A stretch of DNA of 64,000 bases from Verrucomicrobiota bacterium (GTDB lineage Bacteria > Verrucomicrobiota > Verrucomicrobiia > Verrucomicrobiales > DEV007), in NCBI GenBank assembly GCA_018970725.1, contig JAGWVU010000015.1:1-64000 (forward strand), read 5' to 3'. Both the position numbers and the translations under genes were made by a program. This document shows positions 1 to 64,000 of this stretch, one piece after another. The notes below the pieces were generated by a model that was not told the DNA's origin, made no database searches, and saw only the letters and a program-made list of their open reading frames with translations. Position 1 is the first letter of the stretch; each line of letters begins with the position of its first letter.

Positions 1-111
1 GATCTGGCCATCGCACTGCGCGAAGCGCACGCCGCCACCCCGGCCTCCGCACCGGAAAAGGTCGCCGCGGCTCCCTTTTCCGGTGCTCCGTCCGGGGTGG
101 CGGCGGAATGA
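1..111 (+). CDS. C-terminal tail of an unidentified protein (partial)
   Basis: An open frame enters from the left edge and stops at TGA 109-111. The 36 visible residues are rich in alanine and proline and look like a flexible C-terminal extension. No domain can be recognised, so the function is unknown. Confidence 0.5.
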   Translation, partial: DLAIALREAHAATPASAPEKVAAAPFSGAPSGVAAE

Positions 112-225
112 AGGCAAAGACCCCTTGAATCCTTGAAAAACCTAACCTACATCTACAGCCACCCGATCAACCTTCCCTCCTGAGATTTAACGGTGGTAGG
201 GACATCCCCACTTTGCCGGTGGACT

Positions 226-250
226 CGCGCATCGAGCCTGACACCAAAAA
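226..250 (+). repeat. Left copy of an inverted repeat flanking the toxin-antitoxin segment
   Basis: Positions 231-250 are the exact reverse complement of 1383-1402. The match continues outward with one mismatch and four more matching bases (24 of 25 overall). The core reads GAGCCTGACACC followed by an A-run. The pair brackets about 1.1 kb that holds the toxin-antitoxin genes. Confidence 0.75.
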
Positions 251-385
251 TCCACAGCAAACAGCATAAGACTCATTAGGCTGAGTGTGAATGCGTATTT
301 CATTATCTGGCACAACGTCAGCGGTCACGTGCACCGATCAGGTGTCGCTGTGGACCGCCTGGTTCTCTCAATGTAAGCGGGGCTG

Positions 386-685
386 TCATGCCTTAGATCT
401 TCGCACTCCAAATCCTGGCCGACGCGAATTGTGGCGCACAACTTGCACCCGGATTCGGTCAGTCTTAATGACATACAGAATGTTGTAAGGAAATCGCTTG
501 AGGTTCGATCGGCGCAAACCACTCGGATCAAAGTGATGCGCCTCTGGTGCTCTTTCGATAGCCGCCAACGCTCCTTGGACTTCCCCCCAGAACTCCTCGG
601 CCAAGCCTTCCGAAATTGCCCAGTAGTGATTCACCGCACCGTTGATGTCCTTCTGAACGCTCGGATGGAAACGTAGCGGTCTCAC
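386..685 (-). CDS. RelE/ParE family toxin
   Basis: A 99-residue basic protein with the RelE/ParE layout. It begins with a strand carrying FHPSVQKD, then has a helical hairpin with a GLAEEFWGEV segment, then the C-terminal strands RRSNLKRFPYNILYVI and RIRVQVVRHNSRRP. Members of this family poison translation or DNA gyrase and are neutralised by the cognate antitoxin. Its GTG start overlaps the antitoxin stop by 4 bp (GTGA), so the two are translationally coupled, antitoxin first. The target cannot be told from sequence. The length is normal for the family. Confidence 0.88.
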   Translation of the reverse strand: MRPLRFHPSVQKDINGAVNHYWAISEGLAEEFWGEVQGALAAIERAPEAHHFDPSGLRRSNLKRFPYNILYVIKTDRIRVQVVRHNSRRPGFGVRRSKA

Positions 686-900
686 TTTGGAGATGGGAGC
701 TGTAGGCCAGCTTTCAGCTCTTCGAAGGAGATATCCTCCACTTCGCCTGATTCGGTTTCTTTAACTCTCGTCGCAACTTCTTCATCTGAAATGTCATAAT
801 CTGCATGATGAAGTGTAGCCAGTAGATCTACAATCAACTGACCCCGCTCGGTTTCTGGGAGTCGGGTCGCTTCTTGCTTGAGTTCCTCAATACTCATCAT
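682..900 (-). CDS. Addiction-module antitoxin (TIGR02574-like)
   Basis: A 72-residue acidic protein, MMSIEELKQEATRLPETERG onward, with the two-helix pattern of the 'putative addiction module component' family. That family pairs with RelE/ParE toxins. The family signature LPxxERxxLxxxLLxxL is visible at residues 14-29. The gene lies directly upstream of the toxin and overlaps it by 4 bp, the usual antitoxin-toxin order. It probably neutralises the toxin and may repress its own promoter. No clear operator was found upstream. Confidence 0.85.
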   Translation of the reverse strand: MMSIEELKQEATRLPETERGQLIVDLLATLHHADYDISDEEVATRVKETESGEVEDISFEELKAGLQLPSPK

Positions 901-1145
901 TCTAGCATCCCTTGTTTGGTCGGCTTCCTCAAGTTGATTCCTCCGTCCCAGTCCCAGAATCGCCTCAGTTTTACTTCGAGAGGGAGAACGTCAAAGTGAT
1001 GGCAACCCCACTAGCGGGAGCCAGCGTTGAACACGGGGTTGAGGTTGAAGTTAGGGGGAAACTGGAGAATAGAGAGGCCACTGGGGGGCATTCACGTCAT
1101 TGTTAACTGAAAGGGTTTTCCTTTTGGAGCCCGCCCGCCCACGAT
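901..1145. other. Intergenic stretch without a recognisable gene
   Basis: Between the antitoxin start and the small membrane ORF no frame gives a recognisable protein. The antitoxin promoter should lie in the first part. A short plus-strand frame (912-1106) is open but has no family resemblance. Confidence 0.4.
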
Positions 1146-1367
1146 TCACCGGTCGGCGTGGGATGGTGGGGCTTCAATCCCGATAACAAACCCACCAGCC
1201 AGAGCGACAAACAAAGTAAGACAGATACGCCGCAGTGGCCCGGGGAAACGGCCAAACCGTTGCATGCTGACGTAGAGCAAGGCCAAGGCGACAACCAGTG
1301 GAGTGAGACTGATCGGCGATTGCGAATTGAATTCATGATAGAGGAAATAATCGACCATTCGGCGCAC
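1146..1367 (-). CDS. Possible small two-helix membrane protein
   Basis: A 73-residue frame (GTG start; an internal ATG three codons later) with two hydrophobic segments of roughly 15-20 residues, around LTPLVVALALLYV and ICLTLFVALAGGFVIGI, separated by a basic loop. This fits a two-pass inner-membrane miniprotein. There is no clear ribosome-binding site and no recognised family. It lies inside the inverted-repeat-bounded segment, so it may be accessory cargo. It could equally be a chance open frame. Confidence 0.35.
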   Translation of the reverse strand: MRRMVDYFLYHEFNSQSPISLTPLVVALALLYVSMQRFGRFPGPLRRICLTLFVALAGGFVIGIEAPPSHADR

Positions 1368-1382
1368 GCCGCGATTGAAAGG

Positions 1383-1407
1383 TTTTTGGTGTCAGGCTCG
1401 ATCCGCG
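1383..1407 (-). repeat. Right copy of the flanking inverted repeat
   Basis: Positions 1383-1402 match the reverse complement of 231-250 exactly, and 1404-1407 extend the match after one mismatch. No transposase or target duplication is visible next to either copy. Confidence 0.75.
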
Positions 1408-1702
1408 CTGAACAGGCGCCTGTCATCCTGCTTGACTATGCGCTGGTCCCGCGTCCTTCAGGGCGGGGAGGGTGTCGTCGGGGACCCCGGACCTGGGGTT
1501 CGACCACACTCCTCCGCGGCCGGATCACTGACCCAACTTACGGGACGGACAGGTTGCAGGGAGATCCGACGGGCACGGCGGCGTTGACGTCCGAGGTGGT
1601 GGGCCAACCGTTTTCCCTACAGTTCATCGGCAACGACCTCCTGCTGGATCTGCCGGAGGCCTCGCTTTCGACGGAAGCCGCGGGGGGCGGGCGCGGGTGG
1701 TG

Positions 1703-1837
1703 ATGGAACGGTGCGGGGTGCCCCTTTCCATGCTCAAGGTGATGGCCGAGCAGGGAGAGAAAGCGGTCCGGCGCTTCCTCGCGGGGCTCCACGAGATTTT
1801 CCTGCCTCGACCGGAGGGGAAGGTGCGGATCAAGTGA
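1703..1837 (+). CDS. Small hypothetical ORF or gene remnant
   Basis: A 44-residue frame, MERCGVPLSMLKVMAEQGEK onward, with natural-looking amphipathic composition, ending at TGA 1835-1837. It begins one base inside the end of another plus-strand open frame with similar protein-like composition at about 1600-1703. Together they could be a frameshifted remnant of a larger gene. No family is recognised. The rest of 1408-1878 shows nothing identifiable. Confidence 0.25.
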   Translation: MERCGVPLSMLKVMAEQGEKAVRRFLAGLHEIFLPRPEGKVRIK

Positions 1838-1878
1838 GGATCGGATCCCGATTCCTCACCGGATCTGGAGGGAATACC

Positions 1879-2250
1879 TTATTTCGGCTTGTGGGCGCTG
1901 TGGCAGCCCTTGCAATTTGCCGCTTCCTTGTAAGCCGCGACGGCTTCAGGAGATTTGTTGCCTCCGTGGATGGCATCGATGGCGCCTACCAGAGCGGCGA
2001 CTTTTTTGTCGTAATTGCTTTGGTCACCGACGGGAGCCTTGGTGCCGGTCATGGTGTGAATGAGATCGGCGAGGGTTTTGACTTCATCAGCTGACGCGGT
2101 GCCGGCGGTGACCTTGGCGTGGAGGCTGGTGTCCCCTTTCATGCCCTCCTTCATCACTTTCTCGATGATTTCATGGTTGGCATCACCCGCGGCGGAAAGG
2201 GAGGCGGCGGTCAGGGTGAGGATGGCAAGGGAAGTCAGGGCAAGGTTCAT
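1879..2250 (-). CDS. Small secreted class II-type cytochrome c
   Basis: A 123-residue protein with a cleavable signal peptide (MNLALTSLAILTLTAASLSA) and a single CKGCH heme-attachment motif close to the C-terminus. Heme at the C-terminal end of a helical protein is the layout of class II (c'-like) cytochromes. The likely role is periplasmic electron transfer or gas-ligand binding. The ATG at 2250 was chosen because it begins the signal peptide; a longer in-frame start exists at 2286. It lies 42 bp downstream of the FecR-like gene on the same strand and may be co-transcribed with it. Confidence 0.75.
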   Translation of the reverse strand: MNLALTSLAILTLTAASLSAAGDANHEIIEKVMKEGMKGDTSLHAKVTAGTASADEVKTLADLIHTMTGTKAPVGDQSNYDKKVAALVGAIDAIHGGNKSPEAVAAYKEAANCKGCHSAHKPK

Positions 2251-2292
2251 GGTGAGGAAATAGGGCGGGACGGGGTGGCTTGGCAAGGCGAA

Positions 2293-3675
2293 TCAATCGC
2301 CGGACTCGACCAGAACGCGAATTTGGTCAGCGGTTCCGTCGAATCCCCAGTCGAGGGTGAGGGTGCGGTGATCCCCGCTGATGGTCACGAGATCGTCGTT
2401 GGGAGATTTGATGCCCTTGCCCGGTCCGGCATAACGGGTGCACCATGAGCCGAGGAGATCGTCTGTCCTCGTCATCAAGGTTTCCCCGGAGATCACCGCG
2501 AGGATGGGGCGTTGGAAGCGCACGGTGCTGCGGACCCTGGATTGCTTCTCGCCGCGCCGGACATCGTAATGGACAAAATAGCTATCGACTCGTGAGCCGG
2601 GGCGGAGCGAAGGCGCGGGTCCGGCAGAGGCCAAGCTACCGCGGATCTGGTGGCAGCCGGGGCCGCTGAAACTGATGGGCAGAAGGCTTTCCAATTCCAC
2701 TCCGGACTGTTCCTGGAAGAGGAGCATGTAATTGTGTTGATAGGTGCCGGGCCGCACCGTTTCCGGAGGGTTGGCGAGGACGCGGACCCCGCCGGAGACG
2801 CGTTCCACCCCGGCGAGAACCTGGGGAGGAGTGACAAACTGAGCGGGATCGAAATCGACCGCTTCAAGGCGGGACCCGCTGGGTTTGGCCCGGCGGGTGG
2901 CGCTGGAACCGAGCAATCGACGGTCGCCTCCGTCGGGCCGGTTGCGCATGGAAGCCTCGACCTCGCCCTCGAAGACGTGGACATCGGAGACGCCGTTTTC
3001 CGCGACCCGGAGCGCGAATTCCGTCCCGAGATCGACGACGGAAAGCGTCGGGGTATCGATCTTGAATCCGACACCTTGGGGAGGGACCATGGCAGCGAGG
3101 CTGCCTTGGTGGAGGATGCCGTGGGCGAGGGATTCGAGTTCGAAGCGGGCCGGGCCTTCCACGGCGAGGCGGACGCCGTTGTCGAGTTCCAATTCGACGC
3201 GGCCCTCGCAGAGTTCGAGGAGGCCCGGGCCGATGGCTGAGCCGATCATGACGGAGGCATCGCCGCCTTCCCAGAGGGCGCCATCGGCGTTGGTGACGAC
3301 AGCGAGGAAACGGTCCCGGGAGGTTTCCCAGCCCCAGAGAGCGCGTCCCGCGAGGGCGAGGAGGGCGGAAGCGACGAGGCCGGCGGCGAGACCGGGAGCC
3401 CAGGCCGGGAGATGTTGGAGCAGCGGATGGAACCGGGGGCTTTTGGGGGCCAGGGTCAAGGCCGGGTCGGCGCAATCGACATCGAGACAGGCATGGGTAT
3501 CGACGTAAAAAAGGTAGTCGTCCCGGAGACCGGGGTGGGTGCGGATGAGTTCGGCGAGTCGCTCCATTTCCTCATCCGAGGCGCGGCCGTCGCACGCGGC
3601 GGAGAGGAGATGATCCCAGTCGGATTGTTTTTGGATCCGTTGGAGAACCGGGACCTGGGCGAGGGAGGCTTTCAT
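2293..3675 (-). CDS. FecR-like membrane protein, partner of the ECF sigma factor
   Basis: 460 residues. The cytoplasmic N-terminal part (about 1-85) is helical and charged, like the anti-sigma regions of PVC FecR proteins. One transmembrane helix follows at about 92-115. A FecR beta-domain occupies about 125-250 (VVTNADGALWEG, GRVELELDNGVRLAVEGPA, LSVVDLGTEFALRV). The C-terminal half is unassigned. The ATG overlaps the sigma gene stop by 4 bp, so the pair is coupled. By analogy with other Planctomycetes/Verrucomicrobia pairs, it probably senses an envelope signal and controls the sigma factor. The signal is unknown. Confidence 0.75.
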   Translation of the reverse strand: MKASLAQVPVLQRIQKQSDWDHLLSAACDGRASDEEMERLAELIRTHPGLRDDYLFYVDTHACLDVDCADPALTLAPKSPRFHPLLQHLPAWAPGLAAGLVASALLALAGRALWGWETSRDRFLAVVTNADGALWEGGDASVMIGSAIGPGLLELCEGRVELELDNGVRLAVEGPARFELESLAHGILHQGSLAAMVPPQGVGFKIDTPTLSVVDLGTEFALRVAENGVSDVHVFEGEVEASMRNRPDGGDRRLLGSSATRRAKPSGSRLEAVDFDPAQFVTPPQVLAGVERVSGGVRVLANPPETVRPGTYQHNYMLLFQEQSGVELESLLPISFSGPGCHQIRGSLASAGPAPSLRPGSRVDSYFVHYDVRRGEKQSRVRSTVRFQRPILAVISGETLMTRTDDLLGSWCTRYAGPGKGIKSPNDDLVTISGDHRTLTLDWGFDGTADQIRVLVESGD

Positions 3676-4259
3676 GGCGTGCTTCGCGCCTCGTTCATCA
3701 TGCGGTGCGTGATGCAGTCGCAGAGACCGCGGCGGATGCGTTGCAGGGCTTTGTAGATGGCTTCGACGGTGCGGCCGGTTTCCTCGGAAAGTTCCTCGAC
3801 GGTTTTTTCGCGGAAGTAGTAGCCGACGACGATGGACTTGGCGTGGTCCGGCATGCGGCCGAGACATTCCTTGAGGAAATCCCGGCGGTAGTCGAGGGCA
3901 TCGGCGATCTCGACCCTGCGCACGGCGAGGTATTGCATGGTGTCCTCGGCGAAGAACTGTTGTTTGCGTTTTTCCCGGCGCCAGTGGTGACGGACTTTGT
4001 TCAGGGCAAAGCGGCAGGCCCAGGGGGCGAAGGGCTGGCTTTGGTCATAATCGGCGAAGCGTTTCCAGAGGGAGACGGCGGTTTCCTGGACGATGTCCCT
4101 GGCATCGGTGAGATTGGGGACGAGGGCGAGGACATACCGGAGAACTTCGTGTTCGTTCTCGAGGAAGAGCCGCATGAATTCTTCGTGCGCGGCGTCGGAT
4201 GAGTCGGGAAGATCCATCATGGGAGATTCGCTGGGATTGGCTTGTTTTGGACAAACCAC
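3672..4259 (-). CDS. ECF sigma factor, Rhodopirellula/Verrucomicrobium type
   Basis: 195 residues. Region 2 is seen at FMRLFLENEHEVLRYVLALV and DIVQETAVSLWKRFADYD. A conserved ACRFALNKVRHHWRREKRKQ segment follows. Region 4 has a helix-turn-helix (EELSEETGRTVEAIYKALQR). This matches the sigma-70 subfamily named for Rhodopirellula and Verrucomicrobium. It directs RNA polymerase to a small regulon, usually under control of the adjacent FecR/LamG protein. The start at 4259 could instead be the ATG at 4217 (MDLPDSSD). It is 12 bp downstream of the TPR gene and may belong to the same transcript. Confidence 0.9.
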   Translation of the reverse strand: MVCPKQANPSESPMMDLPDSSDAAHEEFMRLFLENEHEVLRYVLALVPNLTDARDIVQETAVSLWKRFADYDQSQPFAPWACRFALNKVRHHWRREKRKQQFFAEDTMQYLAVRRVEIADALDYRRDFLKECLGRMPDHAKSIVVGYYFREKTVEELSEETGRTVEAIYKALQRIRRGLCDCITHRMMNEARSTP

Positions 4260-4271
4260 GGGGCAAACCGC

Positions 4272-5909
4272 TTACTTCTTCTCCAATTCCTTCTCGGCGC
4301 GGGCGATAAGGGGGAGGAGGGTGGGGCTCATGGCGGGGGCGAGGGTCACGGCGCGGCGGTAAAGTTGGAGAGCGGCGGCTTTGTCGCCTTTGAGTTCCTT
4401 GAGGCGGGCCAGGTTGGCGGTGGAGGGGGCGTGGAAGGGATTGCGCGCGATGACGCGGGTGAAGATGACCTCGGCCTTGTCATTTTCATCTTTTTGCATC
4501 AGGAGATGGCCGAGATTGTTGGCGTAGCGGATGTCCCGGGGATCGAGCCGGGCGGCATTCTCGTAGGCGGTGAAGGCTTTTTCGATGACCCCGTATCGGA
4601 GGAAGACGTTGCCGAGATTGTAGTGGGCGTCCGCTTGGTCCGGGTTGAGTTGGACGGCTTTTTCCAAGTGTTCCTGGGCGGCGAAATCCCGGTTCTGGCT
4701 GACATAAGCGGAACCGAGGGCGGCGTGGGCCTCGGCGCTTTCCGGGTTGAGGCTCACCGCCTTCAAGCCGTGGGCGACCGCGGTGGCCGGTTGGCCGAGG
4801 TCGCAATAGAGCCTGGCCAATTGCACGTGGCCGGGTAGGTCGTCGGCGTCCTTGGCCTCGGCTCCCTCGATGGCCAGGGCCAGTTGGTGGACGGAGGCCA
4901 TTTTGAGGAGATCGTAAAGTTCCGGTTCGGTTTCGGTGGCGAGGATGAGATAGAGTTCGCCGCGTTCATCGTCCGCCCGGGGGCCCCAGCGGACCGGTCG
5001 GTTGCCTTCGGCGTTGGCATAGCGGATCTGGAGGTCGAGTTTTCCGCCGGGGGGAATGTCCACCGGCTTTTCGAAGCGATACCACTCCTGCAAGCCGCTC
5101 GCCCAGTCGGCGATGTCGAACAAGCGTTCCGCCTCGGGTTCGCCCGCTTCGGTGCGTGGTCCGGTGAGATCGAGGCGGATGGTCTTGGTCCAATGATTGC
5201 CGTCCGGGTAAACGGCGAGGAGTTTGGAGGCGACGGGGAGGATGAAGGTATCGCGGGCGCTGGTGTCCTCGATGCCCGGCTGGATGACGATGGCTTCGTT
5301 CGCCATCCGCAGGGTGACCACGTGGGTGGCGGGGGGACGGGCGGCGAGCCAGAGGGAGATTTGCGGCCTGACCGAGGTCTTTTTGCCGGTGGGTTTGATG
5401 GTGCAGGTGACGACGAGATCACTGTCCGGGAGAAGGCGCCAGACGCCCGGCGCGGAGGTCACCACGGGGGCCCAGGGGGTCCAGGCCGCGACGAGGGAGG
5501 TGGGGCGGCGCACGCCGGAATAGTGGGGATGGTTGGCGAACCCGGGGCCGGGGTCGGCGGCGTCCGCCTTGCGGCTCTCAAGGGAGGCATCGAGCCGGAT
5601 CATGGCATGGGTGACCGGGGACCCAGCCTCGTCCGAGGGCGTGAGCCGGAGGGTTTCCACGTGGACGGCCTGGGCCAGCTTCTCCACGGGAACCACGAAG
5701 GTGCGCACCAGTTCGGGGCCGTCCGCCGGGACCGGGAAGGGTTCCGGAGCCGCGAGGATGAGATCCGCGGGACGGTCCGGAGCGGTGGCCGCTTCGGTGC
5801 TCAGGGGGCGGAGTCCGGGCGTCGGCAAATACCGGGAGACATCGCCCGCGCCCCGGCACCACCCGGCGCAAAAGACGAGGAACGAGAAAAAGGAGATCGG
5901 GATTCTCAT
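4272..5909 (-). CDS. Secreted PHM-like (copper type II monooxygenase-fold) protein with TPRs, ligands lost
   Basis: 545 residues with a signal peptide (1-21). Residues about 65-335 resemble the two-domain fold of bacterial copper type II ascorbate-dependent monooxygenases. Framework segments are LVRTFVVPVEKLAQAVHVET, SLVAAWTPWAPV, LPDSDLVV and, late in the domain, WYRFEKPVDIPPGGKLDLQI and VRWGPRADDERGELYL. The histidines usual in HYHPTGK and PHMH-type motifs are replaced (CTIKPTGK at 169-176; VYPDGNHW at 233-240), and VVHHA is VTHAM. About four TPRs occupy 365-535 (PESAEAHAALGSAY, PDQADAHYNLGNVF). It is probably a periplasmic binding or scaffold protein rather than an enzyme. Confidence 0.6.
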   Translation of the reverse strand: MRIPISFFSFLVFCAGWCRGAGDVSRYLPTPGLRPLSTEAATAPDRPADLILAAPEPFPVPADGPELVRTFVVPVEKLAQAVHVETLRLTPSDEAGSPVTHAMIRLDASLESRKADAADPGPGFANHPHYSGVRRPTSLVAAWTPWAPVVTSAPGVWRLLPDSDLVVTCTIKPTGKKTSVRPQISLWLAARPPATHVVTLRMANEAIVIQPGIEDTSARDTFILPVASKLLAVYPDGNHWTKTIRLDLTGPRTEAGEPEAERLFDIADWASGLQEWYRFEKPVDIPPGGKLDLQIRYANAEGNRPVRWGPRADDERGELYLILATETEPELYDLLKMASVHQLALAIEGAEAKDADDLPGHVQLARLYCDLGQPATAVAHGLKAVSLNPESAEAHAALGSAYVSQNRDFAAQEHLEKAVQLNPDQADAHYNLGNVFLRYGVIEKAFTAYENAARLDPRDIRYANNLGHLLMQKDENDKAEVIFTRVIARNPFHAPSTANLARLKELKGDKAAALQLYRRAVTLAPAMSPTLLPLIARAEKELEKK

Positions 5910-5937
5910 GGTGGGCCGGTTACCCTCGCGTGCATTT

Positions 5938-6612
5938 TCAGCCGGGCAACGAAGAATCCCGCTCGCTTCCGGAGGGAGCCGCGGGCCCTGCGGACGCTTC
6001 CTGAGGCGGGGTCCGGGAGAAATGCCGTTTGAGGCGGAAGAAGGATTGGAGGGCGTTGAAGGTCATGGTCACGGAGAAGACCGCGAACAGGGGGAAGAAC
6101 CCGTTCCAACCGGTGAAAGCCTGGACCGCAACCAGGAGATAAAGGGGGAACTTGGTGCGGATGACCGTCTGGAGGGGAACCCCGGCGTAGTTCTGGAGGA
6201 CCGATAGGGCGACAACCGCGACGTAGATCACGGCGTAGTAGGCGGCCATGACGGCGTTGGACAATCCGTGGTGAATGATGAGGAGGACGGTGACAATCAT
6301 GCCGATGTGATCGGCACAGACATCGGTGAGGGCACCGCCCTCGGTCGCAGTGCCGGTGACGCGGGCGTAAACGCCATCGATGCCGTCAATCAGGATGCTG
6401 GTCAGGAGGAAAGCCGCGGCGAGCTTGGGATTGGAGTGGAAGAACCAGGCGTAAGGAATGAGCAGGGCCAACCCGGCGAGCGTGACGTGGTCCGCGGTGA
6501 TGCCGAGGCGTTGCAGGGGTTTGACCGCATGGCCAAGCCACCGGGTCCGCGCCCGGGCGAACGCCAGTTGGCGTTCCCGTTCCACGTCAGTGAAGTCGTT
6601 CAGGCTGCCCAC
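5938..6612 (-). CDS. CDP-alcohol phosphatidyltransferase family membrane protein
   Basis: 224 residues with several transmembrane helices. The complete CDP-alcohol phosphotransferase signature D-G-x2-A-R-x8-G-x3-D-x3-D is present from D79 to D101 (DGVYAR ... GALTDVCAD). This family transfers a phospho-alcohol group from a CDP-activated donor to lipids or small alcohols at the membrane. The acceptor cannot be predicted. GTG at 6612 was chosen because an AGGAAAGG ribosome-binding site sits just upstream and the frame before it runs antisense to the PHP gene. The PHP phosphoesterase lies 56 bp upstream on the same strand. Confidence 0.85.
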   Translation of the reverse strand: MGSLNDFTDVERERQLAFARARTRWLGHAVKPLQRLGITADHVTLAGLALLIPYAWFFHSNPKLAAAFLLTSILIDGIDGVYARVTGTATEGGALTDVCADHIGMIVTVLLIIHHGLSNAVMAAYYAVIYVAVVALSVLQNYAGVPLQTVIRTKFPLYLLVAVQAFTGWNGFFPLFAVFSVTMTFNALQSFFRLKRHFSRTPPQEASAGPAAPSGSERDSSLPG

Positions 6613-6668
6613 CGTGCTTTCCTTTCCTGCTGTTGGGACCGGTCGCTCCCGGGGTGAGCCGGGGTGGA

Positions 6669-7568
6669 TCAGGCAGGAGCGAGGTCCTCCAACAGCTTGG
6701 CGGCGGTTGGGGAATGGCGCAAGTTCTTCCGGATGGAGCGCTTTTCCATGGCCTCGGCGAGGGTGATCAACATCGACTTCGAGACGTGCCAGGCCCGCAG
6801 CCAGGCGGATTTCTCGCAGCCACGGGCATGGGACTCGCGGCCGAGGTGGGAGGTCATGAGTTGGAAGGCATGGCCGGGATCGAGCGGGGGAGCGGTCACG
6901 TCCATGAGGCATCCGTAGCCGAGTTCCCCGGGGAAATGGGCGTCGGATCCGTGGGCGAAGAAACCGGCTCCTGCCAGGTCGAGAAATTCCTCCGTGATGC
7001 TCTGGGTCAGGCTCATGCGGCGATGGGTTTCCGGGAGCACGCGGGAACAGAGCCTTCCGACCATCTTCAGGCAGTCGTCGTAGCAATTGTTGCTCACCTC
7101 CACGCCCCCGATCCGCCCGGCGAGGGTGGCGGCCAGCTTTTCTCCGTAAAAATCGACCGCGCCGGTGGTGCCCCGGGTAAAAGGATGGGGAAGAAAGGCG
7201 GCCATGCCGTCCCGCGAGGAAACGAAATCCACGGTCTCCTCCACGCTCATCCGGTAAGGTTGGAGCAGGCCGGAAGCGTGGCGGTCATGGTACCACGCCG
7301 GATCACTTCCGAAAACGACGATGTCGAGTCCTTCCCGGGTGAGGACTTCCGCTCCCGGCAGCAAGACGGTCCGGGCGTCCGGCGGGCGGTGTCCGGCCAG
7401 CAGTTCGAAGGATTCCCGGGGACGCTTCCAGTTGTGTTCGGAGACGACGACCACGCCCAGATCATGTTGGGTGAAGGCATTCCAGATCCGGCCCGCCCTG
7501 CGCCCTTCCCGTCGGCCGAAGCGGAAGTTCGGATGGAAATGGTAGTCGACGAAAAGCTGCTGGCCCAT
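6669..7568 (-). CDS. PHP-domain metal-dependent phosphoesterase-like protein
   Basis: 299 residues with the metal-ligand series of the PHP fold. DYHFHPN is at residues 8-14, SEHN at 43-46, PGAEVL near 71, LPHPF in the middle and HGSDAHF near 206. PHP enzymes hydrolyse phosphate esters using two or three metal ions. The substrate is unknown. No signal peptide is present, so it should be cytoplasmic. The gene heads a run of co-directional genes and is immediately upstream of a CDP-alcohol phosphatidyltransferase, which suggests phospholipid or polyol-phosphate metabolism (inference). Confidence 0.8.
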   Translation of the reverse strand: MGQQLFVDYHFHPNFRFGRREGRRAGRIWNAFTQHDLGVVVVSEHNWKRPRESFELLAGHRPPDARTVLLPGAEVLTREGLDIVVFGSDPAWYHDRHASGLLQPYRMSVEETVDFVSSRDGMAAFLPHPFTRGTTGAVDFYGEKLAATLAGRIGGVEVSNNCYDDCLKMVGRLCSRVLPETHRRMSLTQSITEEFLDLAGAGFFAHGSDAHFPGELGYGCLMDVTAPPLDPGHAFQLMTSHLGRESHARGCEKSAWLRAWHVSKSMLITLAEAMEKRSIRKNLRHSPTAAKLLEDLAPA

Positions 7569-7830
7569 GAAAACGTGGCTTTAGGATCGGATTGTAACTC
7601 GATTTGCGCGATTGTCGCCCATCAGCAGCAAATTTCGGGCCGGACTCCCCGGACGCGGGAAGAACCGGCCCAAGGATTTTGACGGTTCGGGCGGGCATGA
7701 CGCCAGCACTTTTGTGTTTTTTTAACTCCGGCGGTGCGTTCACTTCTGAGCGGCCGGGGAGGAATCCAAGGGGCGGAAAGATGGAAATTTTCTCGCGGGG
7801 CGACTGAAGTTCGGGCATGTTGAGAGAATC

Positions 7831-8397
7831 ATGGAGGCGGAAAAATATACGCTGAGCACGATCGAGGACTACCTCGAAGCGGAGCAGCGTTCCGCGATCC
7901 GGCATGAGTATCTTTATGGCACGATCCATGCGATGGCGGGGGGATCCCGGCGGCATAATCAGATCTGCCTGTCGATTGCAACGATGTTGCGTCGGAAGAT
8001 CCTGAAGGGGCCTTGTCAGACCTACATGAACGACGTCAAGGTCCTGATCCGGACGCGTCTGGGGGAAATCTTTTACTACCCCGATGTCATGGTAGGCTGC
8101 GACCCGGCCGACTGTCACGATTTTTACCTTGAACGGCCTTCGATCCTGTTTGAAGTCACGAGTCCATCGACCGAGTTGACGGACCGACGGGAGAAGCTGA
8201 CCGCCTACCAAAGCCTTGCCTCACTGGACCACTACGTGATCGTCTCCCAGGAAGCGCGGTTGGTGGAATGGTTCCGCCGGGTGGAGGATGGCTGGGAGCG
8301 GCTGGTTCTCGACCAGCCGGAGGATCGCCTGACTTTCGGCCAAATCGAGGCCGGGATTTCCCTCGGTGAGATCTACGAGGAGATCGACTTCGGGTGA
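7831..8397 (+). CDS. Uma2 family (DUF820) PD-(D/E)XK nuclease-like protein
   Basis: 188 residues matching the Uma2/DUF820 family. Visible segments are the N-terminal TIEDYLEAEQRSAIRHEYLY, GTIHAMAGGSRRHNQI, the core strands YYPDVMVGCD and PSILFEVTSPSTE, and YVIVSQEARLVEWF. The family has a PD-(D/E)XK nuclease fold (D in PDVMV, E in FEVTS). It is very abundant in cyanobacteria and PVC bacteria, often in scattered copies, and its biological role is unsettled. A GAGAG ribosome-binding site precedes the ATG. It stands alone between divergent genes. Confidence 0.9.
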   Translation: MEAEKYTLSTIEDYLEAEQRSAIRHEYLYGTIHAMAGGSRRHNQICLSIATMLRRKILKGPCQTYMNDVKVLIRTRLGEIFYYPDVMVGCDPADCHDFYLERPSILFEVTSPSTELTDRREKLTAYQSLASLDHYVIVSQEARLVEWFRRVEDGWERLVLDQPEDRLTFGQIEAGISLGEIYEEIDFG

Positions 8398-8731
8398 ACC
8401 CGGTTTCGCGCCGGGACGCGGTCCGGGGGCATCGTTGCCAACCTTCGATCTTGAAAATGCGTTCGGCGAGTTTGCGGGCGGGCGGCGCCCGGGTCGGGTT
8501 GCAACCAAACTTCGAAGCGGGCGGCATACGGTTTCCCCCAATCGCCTTCGTAGATGGTGAATCCTGCCTTGGCACCGAATCGTTCCGACGGATCGGCGGA
8601 CCATGCCATGTGGGTTTTGGAGGCCGCTTCCAGCGGGTCGTCGCCGCGGCGATGAAGCCACCGAGGAAGCCCAGGCCCACCAGGGCAGGCAGCCACCAAC
8701 CGTTGAAGTAGAGGGTGAGGAATCTTTTCAC
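8373..8731 (-). pseudogene. Frameshifted small membrane-protein gene
   Basis: Reading leftward from an ATG at 8731, one frame gives a good membrane anchor (MKRFLTLYFNGWWLPALVGL followed by more hydrophobic residues). Just after it this frame becomes basic and proline-rich. The next frame then carries a clearly protein-like segment (GAKAGFTIYEGDWGKPYAAR, then FEVWLQPDP). A further frame change seems to follow (ARKLAERIFKIEGWQ in the first frame). The simplest reading is one gene broken by at least one indel near 8650 and overlapping the end of the Uma2 gene. A sequencing error cannot be excluded. Confidence 0.35.
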
Positions 8732-8944
8732 AGCGGCTCGTCAGCGCCGGCGAGGTGACGGACTGCGGTGGACAAATGGAGGCGGAGCGGGAAGATCCGG
8801 ATCCGGCAAGGAAAGCCTTGCCCTTTTCCCGGGAAAAACAAGAGAAGCGCGGGAAGGGGGGCGCGGTGCGGAGATCTCATTTTTTTGCGATTTTTGCCGT
8901 TTTTGTCTCTTTTCAGGCGGCGTTCGTTCCATCAGAGTGCCGGG

Positions 8945-11434
8945 ATGGACCCCCGCTTTGTTCCGGCAGCTGCCGCGTTGATCCTTTGTCCTCTGCCGTT
9001 TCAGGCGGCCGAGGTGGTGGAAATCCATTCCGGGAATGTCTCCGAACTGCCCGCGGGCCGGGAGGCGGACGGAATTCTCGGGGATTTCGTGATGCGCAAC
9101 GATCTCGTGGAGGCGGTGATTTCCCACAACGCGCCGCAACGTCGGGCGAACATGAGCACGTTTTATGGCGAGGCCGGGGTCACGCCCGGCTGTCTCTACG
9201 ACCTGACCTTGCGCGGCGCGGGCAACGACCAGCTCACCATTTTCTGCCCCGGCAACCAGCAGGGGCCGGTCTCCTGGGTCCGCGTGGTTTCCCGTCCGGG
9301 GGAGGCCGAGGCGGTGATGGAAACCGCCCGCACCGCCGCGATGGGCAACGGCTTGGCGGTGCGCCATGAATACCGGATGCGCGATGGCGAGGCCGGGCTG
9401 CGGATCATCAGCCACTGGACCAATGCCTTCGGCGGCCCCAAGGAGGTGCCGGTCAGGGATGCATGGACCAAGTTTGAAAAGGAGGGCGGCACCGGAAGAT
9501 ACCGATGGGCGGAGTCGGTCGATCCCGCCGATCACTGCGGTTATGCCGTTGCATGGATCCAGCCGGACAAACCGGTGGACAAGGTGCTCTTGGCACCCGG
9601 TGAAACCTTCCGGGTGGAGCGTTTTTTCGCCGTTGGCACCTCCCCGGCCGAGGCGTTGGGGCGGGTCGCCGGGGCGGTGGGGGAGAGCGAGGAATGGCGG
9701 CTCAGCGTCCGGGACGAGGGCGGTCAGGGCGTGGGGGATGCGGTGGTCGGTTTTGAGGTGGGCGGGAGCCGGATGCTGGCGGCGTATCCGGCGCGGAACG
9801 GGGAACTCGTGATCCCGTTTCTCAAGGGGACGACCCGGGCGACGGTGGCCGCGCCGGGACGCCAGACGGTGAAGGAGGTGGCCAACGGAGCCAAGGTGAC
9901 CCTTGGCGCGGCCTCCATTGTCCGGTTCGCGGTCACGGATGGCGGCGGGCTGTCGATCCCTTGCAAGGTCCAGTTCCACGGAATCAAGGGAACGCCGGGT
10001 CCGGATTTGGGGCCGAAGATCCGGGCCCACGGTTGTGTGGATCAATGGCACGCGGAGAGCGGGAACTTTGAGGTCCGGCTGGCACCGGGCAGTTACCGGG
10101 TGGTGGTGACGCGCGGGCCGGAGCACGGGCATCATGAGCAGGAGATCACCCTTGAGGCCGGAAAAGTGGTGGAGGTGAAAGCCCGGTTGGTGCGGCAGGT
10201 GGACAGCTCCGGCTGGATCGCGGCGGATTTCCACAACCACAGCACGCCAAGCGGCGACAACGTGTGCGGCACGCCTGACCGGATCATCAATCTGGCAGCC
10301 GAGCACATTGAGTTCGCGCCCACCACGGAGCACAACCGGATCTTCAACTGGGCTCCCGTGATCGAGAAACTCGGGCTGCAGAAGTTTCTTCACACGGTTC
10401 CCGGGATGGAGCTGACCGGGCGCGGGGCTCACATCAACTGCTTCCCGCTGGACGCGGTTCCGCATATTCAGGACAACGGCGCGCCGGTCTGGGAGGCGGA
10501 TCCGCGGATCAACGCCCATCACTTGCGCAATCACGGGGGCTGGGACCCGCACCGCGCCCGATGGATCCAGATCAACCACCCTGACATGGTGGAAAACTTC
10601 ATCGACCGCAATCTGGATGGCCATGCCGATGGCGGGTTCCAGCTCTTGGAAGGATTCATCGACGGGGTGGAGACGGAAAACTTCAGTGCCTCGCAAATTC
10701 TCGCGGGCAAGCCGTTCGTGATCGGGGATCCCCTGAGCGGAGGGTCCCGGGTCCAGACCGTGCGGGAATTCGTCTGGTTGCAGCTTCTCAACCAGGGCAA
10801 GCGCATCTGGGGGGTGGCGGTCGCGGATGCCCATGCCATCCACGGCAATGGCGTGGGCGGCTGGCGCACCTATCTGCCCAGCGGGACGGATGAGCCCGAA
10901 AAAATTTCTCCGACCGAAATCATCCGCCAGGCGACATCTGGGAAAATGATTCTCTCGAGCGGTCCGTTCCTCCGGGTGACCACGCCGCAGGGTGAGACCG
11001 CCGGGGCCACCGTCGCGGTTCAAGGTGGGGAGCTCACTTTGGACGTGGAGGTTCAGTGCGCGGATTGGTATGATATCGACCGGGTCCAGATACTGGTGAA
11101 CGGGAGGCAGGACCCGGCGCTCAACTTCACCCGCGCTTCCCACCCGGACCTTTTCACCCGGGAGACGGTCCGCTTCCACCAGCCGCTCAAGGTCAAACTG
11201 GAACGGGACGCGCACCTCATCGTCGTGGCGATCGGTGAGCAATCGACGTTGGAGAAGGGGTTCGGCACCAGCGATCAGTCCAAAGTGAGGCCCTGCGCTT
11301 ACAACAATCCGATTTACGTAGATATCGACGGCAACGGATTTCAACCCAGCGGGGACACCCTGGGGTATCCGCTCGTGACCGGCGGGATCACCGTGGATCA
11401 GGCGCGGGAAATCCTCGAAAAGGGAGGAAAATAA
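8945..11434 (+). CDS. Secreted CehA/McbA-type PHP metallohydrolase
   Basis: 829 residues with a signal peptide (MDPRFVPAAAALILCPLPFQ). The N-terminal 400 residues are beta-rich, with a carboxypeptidase-regulatory-like or FecR-plug-like part near 260-420. A PHP/CehA catalytic domain follows, with DFHNHSTPSGDN near residue 427, PTTEHN near 457, a PGMELTG segment and VADAHAIHG. Histidine-rich PHP domains of this kind hydrolyse phosphate or carbamate esters in characterised relatives. The substrate here is unknown. The ATG at 8945 was chosen because the signal peptide begins there. The GNAT and TMEM220-like genes follow closely on the same strand. Confidence 0.75.
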   Translation: MDPRFVPAAAALILCPLPFQAAEVVEIHSGNVSELPAGREADGILGDFVMRNDLVEAVISHNAPQRRANMSTFYGEAGVTPGCLYDLTLRGAGNDQLTIFCPGNQQGPVSWVRVVSRPGEAEAVMETARTAAMGNGLAVRHEYRMRDGEAGLRIISHWTNAFGGPKEVPVRDAWTKFEKEGGTGRYRWAESVDPADHCGYAVAWIQPDKPVDKVLLAPGETFRVERFFAVGTSPAEALGRVAGAVGESEEWRLSVRDEGGQGVGDAVVGFEVGGSRMLAAYPARNGELVIPFLKGTTRATVAAPGRQTVKEVANGAKVTLGAASIVRFAVTDGGGLSIPCKVQFHGIKGTPGPDLGPKIRAHGCVDQWHAESGNFEVRLAPGSYRVVVTRGPEHGHHEQEITLEAGKVVEVKARLVRQVDSSGWIAADFHNHSTPSGDNVCGTPDRIINLAAEHIEFAPTTEHNRIFNWAPVIEKLGLQKFLHTVPGMELTGRGAHINCFPLDAVPHIQDNGAPVWEADPRINAHHLRNHGGWDPHRARWIQINHPDMVENFIDRNLDGHADGGFQLLEGFIDGVETENFSASQILAGKPFVIGDPLSGGSRVQTVREFVWLQLLNQGKRIWGVAVADAHAIHGNGVGGWRTYLPSGTDEPEKISPTEIIRQATSGKMILSSGPFLRVTTPQGETAGATVAVQGGELTLDVEVQCADWYDIDRVQILVNGRQDPALNFTRASHPDLFTRETVRFHQPLKVKLERDAHLIVVAIGEQSTLEKGFGTSDQSKVRPCAYNNPIYVDIDGNGFQPSGDTLGYPLVTGGITVDQAREILEKGGK

Positions 11435-11466
11435 GGGCGGGGCCTTGCGGCCCGCACCGGTTGATC

Positions 11467-12339
11467 ATGCCCTCCGGATCCGATCCCTCCTTCACGCCGA
11501 TCCTCCCCGGGGATTTGTCCTCCGTCCTCCGGCTCTCCACCTTGGCGGGCTGGAACCAGACGGCGGACGATTGGGCGCGTCTCATGCGCTTGAATCCCGG
11601 CGGCGTCTGCGTCTGGAAGGATCGGGGCGAGGTCCGGGCAAGTTTCTCGGTGACGCCTTACGCCGGGGAACGCCGGGTCGGCTGGATCGGGATGATTCTG
11701 GTGGATCCGGCCTGGCGGGGCCGGGGAATCGGGGGCGCCGCCTTGGTGGCCGCGCTGTCCCAGATCCGGGAATGCGGTCTCGATCTGGCCGGTCTCGATG
11801 CGACGGATCTCGGCGAACCGGTTTACCGACGGCATGGTTTTCAAGGGATCCGGCCGATGACCCGATGGCGGGGACGGTTGCGGAGCGGAGCAGAGGAAGG
11901 AGCGGGGCCGGAGCCGGCCTGTTTTGCCCCACCCGACGAGGTGCTCGAGGCATTCGATCGTCGGTTTTCCGGGGTCGACCGGTCCCCGTTGTTGCGGGAC
12001 CTGCGGCAGGGCGGCGCCGGGTTGTTGGCCTTGAAGGATGCGAACGGTGGGCTGGTCGCCTACGGCTTCGTTCGTCCCGGCAGGGAAGCGTGGCAACTCG
12101 GGCCGGTGATCGCCTCCGGGGAATCGTGGATTCCGGAACTTTTGCGCGGGCTGGTCCGTCGCTTGGGGGAGGGGGCGGAATGCCTTTGTGACGTTCCCGA
12201 CGGGGCGATTCCTCCGGCTTTTTTGCGCGCCGTTGGGATGGAAGCCTCGCGCCATTTGCAACGAATGACCCTTCCGCTCGCGACCGGGACGTTGTGCGGT
12301 CCGGGGATCTGTTGCGCGACCGGCTTTGAAATGGGTTGA
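11467..12339 (+). CDS. Tandem-domain GNAT N-acetyltransferase
   Basis: 290 residues. The N-terminal GNAT domain shows the acetyl-CoA binding region GMILVDPAWRGRGIGGAALV at about residues 76-95 (R/Q-x2-G-x-G/A pattern) and a DLGEPVYRRHGFQ strand-turn. The C-terminal half resembles the Acetyltransf_18 domain seen in YitI-like proteins. Such enzymes acetylate small amines or antibiotics; the acceptor is unknown. ATG 11467 is preferred over an in-frame TTG two codons upstream. It is 32 bp downstream of the metallohydrolase gene, so a common transcript is plausible. Confidence 0.8.
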   Translation: MPSGSDPSFTPILPGDLSSVLRLSTLAGWNQTADDWARLMRLNPGGVCVWKDRGEVRASFSVTPYAGERRVGWIGMILVDPAWRGRGIGGAALVAALSQIRECGLDLAGLDATDLGEPVYRRHGFQGIRPMTRWRGRLRSGAEEGAGPEPACFAPPDEVLEAFDRRFSGVDRSPLLRDLRQGGAGLLALKDANGGLVAYGFVRPGREAWQLGPVIASGESWIPELLRGLVRRLGEGAECLCDVPDGAIPPAFLRAVGMEASRHLQRMTLPLATGTLCGPGICCATGFEMG

Positions 12340-12354
12340 ACCCGCGGGGGCGTC

Positions 12355-12804
12355 GTGTTTGGTGATTGGATGAGGGGGAAGCTGCTGTTTGTCGGCAACA
12401 TCGTCGGTTTTGTCGTTTTCGCGTTCTTCGCCTGGCTGCAGAGGGAGGATGATAATCCCGAGATCTACAGCAACCCGAGTCTGGTCGATGTCTGGGCATG
12501 GATCGCTTTTTACGGGGTCATCTCCCTGTTGTTCCTCCTCGCGATGGCGCGCCGGTTTCCTTGGCCGCTCTATCTCGTGGCGGTGGCTTTTTGCTTGTTC
12601 GAGCTGGGAACGACCGGCCCGGGCTTGATCGAGAACCTCAGGGGTGGGGAGTTCACGATGACCAAGAAAGCGATGAATCCGGAGCACGGCGAGGTGGAGC
12701 GGAGCCGCGAGTTTTTCGGTGCGCTCATCGCCCTCACGGCGACCGGCTTTCTCTGGTGGCAGCGCGGAACCGGGGACAGGCACCGGGGCGCTGCCAGGGA
12801 CTAA
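12355..12804 (+). CDS. TMEM220-like transmembrane protein
   Basis: 149 residues with about four hydrophobic segments: FVGNIVGFVVFAFFAW, WIAFYGVISLLFLLAMA, PLYLVAVAFCLFEL and FGALIALTATGFLWW. The order, plus the NP-x-DVWAWIAFYG segment after the first helix, resembles the TMEM220 family, whose function is unknown. GTG 12355 is the first start; ATG 12370 (MRGKLL) is an alternative. It is 15 bp after the GNAT stop, suggesting co-transcription. Confidence 0.65.
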   Translation: MFGDWMRGKLLFVGNIVGFVVFAFFAWLQREDDNPEIYSNPSLVDVWAWIAFYGVISLLFLLAMARRFPWPLYLVAVAFCLFELGTTGPGLIENLRGGEFTMTKKAMNPEHGEVERSREFFGALIALTATGFLWWQRGTGDRHRGAARD

Positions 12805-12864
12805 GCTGCCCCGCGGACGGCACCGGGGATGGTTTCAGCTGGTGGAGGGGTTGAGGACCTTCCG

Positions 12865-13290
12865 GACCGAGCCGGGAGACGAGCCTCCTGCCACTCCATC
12901 GTCGAACGCCATCATGGTGACCTCCTCCGGGAAAAAGGGCCCCGCTTCAGGATTCACCTACCCCCCCCGCCCTCCGGCGGCATCAATGGATGCTCCCAGC
13001 GGAACGGAGGAGGAAACTCCTCTGGTGCCTACCCGCATTCTGGTGATGGACGATCAGGCTCCCATCCGAATGGTCCCGACGCTGTTGCGGTTTATCGGGA
13101 CGCGATGCGCAATGGAGCGCCCTTCCCATGGGTAGTCCTTGACATGACGGTTCCCGGGAGTTTCGCTGGTGGAGGAGATCCTTGAACCGCTGTGTGAGGT
13201 AGATCCATCGGTCTACGCGGCAATTTGCTCTATCATCACAGGGCACGTTGCTCCATGGCGGCCTGAGTCTCCGGAGGCAGACTTCCGTGA
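12865..13290 (+). pseudogene. Decayed C-terminus of a hybrid sensor histidine kinase (HATPase end plus receiver domain)
   Basis: Pieces of a kinase C-terminus lie in order but in different frames. First comes CHSIVERHHGDLLREKGPRF with RIHLPPPP (12889-12975), the G2-box end of a HATPase domain. Then, in a second frame, TRILVMDDQAPIRMVPTLLR (about 13030-13090) is the start of a receiver domain with its acidic DD pair. Then VYRDAMRNGAPFPWVVLDMT with VPG (about 13091-13157) carries the phospho-acceptor region. Finally LVEEILEPLCEVDPSVYAAI (about 13167-13226) is the receiver's alpha3-beta4. The stretch between the second and third pieces is deleted. The gene is clearly inactive. Confidence 0.7.
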
Positions 13291-13318
13291 GTCCTCTCCG
13301 GCCCCCCGTTCCTGAACC

Positions 13319-14296
13319 ATGAATCCACCACCATCCTCGTTGTCCCGCCGGAACCTGCTCCGGTTCGCGGCCGCCGCTGCACCGGTGTTCCCGACCTCGC
13401 AATCGTCCGCCCTCACCCCGGTGCCCCGGACCGGGGTGGCCTGCTTCACCCCGACGCTGAATGCCTATTCGTTTCTGGAGCTGCTCAATGCGAATATGGT
13501 GGACCCGAGCCAGGGGGTGGATCTATTCGGCGTGTGCGACTTCTGCGCCTTGCATGATATTGTGGCGGTCGATCTAACCGGTTACTTTTTCCCGGGGTAT
13601 CCGAAAGGTCCTGCGGATGCCTATGTCAACCGCATCAAACGGTATGCGCACGATCGCGGGATTACCATCAGCGGCACAGGGGTGAAGAACGATTTCGCGA
13701 CCGCGGATGCGGCGGTCCGGGCGGAAGGCGTGGCCTTGACCAAGGTCTGGATTGACGTCGCCGCGCGTTTGGGGGCGCCCGTGATCCGGGTGTTTGCCGG
13801 TCCGCAGACAAAACCGGCGAGCGATTGGGAAACACCGGCTCGTCACGCCAAGCGGGAGGAGGTGGAAGTCTGGATGGCGGATGCCTTGCGCGAGTGTGCC
13901 GAACATGGCGGGAAGGCCGGCGTGATTGTCGCGGTGCAGAATCACGGTGATTTCATCAAGACTGGTCCGGAGCATCTCAGCCTGCTGGAACGGGTGAATC
14001 ATCCGTGGTGCGGGGCGCTGGTGGATACGGGCAAATATTTGAGCGAGGACCCTTACGCGGACATCGCCCTCATGGCACCCTATGCAGTGAACTGGCAGGT
14101 CAAGGAAACCATGGGCAGCAGCTTGAAAACGCCGCCGACGGATTTCGGGAAGCTTTGCCGGATCATCAAGGAAAGCGGATACCGCGGCTTCGTGCCCATT
14201 GAGACCTTGTCCATGGGCCGCAAGGATTACGACCCGGCGGCGGAGGTGGTCGTGGTATTGAAGGCGATGCGGGAGGCGATCGCGAGTGCCGGGTGA
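13319..14296 (+). CDS. Tat-exported sugar isomerase/epimerase-like TIM-barrel protein
   Basis: 325 residues with a twin-arginine-like signal (SSLSRRNLLRFAAAAAPVF). The rest is an AP-endonuclease-2/xylose-isomerase-like TIM barrel. Visible segments include APVIRVFAGPQT, VIVAVQNHGDFIKT (metal-ligand region), WCGALVDTGKYL, WQVKETMG and GYRGFVPIETLS. Members isomerise or epimerise sugars; Tat-exported versions are common in PVC bacteria, often with oxidoreductases. The substrate is unknown. It stands alone, starting about 30 bp after the kinase remnant. Confidence 0.85.
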   Translation: MNPPPSSLSRRNLLRFAAAAAPVFPTSQSSALTPVPRTGVACFTPTLNAYSFLELLNANMVDPSQGVDLFGVCDFCALHDIVAVDLTGYFFPGYPKGPADAYVNRIKRYAHDRGITISGTGVKNDFATADAAVRAEGVALTKVWIDVAARLGAPVIRVFAGPQTKPASDWETPARHAKREEVEVWMADALRECAEHGGKAGVIVAVQNHGDFIKTGPEHLSLLERVNHPWCGALVDTGKYLSEDPYADIALMAPYAVNWQVKETMGSSLKTPPTDFGKLCRIIKESGYRGFVPIETLSMGRKDYDPAAEVVVVLKAMREAIASAG

Positions 14297-14388
14297 ATTC
14301 CGGACCCGGCGTTCGGGATCTTTTTCGTTTCCGTTTTTGGTTTTTGCAGGGGGGACGGCTGTGTGAGGGGGGCGGGGAATCGACAGCC

Positions 14389-15795
14389 TTAGAATCGCGG
14401 AGGTCCGAACGGGCCGCGACCCCGGTCGGAAGAAGAGGGTTGGTTTTGGGCGGCAGCCTTGCGGATCTCTTCCACTTGTGGGGCGGTGAGACCGCTGCTC
14501 GCGAGCGCGGTTTCGGCGGCCGTGGGATCGCGCCGGACCCATTGGCGGTAGACGTCCCGGATCGCGTTGCTGCGCTGGCCGGCTTCGCTTACGGTTTGGG
14601 CCCAGGCGAGGGCGGACTCTGGATCCCGGCGCGCCACGGTCCGGGCGAAGCCGGCCCGGGCCCCGTCCTGGGCGGGGTTGGGGGTTTGCTGGTTCAGCCA
14701 TTCCCCGGCGGCGTTGGGATCCCGTTCGCCCCACGCGTTCATGATGGTGGCATAACGTTCCGCGGTTTTCTCCGGGGGAGCGTTTTGGAGAAGGAATTCG
14801 GCTCCTTTCTTGGGATCGGACCGCATCAGGCCCCAGCCGGCGGAATCGATCAGCGGTTGGCTTTCCGCAGCCGGGAGGGAACGCAGCAGGGTGGTGGTGG
14901 CTTCGAAGTCGTTGCCCGCCCACTGGCGGATCATGGCGGCGCGCGCTTCTTTGCCGGAGGCGGCGTCCCAAGAGGAGGTGGCTTTCAGGATGCGGGACCA
15001 GGAGGCAGGGTCCTTCGCCGCGGCGGCGATGCCTGAGGCGGCGGAGTTGCGCTCGTCCAGATCGGTGAGGGCCGTGAAGCGGGACAGGGCCTGGTCCAGG
15101 CTTTTTCTGGCCAGACCGGTGAAAATCATGCCGGAGAGGCGGGTCATGTCTTCGGTCAGACCGGCGCCGTCCCGTTTGGACGTATACCATTTCCACGCTG
15201 CCTCCGGATCCTTGCCGGCCAGCGCGCCGACCACGCTGAAGTAGAGACCATCCGAGCGGGAAGGGTCGTCGCTCGACTCCACCAGCTTGTCGACTTCGGC
15301 CAAGGCTTTCTTGGGATCGGTCTCCGCCATCCGGCTGAGGAGCATGGACTGGATCATCCGTTTTTGGCGGGGGTCCTCGATGGTCCGGTCCACTTCCGCC
15401 AGAGCCGCCTCGGCCTCTTCCGCCGACAGTTCCATCAAGGGGGCGAAGGCGCGGAAGAAGCCGAAGCCACCGAACATGCCGTCGCGTCCTTGGTTCAGGG
15501 TTTTGGAGATCGAGTCAACCAGCGCCGGGATGTTCCGGCCCCCCTCGGTGAGGAGGGAGGTATCGGGACCTGCGGGCGTTTTTCCGCCGCCCGACTCCAA
15601 GGCAGAGAGGCTTCCGGCGGGCCGGTTGGACCGGGTGAGGCCCGGGGAAGGCGGGGAGGGGGCCGGAGCGAGGGCTTTCGGACGGCTCACCGGAGCCGGG
15701 CCGAGCTGGCTGCCGGCGAAGTAGGCCCCCGCGACGCTGATGAGCCACAAGAGGATGAGTCCGACGCGAAACTGGGAATTCATGGCAGCTTTCAT
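14389..15795 (-). CDS. Membrane-anchored helical-repeat protein, function unknown
   Basis: 468 residues. An N-terminal hydrophobic segment (FRVGLILLWLISVAGAYFAG) is followed by a proline-rich linker. The remainder is a chain of helical repeats, with recurring motifs such as DPKKALAEVDKL, DPEAAWKWYTS, DPKKGAEFLLQ, DPNAAGEWLNQ and DPESALAWAQ at about 35-40-residue spacing. The layout resembles HEAT/SEL1-like solenoids that are common in Verrucomicrobia. It is probably a periplasmic scaffold. Start choice is between ATG 15795 and ATG 15783; neither has a good ribosome-binding site. Confidence 0.7.
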   Translation of the reverse strand: MKAAMNSQFRVGLILLWLISVAGAYFAGSQLGPAPVSRPKALAPAPSPPSPGLTRSNRPAGSLSALESGGGKTPAGPDTSLLTEGGRNIPALVDSISKTLNQGRDGMFGGFGFFRAFAPLMELSAEEAEAALAEVDRTIEDPRQKRMIQSMLLSRMAETDPKKALAEVDKLVESSDDPSRSDGLYFSVVGALAGKDPEAAWKWYTSKRDGAGLTEDMTRLSGMIFTGLARKSLDQALSRFTALTDLDERNSAASGIAAAAKDPASWSRILKATSSWDAASGKEARAAMIRQWAGNDFEATTTLLRSLPAAESQPLIDSAGWGLMRSDPKKGAEFLLQNAPPEKTAERYATIMNAWGERDPNAAGEWLNQQTPNPAQDGARAGFARTVARRDPESALAWAQTVSEAGQRSNAIRDVYRQWVRRDPTAAETALASSGLTAPQVEEIRKAAAQNQPSSSDRGRGPFGPPRF

Positions 15796-15889
15796 TTTGG
15801 GAAAGAAAGGAAGAAAAGGCACGCAGGAAATTCGCGGATTCCATGGATTGACGGAAAGGGCCGTGGGCCCTGATGATTGGAGTCCTCTT

Positions 15890-18163
15890 ATGATCCAAAC
15901 CCTGACCCGACGATTGAGTCTCAAAATCCTTTCCCTCGGAGCGCTTTTTGGGGTGGCCAGAAAGGGCCGATGCGCGGTTTCTCCGGAGCCCGAGCCCGAG
16001 CCGATCCAGGACTGGGCCGCCCAACCGGACCGGGTCTGGCTCGGACCGGAGCTTTGGGCGAATCCGATGGAGGACTGGAGACTGGTGGAGGGATGGGCGG
16101 AGTGCACGACGTCCGGTTCCGGGCGGAACGTGCATTCCCTGACGCGCCAGATCACTCGTCCGTCCGGGAAATTCACTCTGTCCGTGGTCATCGCGCGGCC
16201 TGAAGGATTGGCCCCGGACGGAGGGGGCGGCTTCCGCATAGGGGTCCGGGGGGATCTCAACGAGTTCCGGAGCAATTGCTTCGCCAAGGGGGGATTGGAC
16301 GCGGGGTGGCAGGGGAATGGGTTGGTGCTCGGCGGGGTCCGGGCGGATTTGGCCGGGACGCCGGGGGAGATCCGGTTGACGCTGAACGGGGACGGGGGCG
16401 GGTTGACCTTGCGGGCGCTGCGGTTGGATGGCGGGGAGTTGAGTTCCGTTCGTCTGGCGGTGCCGCCGGAGTCGCTCGCGGGAAACATCGCCTTGGTTAG
16501 TCAATTCTCCGGGCCGCCGAAGCGTGCGGCAGGCGCGGGTTATCGGTTCCGGGACTGGCGGGCTTCCGGGGACGCGCTCGAGTTGAAGCCGGAACAGGCG
16601 TTCGGCCCGATCCTTTGGTCGATGTATACCTTGAGCGAGACCCGCGGGGAGGAAGGGGTTGTTTTGAAGCTGAGCGCCTTGACCCCGCCGCTGGGGAAAC
16701 GGGAGGGGAAGACGGTGGAGCTGCGCTTGGAACGCGGAGGCCAATGGGAGACCGTGGCCTCGGAGACCTTGGATCCGGACGCATGGGTGGCCACGTTCCG
16801 GATTGCGCGTTGGGAGGCAACGGAGGCGGTGCCTTTCCAGTTGAGGCTGGGGGCCGCGGAATGGACCGGCTCCATCCGGGCCATCCCCGAGGGCCGTCCC
16901 TTGCGGATGGCCGCGATGACCTGCCAGAACGACTACGCATTTCCCTATGCGCCGGTGGCGGAGAACCTGCTCCGGTTGGACCCCGACCTGCTCTACTTCT
17001 CCGGCGATCAGATCTACGAAAACCATGGTGGCTTCGGCATCGTCCGGGAACCGGCGGAACCGGCCATCCTGAACTATCTGCGCAAATTTTATCAGTTCGG
17101 CTGGGCCTTCCGCGAGGCCATGCGGGACCGGCCCACCCTGTGCATTCCGGATGATCACGATGTCTTTCAAGGAAACATCTGGGGGGAGGGCGGCGCGCCG
17201 ATGCAAGGATTGGACCAGGGGGCGTCGTCCAAAGGAGGGTATCGCGAGCCGGCCCGCATGGTGAACGTGGTGCACCGGACGAATGCCGGGCATCATCCGG
17301 ATCCGTTCGATGCCACGCCGTCCTTGCAAGACATCAGCGTCTACTTCGGCGAGATGCTGGTGGGCGGGGTGAGTTTCGCGGTGATCGCCGACCGGCAGTG
17401 GAAAAGCGGACCCGAGCGGGTGGAAACGGACGCGGCGCGGGCGGATCACGTCGAGGATCCGGACTTCGATACCGCGGCGTTGGACAAGCCCGGATTGGTC
17501 TTACTGGGGGAGAGGCAGGAGGAGTTTTTGCGCCAGTGGAGCGCGGATTGGCGGGGGCACTCCATGAAAGTCCTGCTCAGCCAAACGGTGTTCGCGGGGC
17601 TCGCGACCCATCACGGAGCCCGGGACGGTTATCTCAAGGCGGATCTGGATTCCGGGGGATGGCCGCAGACGGCGCGCAACCGGGCCATCGACATCATCCG
17701 CTCCTCCATGGCGCTGCATGTCAACGGGGACCAACACCTCGCGAGCCTGGCCCAATACGGCGTCGCCAAACAGCGCGACAGCAACTGGTCCTTTTGTACG
17801 CCCGCGATCGCGGCCGGATATCCCCGTTGGTGGCGCCCGGACGAGGTCGGCATGGCGCACCAAAACCGGCCCGCCCACGGGCTGGAGGGGACCGGGGAGT
17901 ATCTCGACGGTTTGGGGAACAAGATTTTCGTTTACGCCGTCGGCAACCCGGAGCCCGGCACGTTGAAAAACCGATATGCTCTGGCCCACCAGAAGGGAAG
18001 CGGGTTCGGCCTGGTGGAGATCGACGTCCGGGAACGGACCTACACCCTCCATTGCTACCGCTTCCTCATCGACGCCACGGATGGCAAACCGGACAATCAG
18101 TTTCCGGGCTGGCCGGTGACCCTGCGGCAGGCGGAGAACCGGGGGGAGAATGTTTTGTCCTGA
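15890..18163 (+). CDS. PhoD-like Tat-exported phosphatase/phosphodiesterase
   Basis: 757 residues with a Tat-like signal (TRRLSLKILSLGALF). The N-terminal 350 residues are beta-rich. A PhoD-type metallophosphatase domain follows: FSGDQIYENHGG near residue 370, CIPDDHDVFQGNIWG near 418, SQTVFAGLATHHG, and HVNGDQHLASLAQYG near 611. These are the metal-binding signatures of PhoD-like phosphatases. It is probably periplasmic and releases phosphate from phosphoesters, or acts on wall or lipid phosphodiesters. ATG 15890 starts the signal peptide. It is convergent with the carotenoid operon. Confidence 0.8.
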   Translation: MIQTLTRRLSLKILSLGALFGVARKGRCAVSPEPEPEPIQDWAAQPDRVWLGPELWANPMEDWRLVEGWAECTTSGSGRNVHSLTRQITRPSGKFTLSVVIARPEGLAPDGGGGFRIGVRGDLNEFRSNCFAKGGLDAGWQGNGLVLGGVRADLAGTPGEIRLTLNGDGGGLTLRALRLDGGELSSVRLAVPPESLAGNIALVSQFSGPPKRAAGAGYRFRDWRASGDALELKPEQAFGPILWSMYTLSETRGEEGVVLKLSALTPPLGKREGKTVELRLERGGQWETVASETLDPDAWVATFRIARWEATEAVPFQLRLGAAEWTGSIRAIPEGRPLRMAAMTCQNDYAFPYAPVAENLLRLDPDLLYFSGDQIYENHGGFGIVREPAEPAILNYLRKFYQFGWAFREAMRDRPTLCIPDDHDVFQGNIWGEGGAPMQGLDQGASSKGGYREPARMVNVVHRTNAGHHPDPFDATPSLQDISVYFGEMLVGGVSFAVIADRQWKSGPERVETDAARADHVEDPDFDTAALDKPGLVLLGERQEEFLRQWSADWRGHSMKVLLSQTVFAGLATHHGARDGYLKADLDSGGWPQTARNRAIDIIRSSMALHVNGDQHLASLAQYGVAKQRDSNWSFCTPAIAAGYPRWWRPDEVGMAHQNRPAHGLEGTGEYLDGLGNKIFVYAVGNPEPGTLKNRYALAHQKGSGFGLVEIDVRERTYTLHCYRFLIDATDGKPDNQFPGWPVTLRQAENRGENVLS

Positions 18164-18197
18164 ATCCGGGATGAGGGATGCCGCCGCCGGGAGTTTC

Positions 18198-19343
18198 TCA
18201 GCGCTCCGTGGAAACCGCGCGGCGCCCCTTCCATTCGGATTGGATGCCCCGGAGATGGCGCAAGAAGCCGGTCCACTGGATGGCCTCCATGAGAATGATC
18301 CCGAGCGGGTGCAGCAGGGCGCCGAACCATGACTGCCGGAAACGAACGGCGGCGACGAGGCGCTGGAAGTAGCCGAGTGCAGCGGCGGTGAGGAGGAGGC
18401 GGCGGGCGGTGAGGCCGATATCCGGGAGGCAGAGCAGGATCCAAGGAAGGACCTGACCCCCGATGAGAATCAGAGTCATGGGAACGATGACTCCCGGGGC
18501 GCCGAGGCCCTCGGCCGCGTTTTTGAGGAAACCGTTCCAGGTCTGCCGGGCCCCCTGATACATCCGGCAATGGGCCAGGCCGGATATGTCGACCAGATCA
18601 GTGAGGAAACCGTGTTTGCGCAGTTCCCGCGGCAGTTTCACGCCGTCGTGAAACGTGGCGCGGATGGCGGCATGACCTCCGGCGGTGAAATAGCTTTCCC
18701 GCTTCACCAGAACCAGTTGGCCCACGGCGGCGGCGAGCGATGGGCTCGGGCGGCGACGCATGATCCACAGCGGCAGGTAGCCGAGCAGGATGAAGTCGAT
18801 CAGCGGAACGAGGAGGCATTCCAACCAGCTGCCCGTGATTTGCCGGGGCACGCCGCTCACCATCGCGGGGCGGTGCGGCGCGGTCCGGGCGTAATCCACG
18901 AGTCGGCGCACCGCTTCCGGAGCGAGCCGGACGTCGGCGTCGAGGAAGAGCAGCCATTCTCCGTCGGCAGCCTCGGCGAGTTGTTGGCAGGCGAACATCT
19001 TGCCGGCCCAGCCCGGCGGAAGGGCGGCCCCCCGGAGGAGACGAAGCCGCGGGTCGGTCGCGGCCATTCGTTCCACGAGGACGGGCGTTTCATCGCTGGA
19101 ATGATCGTCCAGCACGAGGACTTCGAGCCCGGGCTCTCGGGAAACCAGCACGGATTCGACTACGGCGCGGATGTTCGCCGCTTCGTTGCGGGCTGGGATG
19201 AGGACGGAAACGGAGGAGGCGCTGGAGGTCGGCGTGGCTTCCGGTGCCTTGAACACGGTGAGGTTGATGAAAAAGACGACGGCGGGAAAGGCGGCCAGAT
19301 AGAGGAGGACGCCCGCGGTCAGGATCCAGGGATCGAGGTTCAA
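18198..19343 (-). CDS. Membrane glycosyltransferase of the C30 carotenoid operon (CrtQ-like)
   Basis: 381 residues. A GT2 domain follows an N-terminal membrane helix. It shows SVLIPARNEAANI, EVLVLDDHSSDET (first DxD region), a GWAGKMFACQQ segment and LLFLDADVRL. C-terminal membrane helices follow. The C-terminal EWKGRRAVSTER resembles the end of the staphylococcal glycosyltransferase CrtQ (EWKGR). CrtQ glucosylates diaponeurosporenoic acid in staphyloxanthin synthesis. HpnB-like enzymes are the closest alternative. The start overlaps the acyltransferase stop by 4 bp. It is the last gene of the operon. Confidence 0.78.
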   Translation of the reverse strand: MNLDPWILTAGVLLYLAAFPAVVFFINLTVFKAPEATPTSSASSVSVLIPARNEAANIRAVVESVLVSREPGLEVLVLDDHSSDETPVLVERMAATDPRLRLLRGAALPPGWAGKMFACQQLAEAADGEWLLFLDADVRLAPEAVRRLVDYARTAPHRPAMVSGVPRQITGSWLECLLVPLIDFILLGYLPLWIMRRRPSPSLAAAVGQLVLVKRESYFTAGGHAAIRATFHDGVKLPRELRKHGFLTDLVDISGLAHCRMYQGARQTWNGFLKNAAEGLGAPGVIVPMTLILIGGQVLPWILLCLPDIGLTARRLLLTAAALGYFQRLVAAVRFRQSWFGALLHPLGIILMEAIQWTGFLRHLRGIQSEWKGRRAVSTER

Positions 19344-20146
19344 CGGTTGCTATGGTGCAGGTTGATCGTTTTCCCGAGGGCAAACGATTTCAGGGACCGC
19401 CAGGCGTCATAGAAACCACCGATGCCGGCGGTGCCGGTCAGGAGGTTGTCAAAGGCTTCGGAGCGGCGGGCCATGGAGGCGGTGGCCAGCTGGTCCATGG
19501 CTTTTTCCAAGGACCGCTCGAGCCGGGCCAGCGTTTCCGGACGGGAATTTCCCGGCTCATGCGAGACGGCGGCTCCGGCGCAGAGGAGCAATTCCGGTTT
19601 GCTCTCCTCCCAAAAGGCGATTTCCATGGCGAGCGGGAGAAACACCGTTTCCGGGACCCGCGCGGCGAGGTGCGCGATGCCGCGTTGGAGGCGGACGGGC
19701 CGTTCCCGGACATCTGCGAAACGTCCTTGCGGCGTGAGAAAAAGGAGGGTGTCGGGACGGCGCAGGATCGTTTCGGCCTGATCAAGAAAGGAAGCGACTC
19801 CGCGGAGGGAATCGCGCTCCACGCCGAAGAACCCGAGGGATTTGAACAATCCGTAACGCTCCAACATCGCGGCGTCGATCGGGGCGTAGGCGTCGCGACC
19901 CGGGAAAAAAACCGGTTTGACGGCGAGGGCCACGAGCGGGTCCCACCAACTGGGATGGTTGCCGTAGATGACGAGGGGCAGATGGCGGGGGACGGTGAGG
20001 GAACCCTCCTTGAGCAGGCGGACGCGATGGAAATGCTTTCTCAGGCGGTTGGCGGCATAACGGCCGAACCACCGGGAAAACCACGGGTGGGGGGCCCGGA
20101 CGTTGGGGTCCGCGCGCATCGTATGCTGGGTCGGACTCCGGCTCAA
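19340..20146 (-). CDS. PlsC-like acyltransferase of the carotenoid operon
   Basis: 268 residues with the lysophospholipid-acyltransferase HX4D motif in YGNHPSWWDP (about residues 61-70) and the later FFGVERDS and FLTPQGRFAD segments. There is no signal peptide. In C30 carotenoid pathways an acyltransferase esterifies the sugar of the glycosylated carotenoic acid with a fatty acid. The position between crtP and the glycosyltransferase, with 4-bp overlaps on both sides, supports that role (inference). It is not closely similar to the staphylococcal CrtO as I recall it, so homology to that enzyme is not claimed. Confidence 0.78.
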   Translation of the reverse strand: MSRSPTQHTMRADPNVRAPHPWFSRWFGRYAANRLRKHFHRVRLLKEGSLTVPRHLPLVIYGNHPSWWDPLVALAVKPVFFPGRDAYAPIDAAMLERYGLFKSLGFFGVERDSLRGVASFLDQAETILRRPDTLLFLTPQGRFADVRERPVRLQRGIAHLAARVPETVFLPLAMEIAFWEESKPELLLCAGAAVSHEPGNSRPETLARLERSLEKAMDQLATASMARRSEAFDNLLTGTAGIGGFYDAWRSLKSFALGKTINLHHSNR

Positions 20147-21666
20147 GCGGCGGCCTCGGCCGGCTGATCCTTGTCGAGGGCATCCGCAGCGATCCAGCCG
20201 GACATCAGGACCATCGGCATGCCGGGACCGGGGTGGGCGGCGCCGCCACAGAGGTAGAGCCCTTGCAATTCCTTGCGCCGGTTGTTCGGTTTGAAGGCCC
20301 CGCGGAAGGTCCCGTGACTCGCCAAACCGTAGATGGCCCCGTTGAGGACATGGTAACGGTTGTGGATGTCGCGGGGCGTGAGGTGGCTCTCGCTGACGAT
20401 GCGGTCTTCGATGTCGCTAAGGCCGGCGGTCGACTTGAGTTTGTCCAGAATGATCTGGCGATACCCAGGCAACATCTTGGACCAGTCCTGATTGGGACGG
20501 AGATAAGGGGTGTGGACCAGAATGTAGAGGGCCTCGCCACCGGCCGGGGCCACGGCGGGCTCGGTCACGGCGGGGGCGCAGACATAGCAGGTAGGGTCCG
20601 GCGCCGGCTCGCCGTCCTCGTAGATGGCGTGGAATTCCTCGTCGGGATCCCGGGAGAAAACGAAGTTGTGGTGCAGCAGCTCGTCGTAGCGCTTGTTCAG
20701 CCCAAGGTAAAGGACCACCCCGGAACAGGCCGGCTCGTAGGGACGCGCTTTGTCGAAGTCGATCGACAGCGGGCCACCGATCAACTCGCGGAAGGTGCGC
20801 ACCGAATCGCAGTTGGAAACGACCCGTTGGAAGGCAGTGGTCCGGCCGTCGGCGGTGATCACCCCGGTGACGCGCTTGCCGTCATGGGCGATCTTTTCCA
20901 CCTTGGTGCCGAGCCGGAACTCGACGCCGAGTTCCCTCGCCAGTTTTTCCAGGGCCACGGGAACCGCCCGGGTTCCTCCCATGGGATACCAGACCCCTTC
21001 GGAGGTCTGCATGTGGGCGATGCCGCAAAGGATCGCGGGCGAAGCATCCGGCGAGGAGCCGACATACTGGGTGAAGTGATCGATCATCTGGGCGGCGCGT
21101 TCGTCGCCGATGAAGGAGCGGATGGAGGAGGCCACGGTCTGGCCCATGCGCATTTTGAGCAGGTCTTGCAACAGGCTGCGGTTGACCATGCCGCTGCTCC
21201 GGAAGACGTCCATAATGCCGCCGACCGGTTTCCAGAAGAAGAAGCGGTCGGAGATGCCGTGCAAGTCGCGCGACCAATCGATGAAGCGATTGTATTCCTC
21301 GGCGGCTTGAGGGTTGCCGGTGAATTCGTTGAGAGTTTGTCCCATGGCCTCGACTCCCTTGGTAAGGTCGAGCTTGTTGCCATCAGAGAAAAAACAACGC
21401 CATTGGGGGTCCAGTTCGACCAGATCGAGATGTTCCTCCAACTTCTTGCCCGCTTCCGCGTAGATGCGGCGCAGCACGGAGGGGATGGTCAGGATGGTCG
21501 GTCCCATGTCGAAGCGGAAGCCGTCTTTCTCGAGGACCGCCGCTTTGCCCCCGGCCCATTCGTTCCGCTCGAAGAGGGTCACCGCATGGCCACGGGCGGC
21601 CAATGTGCAGGCGGCTGCCAAACCGCCCAATCCTCCACCGATCACTGCTGTCTTCTCCTTGTTCAT
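20143..21666 (-). CDS. crtP: 4,4'-diaponeurosporene oxygenase-type carotenoid oxidase (CrtP-like)
   Basis: 507 residues of the phytoene-desaturase superfamily. An FAD-binding Rossmann motif GGGLGG is at residues 10-15. Segments typical of CrtP rather than CrtN are present: FDMGPTILTIPS, QWRCFFSDGNKLDL, YVGSSPDASPAIL, EPACSGVVLYLG, LLHHNFVFS, LNGAIYGLA and GPGMPMVLMSG. CrtP oxidises the terminal methyl group of a C30 carotenoid to an aldehyde. ATG 21666 overlaps the aldH stop by 4 bp. The assignment rests on remembered similarity to the staphylococcal enzyme; substrate specificity is inferred. Confidence 0.82.
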   Translation of the reverse strand: MNKEKTAVIGGGLGGLAAACTLAARGHAVTLFERNEWAGGKAAVLEKDGFRFDMGPTILTIPSVLRRIYAEAGKKLEEHLDLVELDPQWRCFFSDGNKLDLTKGVEAMGQTLNEFTGNPQAAEEYNRFIDWSRDLHGISDRFFFWKPVGGIMDVFRSSGMVNRSLLQDLLKMRMGQTVASSIRSFIGDERAAQMIDHFTQYVGSSPDASPAILCGIAHMQTSEGVWYPMGGTRAVPVALEKLARELGVEFRLGTKVEKIAHDGKRVTGVITADGRTTAFQRVVSNCDSVRTFRELIGGPLSIDFDKARPYEPACSGVVLYLGLNKRYDELLHHNFVFSRDPDEEFHAIYEDGEPAPDPTCYVCAPAVTEPAVAPAGGEALYILVHTPYLRPNQDWSKMLPGYRQIILDKLKSTAGLSDIEDRIVSESHLTPRDIHNRYHVLNGAIYGLASHGTFRGAFKPNNRRKELQGLYLCGGAAHPGPGMPMVLMSGWIAADALDKDQPAEAAA

Positions 21667-23117
21667 CCGTAATTCCTTGTCTGCTGGTTTGAGCGATCGC
21701 TCCGTCTCGTCTGCTTCAGGAGATACCCTAGGCTGCCGAGGCGTCCGATCAATCCGGTTCCGTGCAAAAGATTCACGAGGTGGGCGAAACGTTCCTCGTC
21801 GCCCGCCGCCGGCGCGTCGAGGTGCGGGAGCCAACCGTTCCCGCTCCGCCGGCTGATCACCCTCGGGCTTGTCATCTCCAAAAGGCCCTCCGCTCCGCGG
21901 GTCACCCCGAACCCGCTCCGTCCCCGGCCGCCAAAGGGCAGTCGCGGATCCGCCGTGGGCACGATGAGGTCGTTCACGGTCACGGATCCAGCGGGCAACC
22001 GGGCTGCGAAGGCGGCTCCCCTCCGCGCGTTCCGGCTGAAGACGGCGGCTCCCAAGGCGTAGGGGCAGGCTCGGTCCAGCTCGATCGACTCCTCCTCATC
22101 CGCGACTTCCCGGAAACAACAGATCGGCGCGAAATGATCGTCGTGGACGAGGCGAGAGTTAGTGGGCAGGTTTTCCAGAACCAGAGGATACCGAAAAATG
22201 CCCTCCGCGTCGCCCCAGGCTCCCGCCACAAGGCGCGCCCCTTCCCCAAGCGCTGCGTTGACTTCGGCGCGCACCCAGGGAAGCAATTCGGTCAACGGGG
22301 CCCGGCGGGAGCGGAAACGGTCCTGAAGGGCCGTGCGCATTCTCTGGGACACCCCGCGTTGCACCAGAAGGCGGCGGGGGGCGATGCAGGTCCGGCCCTG
22401 GTTCAGGGAGAGACCGTAAAGGATCAGGTCCGCTGCGCGCGCCGGATCCGCGTCGTCCAGGACATGCACCGCATCGACACCCGACAATTCCACCGTGGCG
22501 GGGACGATCGCTTCGGCACAGGTTTGCAGCACGGCCCGGCCGGTGGCGGTTCCCCCGGTCAGGATCACCTTGTCGACCCCCTGGCGGATCAGGTCGTGCA
22601 CGGCGGCGGGATCTTCCGGGAGCACCAGGCAGAGAGCTTCCGGCAGGCCCGCCTCGAGGAGCAGTTGGCGGAGCATCACAAGCGGCGCGGAGGCCCCCGG
22701 TGCCGGTTTGACCATGACGGCGTTCCCGGCCACCAAGGCTTGCAAAAGCTGGGATGCGGCGAGGAAGAGCGGGTAGTTGGACGGCGAAAGGATCAGGACC
22801 GTGCCGAATGGTTCCCGGCGGATTTCGGCGCGGACGCCACTCAGCCAAAGAGGGCGGTCCAGCAGCCCGGGCCGGCGCGGCGCGAGAATCTCCGCCGCCT
22901 CCTTTTCGAGGAAGCGGCACCCTTCGACCAAGGGAAGAATTTCGGTGGTGATGGCCTCGGAGGGATCGATGCCCCGGATCCGGGCGATGCCGGCGGCGAG
23001 CGGGCGGACCTGACCGACCAAGAGGGAGCGGAGCTGCACGATGACCCTCAAACGCTCGGGAACGGGAAGCTCCGCCCAGGCCCGCCGGGTTTGGGAAAGG
23101 GAGTCAGGGCCGGACAT
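21663..23117 (-). CDS. aldH: Carotenoid aldehyde dehydrogenase
   Basis: 484 residues of the aldehyde dehydrogenase superfamily. The NAD-binding LTGGTATGRAV is at 187-197, the catalytic glutamate is E210 (ATVELSGVD) and the nucleophile is C244 (NQGRTCIAP). The order and residues are complete, so it should be active. In C30 carotenoid pathways this enzyme oxidises the terminal aldehyde to a carboxylic acid before glycosylation. Between crtN and crtP it fits that step. It begins 15 bp after the crtN stop. Its last about 50 residues extend past the usual ALDH end. Confidence 0.85.
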   Translation of the reverse strand: MSGPDSLSQTRRAWAELPVPERLRVIVQLRSLLVGQVRPLAAGIARIRGIDPSEAITTEILPLVEGCRFLEKEAAEILAPRRPGLLDRPLWLSGVRAEIRREPFGTVLILSPSNYPLFLAASQLLQALVAGNAVMVKPAPGASAPLVMLRQLLLEAGLPEALCLVLPEDPAAVHDLIRQGVDKVILTGGTATGRAVLQTCAEAIVPATVELSGVDAVHVLDDADPARAADLILYGLSLNQGRTCIAPRRLLVQRGVSQRMRTALQDRFRSRRAPLTELLPWVRAEVNAALGEGARLVAGAWGDAEGIFRYPLVLENLPTNSRLVHDDHFAPICCFREVADEEESIELDRACPYALGAAVFSRNARRGAAFAARLPAGSVTVNDLIVPTADPRLPFGGRGRSGFGVTRGAEGLLEMTSPRVISRRSGNGWLPHLDAPAAGDEERFAHLVNLLHGTGLIGRLGSLGYLLKQTRRSDRSNQQTRNYG

Positions 23118-23132
23118 GATCGGAAGGCGGCC

Positions 23133-24662
23133 TCAGGCGGCCGCGGTTTGCAGCGAGGCGGTGGAAGGAAGGGGGGCCCCGTAATCGGAAGTCATGAGGT
23201 CGGCGGTGATCCGGGCGGATTCGAAGATCACCGGTAACCCGCTGCCGGGATGAGTCCCTCCTCCCACGAGATAGACGCCCTCGAGATCCTCAAACCGGTT
23301 TCTCGGCCGGAGGTGCAGCATCTGATCGAGACTGTGAGCCAGATTGAAAGTGGCGCCGCGGTGAATGTTGTATTGGGAATCCCAATCCGCCGGGGTGATG
23401 ACCCTTTCATAGCGGATGCGTTCTTCCACTCCGCTGAATCCGGCCAGAGCGAGCCGCTTGATCAGCATGTCGCGGAAGGGACCGGCCTCAGTCCTCCAGT
23501 CGATCGACCCGGTGTCGTGGGTCACCGGAGCGAGAATGTAAAGGGTGGAACCACCCGGCGGGGCCAGGGTCGGGTCCGTGACGGAAGCGTTTTGAACGTA
23601 GAACGACGGTCGTTTGCTCAGCACATGCCGGTGATCGATCTCCGCGAGATTCTCCTCGTAGTTTTCCGAAATGAAAATCGAGTGGTGCGGGAGATCGTAC
23701 TTTCCTTCGATCCCCAGATAGATCATGAAGGTGGAGCAGGAGAATTTCTTGGCGGCGATTTTCCGGTCGGACCACTTCCGGCGGAGGGCGTCCGGAACGA
23801 GGGAGGTCATGGCGCGCGCGAAATCCGCATTGATGACCAAGCCGTCGCAGCCGTAAGTCCCTTTCGGCGTCACCACGCCGGTTGCTTTCCGGCCTTGGAA
23901 GCGGAGCGATTCCACGGGCTCGCCGAGGTGGATCTCCACGCCCATCTCCCGCGCGATTCTCGCCAAAGCTTGGGAAATGGCGGCGCACCCCCCGATGGGA
24001 TGGAACACGCCGTGTTCGTATTCGAGAAACGAGAGGATCGAGAAGAGGCTCGGGCACCGGAAGGGCGACATCCCGAGGTATTTCGATTGGAAGCAGAAGG
24101 ACAACCGGATTCTCGGGTCCTTGAAGAATTTGCGGAGGTAGGTATCGACCGATTGGTGCGGGTTGAGTTGCGGCAAGGCGTCGAAGAGCCGCGGGTTCAA
24201 GAGATCCGACCAACCGCTGAACGGGCTCTCCAACACCGGGGCGAAGGTGGCCAGTTTCCGGCGGTTCTCGGACATGAACCGTTCAAAGCCGTCCGCGTCT
24301 TCCGGCGCGAGCCGGGCAATCTCCCGCTTCATCCTTTCCGGGTCGGGCGTGGCATCGACCTGACCACCTTCGCCAAACAGGATCCGGTATTGCGGGTCCA
24401 GTCTGCGCAGATCGACTTCCCGGTGCAAATCGCGACCCACCTCGGCGAGAATCTTTTGCAGGACCTGCGGGTAGAGGAAAAAGGTCGGCCCGAGATCGAA
24501 TGTGTAGGGACCGGCCTGAAGGCTGGAGGTGCGCCCGCCCACCACCGGCAGTCGTTCCACCACCCGGACGCGGAATCCCCGATGGGCCAGCAGGATGGCG
24601 GAGGCCAAACCGCCGGGACCAGCTCCGATGATGACGATGGATTTTTTTTCGGGGGAACTCAT
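23133..24662 (-). CDS. crtN: Diapophytoene/squalene desaturase (CrtN-like)
   Basis: 509 residues of the phytoene-desaturase superfamily with FAD motif GAGPGG at residues 13-18 and FDLGPTFFLYP, FHPIGGCAAISQALA, CSTFMIYLGIEGK, HHSIFISENYEENL and GGGTHPGSGLPVI. The SCS-FxxYLGI and following ISE/ENLAEI segments match CrtN better than CrtP. It would dehydrogenate a C30 precursor to diaponeurosporene or diapolycopene. The next downstream genes are aldH and crtP. No dehydrosqualene or squalene synthase gene is in this window. Confidence 0.83.
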   Translation of the reverse strand: MSSPEKKSIVIIGAGPGGLASAILLAHRGFRVRVVERLPVVGGRTSSLQAGPYTFDLGPTFFLYPQVLQKILAEVGRDLHREVDLRRLDPQYRILFGEGGQVDATPDPERMKREIARLAPEDADGFERFMSENRRKLATFAPVLESPFSGWSDLLNPRLFDALPQLNPHQSVDTYLRKFFKDPRIRLSFCFQSKYLGMSPFRCPSLFSILSFLEYEHGVFHPIGGCAAISQALARIAREMGVEIHLGEPVESLRFQGRKATGVVTPKGTYGCDGLVINADFARAMTSLVPDALRRKWSDRKIAAKKFSCSTFMIYLGIEGKYDLPHHSIFISENYEENLAEIDHRHVLSKRPSFYVQNASVTDPTLAPPGGSTLYILAPVTHDTGSIDWRTEAGPFRDMLIKRLALAGFSGVEERIRYERVITPADWDSQYNIHRGATFNLAHSLDQMLHLRPRNRFEDLEGVYLVGGGTHPGSGLPVIFESARITADLMTSDYGAPLPSTASLQTAAA

Positions 24663-24696
24663 GGGAGACTGCCGGGATTACGTGGCGGCGCGGATT

Positions 24697-25671
24697 TCAG
24701 ATGGAGATACCTTCGCTTTCCAAGACCCGGGACAAGGCTTCCTCAAGCAAAGCTCGTGCCCGGGCGGTTGCGCTGTGTAGGAAAGCATGGATTCGGGCAT
24801 CGTCCAGAGAACGGTTTTCACACTCCAAACTGTATTGCTCGAATGCAGTCAAGTCCGAGAGCAACTTCCCGAGATGCTGGGGACACTCGCACTGCACCGT
24901 GCTGGCAATGCGCGAGAGCCTCGCCAATTGCTCCCGGCTGTAGCGGCGGGGCGGAATCGCGGTGGCGGGCAGCCCGCCGTCCCCGGATGTCTTCGGCTCG
25001 GCCGCACCGATTGGTGACCGGACGGATTCGATCTCCGCCTTGGCAGCCAGGCGCAAGTCCGCAGGCCGGAGCGGGCCCCGGATCGCGGTGATGGCCGGTT
25101 GGGAGAGCAGCTGGCGCAACGTTTCCCGTTGGGCGAACCCGTAGACCAGAATCGCCCGACGCGCCCCGCAATCCCGGAGCAGGTCGGCGACCGCCCGGAT
25201 CGTTTCCGAAAACAGCGTCGGAGTGTCCACCACCAGAAGGTCCACCGGAGAAGACACCGGCGGGTGGGGAACGGAATCAAGGGACCCGTAATGCGCCAGC
25301 GGTTCCAAGTCCTCCAAATCCCGCTCCCGGGCGTGGAACATCCCGCGCAGGGCTTCGCCCACCACCAGCACGGAACATTTCCGGCCGCCGGGCGCCTGCG
25401 GGCCGAGCGCCGGGTCACCTGTCGCGCCCACCCTGTTCTCGAGCTGGTCGGCGCTCAGACCGGCCACCAGACCGATCGGGTTGCCTTCGTCGACCAACCG
25501 CTTCAGGTAGGTAAGTTTGCGAATGTCCTCGCGGCCGTAAAGCCTGCGCCCGGTTTCCGTCCGCTCCGGAGAGATCACCTTATAGCGCTTTTCCCAAGCA
25601 CGGATGGTGTGGACACTCAAACCGGTGGCGCGGGCCACTGAACTGATTTGATAACGCTCTTGCTTGATCAT
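24697..25671 (-). CDS. MerR-family regulator with degenerate Rossmann-like sensory domain
   Basis: 324 residues. An N-terminal MerR helix-turn-helix is at 7-70 (SSVARATGLSVHTIRAWEKR, GRRLYGREDI). A central alpha/beta domain spans about 95-210 (CSVLVVGEAL, VDLLVVDTPTLF, ARRAILVYGF). The C-terminal helical part has CECPQHLGKLLSDL and FEQYSLECENRS. The HTH is of the CarA/CarH/LitR type that controls carotenoid genes. The DxHxxG cobalamin-binding motif and the tryptophan of W-x9-EH are absent, so B12/light sensing as in CarH is unlikely. It probably regulates this operon through the 11-bp repeats. Confidence 0.82.
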   Translation of the reverse strand: MIKQERYQISSVARATGLSVHTIRAWEKRYKVISPERTETGRRLYGREDIRKLTYLKRLVDEGNPIGLVAGLSADQLENRVGATGDPALGPQAPGGRKCSVLVVGEALRGMFHARERDLEDLEPLAHYGSLDSVPHPPVSSPVDLLVVDTPTLFSETIRAVADLLRDCGARRAILVYGFAQRETLRQLLSQPAITAIRGPLRPADLRLAAKAEIESVRSPIGAAEPKTSGDGGLPATAIPPRRYSREQLARLSRIASTVQCECPQHLGKLLSDLTAFEQYSLECENRSLDDARIHAFLHSATARARALLEEALSRVLESEGISI

Positions 25672-25708
25672 CTTCTCAAGAAGGCCCCGGCGGAGGGGAC
25701 AGTGATTC

Positions 25709-25730
25709 TAGACAAAAACTCGACAACGGC
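25709..25730 (+). promoter_or_regulatory. Two tandem 11-bp direct repeats upstream of merR (putative MerR operator)
   Basis: TAGACAAAAAC (25709-25719) is followed directly by TCGACAACGGC (25720-25730) in the 66-bp gap between the SDR and merR genes. The units share T-M-GACAA and have the same spacing and orientation as those upstream of the sigma gene. Direct 11-bp repeats are the known binding geometry of CarH-type MerR proteins. Autoregulation of merR and crt transcription from here is an inference. Confidence 0.6.
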
Positions 25731-25737
25731 AACCAGA

Positions 25738-26454
25738 TCAGAGCTGGTGCGAAGCCGGTTGGAGAATGGTCTGCCCGAGAACCAGGTGGGAGGGCAGATC
25801 CAGGTCATCACAGATCCGGCGCGCCGCCACTTCCACCGGGATCATCTGGGTGCGGTCCACCCGCATCTCAATGGAGTCCCAGAACGGGGTATCGACCCCG
25901 CCGAAATGGTATAGAGAGAACTGGAGCTGATGCCTGCGGTATTCTTCAGCCGCCGCCTGGATCATCCCGGTCACCGCGTATTTGCTGGCGCAATACACCG
26001 TGGCCCCTTTCATCGGCCGCACGCCAAGGATCCCCGGGATGGTAACAAACCGGCCCTTTTTTGCCGGGGCCATGATCCGGCAGGCCTCCTTCAAAACGTG
26101 AAAGCAGCCGCGCACGTTGACGTTCATCACTTGGAGGAATTCCGGGCCTGCCACCTCCTCGAGGGGACGGATCAGGCCGACCCCAGCGCAGTGAATCACG
26201 GCATCGATCCCGCCGAATTCCGCTGCCGCGCCGTCGAAGAGTTCGCGCACGGCGGCAGGCTGGGTGATGTCGGCCGGTCGCGCCCAAACCCGGGAGGCCT
26301 GAACGCCGGATGCGACCCGGTCCAGCTTCTCCGGGTTCAAACCGGTCAAGGCGAGCGATTTGCCCCGCGAGGCGAGGAGTTCGGCGCAGGCCCGGCCGAT
26401 CCCGCTCCCAGCCCCGGTGAGGAGGATTCTGTTGAAGTCCCGGACGTCGCTCAT
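25738..26454 (-). CDS. SDR-family protein, catalytic serine not conserved
   Basis: 238 residues of the classical short-chain dehydrogenase fold. The cofactor loop TGAGSGIG is at 13-20, with ADI at 61-63, HCAG at 88-91, NVNVRG at 111-116 and YCASK at 154-158. The catalytic serine, normally 13 residues before the tyrosine, is glycine 141 (VTIPGILG). It may therefore bind NAD(P) without classical catalysis, or use another residue. The ATG overlaps the sigma stop by 4 bp, so it belongs to the sigma transcript. SDR genes next to ECF sigma factors are known from photooxidative-stress regulons in proteobacteria; a similar role here is inference. Confidence 0.8.
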   Translation of the reverse strand: MSDVRDFNRILLTGAGSGIGRACAELLASRGKSLALTGLNPEKLDRVASGVQASRVWARPADITQPAAVRELFDGAAAEFGGIDAVIHCAGVGLIRPLEEVAGPEFLQVMNVNVRGCFHVLKEACRIMAPAKKGRFVTIPGILGVRPMKGATVYCASKYAVTGMIQAAAEEYRRHQLQFSLYHFGGVDTPFWDSIEMRVDRTQMIPVEVAARRICDDLDLPSHLVLGQTILQPASHQL

Positions 26455-27050
26455 TCCAAGTCGCTGACAATGGTGCGGAGCCGGGTGATGCCGCGGCGGA
26501 TCCGGGCCTTGACCGTTCCGAGGGGGGCTCCGAGGGCCTCCGCGGCTTGGCTTTGAGACAGCCCTTTGAAGTAGGTCATTTCGATGACCTCGCGTTGCTC
26601 GGGCTTGAGACGCAGCAAGGCATCGCGGAGCACCAGGGACTCCTCCGACCGCCGCACCTCCTCGACGACTCCTTGGTCCGGACGAACCGTCTCCGGAACG
26701 TGTTCCATCTGGAGGTCGTCCCGCAACTGGGCGCGGCGTTGCTTGGAGCGAAGGCGGTCGATGGCCCGGTTGCGTGCCATGGTGGAAAGCCAGACCTGGG
26801 GTTTGCCACGACGCGGGTCGAAGAGTCGGCTCTTGTTCCAAACCCCCGAGAAGACCTCCTGAGCCACCTCCTCGGCGTCGTGGGGGTCATTCAAAACCCG
26901 GTAGGCGGTCGCGAAGACCAGGCCGGAAAATTTGCGGTGAAGTTTTTCGAAGGCCGAGCGATCCCCGGCCGCGATCCCCTCCATGAGAGGGGTATCATCG
27001 ATTTCCCCGTCCGGGGCGGTTTGGGAAGCGAATGCCAAGTCCATAATCAC
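26451..27050 (-). CDS. ECF sigma factor at the head of the carotenoid gene block
   Basis: 199 residues. Region 2 shows FEKLHRKFSGLVFATAYRVL, NDPHDAEEVAQEVFSGVWNK and QVWLSTMARNRAIDRLRSKQ. Region 4 shows LKPEQREVIEMTYFKGLSQS and LGAPLGTVKARIRRGITRLR. This is a SigK/RpoE-like ECF factor, unlike the 3672-4259 sigma. No anti-sigma gene is adjacent; the neighbours are an SDR and a MerR regulator. Placement upstream of the crt genes suggests it drives them, as the ECF factor LitS does in Streptomyces (established there, inferred here). Four 11-bp repeats lie in its promoter region. Confidence 0.88.
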   Translation of the reverse strand: MIMDLAFASQTAPDGEIDDTPLMEGIAAGDRSAFEKLHRKFSGLVFATAYRVLNDPHDAEEVAQEVFSGVWNKSRLFDPRRGKPQVWLSTMARNRAIDRLRSKQRRAQLRDDLQMEHVPETVRPDQGVVEEVRRSEESLVLRDALLRLKPEQREVIEMTYFKGLSQSQAAEALGAPLGTVKARIRRGITRLRTIVSDLE

Positions 27051-27087
27051 TTCCTCGTCTCGCGTCTAATCGTTGTCGATAAAAATT

Positions 27088-27131
27088 TAGACATTTATCC
27101 GATAAATAATAGACAAGAACTAGACAATGAT
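27088..27131 (+). promoter_or_regulatory. Four tandem 11-bp units upstream of the ECF sigma gene (putative MerR operator)
   Basis: TAGACATTTAT (27088), CCGATAAATAA (27099), TAGACAAGAAC (27110) and TAGACAATGAT (27121) follow each other with exact 11-bp periodicity, one helical turn. Three begin with TAGACA. Overlapping them, ATTTATC-C-GATAAAT (27093-27107) is a perfect inverted repeat. The region is AT-rich against GC-rich surroundings and lies 38-81 bp upstream of the sigma start, where its promoter should be. The divergent MYG1 gene starts 43 bp to the right and may be affected. Confidence 0.65.
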
Positions 27132-27173
27132 CTCATTTGCCTTCCGCGTTCCCCGGGTTTCCTTGGGATCATC

Positions 27174-28058
27174 ATGACCGAGCCTGTCTCCCGCATCGTG
27201 ACCCATCCGGGCGGTGCCCATAAGGACGAATTCTTGGCCTGTTGCCTCGAGCTTGTTTTTTCTCCGGTGGAAATCTGCCGCCGTGAACCGTCCCGCGAGG
27301 ATCTGGACGATCCGGCCGTGTGCGTGCTGGATGTGGGGGGCGAGCATGATCCCGCGCGCCGGAATTTTGATCACCACCAATTCGAGAGGGATCACCCGCC
27401 GGTCTGTGCCCTGAGTCTGCTCCTTCAGGCGCATGGATTGTATGAGGACGCCCTCTCCTTTTGCGAGTGGTTGGAAACGACCGAGTGGTTGGATGCCCGG
27501 GGTCCCGTGGCGACGGCGGATTATCTGGGAATCGGGCGCGAGGTTTTGTCCAAGTTGAATTCCACGATCGATTTGACCCTGCTGCGCCGCTTCAGCCAAG
27601 TCCCGGTGGTGCGGCCGGGAGAACCGCTCTGGGAGGTGATGCGCTGGATCGGGAGCGACCTGGTTGCCTATCTCACCTGTCTCCGGGATCGGTTGGGGGC
27701 TTTGTCCGAGACCGTCGAGTTCTGGGAATTGGAGACTTCGGACGGGGAAAGGTTCGAGGCGGTTTTCCTGCCGAGAACCGAGTCCATGCCGACAGATCCT
27801 TCGTTCGGGATCGAACGCTTTGTCGTGGAGCAGGGGGCGCAAGACCGAATTTTGGCGTTGGTCTATCCGGATCGTCGAGGAGAGGGCTATGGAATGTCGA
27901 GGTTTCGCGACACCGCCTTGCTCAATTTTGCGCCGCTGGAGCGGGAGACGGATGTGCACTTTGCGCACAAGCAGGGTTTTGTGGCCAAGACGACGTCCAC
28001 GGATCCGGAGCGCTTGCGGGAATTGTTGGTTCTGGCCCGCGGATTTGCCCGTGGTTGA
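27174..28058 (+). CDS. MYG1 family protein (putative DHH-type exonuclease)
   Basis: 294 residues. It shows the family's start THPGGAHKDEFLACCLELVF, VLDVGGEHDPARRNFDHHQF (the DHH motif) and the C-terminal HFAHKQGFVAKTT. MYG1 proteins have a DHH-superfamily nuclease fold; the eukaryotic member is an RNA exonuclease. The bacterial role is unestablished. The metal-ligand residues of the DHH motif are intact. The ATG was chosen because the family homology begins there; a weak GGGA lies upstream. It diverges from the carotenoid regulatory genes and is followed by a strong hairpin. Confidence 0.85.
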   Translation: MTEPVSRIVTHPGGAHKDEFLACCLELVFSPVEICRREPSREDLDDPAVCVLDVGGEHDPARRNFDHHQFERDHPPVCALSLLLQAHGLYEDALSFCEWLETTEWLDARGPVATADYLGIGREVLSKLNSTIDLTLLRRFSQVPVVRPGEPLWEVMRWIGSDLVAYLTCLRDRLGALSETVEFWELETSDGERFEAVFLPRTESMPTDPSFGIERFVVEQGAQDRILALVYPDRRGEGYGMSRFRDTALLNFAPLERETDVHFAHKQGFVAKTTSTDPERLRELLVLARGFARG

Positions 28059-28077
28059 ACCGGAAGGCTGGAAAAGG

Positions 28078-28111
28078 TACGGGCCGTATCCCACCCAGGA
28101 TACGGCCCGTA
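28078..28111. terminator. Perfect 14-bp stem hairpin after the MYG1 gene
   Basis: TACGGGCCGTATCC (28078-28091) pairs perfectly with GGATACGGCCCGTA (28098-28111) around a 6-nt loop. It starts 20 bp after the stop codon. No T-run follows on the plus strand; on the minus strand CCTTTTCC follows. A terminator or transcript-stabilising hairpin is likely. Confidence 0.55.
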
Positions 28112-28557
28112 AGCCACGCGCACAATTCAACACTCTTGAAGAACCCGATCTACACTCGGTGAGGGCAGGGGAGGGAAACCCCCAAGGCCTTCACGTTGTG
28201 GTTCACGAGAAATTGGTCGGGATTATTTTCCCCTCGATTCCGGGCCGGAGGCAGTTTCGCCGTGGGGAGGTCGAACGCAGCGACCGGTTGTCCAACCGCT
28301 GTCCTCCTTTCCAGAATGCGAGAAGAGAAGTCCACTGATGGCGAACCCATTCCGATGCCCTCCGTCTTCCTGATGGAACCGGAGGCCCGGAATCCGTTTT
28401 GGAAGCAATTTGGAGTTTGGCTTGGCATCGTGACTTTGTCCGCTTTTCACTAATGGAGCGGAGCCGCAATCCGGATTTGTGTATTCCGGGCAAAAAAAAT
28501 GAAAATAAGTCCGGCGGGGGTGGCGGAATTTCCCAAACAATGCCCGGCCTCCCGGGG
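28112..28557. other. Intergenic region with no recognisable gene
   Basis: Short open frames occur on both strands (for example a plus frame ending FWKQFGVWLGIVTLSAFH at 28453), but none has a family resemblance or a convincing start. The right end is A-rich (28488-28508). It separates two convergent genes. Confidence 0.4.
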
Positions 28558-29640
28558 TCAGCGGAGCACGCGGCCCACCGCCTTGATGCGCTCCTCGTTC
28601 GCGGTGCCGTCCGGATTGAGCGTGGGAATCAACCAGCCGCCCTCGTCGTTTTCGTTCCAACCGTAAATCAGGATGAGCTGCGCCGGGTTGAGCTCCGGGT
28701 TCGCCCGCGTGAAATCGACCGCCTCCCGCAAGTGTCCCGCCAGTTGCTCCGGCTCGGCGGTGACTTCGTCGATGAGTGGCTTCTGCCGTTCCGCAGGGGT
28801 CGGGTCGGGCGCGGGCGTGATCCAGCGGCACCAACTGGGCGGGCGCTCATGCCTCGGCCGGGGATCCCATCCGGCGCTGCAGAAAGTCACGAACGGGATC
28901 CGCTCCCGCTTCCAGGTCTCCCAAAATTTGCGGCGCATCTCCCGGGTCAACTCCCCGTAGCTCCAGTGATCCGATCCATAGCCCTTGCCGGTCCCGTATT
29001 CAGAAACCGCATCGGCTCCGAATGTCACCCGGTCCAACGCCGCGTTTCCGCCCAGCATCACCACGTAGGGACGCTGCAGGCCCGTTGCGACCGTCTGTCC
29101 GGCGAGTTCTCCGAACAGCTCGTTCCCCTGCTTTGCCGGCGGTCCGAAGACGAAGAGAAGCGGGCGCCCGCCCAGAACCTTGAGGTAATGGGGGTTCTGG
29201 AAATGCCCGATCACCCGCGCCCAATCCTTGGCGCCGCGTTCGTCGAGCCGGGCCCCTTCCTCGATGAAACAGTATTGGATTCCACTCTTGTCCCCGGCCG
29301 CCAGATAACGATCCAAGGCCCGCGTCATTTCGTTTCCCGGCCCGTAGTCCAGAAACGCCCAGTAATCGAGCCCCGCCTCCGCCGCATAGGCGATCTCCCG
29401 GGCCATGATGGCCGCGGTATCCCCGTTGATCCGCACCCGGTCCGGTCCCTCGACCCTCGCGAACCAAGGGAGCCGGAAGTGGTATTTCGGTTGTCCCAGC
29501 GAACGCTCGACTTCCTTGACGGGGCCCTGATCCGAATACCAGGCGTCCCAGCGGATCGCGCCGACCACCGGTCGATCCGCCTGCGCCGCGACGAGCGCGG
29601 GCAGGGTGATCAGAAGGGCGGCCACGACCACTCTTTTCAC
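28558..29640 (-). CDS. Secreted GH99/GH71-like (WbsX-type) protein
   Basis: 360 residues with signal peptide VKRVVVAALLITLPALVAAQ. The mature part begins VVGAIRWDAWYSDQGPVKEV and continues KYHFRLPWFARV, AAEAGLDYWAFLDYG, LLFVFGPP, YGSDHWSYGELTREM and ILIYGWNENDEGGW. This matches the TIM-barrel of WbsX and GH99-like proteins, which act on glycans in known relatives. Acidic residues near the end (WNENDEGG) are in the place of the catalytic region. The start is GTG 29640, 13 bp after the gyrA stop on the same strand, so it may be read from the gyr transcript. Confidence 0.7.
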   Translation of the reverse strand: MKRVVVAALLITLPALVAAQADRPVVGAIRWDAWYSDQGPVKEVERSLGQPKYHFRLPWFARVEGPDRVRINGDTAAIMAREIAYAAEAGLDYWAFLDYGPGNEMTRALDRYLAAGDKSGIQYCFIEEGARLDERGAKDWARVIGHFQNPHYLKVLGGRPLLFVFGPPAKQGNELFGELAGQTVATGLQRPYVVMLGGNAALDRVTFGADAVSEYGTGKGYGSDHWSYGELTREMRRKFWETWKRERIPFVTFCSAGWDPRPRHERPPSWCRWITPAPDPTPAERQKPLIDEVTAEPEQLAGHLREAVDFTRANPELNPAQLILIYGWNENDEGGWLIPTLNPDGTANEERIKAVGRVLR

Positions 29641-29653
29641 GGTCGCAACGGAC

Positions 29654-32332
29654 TCAGGAGGCTTCCCCCGGACCGGCTTCGGCCCCGGCTTCCGGGGTGA
29701 CCTCGACGTCCGGTGCGGCCTCCACTTGGGCGGTGACCGGTTCTTCGTCGCCAAAGGCGACCACTTGGGCGATGTCCTGGATGATTTCGCCTTCGCGAAG
29801 GCTCATGAGTTTGACGCCCATGGTGTTGCGACCCGCCTGGCGCACTTGGGCGACGCTGATGCGGACGCTCTGGCCCGAGCTGGTCATGAGCATGAGTTGA
29901 TCCTTTTCCTGAACTGAAAGGGCGCTGACGACCGGACCGGTTTTTTCGGAGGTCTTCATCGTGATGATGCCGCGTCCCCCGCGGTTCTGGAGGCGGTAAT
30001 CCTCGAACGGCGTCTGTTTGCCGATCCCGCGTTCGGAGACGACCAGGAGCGCGGCGGTGGGATCGACCCGGGCCATCGCGACCACGTAATCGCCCTCGGC
30101 GGGGCGGATTCCGAAGACGCCTTGGGCGGTGCGGCCGAGGGCGCGGAACTGGTCCTCGTGACACCGCAGGCTCATGCCTTCATGGGTGATGAACACGATG
30201 TCGTCGTTGCCGCCGGTCAAGGTCACATCGACGAGATCGTTGCCTTCGGCGATGGTGATGGCGTTGATCCCGTCCTTCCGGATGTTGCGGAAATCGCTGA
30301 GGTTGGTTCGTTTCACCACTCCATCCCTCGTGGCGAAAATGATGTGCAGGTCCGGTGAGAACGTCTTGTCGCGGTCTCCACCGGGATCGCCCTGGATGCG
30401 CAAGGTCGCCTTGATGGCTTCCTCGGGGCGCAGGTTGAGGAGGTTCTTCACGGACCTGCCCTTGGAGGTGCGGGAGCCTTCCGGAATATAGAAGACGCGC
30501 TCCATGAAGACCCGTCCGGTGTTGGTGAAGAAGAGGAGGTAATCATGGGTCCCGGCGGCGAAGAGGTGTTCCACGAAGTCCCCTTCCTCTTCTTCGGAGG
30601 CGGACTCGGTGGTCTCCATCCCGCGCATGCCCTTGCCGCCGCGCGCCTGGAGGCGGAATTGCTCGGCGTTGGTGCGCTTGATGTAGCCGCGGTGGGAGAT
30701 GGTGATGATCTGGCCTTCGTTGGCCACCAGATCTTCCAGATTCATGTCTCCCTCATCGACCGCGAAATCGGTGCGGCGCGGGGTGCCATACTTGTCCTTG
30801 ATCTCGCGGAGTTCGGTCTTGATGATTTCCAGGACCCGGTGTTCCTTCGCCAGGATATCGAGGAAATCCTTGATCTCATCGAGGATGTTCCGGTAGTCGT
30901 TCTGGATCTTGTCCTGCTCCAGCGCGGTCAATTGATAGAGTCGCAGATCTAGGATGTAATTCACCTGACGATCGGTGAACACATAGAAGCCGGGACGGGA
31001 TTTCAAGCTGTTCTGCTCCCGCAGGAGGATGCCGAGCGCTTCCGCAGCTTCCGCGGTGAAGACCTGGGCCTTGATCCTCTCCCGGGCTTCGTCCCGGCTC
31101 TTGGAATCACGGATCAGCCTGATGAACTCGTCCAGGTTGCCCAGGGCGAGCAGGTAAGCTTCGAGCTGTTCCGCACGTTCCTCCGCCTTCTTCAACAGGA
31201 AACGGGTGCGGCGCAGGATCACTTCCCGGCGGTGCTCAATATAGCAGACAATGGCGTCCTTCAGGTTCAGGAGGCGCGGCCGGCGGTTGTCGATCGCCAG
31301 CATGTTCACGCTGAAGGAGGTGGAGAGCGGCGTGTGCTGGTGGATCTTGTTCAGGACCACCTGCGGCGTGGCTCCCCGCTTCAAATCGACCACCAGACGG
31401 GTGTTCTCATCCGACTCATCGCGCAGCCCGCTGACTTCATCGATGATCTTCTCCTTCACCAATTCCGCGATCCGGAGGTGCAGCTTCTCGCGGTTAACGT
31501 AATAGGGGATTTCGGTGATGACGATCTGGGTCATCGTCCGTCCCTCGACGATCTCCGCGCGGCCCCGCACCTTGATGTGCCCGCGACCGGTGGAGAAATA
31601 GTCCCGGATTCCCTTCGTCCCGAGGATCGTGCATCCGGTGGGGAAGTCAGGTCCCTTGATGAAGACCCGCAGTTCGTCGATCGTGATCTTGGGATTGTCG
31701 ATCGTGGCGCAAATGCCATCGACCACCTCGCCCAAATTGTGGGGAGGCAAGTTGGTCGCCATGCCCACGGCGATCCCCGTGCCCCCGTTCACCAGAAGAT
31801 TGGGGAAGGCGGCAGGCAGCACGGAAGGCTCCCGGTTCGTCTCGTCATAGTTATCGACGAAATCGACCGTGTCCTTGTCCATGTCGTTCATCAAGGCCGC
31901 GCCGAGATGGGTGAGCTTGGCCTCGGTATAACGCATCGCGGCGGGGGCGTCCCCGTCCGGAGAACCGAAGTTTCCCTGACCGTGCACCAGACACTCGCGC
32001 ATCGACCAAGGCTGCGCCATGTTGGTTAGTGTTGGATAGATCGCTTGGTCCCCGTGAGGGTGGTATTTCCCCATGGTCTCCCCCACGATGCGCGCGCATT
32101 TGAGAAATTTGCGGCCCGGGGTCAGGTTCAAGTCCGCAAACATCGCGTAAAGGAGGCGGCGTTGTGAGGGCTTGAGACCGTCCCGCGCGTCCGGAAGCGC
32201 CCGGGAGATGATGACCGACATCGAGTAATCGAGGAAGGAACTCTTCATCTCCTCCGCGACGTTGATCGGGGAGATGAGGCCGAACTCCTCGACAGGAGCA
32301 TCGGATTCCGGGGTTGTGGGATCGTCAGACAT
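29654..32332 (-). CDS. gyrA: DNA gyrase subunit A
   Basis: 892 residues covering the whole GyrA. The winged-helix/tower region has the catalytic tyrosine in PAAMRYTEAKL (Y135), the coiled-coil domain follows, and the C-terminal DNA-wrapping beta-pinwheel carries the gyrase box (LQARGGKGMRGME) and repeats such as GRTAQGVFGIRPAEGD and NRGGRGIITMKTS. Together with GyrB it introduces negative supercoils. The quinolone-determining segment reads GKYHPHGDQAIYP. The residue equivalent to E. coli Ser83 is Gln96 and that of Asp87 is Pro100. It is 35 bp downstream of gyrB on the same strand. Confidence 0.98.
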   Translation of the reverse strand: MSDDPTTPESDAPVEEFGLISPINVAEEMKSSFLDYSMSVIISRALPDARDGLKPSQRRLLYAMFADLNLTPGRKFLKCARIVGETMGKYHPHGDQAIYPTLTNMAQPWSMRECLVHGQGNFGSPDGDAPAAMRYTEAKLTHLGAALMNDMDKDTVDFVDNYDETNREPSVLPAAFPNLLVNGGTGIAVGMATNLPPHNLGEVVDGICATIDNPKITIDELRVFIKGPDFPTGCTILGTKGIRDYFSTGRGHIKVRGRAEIVEGRTMTQIVITEIPYYVNREKLHLRIAELVKEKIIDEVSGLRDESDENTRLVVDLKRGATPQVVLNKIHQHTPLSTSFSVNMLAIDNRRPRLLNLKDAIVCYIEHRREVILRRTRFLLKKAEERAEQLEAYLLALGNLDEFIRLIRDSKSRDEARERIKAQVFTAEAAEALGILLREQNSLKSRPGFYVFTDRQVNYILDLRLYQLTALEQDKIQNDYRNILDEIKDFLDILAKEHRVLEIIKTELREIKDKYGTPRRTDFAVDEGDMNLEDLVANEGQIITISHRGYIKRTNAEQFRLQARGGKGMRGMETTESASEEEEGDFVEHLFAAGTHDYLLFFTNTGRVFMERVFYIPEGSRTSKGRSVKNLLNLRPEEAIKATLRIQGDPGGDRDKTFSPDLHIIFATRDGVVKRTNLSDFRNIRKDGINAITIAEGNDLVDVTLTGGNDDIVFITHEGMSLRCHEDQFRALGRTAQGVFGIRPAEGDYVVAMARVDPTAALLVVSERGIGKQTPFEDYRLQNRGGRGIITMKTSEKTGPVVSALSVQEKDQLMLMTSSGQSVRISVAQVRQAGRNTMGVKLMSLREGEIIQDIAQVVAFGDEEPVTAQVEAAPDVEVTPEAGAEAGPGEAS

Positions 32333-32367
32333 GAATGGAAAGGAAAAAGGTTGGCGGGACGGGACGC

Positions 32368-34968
<2,601 letters not shown>

Positions 34969-35106
34969 TCACACTTGTCACCAACATTCGAGCGCATATT
35001 GCGCCTCGTCCGGCGAACTATGGAGCCTATCACCCGATGCGCCTTTCCGCATGCGAAAAATAGACGTTTCACGAGGTTTTTTCCTCGGTTCGGGCCGTCT
35101 TGCAAT

Positions 35107-38100
35107 TCACCCGCGCCGCGCCCGCCATTCCGGCGCGAAATGCGTCAAACGCAAACGGCTTTCCGCGTCGCGAACCCCGCTCTCTTTCTCCGTCAAATGC
35201 CCCTCTCCGCAGGGGCACGGAGCCGGTTCCGGCGTGCGTTCCCGCGCCTGTTCCCACCGCTCCAGTTTGGCCAAGTCCTTTCCCGGCGTTCCACCCAGCA
35301 TCCGGGTAATGCGCGCCTCCAATCCTTGCCAGTCGATCGCAAGGTCCGCCAAATTGCCCTCGAGGAGCCATCGTCCCCGGAACAGTCCCTCAACCTGCCG
35401 CCGGATGTCGTCGACCGATTCCGTGTATTCCGGCCCGATCCGCTGGAGCAGGGACACGACCGAGGCCGCCGTGGAAATCAGGGTGCCGGCGTGCAGCAGG
35501 ATGCGGTCGATCGCTTCCGGAGACCCTTGGCGGAGGCGGGCCGCGGCGGTCGCGAACCCTTCCGCGGATCTGGGCAGGGGCGTGCCGATGGTGTCCAGCA
35601 CCGCGCGGAGGAGGAGATCGGTCCGGTTGCCGCGGGGATGACGGCCCAACTGGTCGAGAAGGAACAGCTGGTCCATGGTGAGGCGCGGGGAGTCGCCGCC
35701 CGGGGCGGAAGATTTCCCGGAAGGGGGAGGGGCGGAGCCGCCGAAGGCCATGGCGAGGGAATTGAGCGCGGGGGTGGACCCGCTCCGTGGGGTGGCGGTG
35801 GACGGTCCGGTGGCAAAAAGTTGGGCGCGCAGGCGTTTGGCGGCCTCGGGCTCAAGGGAGAGCAGGAGGGATGCGGTTCCGATCCGGTGATGCCATGCGG
35901 CGCAATCCCCGGTGGGGAAGGCGCGGAGTTCGAAGCCGCGAGGGGTCTCGGTGAGGGCCGGGTGGACCGAGTTGCCTCCGGTGGTGGGGATGGCGGGAGG
36001 GAGGGTGCCGAAATCCCAGGAGGTCACGGGGCGGGTGCGGAAGGCCCGCTCGGCGGCCCGGGCCAGGGCGCGTTCCACTTCGGCGGCCAGGTCCCGCCGC
36101 AGCAAGGCCAGGTTCCGACCGGCGGCACGGATTTCCCCGCGCTCCATGATGGCGAAGCGCATCCGGAGATAGGACGGCACGCGGGACTGGTCGAAGGAAT
36201 CGGCGGCCACCTGCTGTCCGCAATGCACCCTCAGATGCTCGAGGAGTGCGGTCTCGAGGGAGCACTCCGGGAGATAGCCCGCCCAGTCGTCGAGGAAATC
36301 CTCGCAGATGCCCGCCAGAGGCGGCAAGGATTGGCGGACATGTTTGTCCAAGGCGCGGAGCAGGGACTGGACTTTCTCCGGGAGCCAGCCTGGCACGAGC
36401 CAGTCCCCGGTCCAATCCGGGACGCGGTGCAGTTCGGTGAGGGGGATTTCCAGGGTGAGGCCGTCCGCGTCCGAGGCGGGATCGTGGAGGTAGCGGAGAG
36501 GAAAGCCATCGAGTTCATCGGGGTAATCTTCCTCGTGGATCGGGGTGAGTTGCGGGACGATGCAGTCTTCGAGGGTGAGGGTGAAACGCCCGGTCCCGGG
36601 GCCGGAGACCCATTGTTCGAACTGCTTGCGGGTATGGATTTCCCGGGGCAGGCGCTCTTGGTAGAATGCGTGGATGGATTCCGGGAAGAGGAGGCCATCG
36701 CGGCGCCGGAGTTTGTGTTCGAGCCGTTTGACGCGTTCGAGCAAGTCCAGGTTGGCGGAGAGGGCGGGGAGGTTGGCGCCGATCCGCCCGTCCACCAAGG
36801 CCTCGCGGATGAAGATTTCTCTGGCCAGTGCGGGATCGATCCGTCCGTAGTGGACGCGGCGTCCCTCGATGAGGGTGAGTCCGAAGGCCATGACCCGTTC
36901 CTTGCCGTAAACCGCTCCCTGCACGGGATCCCAATGGGCGTTCCCATGGGAATACCGGCAGAGGTGGGGGACGGCCTTCTCGAACCAGGTCGGGTCGAAG
37001 GCGGCGGCATTGCGCGCGTAGAGTTTGGCGGTCTCGACCACTTCAAAGGCCATGACCCAAGCGGGGGCGGAGCCGAACACGCCGGAGCCGGGATGGAGGA
37101 AAAAGGTGCGGTCTCCGGCGCCCTTGTAACCCAGTTTCTTCCCCCGGTGAAAACCGATTTGGGAAGGGATGGCGGTGAGGGCGGCGCGGTGGAGATTCTC
37201 GGAGAAGGAGTCGGCCGGATCGGGCAGCGGCCGGTTCAATCCGGCGGGATCCCACTTGAGGTCGCGCAGGGTTTGGGTCAGTTCAGCGTGGAGGTTGCGC
37301 CATTCCTGGGTGCGGCGGTAGTTGAGAAAGTTGCGCTCGCAGAATTTGCGGAGGGCGTTGTTGGAAGCCCCGGCTTCCTGAAGCCCGTGCCACCAGCGGA
37401 GCCATCCGGTGAGGTCGGAACGCTTGTCGCGGAACCGGGCATGGGCTTGGTCCGCCTGTTCCTGTCGGTCGGGCGGGCGTTCCCGGGGATCTTGGACGGA
37501 GAGCGCGCTGGCCACGATCAGAGCTTCCCGGAGGCAACCTTCATCCCGGCCGCCGATGAGGAGCCGCCCGATCCGGGGATCGACCGGGATCCGCGCCAGG
37601 GTATGGCCGATCTCGGTGAGTTTCCGTTTCCGCGTCAGGGCGCCGATTTCCTCGAGGGTCTTATAGGCTTGGGCGACCCGTTTCGGTTGGGGGGGATTGA
37701 GGAAGGGAAATTCGAGGGGATCCCCGAGACCGAGAGCTTCCATCTGGAGGACAACCCCGGCGAGGTTGGTGCGGAGGATTTCCGGATCGGTGTAAGGTTT
37801 GCGGGCGGCGAGGTCCTCGTCGTCGTAGAGCCGGATGCAGATGCCCTCGCTGACGCGGCCACATCGTCCGCGCCGTTGCCGGGCGCTGGCTTGGGAGATC
37901 GGTTCGATCTGGAGCCGTTGGATCCCGCTGAGGGGATCGAACCGGTTGATCCGGGCCAAACCGGTGTCCACCACGGATCGGATGTCCGGAATGGTGAGGG
38001 AAGTTTCCGCGACGTTGGTGGCGAGGATGATGCGGCGGGTCCGCGGGGTGGGGTGGAAGACGGCTTGTTGCGCCTGACCCGCGAGTCGGGCGTAGAGCGG

Positions 38101-38829
38101 CAGGACGAGGGTGTCGCGATAGCGCCGTCCCTCAAGGAGTTCCGCGGTTTCCCGGATCTCACGCTCCCCTGGGAGAAAGACGAGGGTATCGCCAAGTGGA
38201 TCGACCTCGCCCAGCCATTCGACGGCGCGCCGGATCTGGTCCGCCATCCGTTCGTGATCGTGCGCCGGAGGATGGAAATGATCTTCCACCGGGAACGTCC
38301 GCCCCTCGACCGAGATGACCGGGGCGCCTCCGAAAAACTCCGCGAAGCGTTCCGCGTCGAGCGTGGCGGAGGAGATCACGACCTTGAGATCATCCCGTGT
38401 TCCGAGGAGCCGGTGCAGGTAGCCCAGAATGAAGTCGATGTTGAGCGACCGTTCATGGGCTTCATCGATGATCAGGGTGTCGTAGGGACGGAGATGGGGA
38501 TCGCCCCGGGTTTCCGCGAGGAGGATCCCGTCGGTCATGAACTTGATCCGGGTGGTTTTTTGGGTGCGATCCTCGAAGCGGATCTGGAAACCGACTTCCC
38601 CGCCGAGCACGACGCCGAGTTCCTCAGCCACCCGTTTGGCGACCGAGGTCGCGGCGAGGCGGCGGGGTTGGGTGCAGCCGATCCGTCTGCCCTCGGAGCC
38701 CCGGCCCAGTTCCAACGCGATCTTTGGCAATTGCGTGGTTTTGCCCGATCCGGTGTCACCGCACACAATGACCACCGGATGGCGGCGCATCGCTTCCCTG
38801 ATTTCCTCCCGGCAGCGCGAGACGGGCAA
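35107..38829 (-). CDS. hrpA: ATP-dependent RNA helicase HrpA
   Basis: About 1240 residues, the long bacterial HrpA form. Helicase motifs are in order: I GDTGSGKTTQLPK (near 24), Ia TQPRRLAATSVA, II DEAH (LIIDEAHERSLN), III SSATLDAERF, V TNVAETSLTI and VI QRRGRCGR. The HA2/OB-fold and the long C-terminal DUF3418 region follow. HrpA is a DEAH-box helicase that processes mRNA and rescues stalled ribosomes in E. coli. The start is uncertain. TTG 38829 is usable, but family members often have ...RYPEELPVS before it, and the same frame encodes LKIRYPEEL upstream from a CTG, with no ATG. Confidence 0.95.
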   Translation of the reverse strand: MPVSRCREEIREAMRRHPVVIVCGDTGSGKTTQLPKIALELGRGSEGRRIGCTQPRRLAATSVAKRVAEELGVVLGGEVGFQIRFEDRTQKTTRIKFMTDGILLAETRGDPHLRPYDTLIIDEAHERSLNIDFILGYLHRLLGTRDDLKVVISSATLDAERFAEFFGGAPVISVEGRTFPVEDHFHPPAHDHERMADQIRRAVEWLGEVDPLGDTLVFLPGEREIRETAELLEGRRYRDTLVLPLYARLAGQAQQAVFHPTPRTRRIILATNVAETSLTIPDIRSVVDTGLARINRFDPLSGIQRLQIEPISQASARQRRGRCGRVSEGICIRLYDDEDLAARKPYTDPEILRTNLAGVVLQMEALGLGDPLEFPFLNPPQPKRVAQAYKTLEEIGALTRKRKLTEIGHTLARIPVDPRIGRLLIGGRDEGCLREALIVASALSVQDPRERPPDRQEQADQAHARFRDKRSDLTGWLRWWHGLQEAGASNNALRKFCERNFLNYRRTQEWRNLHAELTQTLRDLKWDPAGLNRPLPDPADSFSENLHRAALTAIPSQIGFHRGKKLGYKGAGDRTFFLHPGSGVFGSAPAWVMAFEVVETAKLYARNAAAFDPTWFEKAVPHLCRYSHGNAHWDPVQGAVYGKERVMAFGLTLIEGRRVHYGRIDPALAREIFIREALVDGRIGANLPALSANLDLLERVKRLEHKLRRRDGLLFPESIHAFYQERLPREIHTRKQFEQWVSGPGTGRFTLTLEDCIVPQLTPIHEEDYPDELDGFPLRYLHDPASDADGLTLEIPLTELHRVPDWTGDWLVPGWLPEKVQSLLRALDKHVRQSLPPLAGICEDFLDDWAGYLPECSLETALLEHLRVHCGQQVAADSFDQSRVPSYLRMRFAIMERGEIRAAGRNLALLRRDLAAEVERALARAAERAFRTRPVTSWDFGTLPPAIPTTGGNSVHPALTETPRGFELRAFPTGDCAAWHHRIGTASLLLSLEPEAAKRLRAQLFATGPSTATPRSGSTPALNSLAMAFGGSAPPPSGKSSAPGGDSPRLTMDQLFLLDQLGRHPRGNRTDLLLRAVLDTIGTPLPRSAEGFATAAARLRQGSPEAIDRILLHAGTLISTAASVVSLLQRIGPEYTESVDDIRRQVEGLFRGRWLLEGNLADLAIDWQGLEARITRMLGGTPGKDLAKLERWEQARERTPEPAPCPCGEGHLTEKESGVRDAESRLRLTHFAPEWRARRG

Positions 38830-38937
38830 CTCTTCTGGATAGCGGATCTTCAGGCGGCAAGTTGGCGCAGGGCGGGGCGGAACTCAAGCGGGAGCGGACT
38901 TGCGCCCGGCTGCGATGCCCCGATGGTGGGTGGAGAT

Positions 38938-39537
38938 ATGCGCATCAAGTCCGCCGGTTTTGTGAAGAGTGCCCGGAGTCTGGAGGATTGTCCGGAGTGG
39001 GACGCCGCCGAGTTCTGTTTCATCGGCCGGTCGAACGTGGGGAAATCCTCGTTGGTGAACCTTTTGTGCAACCGCGATTCCCTGGCGGCGGTTTCGGGGA
39101 CGCCGGGCAAGACGCGGCAGCTGAATTTCTTTTTGGTGAACGAGGAATGGAGCCTCGTCGATCTCCCGGGCTACGGTTATGCCAAGACCGCCCGGACGGA
39201 GAAGTATGATTTCAACGAGTTAGCGGCGGATTACATCGAACAGCGGCGCAATCTCCGCCAAGTGTTCGTGCTAATCGACTCCCGCTTGGAACCACAGCGG
39301 ATCGATCTCGATTTCCTGACTTGGCTGGGTGGAACGCAGCTTCCCTACATGCTGATTTTCACCAAGGCGGACAAGCAGTCGCCGAGCCGGACGAGGGCGA
39401 ATGCGGCGGTGTTCCTGGAAGCCCTGGCGCCGCGGGTCCCCGCCCTGCCGGAAATTCTCTTCAGTTCGGCCAAGGACCGCTCCGGACGCGAGGAAATCCT
39501 CGGGGCCATCGGACGCTATCTGGAGCCGGCGGGCTGA
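38938..39537 (+). CDS. ysxC: Ribosome biogenesis GTP-binding protein YsxC/EngB
   Basis: 199 residues with all G-protein motifs of the EngB family: G1 GRSNVGKSSLVN (about 30-41), G2 GTPGKTRQLNFF, G3 DLPGYGYA, G4 TKADK and G5 SSAKDRSG. It assists assembly of the large ribosomal subunit. Length is typical. A GGTGGAG sequence just precedes the ATG. It diverges from hrpA and converges with the large DUF1080/dehydrogenase gene. Confidence 0.95.
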   Translation: MRIKSAGFVKSARSLEDCPEWDAAEFCFIGRSNVGKSSLVNLLCNRDSLAAVSGTPGKTRQLNFFLVNEEWSLVDLPGYGYAKTARTEKYDFNELAADYIEQRRNLRQVFVLIDSRLEPQRIDLDFLTWLGGTQLPYMLIFTKADKQSPSRTRANAAVFLEALAPRVPALPEILFSSAKDRSGREEILGAIGRYLEPAG

Positions 39538-39585
39538 GAGCCTCACGATGCTTCCGAAGGCCCGGCCCGCGCGGGGGAATCCAGG

Positions 39586-42500
39586 CTACTTCTTGAAGCG
39601 GCGGTCGGCCGGGTTGCCGGCGGACATGAGGTAGGCCGTGAGGTCGCGCAGTTCTTCGGGGTTAAGGACGTTGAGCAGACCGGGAGGCATCTGGGAGATG
39701 GGCGATAGCTCGATTGATTTCACCTCCTGCTGACCGAGAACGCGCGGCGCGGCCTTCGGGTCGGGGGGGTAAACTTCCAATTTCTCCCCTTTTTCCACGG
39801 CCAGACCCATGAGCTGGGAGCCGTCGGTGAGGGTGACGATGGAGCTGTTGTATTGATCCGAAATCACTTTGCTCGGGTCGATGATCGATTCGAGGAGATA
39901 CCGCTCGTCGAACTTGTTGGGGATGCTGGTCAGGTCCGGCCCCACGCCGCCGCCCATGCCGCCGAGGCGGTGGCAGGCGCCGCAACCGGTGGAAAAGAAG
40001 AGGCTGCGGCCGTTTTCGAAATCGGCTTTGCCGCGCTGGGCGAGGGAGAGCGCCTCATCGAGGGTCCAGGGGCGGCCCGGACCTTTCGGCGGATGAATCG
40101 GGAAATCCGGCACCGGATTGAAGTTTTCTCCGGTGAGATCGGCGAGGGCGGTCCGCTCCACATCGGAACAATTCGCGAGCGCCTCGTTCCGGATGTTCTC
40201 GAGGAAGCCGGGGAAACTGGCTCCGCCGGATCCCTTGGCCGCCTGATTGAGGAATTGGAAATAGGAGCGGCGCTGCTCCAGGGTCCAGCCGGACTTGAGG
40301 TCCCGCAGCAGCATGGCGAATCCGATTTCCCGGGATGGCGGGTAGTTCTCGATCATCGCCAGGATCCCGCGTCCGTAGCCGGGATTGCGGGCGGCCAGTT
40401 CCGACCAGTCCGGCACTTCGGGGGCGCCACGGCTCTCGATCAGCGCGAGGGTTTTCGCCACGACACCGGGGGCGCGGAGATGAGCCAGCACGCGGATCAG
40501 TTCCGTGTTCAAATCCCCGTTGCGATGGGGCAGGTGGGGATCGAGTTCCGCGATGACCCGCTCGCGCAGCGCCTTGTCCGGGTTGCCGAGGCGGAGGAAC
40601 GCCAGTTGATAGGCGCGGAGGAGACCGAGGAATTGGCTCTCCGCGAGTTCCGCGGGGTTGAGTTCGATGAGGCGGTTGACGAGTGGCGCGAGATGGGCGG
40701 GCTTGCCCTGACGGGCGAGGGCGACCGAGCCGGTGATGACCGCCTGGGTGCTTTTCTCTCCGAGAACCCGGTCCGCCCAAGTGTCCACCGGTTGCGATTC
40801 GAGGGCCACGCGGGCGGCGTTGCGGAGGAAGCGGTCGGAACTGGAGAGATGGGGCCAGGCGGCGTCCAGGGCCGCCGGATCTTTCTTGCCATGGAAGGCC
40901 TCCAGTTGGCGGCGCAGGGCACGGGCGGCGACGGTTTCCGGGGTATCGCCGCCTTGGTCGGGAGCGGTCGATTCATTCCCCACGTAGCGGACACGGAACA
41001 TGGCGGATTGGGTGCCGCGCCCGCCGACGAGGAAATAGAAATGGCCGTCCAGGCCGATCCCGGCGTCGGTCACCGGGAGCGGGGAGCCGTAGACGAAGGG
41101 CTCCTTGGTGCCCCGGTAGCTGGAACCTTCGGGGGTGAGGTGGATGGCGTAGATGGTGCCGAAGGTCCAGTCGAGGCCGTAAACGGCGTTCTGGTAGCGG
41201 GCCGGGAAGGCGGTTCCCTTGCCGGTCACGACACCGGTGGGGGAACCGGGGCCGATATCGACCACGGGGGGCAGGCTGTCTTCGAAGTAGGCGGGCCATT
41301 TCCCGGAACCGCTGCGCCAGCCAAAATCCCCGCCGCTGACCACGTGGCAGATGCGGGTGGGGCGATACCACGGAGCGCCCATGTCCCACTCCATGTCGGC
41401 GTCGTAGGTGAAGAGATCCCCCTTGGCGTTGAGGGCGGCATCGTATTGGTTGCGGAAGCCGATGCAGAAGACCTGCTGCTCCTTGGTCAGGGGATCGAAG
41501 CGGTTTACGAAACCTCCCGGAGCCATCCGACCGCGGGCGTGGCCCTTGGCGTCCCACATCCGGGAGAAGAGATGGTCCTCCTGCCAACCTTGGACCCGGC
41601 TGGATTGGGGCGGCACCATGTCCGTGTGGTTGCCGGAGACGAGGTAGAGTGCCTTGCCGTCTTCCGTGGGCAGGACCGCGTGGTTCCCGTGTTCCCCGCC
41701 GCCGGTGGAGGTGGGTTGGGCCTCCGCGATGTCGGGCCGGTCGTCCCCGTCCCTGTCGGAGAGCCGGTAGAGCGGACCGCCGTTGCGGTGGAACCAGAGA
41801 CTGCCGAAAGCCCAGGTGAGGCCTTGGGCTCCGGAGAGCGGCACGGGCGGCTCCGCTCCGGGGGTGTTCACGGGGATTGGCTCGATCAACGGAGGCTCTT
41901 CCCCGCGGAGGGTGACGCGGAACAATCCTTTGTCGCCCTGGTCACAGACGTAGAACCGACCTTTCGGATCCATCGCGAGGGAAACCCAAGACCCCTGCTC
42001 ATCCTTGGGGACGAGGTGCAGGCGATCGACCACGAAACCCGGGGCGGTGAGGATGTTGAGGGGATCGAGCGGATCGCGTCCGCCGCCACCCGCCCGGGCC
42101 GGGGTGCGGCCGGGGAAGCCCCACGGAGCGACGCCGAGGGTTCCGGCGACGCGGATCTGGTCACCGGTGGACCAAGCGGAGTCGTCGAAGCCCACGGTCT
42201 GCCAACCGGGCGTGAAGGTGGATTGAAACTTCCAAGCCGCATCGCTCAGGATGACGGTTTTCGCACCGCCCTCGCTTTCGGCCTCGAGCTTGAACACAAA
42301 TGCGGCGGCGCCTCCGGCGTTTTCCGCCTCGGCCGCGATCACGTTTTTCCCGGGCTGCAGGAGCACGGTGACGTCACGGCTGACCGGCAGGGGCCAGTCG
42401 GGGCTGTCTCCGGCGGGTTTTCCGTTGAGGTGAAGTTTCAGCCGGTTGTCGCAAGTGGCGTAGACCCGGACGCTCTTGGGAAGCGGGGCGCTGAGTTCGA

Positions 42501-43332
42501 AGGTGCGGCGGAAGAAGAGCTTCTGGTTGCCAGTGACTTCCCGGGACCAAATCCACGACGGGAGCGGGGCTTCGAGGATCCCGGTAACGGGGGCCGGTTT
42601 GGATTTGGCGGCGGCTCCGTCCGCCGGGGGGGCGTCCTTGATTTCGGGCAGGGTCTCGAGAGAGCGGAGGCGGAGGTTGCGGAATTCCACCCGCATCGGC
42701 GGCCCGGCGTGGAGTTGGAGGGCGAGGATTCCCTTTTTCAGTGCCTCCGGGTGGTCATCGGTGATGTCCGCCGTGGTGATGCCGTTGATCTGGTGGATCA
42801 GGCGGTTGCCCACGGCGACGATCCGCAGTTCGTTCCATTCCCAATCGACGAAGGGTGTCTCGTTGCCGACCGAGCCGGTTTCGCTCTTTTCGCCGGTGCC
42901 ATTGACCACCACCTTCTTGCCGCGAGGGGCGATAATGCCGCGCTTGCCGAGCCGCTCTCCGTAAAGCATGCCGAAGTTGGCCTGGGCGGAGTGAAGATCC
43001 GCCTGATACCCGCCGACGGCGAAATTCGCGGGATCGACGAGGGTGCTGCGATACTGGACGCCGGAATTGTTCCCTTGGAACCGCACCTGGCAGCGAAATT
43101 CGAAGTTCTCCACCTCGCCGCCCTGCCAAACGAGGAAGGTGTTGCCCTTGGTCGGTTTTTCCGGGGTGGTCTCGCCCACGATGGACCCGGATTGAACGGA
43201 CCAGAAACCCTCCGCCCCCTTCCAGCCGGTCAGGTCTTTCCCGTTGAAGAGGATGTCGTAACCGGGGGCGGCCAGGGCGGCGGAGGCCCAGACGAACCAA
43301 AGGGCGACCGCTGGAGGAATGGAGGTTTTCAT
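39586..43332 (-). CDS. Secreted multidomain PVC protein: DUF1080, PQQ/Gsd-type dehydrogenase, HEAT, cytochrome c
   Basis: 1248 residues with a signal peptide (1-22). Residues about 24-215 form a DUF1080 lectin-like/3-keto-glycoside hydrolase domain (YDILFNGKDLTGWKG, FEFRCQVRFQGNNSGVQYRS). A galactose-binding-like domain follows at about 255-400 (KLFFRRTFELSAPLPKSVRV). The 'membrane-bound dehydrogenase' beta-propeller (VSLAMDPKGRFYVCDQG, GHFYFLVGGRGTQSAMFRVR) is at about 440-790. Helical repeats follow, then the Pirellula/Verrucomicrobium heme-binding domain with CGACH near residue 1125. It probably oxidises extracellular sugars and passes electrons to its own heme. Confidence 0.8.
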   Translation of the reverse strand: MKTSIPPAVALWFVWASAALAAPGYDILFNGKDLTGWKGAEGFWSVQSGSIVGETTPEKPTKGNTFLVWQGGEVENFEFRCQVRFQGNNSGVQYRSTLVDPANFAVGGYQADLHSAQANFGMLYGERLGKRGIIAPRGKKVVVNGTGEKSETGSVGNETPFVDWEWNELRIVAVGNRLIHQINGITTADITDDHPEALKKGILALQLHAGPPMRVEFRNLRLRSLETLPEIKDAPPADGAAAKSKPAPVTGILEAPLPSWIWSREVTGNQKLFFRRTFELSAPLPKSVRVYATCDNRLKLHLNGKPAGDSPDWPLPVSRDVTVLLQPGKNVIAAEAENAGGAAAFVFKLEAESEGGAKTVILSDAAWKFQSTFTPGWQTVGFDDSAWSTGDQIRVAGTLGVAPWGFPGRTPARAGGGGRDPLDPLNILTAPGFVVDRLHLVPKDEQGSWVSLAMDPKGRFYVCDQGDKGLFRVTLRGEEPPLIEPIPVNTPGAEPPVPLSGAQGLTWAFGSLWFHRNGGPLYRLSDRDGDDRPDIAEAQPTSTGGGEHGNHAVLPTEDGKALYLVSGNHTDMVPPQSSRVQGWQEDHLFSRMWDAKGHARGRMAPGGFVNRFDPLTKEQQVFCIGFRNQYDAALNAKGDLFTYDADMEWDMGAPWYRPTRICHVVSGGDFGWRSGSGKWPAYFEDSLPPVVDIGPGSPTGVVTGKGTAFPARYQNAVYGLDWTFGTIYAIHLTPEGSSYRGTKEPFVYGSPLPVTDAGIGLDGHFYFLVGGRGTQSAMFRVRYVGNESTAPDQGGDTPETVAARALRRQLEAFHGKKDPAALDAAWPHLSSSDRFLRNAARVALESQPVDTWADRVLGEKSTQAVITGSVALARQGKPAHLAPLVNRLIELNPAELAESQFLGLLRAYQLAFLRLGNPDKALRERVIAELDPHLPHRNGDLNTELIRVLAHLRAPGVVAKTLALIESRGAPEVPDWSELAARNPGYGRGILAMIENYPPSREIGFAMLLRDLKSGWTLEQRRSYFQFLNQAAKGSGGASFPGFLENIRNEALANCSDVERTALADLTGENFNPVPDFPIHPPKGPGRPWTLDEALSLAQRGKADFENGRSLFFSTGCGACHRLGGMGGGVGPDLTSIPNKFDERYLLESIIDPSKVISDQYNSSIVTLTDGSQLMGLAVEKGEKLEVYPPDPKAAPRVLGQQEVKSIELSPISQMPPGLLNVLNPEELRDLTAYLMSAGNPADRRFKK

Positions 43333-43460
43333 GAATCCGTGAAGGGGAGACAAAGATGAAGGCTGGGGGAACTTTGTCCACCCCCAACACGGTGGGCCGG
43401 GAGGTTTCTTGCAGCGGGTTCGGTGCGGCTGAAAAACGGAGGCAGCGTCCCGGGCGCGTG

Positions 43461-44063
43461 TCAGCGGAGGGGGATGGCCCGGAATCCGCCGACTGGCACG
43501 AGGATCATGGGTGGTTCCAAGCCGGTGGCGCTCCAGTTCGGGTCCCGGGCATCCAAACCGACGGGTTGGAAGTCGCCGAAGGGGCGGTCCGAACCCAGGC
43601 TGACGTCCCAGGATTCCAGGCTCCGTTCCATGCGCAGGATCAGGGAATCGATCCGGGCGAGGAGGTTGAACGGCTTATCGAGGCAGTAGGCCCGGCGCCG
43701 GCCATGGCCGATCCCATGGAGAAGGGATTCAAGGTGATGGACTCCGTGGTGGAGGTTGGCGAGGGTGCGCTCGAAACAACGGCAATCGGTTTCCCCGTCC
43801 TCCGCCATCTCCTCGATCTCGTGGGCCAGATCCTCGAGTTTCTCCGCATCGTGGAGCACGTGGTGCTGCAGCGAGGAATCTCCCAGCTCGTCGTTGAGGT
43901 CATCGGCGAGGTCATCGGCGAGGTTTTGCAGTTCGCGCGACATCCGGACGAGGTTGCGGTGGCAGGAATCGGCCGTGGCGCGGTCCGCCCAGACGAGGTT
44001 GGTGAGGAGGAACAAACCGGCCCACAAGGCGGGTTTCGAGAAGGCGTGCAGGGTGGAAATCAT
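43461..44063 (-). CDS. Secreted helical protein of unknown function
   Basis: 200 residues with a signal peptide (MISTLHAFSKPALWAGLFLL then TNLVWADRATA). The mature N-terminal half is strongly helical and acidic (LQNLADDLADDLNDELGD, KLEDLAHEIEEMAEDGE) with histidine-rich HHGVHHLESLLHG and cysteines in DCRCFERT. The C-terminal half has no evident helix. A periplasmic, possibly metal-binding, protein is plausible, but no family is recognised. ATG 44063 fits the signal peptide; a longer start at 44117 exists. Confidence 0.6.
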   Translation of the reverse strand: MISTLHAFSKPALWAGLFLLTNLVWADRATADSCHRNLVRMSRELQNLADDLADDLNDELGDSSLQHHVLHDAEKLEDLAHEIEEMAEDGETDCRCFERTLANLHHGVHHLESLLHGIGHGRRRAYCLDKPFNLLARIDSLILRMERSLESWDVSLGSDRPFGDFQPVGLDARDPNWSATGLEPPMILVPVGGFRAIPLR

Positions 44064-44192
44064 GGTGTTGCCCGCGACAGACGCGCCCCGGCCTGGCATT
44101 TGCACGAAAAAATTCACCGGAGACGGCGAAGCCTTCGCGGCATCCTTGCAATTTCTTGCGCCGGGGAACGCCGGTGGCTAGGCTGCGCGGCC

Positions 44193-45707
44193 ATGGCTCT
44201 CCATCGCTGGATCGTTGCGCTCCCTTTCCTCCTGCTTCCGGGTGGGCCGGGCCTGGCCGCCGCCGCGCCCGCTCTGCGCGCCGGAGTGGCCCGGGTCGAC
44301 ATCACGGATCATGCCGTCGGGCCGGTCAATGATCCCTGCTTTGCCAAGGCGCTGGTCCTTGAGCGGGAAGGCGTCCGGATGGCGCTGGTCTCGGTGGACG
44401 CGGTGTCGATCGGAGAGATCGGCCGGATTGGGAACGACTTTTTGGGTGAGGTCCGGGCTGCGTTGCAGGAGAACCCGGGGATTGCGCCGGAGGCGGTGCT
44501 GGTCAACGCCAGTCATTGCCATGGCACGGTGCGCGCGGATACGGCGGAGCTGGTGATCCAAGCGGTCCGGCAGGCGGTTGCCGGTCTGGAACCGGTTCGG
44601 GCCGGGGCCGGATCAGGGACGGAGAACCGGATCAGTGAGAACCGTCGCCTCAAACTCAAGGACGGGACGGAGGCGGACATGCGGCGGGCTTACGCCATGC
44701 CGCCGGACCGTGAGATCGCCGGGGTGGGCCCGATCGATCCCGGCATCGGGCTGCTCCGGTTGGACCGGGTCTCGGACGGCCGCCCCATCGCCTTGCTCTA
44801 CAATTTCGCCTGCCACCCCATCATGAATCCGCCGGGCAAGGGCAGCTCCGCCGATTACCCCGCTTACGCTTCCCGGTTGATCGAGGAAGCGCTCGGCCCG
44901 GGAGCCCTGGCTTTTTTTGTGCAAGGCTGCGGCGGAGATATCAACCCGGTCCGATACAAGGAGGTCCGGACTCCCCCGGACGCCGAGCCGTTGGGCAACC
45001 TGCTTGGCCTGAGCATTTTGCAGGCGGCTCGGGAGATCGTCACCCGGGAGGGCGCGGAACTGCGGGTGCGCCGGGAAGTCATCGATCTTCCCCGGGCCCG
45101 GGACTACGAAAAGCGCATGGCGGCCATCGAAACGCGTCGCGACGGGTTGGTGACTTCCCTGAAGCCCACGAACATCGACTTCAAATCCTTCCTTCCCCTG
45201 CTGATCGAGGAGAAACTCTTCCCGGACCATCCGTCCCATCACGCGCAGAGTTATCTGCATGACCGGCGGATGGATCGTGATGTTCTGGCGCGGTTCGACG
45301 CGGAACAGCGGGGGCAGGTGGAGCGCTATCTTGAAAACATCGAGGTCATGGAAGAATTGACCCGGCTCAACACCAATCTCGCCCTTTTGCGCCGGCACCG
45401 GGAACAGACGGAAGCGGCGGGGTCGGCGGTCCTGCCCGTGGAAATCACCGGGGTGCGGATCGGTGATTTCCGGTTGGTGACATTTCCCGGGGAGGCGACG
45501 GTGCAGGTGGGGTTGAACATCAAAAAAGGGGCGGGACTTCCGCACGCCTTTGTGGCGGCCTACACGAACGGCTACATCTATTATGCGCCCACCGCGGAGC
45601 AGCGCCGCAACGCCGGCTATGCCCAGGAAGATTGTGACACCCTCGTCGCTCCGGAGTGGCAGGAGCTTTACGAAGCCAAAGCCATCGAGATCCTGCGCGG
45701 ACTCTGA
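44193..45707 (+). CDS. Secreted neutral/alkaline ceramidase-like protein
   Basis: 504 residues with a signal peptide. The mature part starts RAGVARVDITD, the conserved start of the neutral/alkaline non-lysosomal ceramidase family. It has NASHCHGTVRAD and LYNFACHPIM (zinc-ligand histidines), FVQGCGGDINPVRYKE and FRLVTFPGEATVQVG. This is the common PVC 'neutral/alkaline non-lysosomal ceramidase N-terminal domain' type, where the substrate is not known to be ceramide. It diverges from the helical protein and is followed by a convergent gene. Confidence 0.82.
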   Translation: MALHRWIVALPFLLLPGGPGLAAAAPALRAGVARVDITDHAVGPVNDPCFAKALVLEREGVRMALVSVDAVSIGEIGRIGNDFLGEVRAALQENPGIAPEAVLVNASHCHGTVRADTAELVIQAVRQAVAGLEPVRAGAGSGTENRISENRRLKLKDGTEADMRRAYAMPPDREIAGVGPIDPGIGLLRLDRVSDGRPIALLYNFACHPIMNPPGKGSSADYPAYASRLIEEALGPGALAFFVQGCGGDINPVRYKEVRTPPDAEPLGNLLGLSILQAAREIVTREGAELRVRREVIDLPRARDYEKRMAAIETRRDGLVTSLKPTNIDFKSFLPLLIEEKLFPDHPSHHAQSYLHDRRMDRDVLARFDAEQRGQVERYLENIEVMEELTRLNTNLALLRRHREQTEAAGSAVLPVEITGVRIGDFRLVTFPGEATVQVGLNIKKGAGLPHAFVAAYTNGYIYYAPTAEQRRNAGYAQEDCDTLVAPEWQELYEAKAIEILRGL

Positions 45708-45726
45708 CCCTGCGCCCGGGGGCAGG

Positions 45727-46458
45727 TCAGGTTCGGGGCGAAGCGTCCGCGATTTTCGGTTCTGTCTCTTCGGCCGGCTCAGCCCGCAGTTGCGCCAGCA
45801 GTGCGTTGACCGCCCCTGTGATCTCCGGGTCCTGGTTGTCCCGCCAGATTCCCTGCACCACCGTGGCGGAGCTGACGGCGTGCAGTTTGCGGTTGTAACG
45901 GTTCTTGAGCGCTTGGTAACGGTGGGTCACCGCCTGCTCGATTTGCCGCATCAGCGCGGTTTGTTCGTTCTCCCAGGCGGCCTCGCTTTGAGCGGTCCGG
46001 GCGGGCAGCAGGGCGATCAGGTTTGCCTCCAATTCGTTGGCTTTGGCCGCGGCGGCGCGCGCCACCTCGATGTGCCACATTTCGTGCCGGGTGGCGTCGC
46101 TTTGGGATTCCGCGGTGATGGCGCCGCTCTGCGAGGTTTTTCCGAGACCCGCGGTATGGGATTCCGTGATGGCGGCCACATAGACGTAGGCGATCTTCAA
46201 CTGGCGGCGGGGAACGGGCCGGGCTCGTTGGCCGGGCGGGGTCGCCCCGGCGGGGGGCGAGGGGAGTTCCTGGACGGACTGGAGCCACCGGGTCATCCCG
46301 AGTCCCGATTCACTGAGGATCTGATGCGCCGGCAGGTGCTGGATGGTGGGATAGAGTTGGACCACGATTTCCGCCGGGGCCGGTGAAGTTCCGAGGAATG
46401 CCAGAAGGATTGCGCTGGAAACGAAGGTGGTGGTGGCGTTTCGAGTGGGGTTTTTCAC
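45727..46458 (-). CDS. Secreted protein with HExxH motif (possible DUF922-like)
   Basis: 243 residues from a GTG start with a signal peptide (1-29). The mature protein has strands QLKIAYVYVAAITES, then TRHEMWHIEVARAAAAKANE. HEMWH is an HExxH zinc-protease motif followed by a long helix, as in DUF922-type secreted proteases. The remaining C-terminal part is helical (QIEQAVTHRYQALKNRYNRK). No second motif confirms activity. The start lies 18 bp from a TGTGAC palindrome that may regulate it. Alternative: a hypothetical with a chance HExxH. Confidence 0.55.
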   Translation of the reverse strand: MKNPTRNATTTFVSSAILLAFLGTSPAPAEIVVQLYPTIQHLPAHQILSESGLGMTRWLQSVQELPSPPAGATPPGQRARPVPRRQLKIAYVYVAAITESHTAGLGKTSQSGAITAESQSDATRHEMWHIEVARAAAAKANELEANLIALLPARTAQSEAAWENEQTALMRQIEQAVTHRYQALKNRYNRKLHAVSSATVVQGIWRDNQDPEITGAVNALLAQLRAEPAEETEPKIADASPRT

Positions 46459-46475
46459 CTTGGCAAAAAAAGTTG

Positions 46476-46493
46476 TGTGACGAATTTGTCACA
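46476..46493. promoter_or_regulatory. Perfect TGTGAC palindrome (possible operator)
   Basis: TGTGAC-GAATTT-GTCACA is a perfect 6-bp inverted repeat with a 6-nt spacer, in the 232-bp gap between divergent genes and 18 bp upstream of the minus-strand GTG. It resembles a CRP-type site but the TGTGA/TCACA spacing is 8 instead of 6. Confidence 0.45.
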
Positions 46494-46645
46494 TAGCAGA
46501 AACCGGACCTTTCCGGCAATCTTTTCCTGTGGTTCCGGGCTCTTTCCGGGGACGGGCGTGGTGGCCGCGGCATGGGGCGGCCGAGTGGGGCGCCTCGCTT
46601 CGTTTCGCGAACGCATCTTCGAAATGAAGATGGCGCCTGTATTCC

Positions 46646-46674
46646 TTGACTTGATCTCGCGCAACCGATCAAAT
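46646..46674 (+). promoter_or_regulatory. Putative sigma-70-type promoter of the FG-GAP gene
   Basis: TTGACT (46646-46651), a 17-bp spacer and TCAAAT (46669-46674) resemble -35 and -10 elements (5/6 and 4/6 matches). The start codon is at 46691, giving a leader of only about 10 nt. Confidence 0.35.
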
Positions 46675-46690
46675 AGGGGCTTCACACGAA

Positions 46691-49600
46691 ATGAAGACCA
46701 TCGCGTCCCCCCTGTTCGTCTTTTGCGCGCTCGCCTGGTTGTCTGGTGTCGCCCCCTCCCTGCAAGCCGGTGGAAAGCCGGCGGCGGTGGGTGAGGGCCG
46801 GGACACGTTGCGGGGCGCTTGGCTGGCTGCCCGGCATGCCTTCGGCGGCGGAGAGGACGGGGTTTACGAGGCGAGAAACCTCACGCAGCGTTGGTCGACC
46901 CGGTTCGATGGCCAGGGGTTCACGGCCACGCCGGACGAGGGCGGATGGCGTTGGGGGTTGGAATTGCGGAGTTACGGGTTCGCGGGGCGGGAATCGGCGG
47001 TCGTTTCCGGGGCCGGGCGGGCCGGGGACGGGCGCTTGACCTATCAACGGGGTGGGAGCCTTGAGGAATGGTTTGTGAACGATGAGCGGGGTTTGGAGCA
47101 GGGATGGACCCTGCAGCGGCGGCCCGGGGGAGGGGAGGCGTCCGGTCCCTTGCGGCTGGAACTCGCCGTGCGCGGCGGGTTGGCAGCGCGGGTTGCGGAC
47201 GATGCCGTGGAATTTGCCGATGGGCAGGGGGTGGCGCGGGTGACTTATTCCGGCTTGCGGGCGTGGGATGCGGAGGGACGCCGTTTGGAAGCGCGGTTTG
47301 CGCCTTCCGGCCAGGGATTCGCGGTGGAGATCGACGAGCGCACGGCGCGCTATCCGGTGACGATTGATCCAATTGCCCAGCAAGCCTACCTCAAGGCCTC
47401 GAACACGGGTTCTCTTGATGAGTTTGGCAAGGCCGTCGCGCTGGACGGAAACGTGGCGGTGATCGGTGCGCCCGGTGAGGACAGCGTGGCCAAAGGGGTG
47501 AACGGGAATGGCAATGACGACACGGCCGCGAATTCAGGGGCCGCTTACGTTTTCGTGCGCTCGGGCAAGCTCTGGGTGCAGCAGGCCTACTTGAAGGCGT
47601 CGAACGGCGTCACGGGGGATTTGTTTGGCACCTCGGTGGCGGTCTCGGGGAGCACGGTGGTGATCGGCGCGCCGCAACAGGATGGGGCGACCGGAGCAGC
47701 CTACGTCTTTGTCCGCAACGGTTGGGTTTGGTCGCAGCAGGCGATTCTGAAGGCATCCAACGCCCAGTTGGGCGATCAGTTCGGGGCCTCGGTGGCGATC
47801 TCCGGCACGAGCATCCTGGTGGGGGCGCCGGAGGAGGACAGCGTGGCCACTTTGGTGGGGGGAAACGCGGGGGATAACACCGTATCGAATTCAGGTGCGG
47901 CCTATGTGTTCACGCGTTCGGGGACGGCTTGGACCCAGCAAGCGTATGTGAAAGCGAGCAACACCGGGGCTGGCGACCGGTTCGGCAAAGCGGTCGCCTT
48001 GTCCGGGGATCGGGCCTTGATCGGAGCCGCCGCGGAAGCGAGTGCGGCGGCTTCGGTGGACGGGAACGAGTCGGATAACTCCAAGGTCAACTCCGGGGCC
48101 GCCTACGTTTACCGGCGGGAGGGATCCGTTTGGACCAAGGAAAGTTACTTCAAAGCCTCCAACAGCGACGGCGGAGACGGGTTCGGTGGGGCGGTGTCGA
48201 TTTCCGGGGATCTCGCGGTGGTTGGCGCCGCCTCCGAGGCCTCGGCCGGTTCGGATCCGACGGACAATACCGCGGCTGGGGCGGGAGCGGTCTATGTCTT
48301 TGCCCGGAAGGGAACGCAGTGGGTCCAGGATGCCTATCTGAAGGCTCCCACGCCGGCGGCTGATGCCCACTTCGGGGCTTCTGTTTCCGTTTCCGGGAGC
48401 ACGGTGGCGATCGGATGCCGCCCGTCGGTCGCCCCGGATGTACCCGTCTACGTCTTCAACCGGCCCGGATCCTCGTGGACGGCGGAGACAGGACTCTTTC
48501 CGGGGACTGTCTCGGGCCTGATCCAATTTGGATACGCGGTGGCTGTTTCAGGGGACGCGGTGATCGCCGGGGCTCCGTCCGAAGACAGTTCATCCACGGG
48601 CATCAACGGGAATCCATCGCCCGCCACCCCGTTGAACGATTCAGGAGCGGGCTACGTGTTTTCCGGCGACTGGCCGTTTTACACATCGCTCGCCAAAGGG
48701 ATGCAATCGGCTCCGGGAGCGGGGGATCTCGCCTTTTCGCGTCCTTCCTCTGCGGCAGTGAGTGACGCGGCCACCGTGCTCTACGGGTTTTCGTTGACCG
48801 GGGCCGGGGCCAGCTCGGGGCGCGGTTCCGCCATGTTCTCGACCCTGGCGGGGGCGGGGTTGACGGATCTTTTGGTCCAGGCGGGCGATGATTTGGCCGG
48901 CTTCGGCGACGGGTTCTCCGTCGGGAGCCGGGTGGTCTCGCTCTCCGAGCCGATCGTGCACCAGAACGTCCAGGGGGGGATCTTCCAAGCGGTGGTCTCC
49001 GGGCCAGGCATCACCTCGTCCAACAACCGGGCGATTCTCAAGGACGACGGCAGTTACCTGCGCCTGCTGCGCCGGACCGGGCGACCGATCGCGGAGTTGG
49101 GCAATGCCAGTGCCGGTTCGTTCGTGGGCGTGTTGCAAAGCCTGGATTCGGACTTGATCACGGTCTCCCACAAATTGCTGACGAGTTCGGTGACCCCGGT
49201 GGTTTCTGCGACGAACGACAGCGGGATTCTGCCCCTGAACGCGAGTGGCGGGGTGGTGGCGGCGGTGCCCCCGCGGGAGGGCGATGCAGCGTATGGGGGC
49301 GGCGGGAACTTCGGGCAGTTCAGCGGGTTGGCCTCGGCGGCGCTGGGCGGGGTGATCCGTTTCACGGCGGCCCTGCTTCCGACAGGGGGTGCTGCGGCCA
49401 AGCAGGCGGTGTTTTCCACCAACTCCGCGGCCACGACCACGAGCCGGGTTGTGTTGCAGGATGAGAACGCCTGGGAGGCGGCTCCCGCGAAGTTCGGGGT
49501 ATTTCCGGCGGTGGGAGAGGCGGGGACCGGGACGGTCTTCCGGGCGACCCTGACCGGGGTGGCGTCCTCGATCAACGAGGGGGTGTGGAACTCCAACGGG

Positions 49601-50191
49601 AGCAAAAAACTGCTGCAGAAGGGCGTGGCGAAGGATGGATTCACGGTGACCCGGTTCATCCGCGTGTGGCCGGTGGGGAACGACCAGGCGGTGTTTCACG
49701 TGATGCTGGGGGGAACCGGGGTGACCACGACGAACAATGTCGCGATCCTGCTTCTGCAGGCGAACGGCACGATCCTGCCCCTGTTGCGAACCAACGACGT
49801 GGCTCCCGGTGTCGGACTGACCGCCGCCAAGGTGGCCTCCATCCTGTCGGTCGATGTCAACCCGGTGAACGGTCACTACGTGATTCTGGGCAGTTTGCGA
49901 GGGGTCTCGTCGGCAACCAACCAGGCGCTCTGGGCGGGACAGACCACGCTGGGCAATGACACGACCAACCGCGTGCAGCGCCTGCCCTCCTTGCGGTTGC
50001 GCAAGGGAGACCTCTACCGGACTTCGCGCACCCCGAAGGATTTGATCCGCTCGATCACGCTGCGGACCGCGCCGGAGAGCAGCGGGATCGGGGCCAGAGG
50101 ACTTGGTCAGGCGATCGGCATCCAAGGCAATATCGTGGTCGGCGTGACGGCCGACCGCGGGATTGAGGAACTGATTTTGGTCGCTCCCTAA
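46691..50191 (+). CDS. Secreted FG-GAP repeat protein
   Basis: 1166 residues with a signal peptide (1-26). The N-terminal part (about 30-230) is beta-rich. Seven FG-GAP-type repeats occupy about 240-650, each with an FGxxVxxSG core (FGKAVALDG, FGTSVAVSG, FGASVAISG, FGKAVALSG, FGGAVSISG, FGASVSVSG, FGYAVAVSG) and VIGAPxED-like calcium-loop segments. This predicts an integrin-alpha-like beta-propeller. The C-terminal about 500 residues are a separate beta-rich domain with repeated GTG/TTNN motifs. It is a probable extracellular or surface protein. No C-terminal sorting signal is obvious. Confidence 0.85.
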   Translation: MKTIASPLFVFCALAWLSGVAPSLQAGGKPAAVGEGRDTLRGAWLAARHAFGGGEDGVYEARNLTQRWSTRFDGQGFTATPDEGGWRWGLELRSYGFAGRESAVVSGAGRAGDGRLTYQRGGSLEEWFVNDERGLEQGWTLQRRPGGGEASGPLRLELAVRGGLAARVADDAVEFADGQGVARVTYSGLRAWDAEGRRLEARFAPSGQGFAVEIDERTARYPVTIDPIAQQAYLKASNTGSLDEFGKAVALDGNVAVIGAPGEDSVAKGVNGNGNDDTAANSGAAYVFVRSGKLWVQQAYLKASNGVTGDLFGTSVAVSGSTVVIGAPQQDGATGAAYVFVRNGWVWSQQAILKASNAQLGDQFGASVAISGTSILVGAPEEDSVATLVGGNAGDNTVSNSGAAYVFTRSGTAWTQQAYVKASNTGAGDRFGKAVALSGDRALIGAAAEASAAASVDGNESDNSKVNSGAAYVYRREGSVWTKESYFKASNSDGGDGFGGAVSISGDLAVVGAASEASAGSDPTDNTAAGAGAVYVFARKGTQWVQDAYLKAPTPAADAHFGASVSVSGSTVAIGCRPSVAPDVPVYVFNRPGSSWTAETGLFPGTVSGLIQFGYAVAVSGDAVIAGAPSEDSSSTGINGNPSPATPLNDSGAGYVFSGDWPFYTSLAKGMQSAPGAGDLAFSRPSSAAVSDAATVLYGFSLTGAGASSGRGSAMFSTLAGAGLTDLLVQAGDDLAGFGDGFSVGSRVVSLSEPIVHQNVQGGIFQAVVSGPGITSSNNRAILKDDGSYLRLLRRTGRPIAELGNASAGSFVGVLQSLDSDLITVSHKLLTSSVTPVVSATNDSGILPLNASGGVVAAVPPREGDAAYGGGGNFGQFSGLASAALGGVIRFTAALLPTGGAAAKQAVFSTNSAATTTSRVVLQDENAWEAAPAKFGVFPAVGEAGTGTVFRATLTGVASSINEGVWNSNGSKKLLQKGVAKDGFTVTRFIRVWPVGNDQAVFHVMLGGTGVTTTNNVAILLLQANGTILPLLRTNDVAPGVGLTAAKVASILSVDVNPVNGHYVILGSLRGVSSATNQALWAGQTTLGNDTTNRVQRLPSLRLRKGDLYRTSRTPKDLIRSITLRTAPESSGIGARGLGQAIGIQGNIVVGVTADRGIEELILVAP

Positions 50192-50198
50192 CCCGCAG

Positions 50199-50279
50199 CT
50201 CTCAAGCTCTCGCTGCTGCGATCCGCTCGAATTCCAGGCAATGCCATTTGGCGGCGTCCTGCGGCGTGATCCTTGAGAG
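50199..50279. repeat. 81-bp intergenic element with perfect 8-bp terminal inverted repeats, copy 1
   Basis: CTCTCAAG (50199-50206) and CTTGAGAG (50272-50279) are perfect inverted repeats at the ends. The right end (minus strand TCTCAAGGATCACGCCGCAG onward) matches a second copy at 53724 with 4 mismatches in 33 bases. It sits just after the FG-GAP stop codon. Confidence 0.65.
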
Positions 50280-50293
50280 GTGCGGGCCGTGCG

Positions 50294-51190
50294 TCAGGCC
50301 AAGCCGAGGACCCGGTTGATCCCCCCGGCCACCTTCTTGAGTTGCTCCAGGTTCCCGCCGCTCACCTCGGCGGCGCACCAACCGTGGTAGTTGATCTCCA
50401 ACAGGGCGGCCCTGACATCCGCCCAAGGAAGATCATCCGGTTCCTCCCCGATGGGCGCAAACTTGTCCACGGCCCGGGAAAAGCCCTTGATGTCGAGCTT
50501 GATGATCCGTTTGCCCAAGGCGCGGATCCATTCCCCCGGTTGCCCGAATTTCCAGTGGTTTCCGATGTCGAACTGCATGCCGACCCAGGGCGAGGCAAAT
50601 TCGTCCACGTAACGCACGAACTTTTCGACGCTCTGTTCGGGACCGCCTTTGTGGTCGTAGAGGAAGTGGTTCCAGACGTTCTCAATGGCAATGGACACGC
50701 CGAGTTCGGCGGCCAGTGGAACGGCTTGGGCGATGTTGTCGATGGAGCGGCGCCAGATTTCCTCTTCCGGGCCATCCTCACCGTGACCGACCACGAGCAG
50801 AACGGTGTGACCGCCGATCGCCTTGGTTTCGCGGAGTGCGGTTTTGAGATGTTCGAGGGCCTTGGCCCGCATGGCGGGATCGGGGCTGGTGTGGCGGATT
50901 TGCCAGTGCGAATTGCAGACCGTGCCATCCACCGGAAGACCCGAGGATTCGATCGCGGCGAGGGTTTGGGCGATGTCGAGCCCGGGAGGATCGAGTTCGA
51001 TACCCTGGAAACCGGCTTCCCTGGCGATGCGGAATTTGTCGGTGAGAGTGGCTCCTTCCTTGACCATCCCGATTTTGAGGGTGCGGTAGACCCGGCCTTG
51101 GAGGCTGGAGGCGGCCGGTGGGGCGGCGGTGAGGGGAGCCGCGAGGAGCGGCGTGGCAGCGAGGAGAAAACGGCGGCGGCTGGGGGTCAT
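50294..51190 (-). CDS. Tat-exported sugar isomerase/epimerase-like TIM-barrel protein
   Basis: 298 residues with a twin-arginine-like signal (MTPSRRRFLLAATPLLAAPL). TIM-barrel segments include AREAGFQGIELDPPG, GGHTVLLVVGHGEDG, GVSIAIENVWNHFLYD (glutamate ligand), WVGMQFDIGNHW (aspartate ligand), IIKLDIKGF and GWCAAEVSGG. These fit the AP-endonuclease-2/sugar-phosphate-isomerase family. It is a distinct paralogue of the 13319 gene. The substrate is unknown. ATG 51190 was chosen for the signal peptide. Confidence 0.87.
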   Translation of the reverse strand: MTPSRRRFLLAATPLLAAPLTAAPPAASSLQGRVYRTLKIGMVKEGATLTDKFRIAREAGFQGIELDPPGLDIAQTLAAIESSGLPVDGTVCNSHWQIRHTSPDPAMRAKALEHLKTALRETKAIGGHTVLLVVGHGEDGPEEEIWRRSIDNIAQAVPLAAELGVSIAIENVWNHFLYDHKGGPEQSVEKFVRYVDEFASPWVGMQFDIGNHWKFGQPGEWIRALGKRIIKLDIKGFSRAVDKFAPIGEEPDDLPWADVRAALLEINYHGWCAAEVSGGNLEQLKKVAGGINRVLGLA

Positions 51191-51284
51191 GAGGGGATTG
51201 TAAACGCAGATTCCGACTCCCCTCAAGACAAAGAACGGGAGGTTCGTGAATGACACATCCGGGTGGGGCGTGCATCGTGGGGGG

Positions 51285-51962
51285 ATGTTGTTGAAGCTGG
51301 GCCTGCTGCTGATCGTGCTATCGGTGGTCATCGGGGAGGTGTTCCGCCAGGTGCGCGTCCGCCGGGATGTGGTGCTTCGGCAGGTGCCTTTCTCCCCGGG
51401 CTTGAGCGGGGCGGAGTTTGCGCGGCTCTTGTTGCGGCTGGCGGATTGTCAGGAAGTCAAGGTGATCGAAAGCCGGCACCTGGTGACGGACCACTATGTT
51501 CCCGGGGCGAAAATCCTCCGGCTGGCCCCGCAGAATTATCACGGAGTGAATCTTGCGGCGGTCGGCCTGGCTGCGCACGAGGTCGGGCATGCCCTGCAGG
51601 AGGCGGCGGCCTATCACCCGCTTCCGTGGCGGCAAACGGTCATCGGCCTGGCCTATTATGGCAGCTTCGGCTCGTTTCTGGTGGCCGTGCTTCCCATTCT
51701 CGTGGCCCGTCCGCTGGGCCTTTTGATTCTCGGCGCGTGCTGGTTTTTCATCCGCGCCAACAGCCTCCTCACCCTGCCGGTCGAGCGGGACGCGTCTTCC
51801 CGGGTCGTCGCCTTGATCCGCAAGTTCCGGGCCCTGCCGCCGGGCCGCGAACTCGCCCAATTCGAGCAAATGCTCCGGGTCGCCGAGTTCGACAAACTCA
51901 GCGGTTTTCTCAAGACTTTCCATTTTCTCGCCTCGCACCTCGTGTTCTGGAAGCCCCGTTGA
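51285..51962 (+). CDS. Membrane zinc metallopeptidase (Zn_peptidase_2/YugP-like)
   Basis: 225 residues with an N-terminal membrane helix (MLLKLGLLLIVLSVVIGEVF) and two more helices near 135-165. The zinc-binding motif is in LAAHEVGHALQ, preceded by DHYVPGAKILRLAPQNYHG, as in the YugP family. It should cleave membrane or periplasmic proteins; targets are unknown. ATG 51285 follows a GGGGGG-rich ribosome-binding site. recJ follows 55 bp downstream on the same strand. Confidence 0.88.
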   Translation: MLLKLGLLLIVLSVVIGEVFRQVRVRRDVVLRQVPFSPGLSGAEFARLLLRLADCQEVKVIESRHLVTDHYVPGAKILRLAPQNYHGVNLAAVGLAAHEVGHALQEAAAYHPLPWRQTVIGLAYYGSFGSFLVAVLPILVARPLGLLILGACWFFIRANSLLTLPVERDASSRVVALIRKFRALPPGRELAQFEQMLRVAEFDKLSGFLKTFHFLASHLVFWKPR

Positions 51963-52017
51963 GGGGACCGGATCCCGCGATCGGCACGGCAAAGAATCAT
52001 CGAACACCAAACCATTC

Positions 52018-53712
52018 ATGTTGGAAGCAAATTGGACTGTCCGGGAAAGCCCTTGCCCGGGCCAGGTGGAGGCCATCGTTCAGGAATTCGGGATCCGGAA
52101 ACTGGTCGCGGAACTGCTTTTGCAACGGGGGTTCTCCGGGGCCGCGGAGATCGGCCGATATCTCAATCCGCGGCTCCAGGATTTGAGCGATCCCTTCCTG
52201 CTGCCGAACATGGCGGCCGCCGTGGACCGGATTTTCGAAGCGGTGGACCGGAACGAAACGGTGGTCTTGTATGGGGATTATGACGTGGACGGGGTCACTT
52301 CCCTGACGCTCCTCCACGCGTTCCTGCGCGCTTACGGACTCGAGGCGCGGACCTTCCTGCCTCATCGCATGGAAGATGGTTATGGCCTCAGCGACCACGG
52401 CCTCGAGCGTTGTCTGGCCGAGGAGGCTCCGAGCCTGATCATCGCGGTGGATTGCGGGACCTCCTCGATCCAGCAGGTAGGGAATCTCCGGGAGCAGGGG
52501 ATCGATGTGATCATCGTGGATCACCATGAAAGCAACACGGGGCAGCTGCCGCCGGCGGTGGCGGTGGTGAATCCCAAGCTGGGCGACGCCTTTCATTACT
52601 TTTGCACCGCCGGCCTAATCTTCAAACTGGGGCACGCCCTGCAGAAGCGGCGGAGGAATGACCGGCTCGATCTCAAGGAGTGGCTCGACGTGGTGGCTCT
52701 CGGGACGGTGGCGGATCTGGTCCCCTTGGTGGATGAGAACCGTTTGCTGGTGCGCAAGGGCCTGCAGCAGTTGGCGCGGACGCGGCATGCCGGGCTTGTG
52801 GCGTTGAAAAAGGTGGCCGGCGTCGGCGGGGAGCTGGAGTCGAACGATATCGGCTTCAAACTCGGGCCCCGGCTCAACGCCGCCGGACGGCTCGATACCG
52901 CATCCGTCGCCCTCGATCTGTTGCGGTGCGCGAACCCGGCCGAAGCGGATCGTCTGGCGGCGGATCTGGACGGGCAGAACCGCGACCGCCAGAATCTGGA
53001 ACAACGGATCCGGGATCAGGCGGTGGAAATGTTGCGGCGGCAAGGGGATCAGCTCGGCCGGGGAATCGTCCTGGCCAGTGAGGAATGGCACGCCGGCGTG
53101 GTCGGCATCGTGGCTTCCCGGGTGGTCAAGGAGTTTTACCGGCCCAGCTTCATCATCGCGTTCGACGAGGAGGGAATCGGCAAAGGGAGCGGGCGGAGTA
53201 TCGCGGGGATCTCCCTGGTGGACGCATTGAAGGCTTGCGATGATCTGCTGGTCTCCGGGGGAGGTCACCAGATGGCGGCCGGGTTGACGTTGCGACGGGA
53301 AAATCTGGAGGCCTTCCGCGAGCGGTTTGCCGCCTATCTCGAAGCCAACGCCCCTGCAGAACTCTTCACCCCGCGGCTGGAGATTGATCTGGTGGCGACC
53401 CTGGCGGAGATCAATCTGGACCTGTTGGAGAGTTACGACTTGGTGCATCCCATGGGCATGGGAAATCCGGCTCCGCTCTTCATGAGCCGCGGGGTGCGGT
53501 TGGCGGAGGAGCCGAGGGTGTTGAAGGAGAAGCATCTCCGCCTCCCCCTCCAACAGAACGGAGCGCGGGTGGAGGCGATGTGGTTCAACGCAGCCCACCT
53601 GGAACTCCCCCCGGGGCCTTGGGACATGGCCTACCGGATCAGCCGGAACGTTTACAAGGGCCGGTCCAGCGTCTCGCTCACCATCGAAGCCCTGCGGACC
53701 GCACGGTCATAG
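52018..53712 (+). CDS. recJ: Single-stranded-DNA-specific exonuclease RecJ
   Basis: 564 residues with the DHH-phosphoesterase motifs. LYGDYDVDGVTSL (D87 to D91) is motif I. AVDCGTSS is motif II, IIVDHHES is the DHH motif and ALGTVADLVPL is motif IV. The DHHA1 domain has GGGHQMAAGLTL. A C-terminal OB-fold follows. It degrades single-stranded DNA 5'-3' in recombinational and mismatch repair. Length is typical. All metal ligands appear intact. Confidence 0.97.
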   Translation: MLEANWTVRESPCPGQVEAIVQEFGIRKLVAELLLQRGFSGAAEIGRYLNPRLQDLSDPFLLPNMAAAVDRIFEAVDRNETVVLYGDYDVDGVTSLTLLHAFLRAYGLEARTFLPHRMEDGYGLSDHGLERCLAEEAPSLIIAVDCGTSSIQQVGNLREQGIDVIIVDHHESNTGQLPPAVAVVNPKLGDAFHYFCTAGLIFKLGHALQKRRRNDRLDLKEWLDVVALGTVADLVPLVDENRLLVRKGLQQLARTRHAGLVALKKVAGVGGELESNDIGFKLGPRLNAAGRLDTASVALDLLRCANPAEADRLAADLDGQNRDRQNLEQRIRDQAVEMLRRQGDQLGRGIVLASEEWHAGVVGIVASRVVKEFYRPSFIIAFDEEGIGKGSGRSIAGISLVDALKACDDLLVSGGGHQMAAGLTLRRENLEAFRERFAAYLEANAPAELFTPRLEIDLVATLAEINLDLLESYDLVHPMGMGNPAPLFMSRGVRLAEEPRVLKEKHLRLPLQQNGARVEAMWFNAAHLELPPGPWDMAYRISRNVYKGRSSVSLTIEALRTARS

Positions 53713-53723
53713 CCCGCATTTCT

Positions 53724-53760
53724 CAAGGATCGCGTCGCAAGGCGCCGCCAAATTCGGATG
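53724..53760. repeat. Intergenic repeat, copy 2 (partial)
   Basis: TCTCAAGGATCGCGTCGCAA followed by GGCGCCGCCAAAT matches the end of the element at 50199-50279 (on the opposite strand) with 4 mismatches in 33 bases. The other terminal repeat is not found, so this copy is truncated or diverged. It lies just after the recJ stop. Confidence 0.6.
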
Positions 53761-53929
53761 CACCCTGGTGGTTTGCGTCTGTGTATTCGAAAGTCTGACT
53801 GATCTCGATGCGAGCTGCAGCATTCGCAGGCCCGTCACAACGCGCCAAATGGCCGCTTGGCGAAAGATTGGTCTCAGGGCTGACGAATGGGCAAGTGCCT
53901 TTCCTGCCACCGTCTTGGTCGTTTCCGCG

Positions 53930-54400
53930 TTAGGGGCTTGGTTCGGAGGACGTTGGGCTTGTGGTGCTTCCGGTGCCGGTCTTTCCGGAAGCCGGCCAGG
54001 AGAGGTAACCCCGGTGCAGGTGTTGGATGTTGGTGAACCCGAGTTCCTTGAGCCGGGTCACCGCCTTGCGGCTGCGGTAGCCTCCCGCGCAGTAGACGAG
54101 AACCGGTTTCCCGCGGTCGAGCGCGCCGGCCAACTGGTCGAAGGCCGGGTCTCCGGACGGGAGGTGGTGGGCGCCGGGCAAGGCTCCGCCGGCGAATTCC
54201 CGGGCGGAACGGACATCGAGCACCTGGGTTTCCGGATGCGTCGAGAGCCAGACCCGGGCCTGGCGGGCGTTGAGGTTGGCACAGACACGGCCGGGACCGG
54301 GTTGGAACAGGATCCAGTCCCAGACGGCTTCCGCGCCAAGCCCGAGGAGCACGAAGGCCCCGGTGAGGGCAAGCAACCAGAGGAATTGATGGAGGTGCAT
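53930..54400 (-). CDS. Membrane-anchored rhodanese-like protein
   Basis: 156 residues. An N-terminal membrane helix ([20 protein letters not shown]) is followed by a single rhodanese domain: [20 protein letters not shown] and [14 protein letters not shown], where the cysteine is the catalytic sulfur carrier. The C-terminal tail is Ser/Thr/Pro-rich. It probably acts as a periplasmic or membrane-facing sulfurtransferase. ATG 54400 was chosen because upstream codons are basic and proline-rich and lack domain character. Confidence 0.85.
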
Positions 54401-54440
54401 GGCGGGGGCGGAGGCGCCGTTTCCCCGTGGGGGCGGGCGG

Positions 54441-54887
54441 TCAATCCTTCTTCGGCTGCGCCTTGGCGAGACCTTGCGCAACCATTTCCTGGTTGATGCA
54501 GACTCCGTCCGCGAAGAGGACGCCGAACCAGCGCCCCCACGTCCCGTTGAGGTCGCGGGTATCGTCCCCTTTGACGGTCCGGATGCGCAGATCCCCGGCC
54601 TCGGAGGCTTCCTCCAAGCGCGTCTTAAGCCAATCGATGGCCGCCTTGCCCGCCGGCGTCGTGGGATCGGGAGCCTCGATCCCCGCGAGCCGCACGGTGG
54701 TCTTGCGGTGCCAAGTGAAGAAACCGAGGTCGACGTCCAGCATCACGCTGTGACCGTCCACGATCCGCACGAGATCGGCGCGGTAGAAGTAGAGCGACTC
54801 ATCGCCCGGGAATTTCATGGGGTCGGTTTCGGCGGCCAGGGAGGTGATGGCGGTGAGGAGGAGAAGGAGCGGGGGCCGGAGTTTCAT
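54441..54887 (-). CDS. Secreted staphylococcal-nuclease-like (SNase/TNase) protein
   Basis: 148 residues with a signal peptide ([20 protein letters not shown]). SNase-fold motifs are [24 protein letters not shown] (Arg35 equivalent retained) and [20 protein letters not shown] with AQGLAKA (Arg87 equivalent retained). The region that carries the catalytic Glu43 in S. aureus nuclease is shortened. Activity is likely but not certain. Periplasmic or extracellular. Confidence 0.8.
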
Positions 54888-54986
54888 GCCTTGCAAGCTA
54901 GCAAGGTCCGGGCCCGGGATCAACCCGGCTCTTCTTCCTGCAAAATCCGCTTTTGCACGGGACCGCCTTCTCGTAGTATCGCGACC

Positions 54987-55970
54987 ATGAAATCGTTTTG
55001 CCGCCGGACGTCGGTTCCGCTTCTCGCGTTGGCGCTCGCCTTGGGCGCGCTCCTGCCCGGACGAGCTGGAGAGAAGTTGAAGGTCCTCTTGATTGACGGG
55101 CAAAACAATCATGCCTGGACGGAGACGAGCCCGTTGTTGGTGGCCATTCTGGAGGACTCCGGGAGATTTGCGGTCACGGTTTCCACCGCTCCGGGGGCGG
55201 CTCCGAAGGCACCGAGGGCTCCCCAGCCCAACGCCGATGAGGCGGCCCGGGCCAAATTTGCCGCCGCGTTGCGGGATTGGGAGGCGGGGGTCGCCGCCCA
55301 CAAGAAGGAGAGCGCGGCGGCCTGGAGCGCCTGGAAACCGGATTTCGCCGCCTACGACGTGGTGGTTTCCAACTACAACGGCGAACTTTGGCCTGAAGCG
55401 GTGCGCACCGCCTTTGAAACCTATGTCGGCAACGGGGGCGGGTTCGTCTCCGTGCATGCCGCAAACAACGCATTTCCCGAGTGGCCCGCCTACAACGAGA
55501 TGATCGGAGTTGGCGGTTGGGGCGGACGCAGCGAGCTTTCCGGTCCCTATCTCCGGCTCCGGGAGGGCAAGTGGACTCTGGATCCGACCCCGGGGCGGGG
55601 CGGTTCCCATGGCAAACAGCACGAGTTCACGGTGGAAACCCAGGCCGCCGCCCATCCCATCATGAAAGGCCTGCCGACCCGCTGGAAACATGCCCAGGAC
55701 GAGCTTTACGACCGCCTTCGCGGGCCGGCCAAGGGGGTCACGGTGCTGGGCGCGGCGCTCTCCGAGACTGGGACGGGCGGTTCCGGCGAGTGGGAACCGC
55801 TTTTGATGGCGATTCCGTTCGGCAAGGGCCGGGTGTTCCATACCGCCCTCGGTCACAGCGCGATTTCCATGGGCGGTCCCGGTTTCAAGGAGACCCTGAA
55901 GAGGGGAACGGAATGGGCGGCCACGGGGGCCGTGACCTTTGCCGCGCCCGCCAGCTTGGGAGAACTTTGA
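54987..55970 (+). CDS. Secreted ThuA-domain protein
   Basis: 327 residues with a signal peptide ([20 protein letters not shown] then ALLPGRA). The ThuA fold (glutamine-amidotransferase-like) shows [54 protein letters not shown] and [20 protein letters not shown]. ThuA domains take part in sugar (trehalose) metabolism in rhizobia; in PVC bacteria they are common secreted proteins with unknown substrate. The phosphatase gene follows 4 bp after the stop. Confidence 0.87.
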
Positions 55971-55974
55971 CGGG

Positions 55975-56970
55975 ATGAACCGGCGGAGATTTCTCACCGA
56001 GTCTTTTTGCTTCAGCGCGGCCGCGCTCGGGCCCGGGTTTGCCTCTTCCGCCTTTTCCAAGGAGACCCCGGGAAGGTATTTTCTGGCCCTCGGTGATTTC
56101 GGTTCCGACGACGGGAACCAGCAGGCCGTGGCCCGGGCCATGAAGCGTTTCGTGGACGACGTGGGAGCGCCCCCGGAAGGACTCTGGCTGTTGGGCGACA
56201 ACTTTTACTCGGAGATGAAGGGCGGCCTGCGCTCGGAGCGATGGCAGACTGGTTTCGAGGAGATGTATCCGTCCAGCCATTTCCCCGGCCCCTGCCGCGT
56301 CGTCCTGGGGAACCATGACTATCACGACAACCGCGGAGGCGATCTCGTGCAACTCGGCTACGCGGAGTCGCGACCGGGAACCAGATGGACCCTGCCGGCC
56401 AAGTGGTATCGGGTGGACCACCCTTCACCGGAAGCGCCACTGGTCACCTTCCTCTGCCTCGACAGCAACCTGAGGTCGGTCTCGGGGCATCGGGACTTGG
56501 GCACGGGGATCGCCAGGGCTTCCCTGACCGGGAAGGAAGAGGCGGCGCAGATGGCTTGGCTCAAGGCGGAACTCGCCAAACCGCGCAAGGCGCCGTATAT
56601 CGCGGTGGTGGCCCATCATCCGGTCTTCTCGAACGGGACCCACGGGGATTCGGCAGGAATCGTCAAGGATTGGGAACCGCTGCTCCGTGAACACGGCGTC
56701 CACTTCTACTTCTGCGGTCACGACCACGACCTCCAGCACCTCGAGTTCGGGGGGCATCCCACCAGCTTTGTCATTTCCGGAGCGGGCGGGGCCCAAGCCC
56801 GCAAGCTGAAACGGACCGGCAGGGGACCCTTCGGCCGCGGCGAGGTTTACGGTTTTTCAGAGTGGCGGATCGAACCGGACCGCTTCGTGGTGCGCCATTA
56901 CGACGTCGAACGGAAGTTGCTCCACTCCTTCAGCAAATCCCCGGACGGCACCCTCACGCTCGGAGCGTAA
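55975..56970 (+). CDS. Tat-exported purple-acid-phosphatase-like metallophosphoesterase
   Basis: 331 residues with a twin-arginine signal (MNRRRFLTESFCFSAAALGP). Metal-binding motifs of the purple acid phosphatase type are in order: FLALGDFGSD, LWLLGDNFYS, VVLGNHDYH, VVAHHPVFSNG and FYFCGHDHDLQHLE. All ligands are present. It probably hydrolyses phosphomonoesters in the periplasm. ATG 55975 lies 4 bp after the ThuA stop, so the two are likely co-transcribed. Convergent with miaA. Confidence 0.9.
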   Translation: MNRRRFLTESFCFSAAALGPGFASSAFSKETPGRYFLALGDFGSDDGNQQAVARAMKRFVDDVGAPPEGLWLLGDNFYSEMKGGLRSERWQTGFEEMYPSSHFPGPCRVVLGNHDYHDNRGGDLVQLGYAESRPGTRWTLPAKWYRVDHPSPEAPLVTFLCLDSNLRSVSGHRDLGTGIARASLTGKEEAAQMAWLKAELAKPRKAPYIAVVAHHPVFSNGTHGDSAGIVKDWEPLLREHGVHFYFCGHDHDLQHLEFGGHPTSFVISGAGGAQARKLKRTGRGPFGRGEVYGFSEWRIEPDRFVVRHYDVERKLLHSFSKSPDGTLTLGA

Positions 56971-56975
56971 CCGGC

Positions 56976-57863
56976 TCAGAGGAGGCCGGCGTTCCTGGCG
57001 ACGGCGAGCGCGCTGCTTCCGGCATCGATCGGCGTGAGCCAGCGCTCCCGGCGGAACCAGGTGATTTGCCGCTTCGCGTAGCGCCGGGTGGCGGTTTCGA
57101 TGGCCGCGATGCAGGCCTCCCTGGAAAGAGTGCCCTGGAGGAATTCCTGGATCTCGGCCACGCCGATGGCCTTGGAACTCGTGGTCGACCACTCGCCGAC
57201 GGCCCGGACTTCCTCGAGTGCGCCGCTCTGCCACATGGCGCGGACCCGATGATGAATCCGCAGGTGCAACTCCGCGCGGGGACGGACGAGGCAGACGCCG
57301 CGCAGTCCGGGGGGATCGTTCGCCCAAGCCTGGCGCAGGGAGGAGGCGGGTTGCCGCGCGATCAGGCAAACTTCGACGGCCCGCTGGACGTAGCGCCGGT
57401 TTTCCGGGGTGATGGAGGCGGCGGACACTGGGTCCAAACGGCGCAGCAAGCCCTGCAATTCGCCGGGAGTGAGCTGATCGAGCTGCCGCCGCAAGGCAGG
57501 GTCCGAGCCCGGGGCCTCGTTCAATCCGTGGGTCAGCGCCTTGACGTAAAGCCCGCTTCCGCCGGTGACAATCGGTAATTTCCCCCGGGAGACGATCCCG
57601 GCGAGAACGGGGCGGGCGAGATCGAGATACCGTCCGGCGTCGCAAATCCGCTCCGGTGGGACCACCTCGTAGAGATGATGCCGCACGGCGGCCCGGGATG
57701 CGGCGCCCGGGCAGGCAGTCAAGACCGGCAAGCCCCGGTAGATTTGGTAGGCGTCGGCGTTGACGATCTCTCCGCCGGTGATCTGGGCCAGGGCTTCCGC
57801 AAAATCACTTTTCCCACTCCCGGTGGGGCCCACGACGTAAAAGGGAGGGATGTCGGTCGTCAC
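56976..57863 (-). CDS. miaA: tRNA dimethylallyltransferase
   Basis: 295 residues with the P-loop VVGPTGSGKSD (residues 10-20), ADAYQIYRGLPVLTACPG, LPIVTGGSGLYVKAL, NRRYVQRAVEV and the C-terminal TRRYAKRQITWFRRE. MiaA transfers a dimethylallyl group to A37 of tRNAs reading codons beginning with U. Length is typical. It diverges from the DUF1080 gene. Confidence 0.96.
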   Translation of the reverse strand: MTTDIPPFYVVGPTGSGKSDFAEALAQITGGEIVNADAYQIYRGLPVLTACPGAASRAAVRHHLYEVVPPERICDAGRYLDLARPVLAGIVSRGKLPIVTGGSGLYVKALTHGLNEAPGSDPALRRQLDQLTPGELQGLLRRLDPVSAASITPENRRYVQRAVEVCLIARQPASSLRQAWANDPPGLRGVCLVRPRAELHLRIHHRVRAMWQSGALEEVRAVGEWSTTSSKAIGVAEIQEFLQGTLSREACIAAIETATRRYAKRQITWFRRERWLTPIDAGSSALAVARNAGLL

Positions 57864-58086
57864 AGTGCCTCTTCGCTTTGCCGAGCCCCTCCAAAGTCCG
57901 CCCCGTCCTTCTTCGGGTTGCGTGGCTCATCCCGGAGAGAGGCGCCAGGGATGCACTAGACCGTTGCCTCCATGATTTCAAGAGTTTGTCTCCCGGCTCC
58001 GGGAAGGTCCCTGAAAATCGGTCGCAAGCGCAGGGATTTTTCCGTGGGGATGGACAGAAAGGGGAGTTTTTGGGAGTGAAAGGGAC

Positions 58087-59064
58087 ATGCGTAGTTTGTT
58101 CGTGCTCTTTCACTTGATGTCGTTGGCGGTGATGGCGGCTGCGGAGCCGGGTCCGACTTGGACCGATCCCGGGAAAGCCGCGGCGGAGGACCCGGACTTT
58201 GTGCTTCAGGGTGAGTATGGGAGCGCGGAGCCTGGCGGACAGTGGGGCGTGCAGGTGGTGGCCTTGGGCGGCGGGGCGTTCGACGCGTATCTGCTGGAGG
58301 GCGGTCTCCCGGGGGTTGGATGGACGCGGGGGCGGCTCCGGGTCAAGCTGAGCGGGAACCGGGAGGCGGACGGCACGGTGCCGCTGGTCTCCGGGGACGG
58401 GATTTGCAAGGGAACGATCCGGGGAGGCAAGGTGACCGTGTCCCGGGAAGGGAAGGAATTGGGGACATGGCCGAAGGTGGAACGGATGAGCCCGACCCTG
58501 GGGGCGAAACCGCCGGAAGGAGCGGTGGTGCTTTTTGACGGGAGTGGCGTGGAAGAATGGGAGCAAGGGGTGATGAAGAACGGATTGTTGGAGAACAGCG
58601 ATCCCCACACGAAGCGGACGTTTGGCAGTTACCGGCTGCACGTGGAGTTTCGCACGCCATACAAGCCGTTCGCGCGGGGGCAGCAGCGGGGGAACAGCGG
58701 GGTGTATCACCAGTGGCGTTATGAGACCCAGGTGCTCGATTCCTTTGGATTGGAGGGGGAGGACAACGAGACCGGGGGAGTTTACAAGATTTCCAAGAGC
58801 TTGTTGAACATGTGCTATCCGCCGTTGGCTTGGCAGACTTATGATTTCGATTTCACGACGGCGAAGTTCGATGGTGCGGGCCAATTGACGGCGAAGGCGC
58901 GGATCACGGTGCGGTTGAACGGCGTTTTGGTCCAGGATGACCTGGAGTTGCCGACGACCACGGGCGGAGCGAAGCTGAAGCTGACGCCGGAGCCGGGCCC
59001 GATTTACCTCCAGAGCCATGGCAACCCGGTTTTTTACCGGAACCTTTGGATCGTGCCGCGTTGA
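58087..59064 (+). CDS. Secreted DUF1080 protein
   Basis: 325 residues with a signal peptide (MRSLFVLFHLMSLAVMAAAE). The N-terminal about 130 residues form a beta domain (GEYGSAEPGGQWGVQVVALG, GGKVTVSREGKELG). The DUF1080 (3-keto-disaccharide hydrolase-type) fold follows: LFDGSGVEEWEQG, FGSYRLHVEFRTPYKP, RGNSGVYHQWRYETQVLDSF and GPIYLQSHGNPVFYRNLWIV. DUF1080 members cleave 3-keto-glycosides after C3 oxidation by partner dehydrogenases. The mature form is probably periplasmic. The DUF455 gene starts 48 bp downstream on the same strand. Confidence 0.88.
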   Translation: MRSLFVLFHLMSLAVMAAAEPGPTWTDPGKAAAEDPDFVLQGEYGSAEPGGQWGVQVVALGGGAFDAYLLEGGLPGVGWTRGRLRVKLSGNREADGTVPLVSGDGICKGTIRGGKVTVSREGKELGTWPKVERMSPTLGAKPPEGAVVLFDGSGVEEWEQGVMKNGLLENSDPHTKRTFGSYRLHVEFRTPYKPFARGQQRGNSGVYHQWRYETQVLDSFGLEGEDNETGGVYKISKSLLNMCYPPLAWQTYDFDFTTAKFDGAGQLTAKARITVRLNGVLVQDDLELPTTTGGAKLKLTPEPGPIYLQSHGNPVFYRNLWIVPR

Positions 59065-59112
59065 AATGACGAAATCAGGTTCCGGAACGGCGGCTCCGGG
59101 TTATGGTGACCC

Positions 59113-61167
59113 ATGGAACTGCGCGAGTTCGCGGAACGCGTCATCTTCGCCACCTCTCTGGCGGAAAAGCTGGCGGGACCGGAAACGGCCGTGACCGATG
59201 TGGCGCCCGGGCGGGCGATCGCGGTGCCGGGGCAACCCGGGCGGCCGGAGGAGTTGCGCTTCTGCGCCGGGGAAGGAGGGCCTCCGATTCCGCGCGGGGC
59301 GGAACTGGGGGATGAGCGGCAGCGGTCGGTGCTCCTGCATTTCTTTGCGAACCACGAGTTGCTGGCCATGGAGTTGATGGCGTTGATCCTGCTGCGTTTC
59401 CCGGAGGCGCCGGCGGAATTCCGGCGGGGGCTTTACGGGACGCTGCGGGAGGAGCAACGACACACCGCGTGGTATGTCCGGCGTTTGGAGGAGTGCGGGT
59501 TGCGGTTCGGGGCGTTACCGGTGAACCGTTACTTTTGGGATGCGGTGGCGGCGGTGGAATCCCCGTTGGATTACGTGTCGAGGTTGAGCCTGACCTTCGA
59601 ACAGGCGAACCTCGACTATTCGCGGCATTACGCCGGGGTCTTCGCGCGGTCCGGGGACGAAAAATCGGCCCGGATCCTGCAAGCTGTCTGCCGGGATGAG
59701 ATCAGTCACGTCCGTTACGGATTGCAATGGTTCCGGAAATGGCGGGACCCGGAGATGTCGGATTGGGAGGCGTTCCGGAAGGGGCTGCCCTTCCCCTTGA
59801 GTCCGAGCCGGGCCAAGGGGAACGGGGAAGCGGCGTTCAACCGTGAGGACAGGCTGGCGGCCGGATTGGAGCCGGATTTTGTGCGGCGTCTGGAGCTTTT
59901 CGAGCGTTCCAAGGGGCGGACCCCGAGGGTTTTCTGGTTTTGTCCCGGCGCGGAAGAGTCCGTGCGCGGGGAGGCGGGGGCGGGAGAAGACGAGGTGGCC
60001 CGGGCCTTGGCGGAGGGACTGGAACCGCTGATGATGTTTGCCTGCCGACGGGACGACGTGTTGTTGCTGCGCCGCTTGCCGGAGGTGGAGAGGCAGGAGC
60101 AGTGGGTTCGGGCGGGATTCATTCTCCCGGAGTTGGAAGAGTTGGGGGAGGACGGAAGGCTCCGCCCGGAGAGTGTGTTGCGGGGGCGGAAACTGGCTGG
60201 TTTGCGGCCGTGGGGTTGGTGCCCGGCGGCGGTGGAATTGTTCGGGCCGTTGGAGGCCGGCTTGCCGCCCGGAGCCCCGGGTTTGGAGCGGAGTTGGAAC
60301 GACCGGGTCCGGGAGTTGTATGCCAAGACGGCGGACCAAGAATTCCTGCGTGGGTTTCTCGAGGAAGGCCCGGTGGCGGGCGTGGAGCCCGATGTGGTGG
60401 GTCGGACGGTCCGGGACGGCGGGGAGCTTTTGGAGGTGGTCGAGGAATTCCGGAGGAGGGGGTATGAGGATCTTGTCTTCAAGGCCCCGTTTGCAGCGGC
60501 GGCCCGCGGTAACCGGAAGTTCCGCGGGACCGGGGATCTGGTCTGGGCGGAACGGGTCCTGGCGCGGCAGGGAGCTCTGGTGGTGGAGCCTTGGCTCGAG
60601 CGGGTCTGGGACTTTTCGGTGCAGTTTGAAATGGAGCGGGATGGTTTGCGGCGACTCGACTGGATCGAGCTGGAGAACAACCCGAGGGGGCAGTTCCAAG
60701 CGGTCAGTTCCGGGCCGCGGCTGACCCGGGGGTTGGATTCCTGCCTGGCGCGCTTCCTTCATGAACGGGTGTTCCCGATTTACGAGGGCGGGCTGGCCGA
60801 ACGGTTGGCGCGTCGGCTGGAACAAGCGGGGTTTTTGGGCGCGGTCGGGTTGGATGCGTTTGTTTACCGTGATCGTCAGGGGGAATTGCGTTGCAAGCCG
60901 GTCGTGGAAATCAATCCACGCCACACCATGGGCCGCATCGCTTTTGAGATCCGGCGTCAGGTGGCGCCGGGCTGTTCGGTCCGGTTGTCCCTGGTGCGCG
61001 AGCCCGGGAGCCCGGACGGGATTCGTTTGGATCCGGAGAGCGGGCGGATGGAGGCGGGGCGTCTGGTGCTGACACGGCCGGTGGGACCGGGGGGCGTGGT
61101 GGCGGTGTTGGAGGTCGGCCGGTGCGAGGCGGGATTTTCGTGGCGATCGAAAATCAACAATTATTGA
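59113..61167 (+). CDS. DUF455 ferritin-like domain fused to an ATP-grasp domain
   Basis: 684 residues, no signal peptide. Residues about 1-215 are the DUF455 four-helix di-iron domain. Potential ligands are in ANHELLAMELMAL (H81, E82, E87), EEQRH (E113-H117), FEQANLD (E163) and RDEISHVRYG (E196, H199). A linker of about 40 residues follows. From about 265 there is a pre-ATP-grasp-like part, then an ATP-grasp domain with VFKAPFAAAARGNRKFRG, VVEPWLERVWDFSVQFE and VVEINPRHTMG (599-606, the ExNxR motif). It may hydroxylate or oxidise a substrate and ligate it with ATP. Substrate unknown; miaA is two genes upstream. Confidence 0.75.
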   Translation: MELREFAERVIFATSLAEKLAGPETAVTDVAPGRAIAVPGQPGRPEELRFCAGEGGPPIPRGAELGDERQRSVLLHFFANHELLAMELMALILLRFPEAPAEFRRGLYGTLREEQRHTAWYVRRLEECGLRFGALPVNRYFWDAVAAVESPLDYVSRLSLTFEQANLDYSRHYAGVFARSGDEKSARILQAVCRDEISHVRYGLQWFRKWRDPEMSDWEAFRKGLPFPLSPSRAKGNGEAAFNREDRLAAGLEPDFVRRLELFERSKGRTPRVFWFCPGAEESVRGEAGAGEDEVARALAEGLEPLMMFACRRDDVLLLRRLPEVERQEQWVRAGFILPELEELGEDGRLRPESVLRGRKLAGLRPWGWCPAAVELFGPLEAGLPPGAPGLERSWNDRVRELYAKTADQEFLRGFLEEGPVAGVEPDVVGRTVRDGGELLEVVEEFRRRGYEDLVFKAPFAAAARGNRKFRGTGDLVWAERVLARQGALVVEPWLERVWDFSVQFEMERDGLRRLDWIELENNPRGQFQAVSSGPRLTRGLDSCLARFLHERVFPIYEGGLAERLARRLEQAGFLGAVGLDAFVYRDRQGELRCKPVVEINPRHTMGRIAFEIRRQVAPGCSVRLSLVREPGSPDGIRLDPESGRMEAGRLVLTRPVGPGGVVAVLEVGRCEAGFSWRSKINNY

Positions 61168-61184
61168 TAATATGTCTTGATTTG

Positions 61185-61201
61185 GTAATTAAAGAAATTA
61201 C
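61185..61201. promoter_or_regulatory. Short AT-rich inverted repeat before the large secreted protein
   Basis: GTAATT-AAAGA-AATTAC is a perfect 6-bp inverted repeat in the 52-bp AT-rich gap. It could be an operator or part of the downstream promoter. Confidence 0.3.
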
Positions 61202-61219
61202 AGATTCTTGAACGGACGT

Positions 61220-64000
61220 GTGACGACTCTCCCCTCCATTTCCCGGTTGTGCCACGGACTCCGTGGAGTCCTCTGTTTGCTGGCGGGCGTGATGCCCGTT
61301 GGGGCGCAATTGCCGGTGGAGACTGAGGTGCCGCCGGTTGTCCGTCCCGCCGCACCGGCCGGTGGCGCCGTTACCTCCCCCGGCGCGCCGGTTGGTGCGC
61401 TCTCCGGTGAGGTGTTGGAGCGGCAGGTGTATGTGCCGTATCAGGATTTGGAGGCGCTCTTTGAGAAGGAAGGGCGGGGGATCATGGTGCCCTATCGTGA
61501 TTTCCTGCAGATGTGGACCGAGTTGCAGGCGCGGCGGACGGAAGCGGTGGAAGAGGAACCGCCGTTGGGAGGAGTGGTCAAGTCCGCCGTTTACACGGCC
61601 GCGCTGAGAGGGGAGGGTGACGCCGCGAGCCTGGTGATCGAAGGGAAGATCGAGGTGGAATCGTTCCGCAAAGGCTGGGCGGAGATCGGGTTGGGGCGTG
61701 GGCCGTTGAACGTGGTGGAGGCAAAGACCGGGGAGGCGAGCCTGAGTTTGGGTGAGAATGGATATACTTTGTTGGTGCCGCGCAAGGGCGTCCACCACAT
61801 CGAGCTGACCTTGCTGGCGCCGGTGAGGCGTGAGGCGGAGGGTTATGTCGCGAGACCCTCGCTGCCGCGGTCTCCGGTATCGCGCCTGGTCGCGGTGATC
61901 CCCGGGGCGGACTGGCGGTTTGCTTTGGAGGACAACCTGCCGTTTACGACGGGGCCGGATGGCAAGGAGAGCCGGATCGAGTTTTCCTTTGGGGAGAAGC
62001 AGGAGGTGGGGCTGCATTGGAGCCGGGAAAGTGCGGACAACCGGTTCACCCCGCTGTTGTTTGCGGACACGCGGTTGCAGTGCCGGATGGTGACGGGTGC
62101 GCTGCAGACGACGGTGGATGTGCACTATCGGATTTTGCGGGCCGGGGTGGATCAATTTGAGATCGAGGTGCCGTCCTCGCACGAGGTGTTGTTGGTGGAG
62201 GGGACGAACCTGAAAGAGTGGTCTCTTTCGGGCTCGGGCAGAATGCGGCGGATCCAGGTGCGTCTGCACGCGGAAGTCCGGGACACCTACGATCTGCAGG
62301 TGGTGTTGGAGAAGAGCGTGGGGGCCTTGCCGGCCGGGGTGGACGTGCCGGTGGTGCTGCTGCCGGATGTGGCGCGGCAGAGCGGGGTGGTCGAGCTTTC
62401 CGCGGAGAGCGATTTGGCGGCGGCGGTCGAGGATGTCGAGGGCTTGACGAGGCAGGCGGTGGCGTCCGGGGTGGAGAGCGGGGAGTTCAGTGCGCGCTAT
62501 CGTTTTCTCAAGGCTCCGTATGCGGCGACGATGCGGATTGAACGGGCCAAGCCGGAGGTGCACGCGGACTTGATCATGGCGGTTCGGGTGCAACCGGAGA
62601 GATTGGAATGGCAGGCGGTCGTTGCGCTGGAGGTGAGCCGGGCACCGGTTTTTGAAGCGGAGATCCAGTTGCCCCCGGGGTTTGCGGATTGCCGGGTATC
62701 TGGCGATGACGTGGAGGGTTTCTCAGTGAGCGGAGACCGGGTGTCGATCCGGTTGGCCCGGCAGACGGGAAGGAGCACCCTTCGGCTGGAGGGCTCCCGG
62801 AGGCGCGAGACGGAGGAGGAGGCATTGACGACTCCGTTGTTGCAGGTGAGCGGGGCGACGAGTCAGGTGGCGCGGCTGGTGATGGAAGTGGATCCGAGCT
62901 TGGACCCGCTGACCGAGCAGCCTGGCGATCTTCTGGTGGTCGACCCGGTTGTCCTGCAGGAGGAACTGTCGGCAGCGGGGCTCTCCTGCCGGGCCGGGCT
63001 CGGGTTTCGCTACGCGGTGGGAGCGAAGCCGGCCAAGCTGGTCCTGAAGGCCCGGAGACCGCAGGTCACGGCAACGGTTTCCCAGTTGGTCCGGGTGGAA
63101 GAGGAGCGGAGCCTGCACCGGTGGTGGATCGATTATGACATCCTCTTCGCGGGGACCAACCGGTTGATCCTCCGGGTGCCCGCATCGATCGCCGGGCAGC
63201 TTCAGGTGGGAGGGGCCGGGGTGCCGGAGGTGAACCGGAATTACCGCCATCAGGTGGAGGGAAAGCCGGTGGACGGGGGCAAGGACGTTTTCTGGGCGAT
63301 CACCTTCGCGGAACGGCAGCAGGGGAAATATCGTTTGGAGCTTGCCTTGGACGAGGCGCATCCGGCGATCGGCTACGAAGAGGCGGCCCGGATCACGGTG
63401 CCGGTGGTCGGCCTGGTGGACGTGTTCCGGGAGAGCGGCCAGTTGGCGGTGGCCACGGCGGCCAACCTGAATCTGGGCACGGTGGAGGCGGAGGGCTGGG
63501 AGGCGATCGATTCCCGGGAATTGAACCCGCCGTTGGGTGGGGAGGGGTTGGTGGGGGCGTTCCGTCATGGTTCCCGGCCCGGGGATTTGACCTTGCCCAT
63601 CACGAAGAACCGTTACCTGGAGATTCCGCGGGCGTTGATCACCCATGCGGATGTGAACGCCGTGCTTTCCGGGGATGGGGCGTTGACGACCGAGGCGATT
63701 TACTGGTTGCGGAACGCGGCGGAGAGTTCCCTCAAAGTCAAGCTGCCACCAGGGGCCCGGATGGTTTCGGACATTGTGGTCAAGGACACGGCACAACAGC
63801 CCGTGAGCCAGGCTGGAAGCAATGGGGAGGAAGTGGTGATCCGCCTTCCGCCGGGCGCGGAGACTCCGGAAGCGCCTTACCCGGTGCGTTTTGTCTATGA
63901 ATTGGCCAGCCCCGACGCCGGACAGAGCCTTCCGCCGCGGGGCGCCGTCTTGATTCCGGCCCCGGAAGTGCGTGGGTTGCAGGTTTTGGAAACCCGGAAC
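61220..64000 (+). CDS. Very large secreted beta-rich protein (partial, runs off the window)
   Basis: At least 927 residues without a stop to the window end. A signal peptide (CLLAGVMPVGAQ near residues 19-30) is followed by a proline-rich linker and then long regular beta-rich stretches, with VYVPYQDLEALFEKEGRGIM near residue 70 and many GxV/VxL strands. No catalytic motif is seen. It is probably an outer-membrane or cell-surface protein. GTG 61220 and TTG 61208 are both possible starts; neither has a strong ribosome-binding site. Family not recognised. Confidence 0.8.
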   Translation, partial: MTTLPSISRLCHGLRGVLCLLAGVMPVGAQLPVETEVPPVVRPAAPAGGAVTSPGAPVGALSGEVLERQVYVPYQDLEALFEKEGRGIMVPYRDFLQMWTELQARRTEAVEEEPPLGGVVKSAVYTAALRGEGDAASLVIEGKIEVESFRKGWAEIGLGRGPLNVVEAKTGEASLSLGENGYTLLVPRKGVHHIELTLLAPVRREAEGYVARPSLPRSPVSRLVAVIPGADWRFALEDNLPFTTGPDGKESRIEFSFGEKQEVGLHWSRESADNRFTPLLFADTRLQCRMVTGALQTTVDVHYRILRAGVDQFEIEVPSSHEVLLVEGTNLKEWSLSGSGRMRRIQVRLHAEVRDTYDLQVVLEKSVGALPAGVDVPVVLLPDVARQSGVVELSAESDLAAAVEDVEGLTRQAVASGVESGEFSARYRFLKAPYAATMRIERAKPEVHADLIMAVRVQPERLEWQAVVALEVSRAPVFEAEIQLPPGFADCRVSGDDVEGFSVSGDRVSIRLARQTGRSTLRLEGSRRRETEEEALTTPLLQVSGATSQVARLVMEVDPSLDPLTEQPGDLLVVDPVVLQEELSAAGLSCRAGLGFRYAVGAKPAKLVLKARRPQVTATVSQLVRVEEERSLHRWWIDYDILFAGTNRLILRVPASIAGQLQVGGAGVPEVNRNYRHQVEGKPVDGGKDVFWAITFAERQQGKYRLELALDEAHPAIGYEEAARITVPVVGLVDVFRESGQLAVATAANLNLGTVEAEGWEAIDSRELNPPLGGEGLVGAFRHGSRPGDLTLPITKNRYLEIPRALITHADVNAVLSGDGALTTEAIYWLRNAAESSLKVKLPPGARMVSDIVVKDTAQQPVSQAGSNGEEVVIRLPPGAETPEAPYPVRFVYELASPDAGQSLPPRGAVLIPAPEVRGLQVLETRN

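Follow-up and report, generated by a model that had tools for sequence, protein, structure and literature searches.

The 11-bp repeats found at two places in the carotenoid operon of this Verrucomicrobiota genome are, judging from sequence comparison, very probably two operators for the operon's own MerR protein, a B12-free member of the LitR/CarH family that would repress both the sigma-SDR and the merR-crt genes. The repeats, their spacing, their conservation, their linkage to LitR/CarH-family genes and the absence of a B12 domain in the regulator were all computed directly. The window (the whole stretch of DNA that was analysed, 64,000 nucleotides) holds the repeats in two non-coding gaps, sigma-MYG1 and SDR-merR. 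The relevant features are the following:

18198–19343, − strand: family 2 glycosyltransferase gene
19340–20146, − strand: acyltransferase gene
20143–21666, − strand: gene for a second CrtI/CrtN-family desaturase/oxidase
21663–23117, − strand: aldehyde dehydrogenase gene
23133–24662, − strand: gene for a CrtI/CrtN-family carotenoid desaturase/oxidase
24697–25671, − strand: merR, coding for a LitR/CarH-type HTH, a CheY-like pseudo-receiver and a C-terminal helical domain with CxCP-H-C-H
25705–25732, − strand: sigma-70-like promoter for merR, TTGCCG-N16-TAGAAT, with spacer and −10 covered by the merR repeats
25709–25730, + strand: tandem pair TAGACAAAAAC (25709) and TCGACAACGGC (25720), upstream of merR
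25738–26454, − strand: short-chain dehydrogenase (SDR) gene, its start overlapping the sigma stop codon
26451–27044, − strand: ECF RNA polymerase sigma factor gene, ATG at 27044
27063–27079, − strand: TCGACA-N5-TAGACG, a pair spaced by 11 bp, putative operator element 2, kept in both congeners
27088–27098, + strand: unit TAGACATTTAT, third TAGACA unit of the sigma-side operator, read from the sequence
27099–27109, + strand: CCGATAAATAA, unit 2 of the initial annotation, lacking a TnnACA core and varying in length among congeners (filler)
27110–27131, + strand: tandem pair TAGACAAGAAC (27110) and TAGACAATGAT (27121), upstream of the ECF sigma gene, putative operator element 1

We take the gene set of the block to resemble a staphyloxanthin-type C30 pathway; no synthase gene was found in the block. 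A MYG1-family gene (27174–28058, + strand) diverges from the sigma gene, and could also be affected since the sigma-side repeats sit upstream of it on its sense strand.

Repeat units and promoters

The six 11-bp units described in the initial annotation were read back from the sequence at both sites, and all lie on the + strand, confirming their common orientation, with the operon genes on the opposite (−) strand. The genome-wide pattern search points to the same two places. With at most one mismatch, TAGACA-N5-TAGACA has only two matches in the 4.9 Mb genome, at 27110 and 25709, both in the carotenoid operon (the backwards-pattern control gave 3 matches); its exact form occurs once, as the pair at 27110–27131. 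The exact pattern TNGACA-N5-TNGACA has 5 genome matches, 2 of them in the carotenoid operon, and none for the control. In the window, 4 matches to TAGACA-N5-TAGACA with up to two mismatches were found against 0.37 expected, a number reached by none of 100 composition-preserving shuffles. The intergenic DNA carrying the repeats is AT-rich (41% GC, compared with 64% for the window), as would suit repeats arising by chance in promoter DNA, but the shuffles, the specificity of the spacing and the conservation contradict such an origin, whose probability we regard as negligible. The units are tandem 11-bp direct repeats with a TnnACA core, and both unit and spacing agree with the published CarH operator, nnnnTnnACAn in tandem (PMC9304148; PMC8156234), which bears out the geometry initially proposed. 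This equality with a repeat that has been footprinted for CarH (PMC9304148) counts in favour of the MerR-operator reading.

Two congeners (L003 and L004, the same loci as G385 and G384) keep the gene order MYG1, sigma, SDR, merR, crt as well as both operators. Across the three genomes, 27 of 30 unit bases are identical at the sigma site, compared with 17 of 47 outside the units (p 2e-6); at the merR site, which reads TAGACA-N5-TAGACA in both congeners, the corresponding values are 11/12 and 15/41 (p 8e-4). The 11-bp spacing of the 27110/27121 pair is unchanged, while its distance from the 27088 unit varies between the three congeners (22, 21 and 20 bp). Because the gap it fills varies in this way, CCGATAAATAA is not a maintained unit. 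The initial annotation had placed four contiguous units at the sigma gene; the three TAGACA units stand, whereas its unit 2 does not, and four contiguous repeats are ruled out by the floating of the third TAGACA unit. The − strand also holds a conserved pair that had been overlooked, TCGACA-N5-TAGACG (27079 to 27063). The 27088 unit is separated from the unit at 27074–27079 by an invariant gap of 8 bp, in the inverted arrangement TGTCTA-N8-TCGACA on the − strand, and the element of invariant spacing across the congeners, which includes the 27088 unit, reads TGTCTA-N8-T(C/G)GACA-N5-TAGACG on the sense strand. In place of four contiguous repeats, the predicted sigma operator (27063–27131) consists of a tandem pair and an inverted element.

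TTGCCG-N16-TAGAAT, whose hexamers are partly conserved in both congeners, is the only sigma-70-like promoter match in 25600–27250, a search that found no promoter for the sigma gene. Filling the spacer of this promoter and touching its −10, the merR repeats suit a repressor. An alternative is that the TGTCTA elements of the sense strand are not MerR sites but the −35 and −10 of autoregulated promoters dependent on the ECF sigma factor, since such elements can contain TGTC or CGTC and the sense strand reads TTGTCTA ahead of the ECF sigma gene. An exact 11-bp spacing is however unlike a −35/−10 pair, the sites agree with the footprinted CarH repeat, a separate sigma-70-like promoter spans the repeats at merR, and three loci (L106, L115 and L150) have this tandem in front of B12-type CarH genes although the stretch examined there holds no such sigma gene, which makes the promoter interpretation unlikely.

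Domains of the regulator

In the MerR protein (P0001), a MerR DNA-binding domain is followed by a CheY-like pseudo-receiver and then by a helical domain in which CxCP-H-C-H is invariant. Its HTH has CarH as best NCBIfam match (residues 3–64) and its best PDB matches are Thermus CarH, so that the winged-helix DNA-binding domain is of the CarH type. This likeness, together with an operator that agrees, could make the protein a classical AdoCbl-dependent CarH photoreceptor. Against this, the middle domain matches CheY-like receivers, no Pfam B12-binding domain was detected and the motifs Wx9EH and ExHx2G (the E/DxHx2G motif of CarH) are both absent, while these tests do pick out true B12 types in relatives: L105, L106 and L115 match PF02310 and PF02607 and contain Wx9EH. 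The B12-binding_2 four-helix domain of class II LitR gave no match either, whereas the B12 types do match it. A classical B12 CarH is rejected by these domain and motif tests with their positive controls, and we regard it as very improbable. Since it lacks a B12 domain despite its CarH-type DNA-binding domain, the operon's MerR is not CarH itself. The proposal that the repeats are operators of a CarH-type MerR is supported by the motif, its conservation and its linkage to LitR/CarH-family genes, with a qualification as to the regulator.

The AlphaFold model (mean pLDDT 82.5, pTM 0.43) contains the HTH, a CheY-like fold at 96–220 (Z about 12) and C-terminal helices, with a domain placement that is uncertain given the pTM. 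The phosphoacceptor position of the receiver, read by eye from the alignment, is not conserved, hence the name pseudo-receiver. The invariant C-terminal residues are C261, C263, H266, C284 and H295. No solved relative of the C-terminal helical domain was found in structure searches, a result of little weight as these were dominated by the receiver and HTH parts. At the level of DNA patterns, the genome (96.5% complete) holds no NCRFLQ LOV motif that would indicate a short LOV partner as in class II LitR.

The sensor module also occurs on its own. Four loci (L141, L142, L143 and L144) code for proteins of about 250–270 aa with the pseudo-receiver and the CxCP-H-C-H domain and no HTH. In L143 (1495–2994, G408:C3) and L144 an ECF sigma gene precedes the match to this HTH-less module and has the same orientation, the order in L143 being a fasciclin-like gene, sigma, then the module; by analogy, the arrangement is like that of a sigma/anti-sigma pair. 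We tentatively consider that the module could be a distinct non-B12 light or redox sensor that evolution swaps with the B12 domain while DNA-binding domain and operator stay the same, with an anti-sigma-like HTH-less form, although we think this somewhat doubtful. If true, the target of the HTH-less module would be sigma itself, with the module as an anti-sigma-like partner. Stand-alone proteins of about 100–120 aa in L063 (7842–8201) and L064 (7548–7853) carry a QCACPAQV...C motif resembling the C-terminal domain, and matched no Pfam family.

Operators and regulators in related genomes

As the initial annotation had suggested, the motif was searched for in the genome and its relatives, most of which are metagenome-assembled; relatives with the operon keep the repeats, whose loss there would have refuted the proposal, and at other loci exact tandems are concentrated around LitR/CarH-family genes. 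Of 28 orthologous merR genes (Verrucomicrobiota and Proteobacteria), 12 are preceded by a TnnACA tandem with 11-bp spacing (counts that are not independent events, as related genomes are included), against at most 2 for every other spacing from 6 to 30 and a mean of 0.17 (maximum 2 in 500) for dinucleotide shuffles. Measured from TNGACA to the next NNGACA in 12 Verrucomicrobiota intergenic regions, 14 pairs have a distance of +11, and other positive distances occur at most once each. Some gammaproteobacterial loci have TATACA units with the same 11-bp spacing. The spectrum of motifs is a different one in Burkholderia. No tandem TnnACA was found in the Burkholderia/Trinickia ortholog loci and no 11-bp tandem was seen in several Verrucomicrobiota orthologs, which counts against the MerR-operator reading, as do the repeat strand being opposite to the genes and the sigma gene having no located promoter. 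In four loci where merR and sigma are divergent (L005, L006, L008 and L012), a T(A/C)GACA-N5-NNGACA pair lies a few bases from the start codon of merR, and L005, L008 and L012 have another such pair near that of sigma. Pairs so near to the start codons suggest autoregulation.

Exact TAGACA tandems are present in 16 of the 33 relatives with a LitR/CarH gene and in 3 of the 24 without (p 0.004; 57 relatives, cross-table compiled by hand from search outputs). Ten of 27 exact sites are at most 200 bp from a LitR/CarH gene and 4 more adjoin a related sigma gene. This clustering is difficult to reconcile with the operators being read by another regulator, either an unlinked factor or the second MerR protein of the genome; only one other MerR_1 protein is encoded there (a 226-aa frame), and the operon's MerR is the only LitR/CarH-like protein found, and we consider a different reader improbable. 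B12-type CarH loci of the same class have 11-bp tandems in 18/22 and 6/8 cases (two sets overlapping by a few loci), and because these loci carry an identical tandem, it is probably read by the DNA-binding domain that both regulator types share.

Two other genomes (G392 and G340) have orthologous crt genes (69% and 66% identity) beside a Pfam-confirmed B12-type CarH, and TAGACA tandems precede them. The three operons of the genus group together in the desaturase tree (100/100), inside a clade (99/97) in which the other members with a linked regulator are of the B12 type; L105 is sister to the genus at 92/94, followed by L106. Since the nearest regulator-linked crt operons in other genera combine B12-type CarH with TAGACA tandems, the sensor would have changed and the operator been kept. 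A B12-type regulator of the operon thus appears, from these sequences, to have been replaced by the Cys/His type with the operators retained, a direction that rests on two B12-type neighbours and on moderate support for the inner fork. G392 (C138 and C18) holds both types, the B12 type at the crt operon and the Cys/His type beside another sigma gene.

Predicted mode of action and known systems

We infer MerR binding, repression, the signal and a role for the conserved Cys/His residues from the above. Several MerR protomers would most likely bind successive TnnACA units on one DNA face, as CarH does, at the putative operator inside the merR promoter (25709–25730, spacer and −10) and at that upstream of the ECF sigma gene (27063–27131). 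In the uninduced state, MerR at both sites would repress the sigma-SDR transcript as well as merR and the crt genes that follow it. Release of the repressor would come from a signal, probably light or photo-oxidative stress due to light, acting on the C-terminal sensor (pseudo-receiver and CxCP-H-C-H helical domain), so that sigma and the C30-type carotenoid genes would be switched on together; light is inferred by analogy with other LitR clusters. In orthologous carotenoid operons of one order, the same 11-bp operators are apparently run by two repressor types, one B12-based and one not, the conserved core being the DNA-binding domain with its operator, and the exchangeable part the sensor. 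The five invariant Cys/His residues, common to Burkholderia homologs, offer a mutational handle on the chromophore of B12-free LitR proteins.

With CarH (class I LitR; Thermus, Bacillus megaterium, myxobacteria) the operon shares tandem 11-bp direct repeats with TnnACA cores at carotenoid promoters, operators of three or four units in which degenerate ones are allowed, and a CarH-like MerR DNA-binding domain. It differs in the missing B12 domain of the regulator, in an ECF sigma gene among the targets, in the extra inverted element of the sigma operator and in repeats that run opposite to the genes, whereas in myxobacteria the −35 is carried by CarH repeats of the sense strand (PMC9304148). 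CarA of Myxococcus xanthus is likewise a B12-independent family member on the same operator type as CarH, but it keeps the canonical B12-binding motif (without Wx9EH) and is undone by CarS, while the sensor domains of the operon's MerR are different.

Class III LitR of Burkholderia, as described in two later papers (PMC9758184, PMC6739363), shares the MerR HTH and a C-terminus unlike B12 domains, and the purified protein is described there as changing its absorption with light (PMC9758184). Full-length homologs in Burkholderia anthina/arboris and Trinickia have all three domains of the operon's MerR, and a full-length Burkholderia homolog (L072), which lies in a photolyase/FolE/CFA synthase/sigma cluster, has the same CECPxH...FExYSxxC...LH residues as the operon's MerR. 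The full-length homolog on a B. anthina plasmid, which also has the invariant Cys/His residues, lies among photolyase, GTP cyclohydrolase I (FolE), CFA synthase, SDR and sigma genes, which resembles the setting reported for B12-free (class III) LitR light clusters. The present case differs in being a carotenoid operon in Verrucomicrobiota with predicted control via 11-bp tandems, and no such tandem lies near the Burkholderia homolog. The class II LitR proteins PmlR2/PplR1 of Pseudomonas, which work with short LOV proteins, are also B12-free LitR repressors near light-response genes, but their site, T(G/A)TACA-N12-TGTACA, is unlike the 11-bp tandems of the operon.
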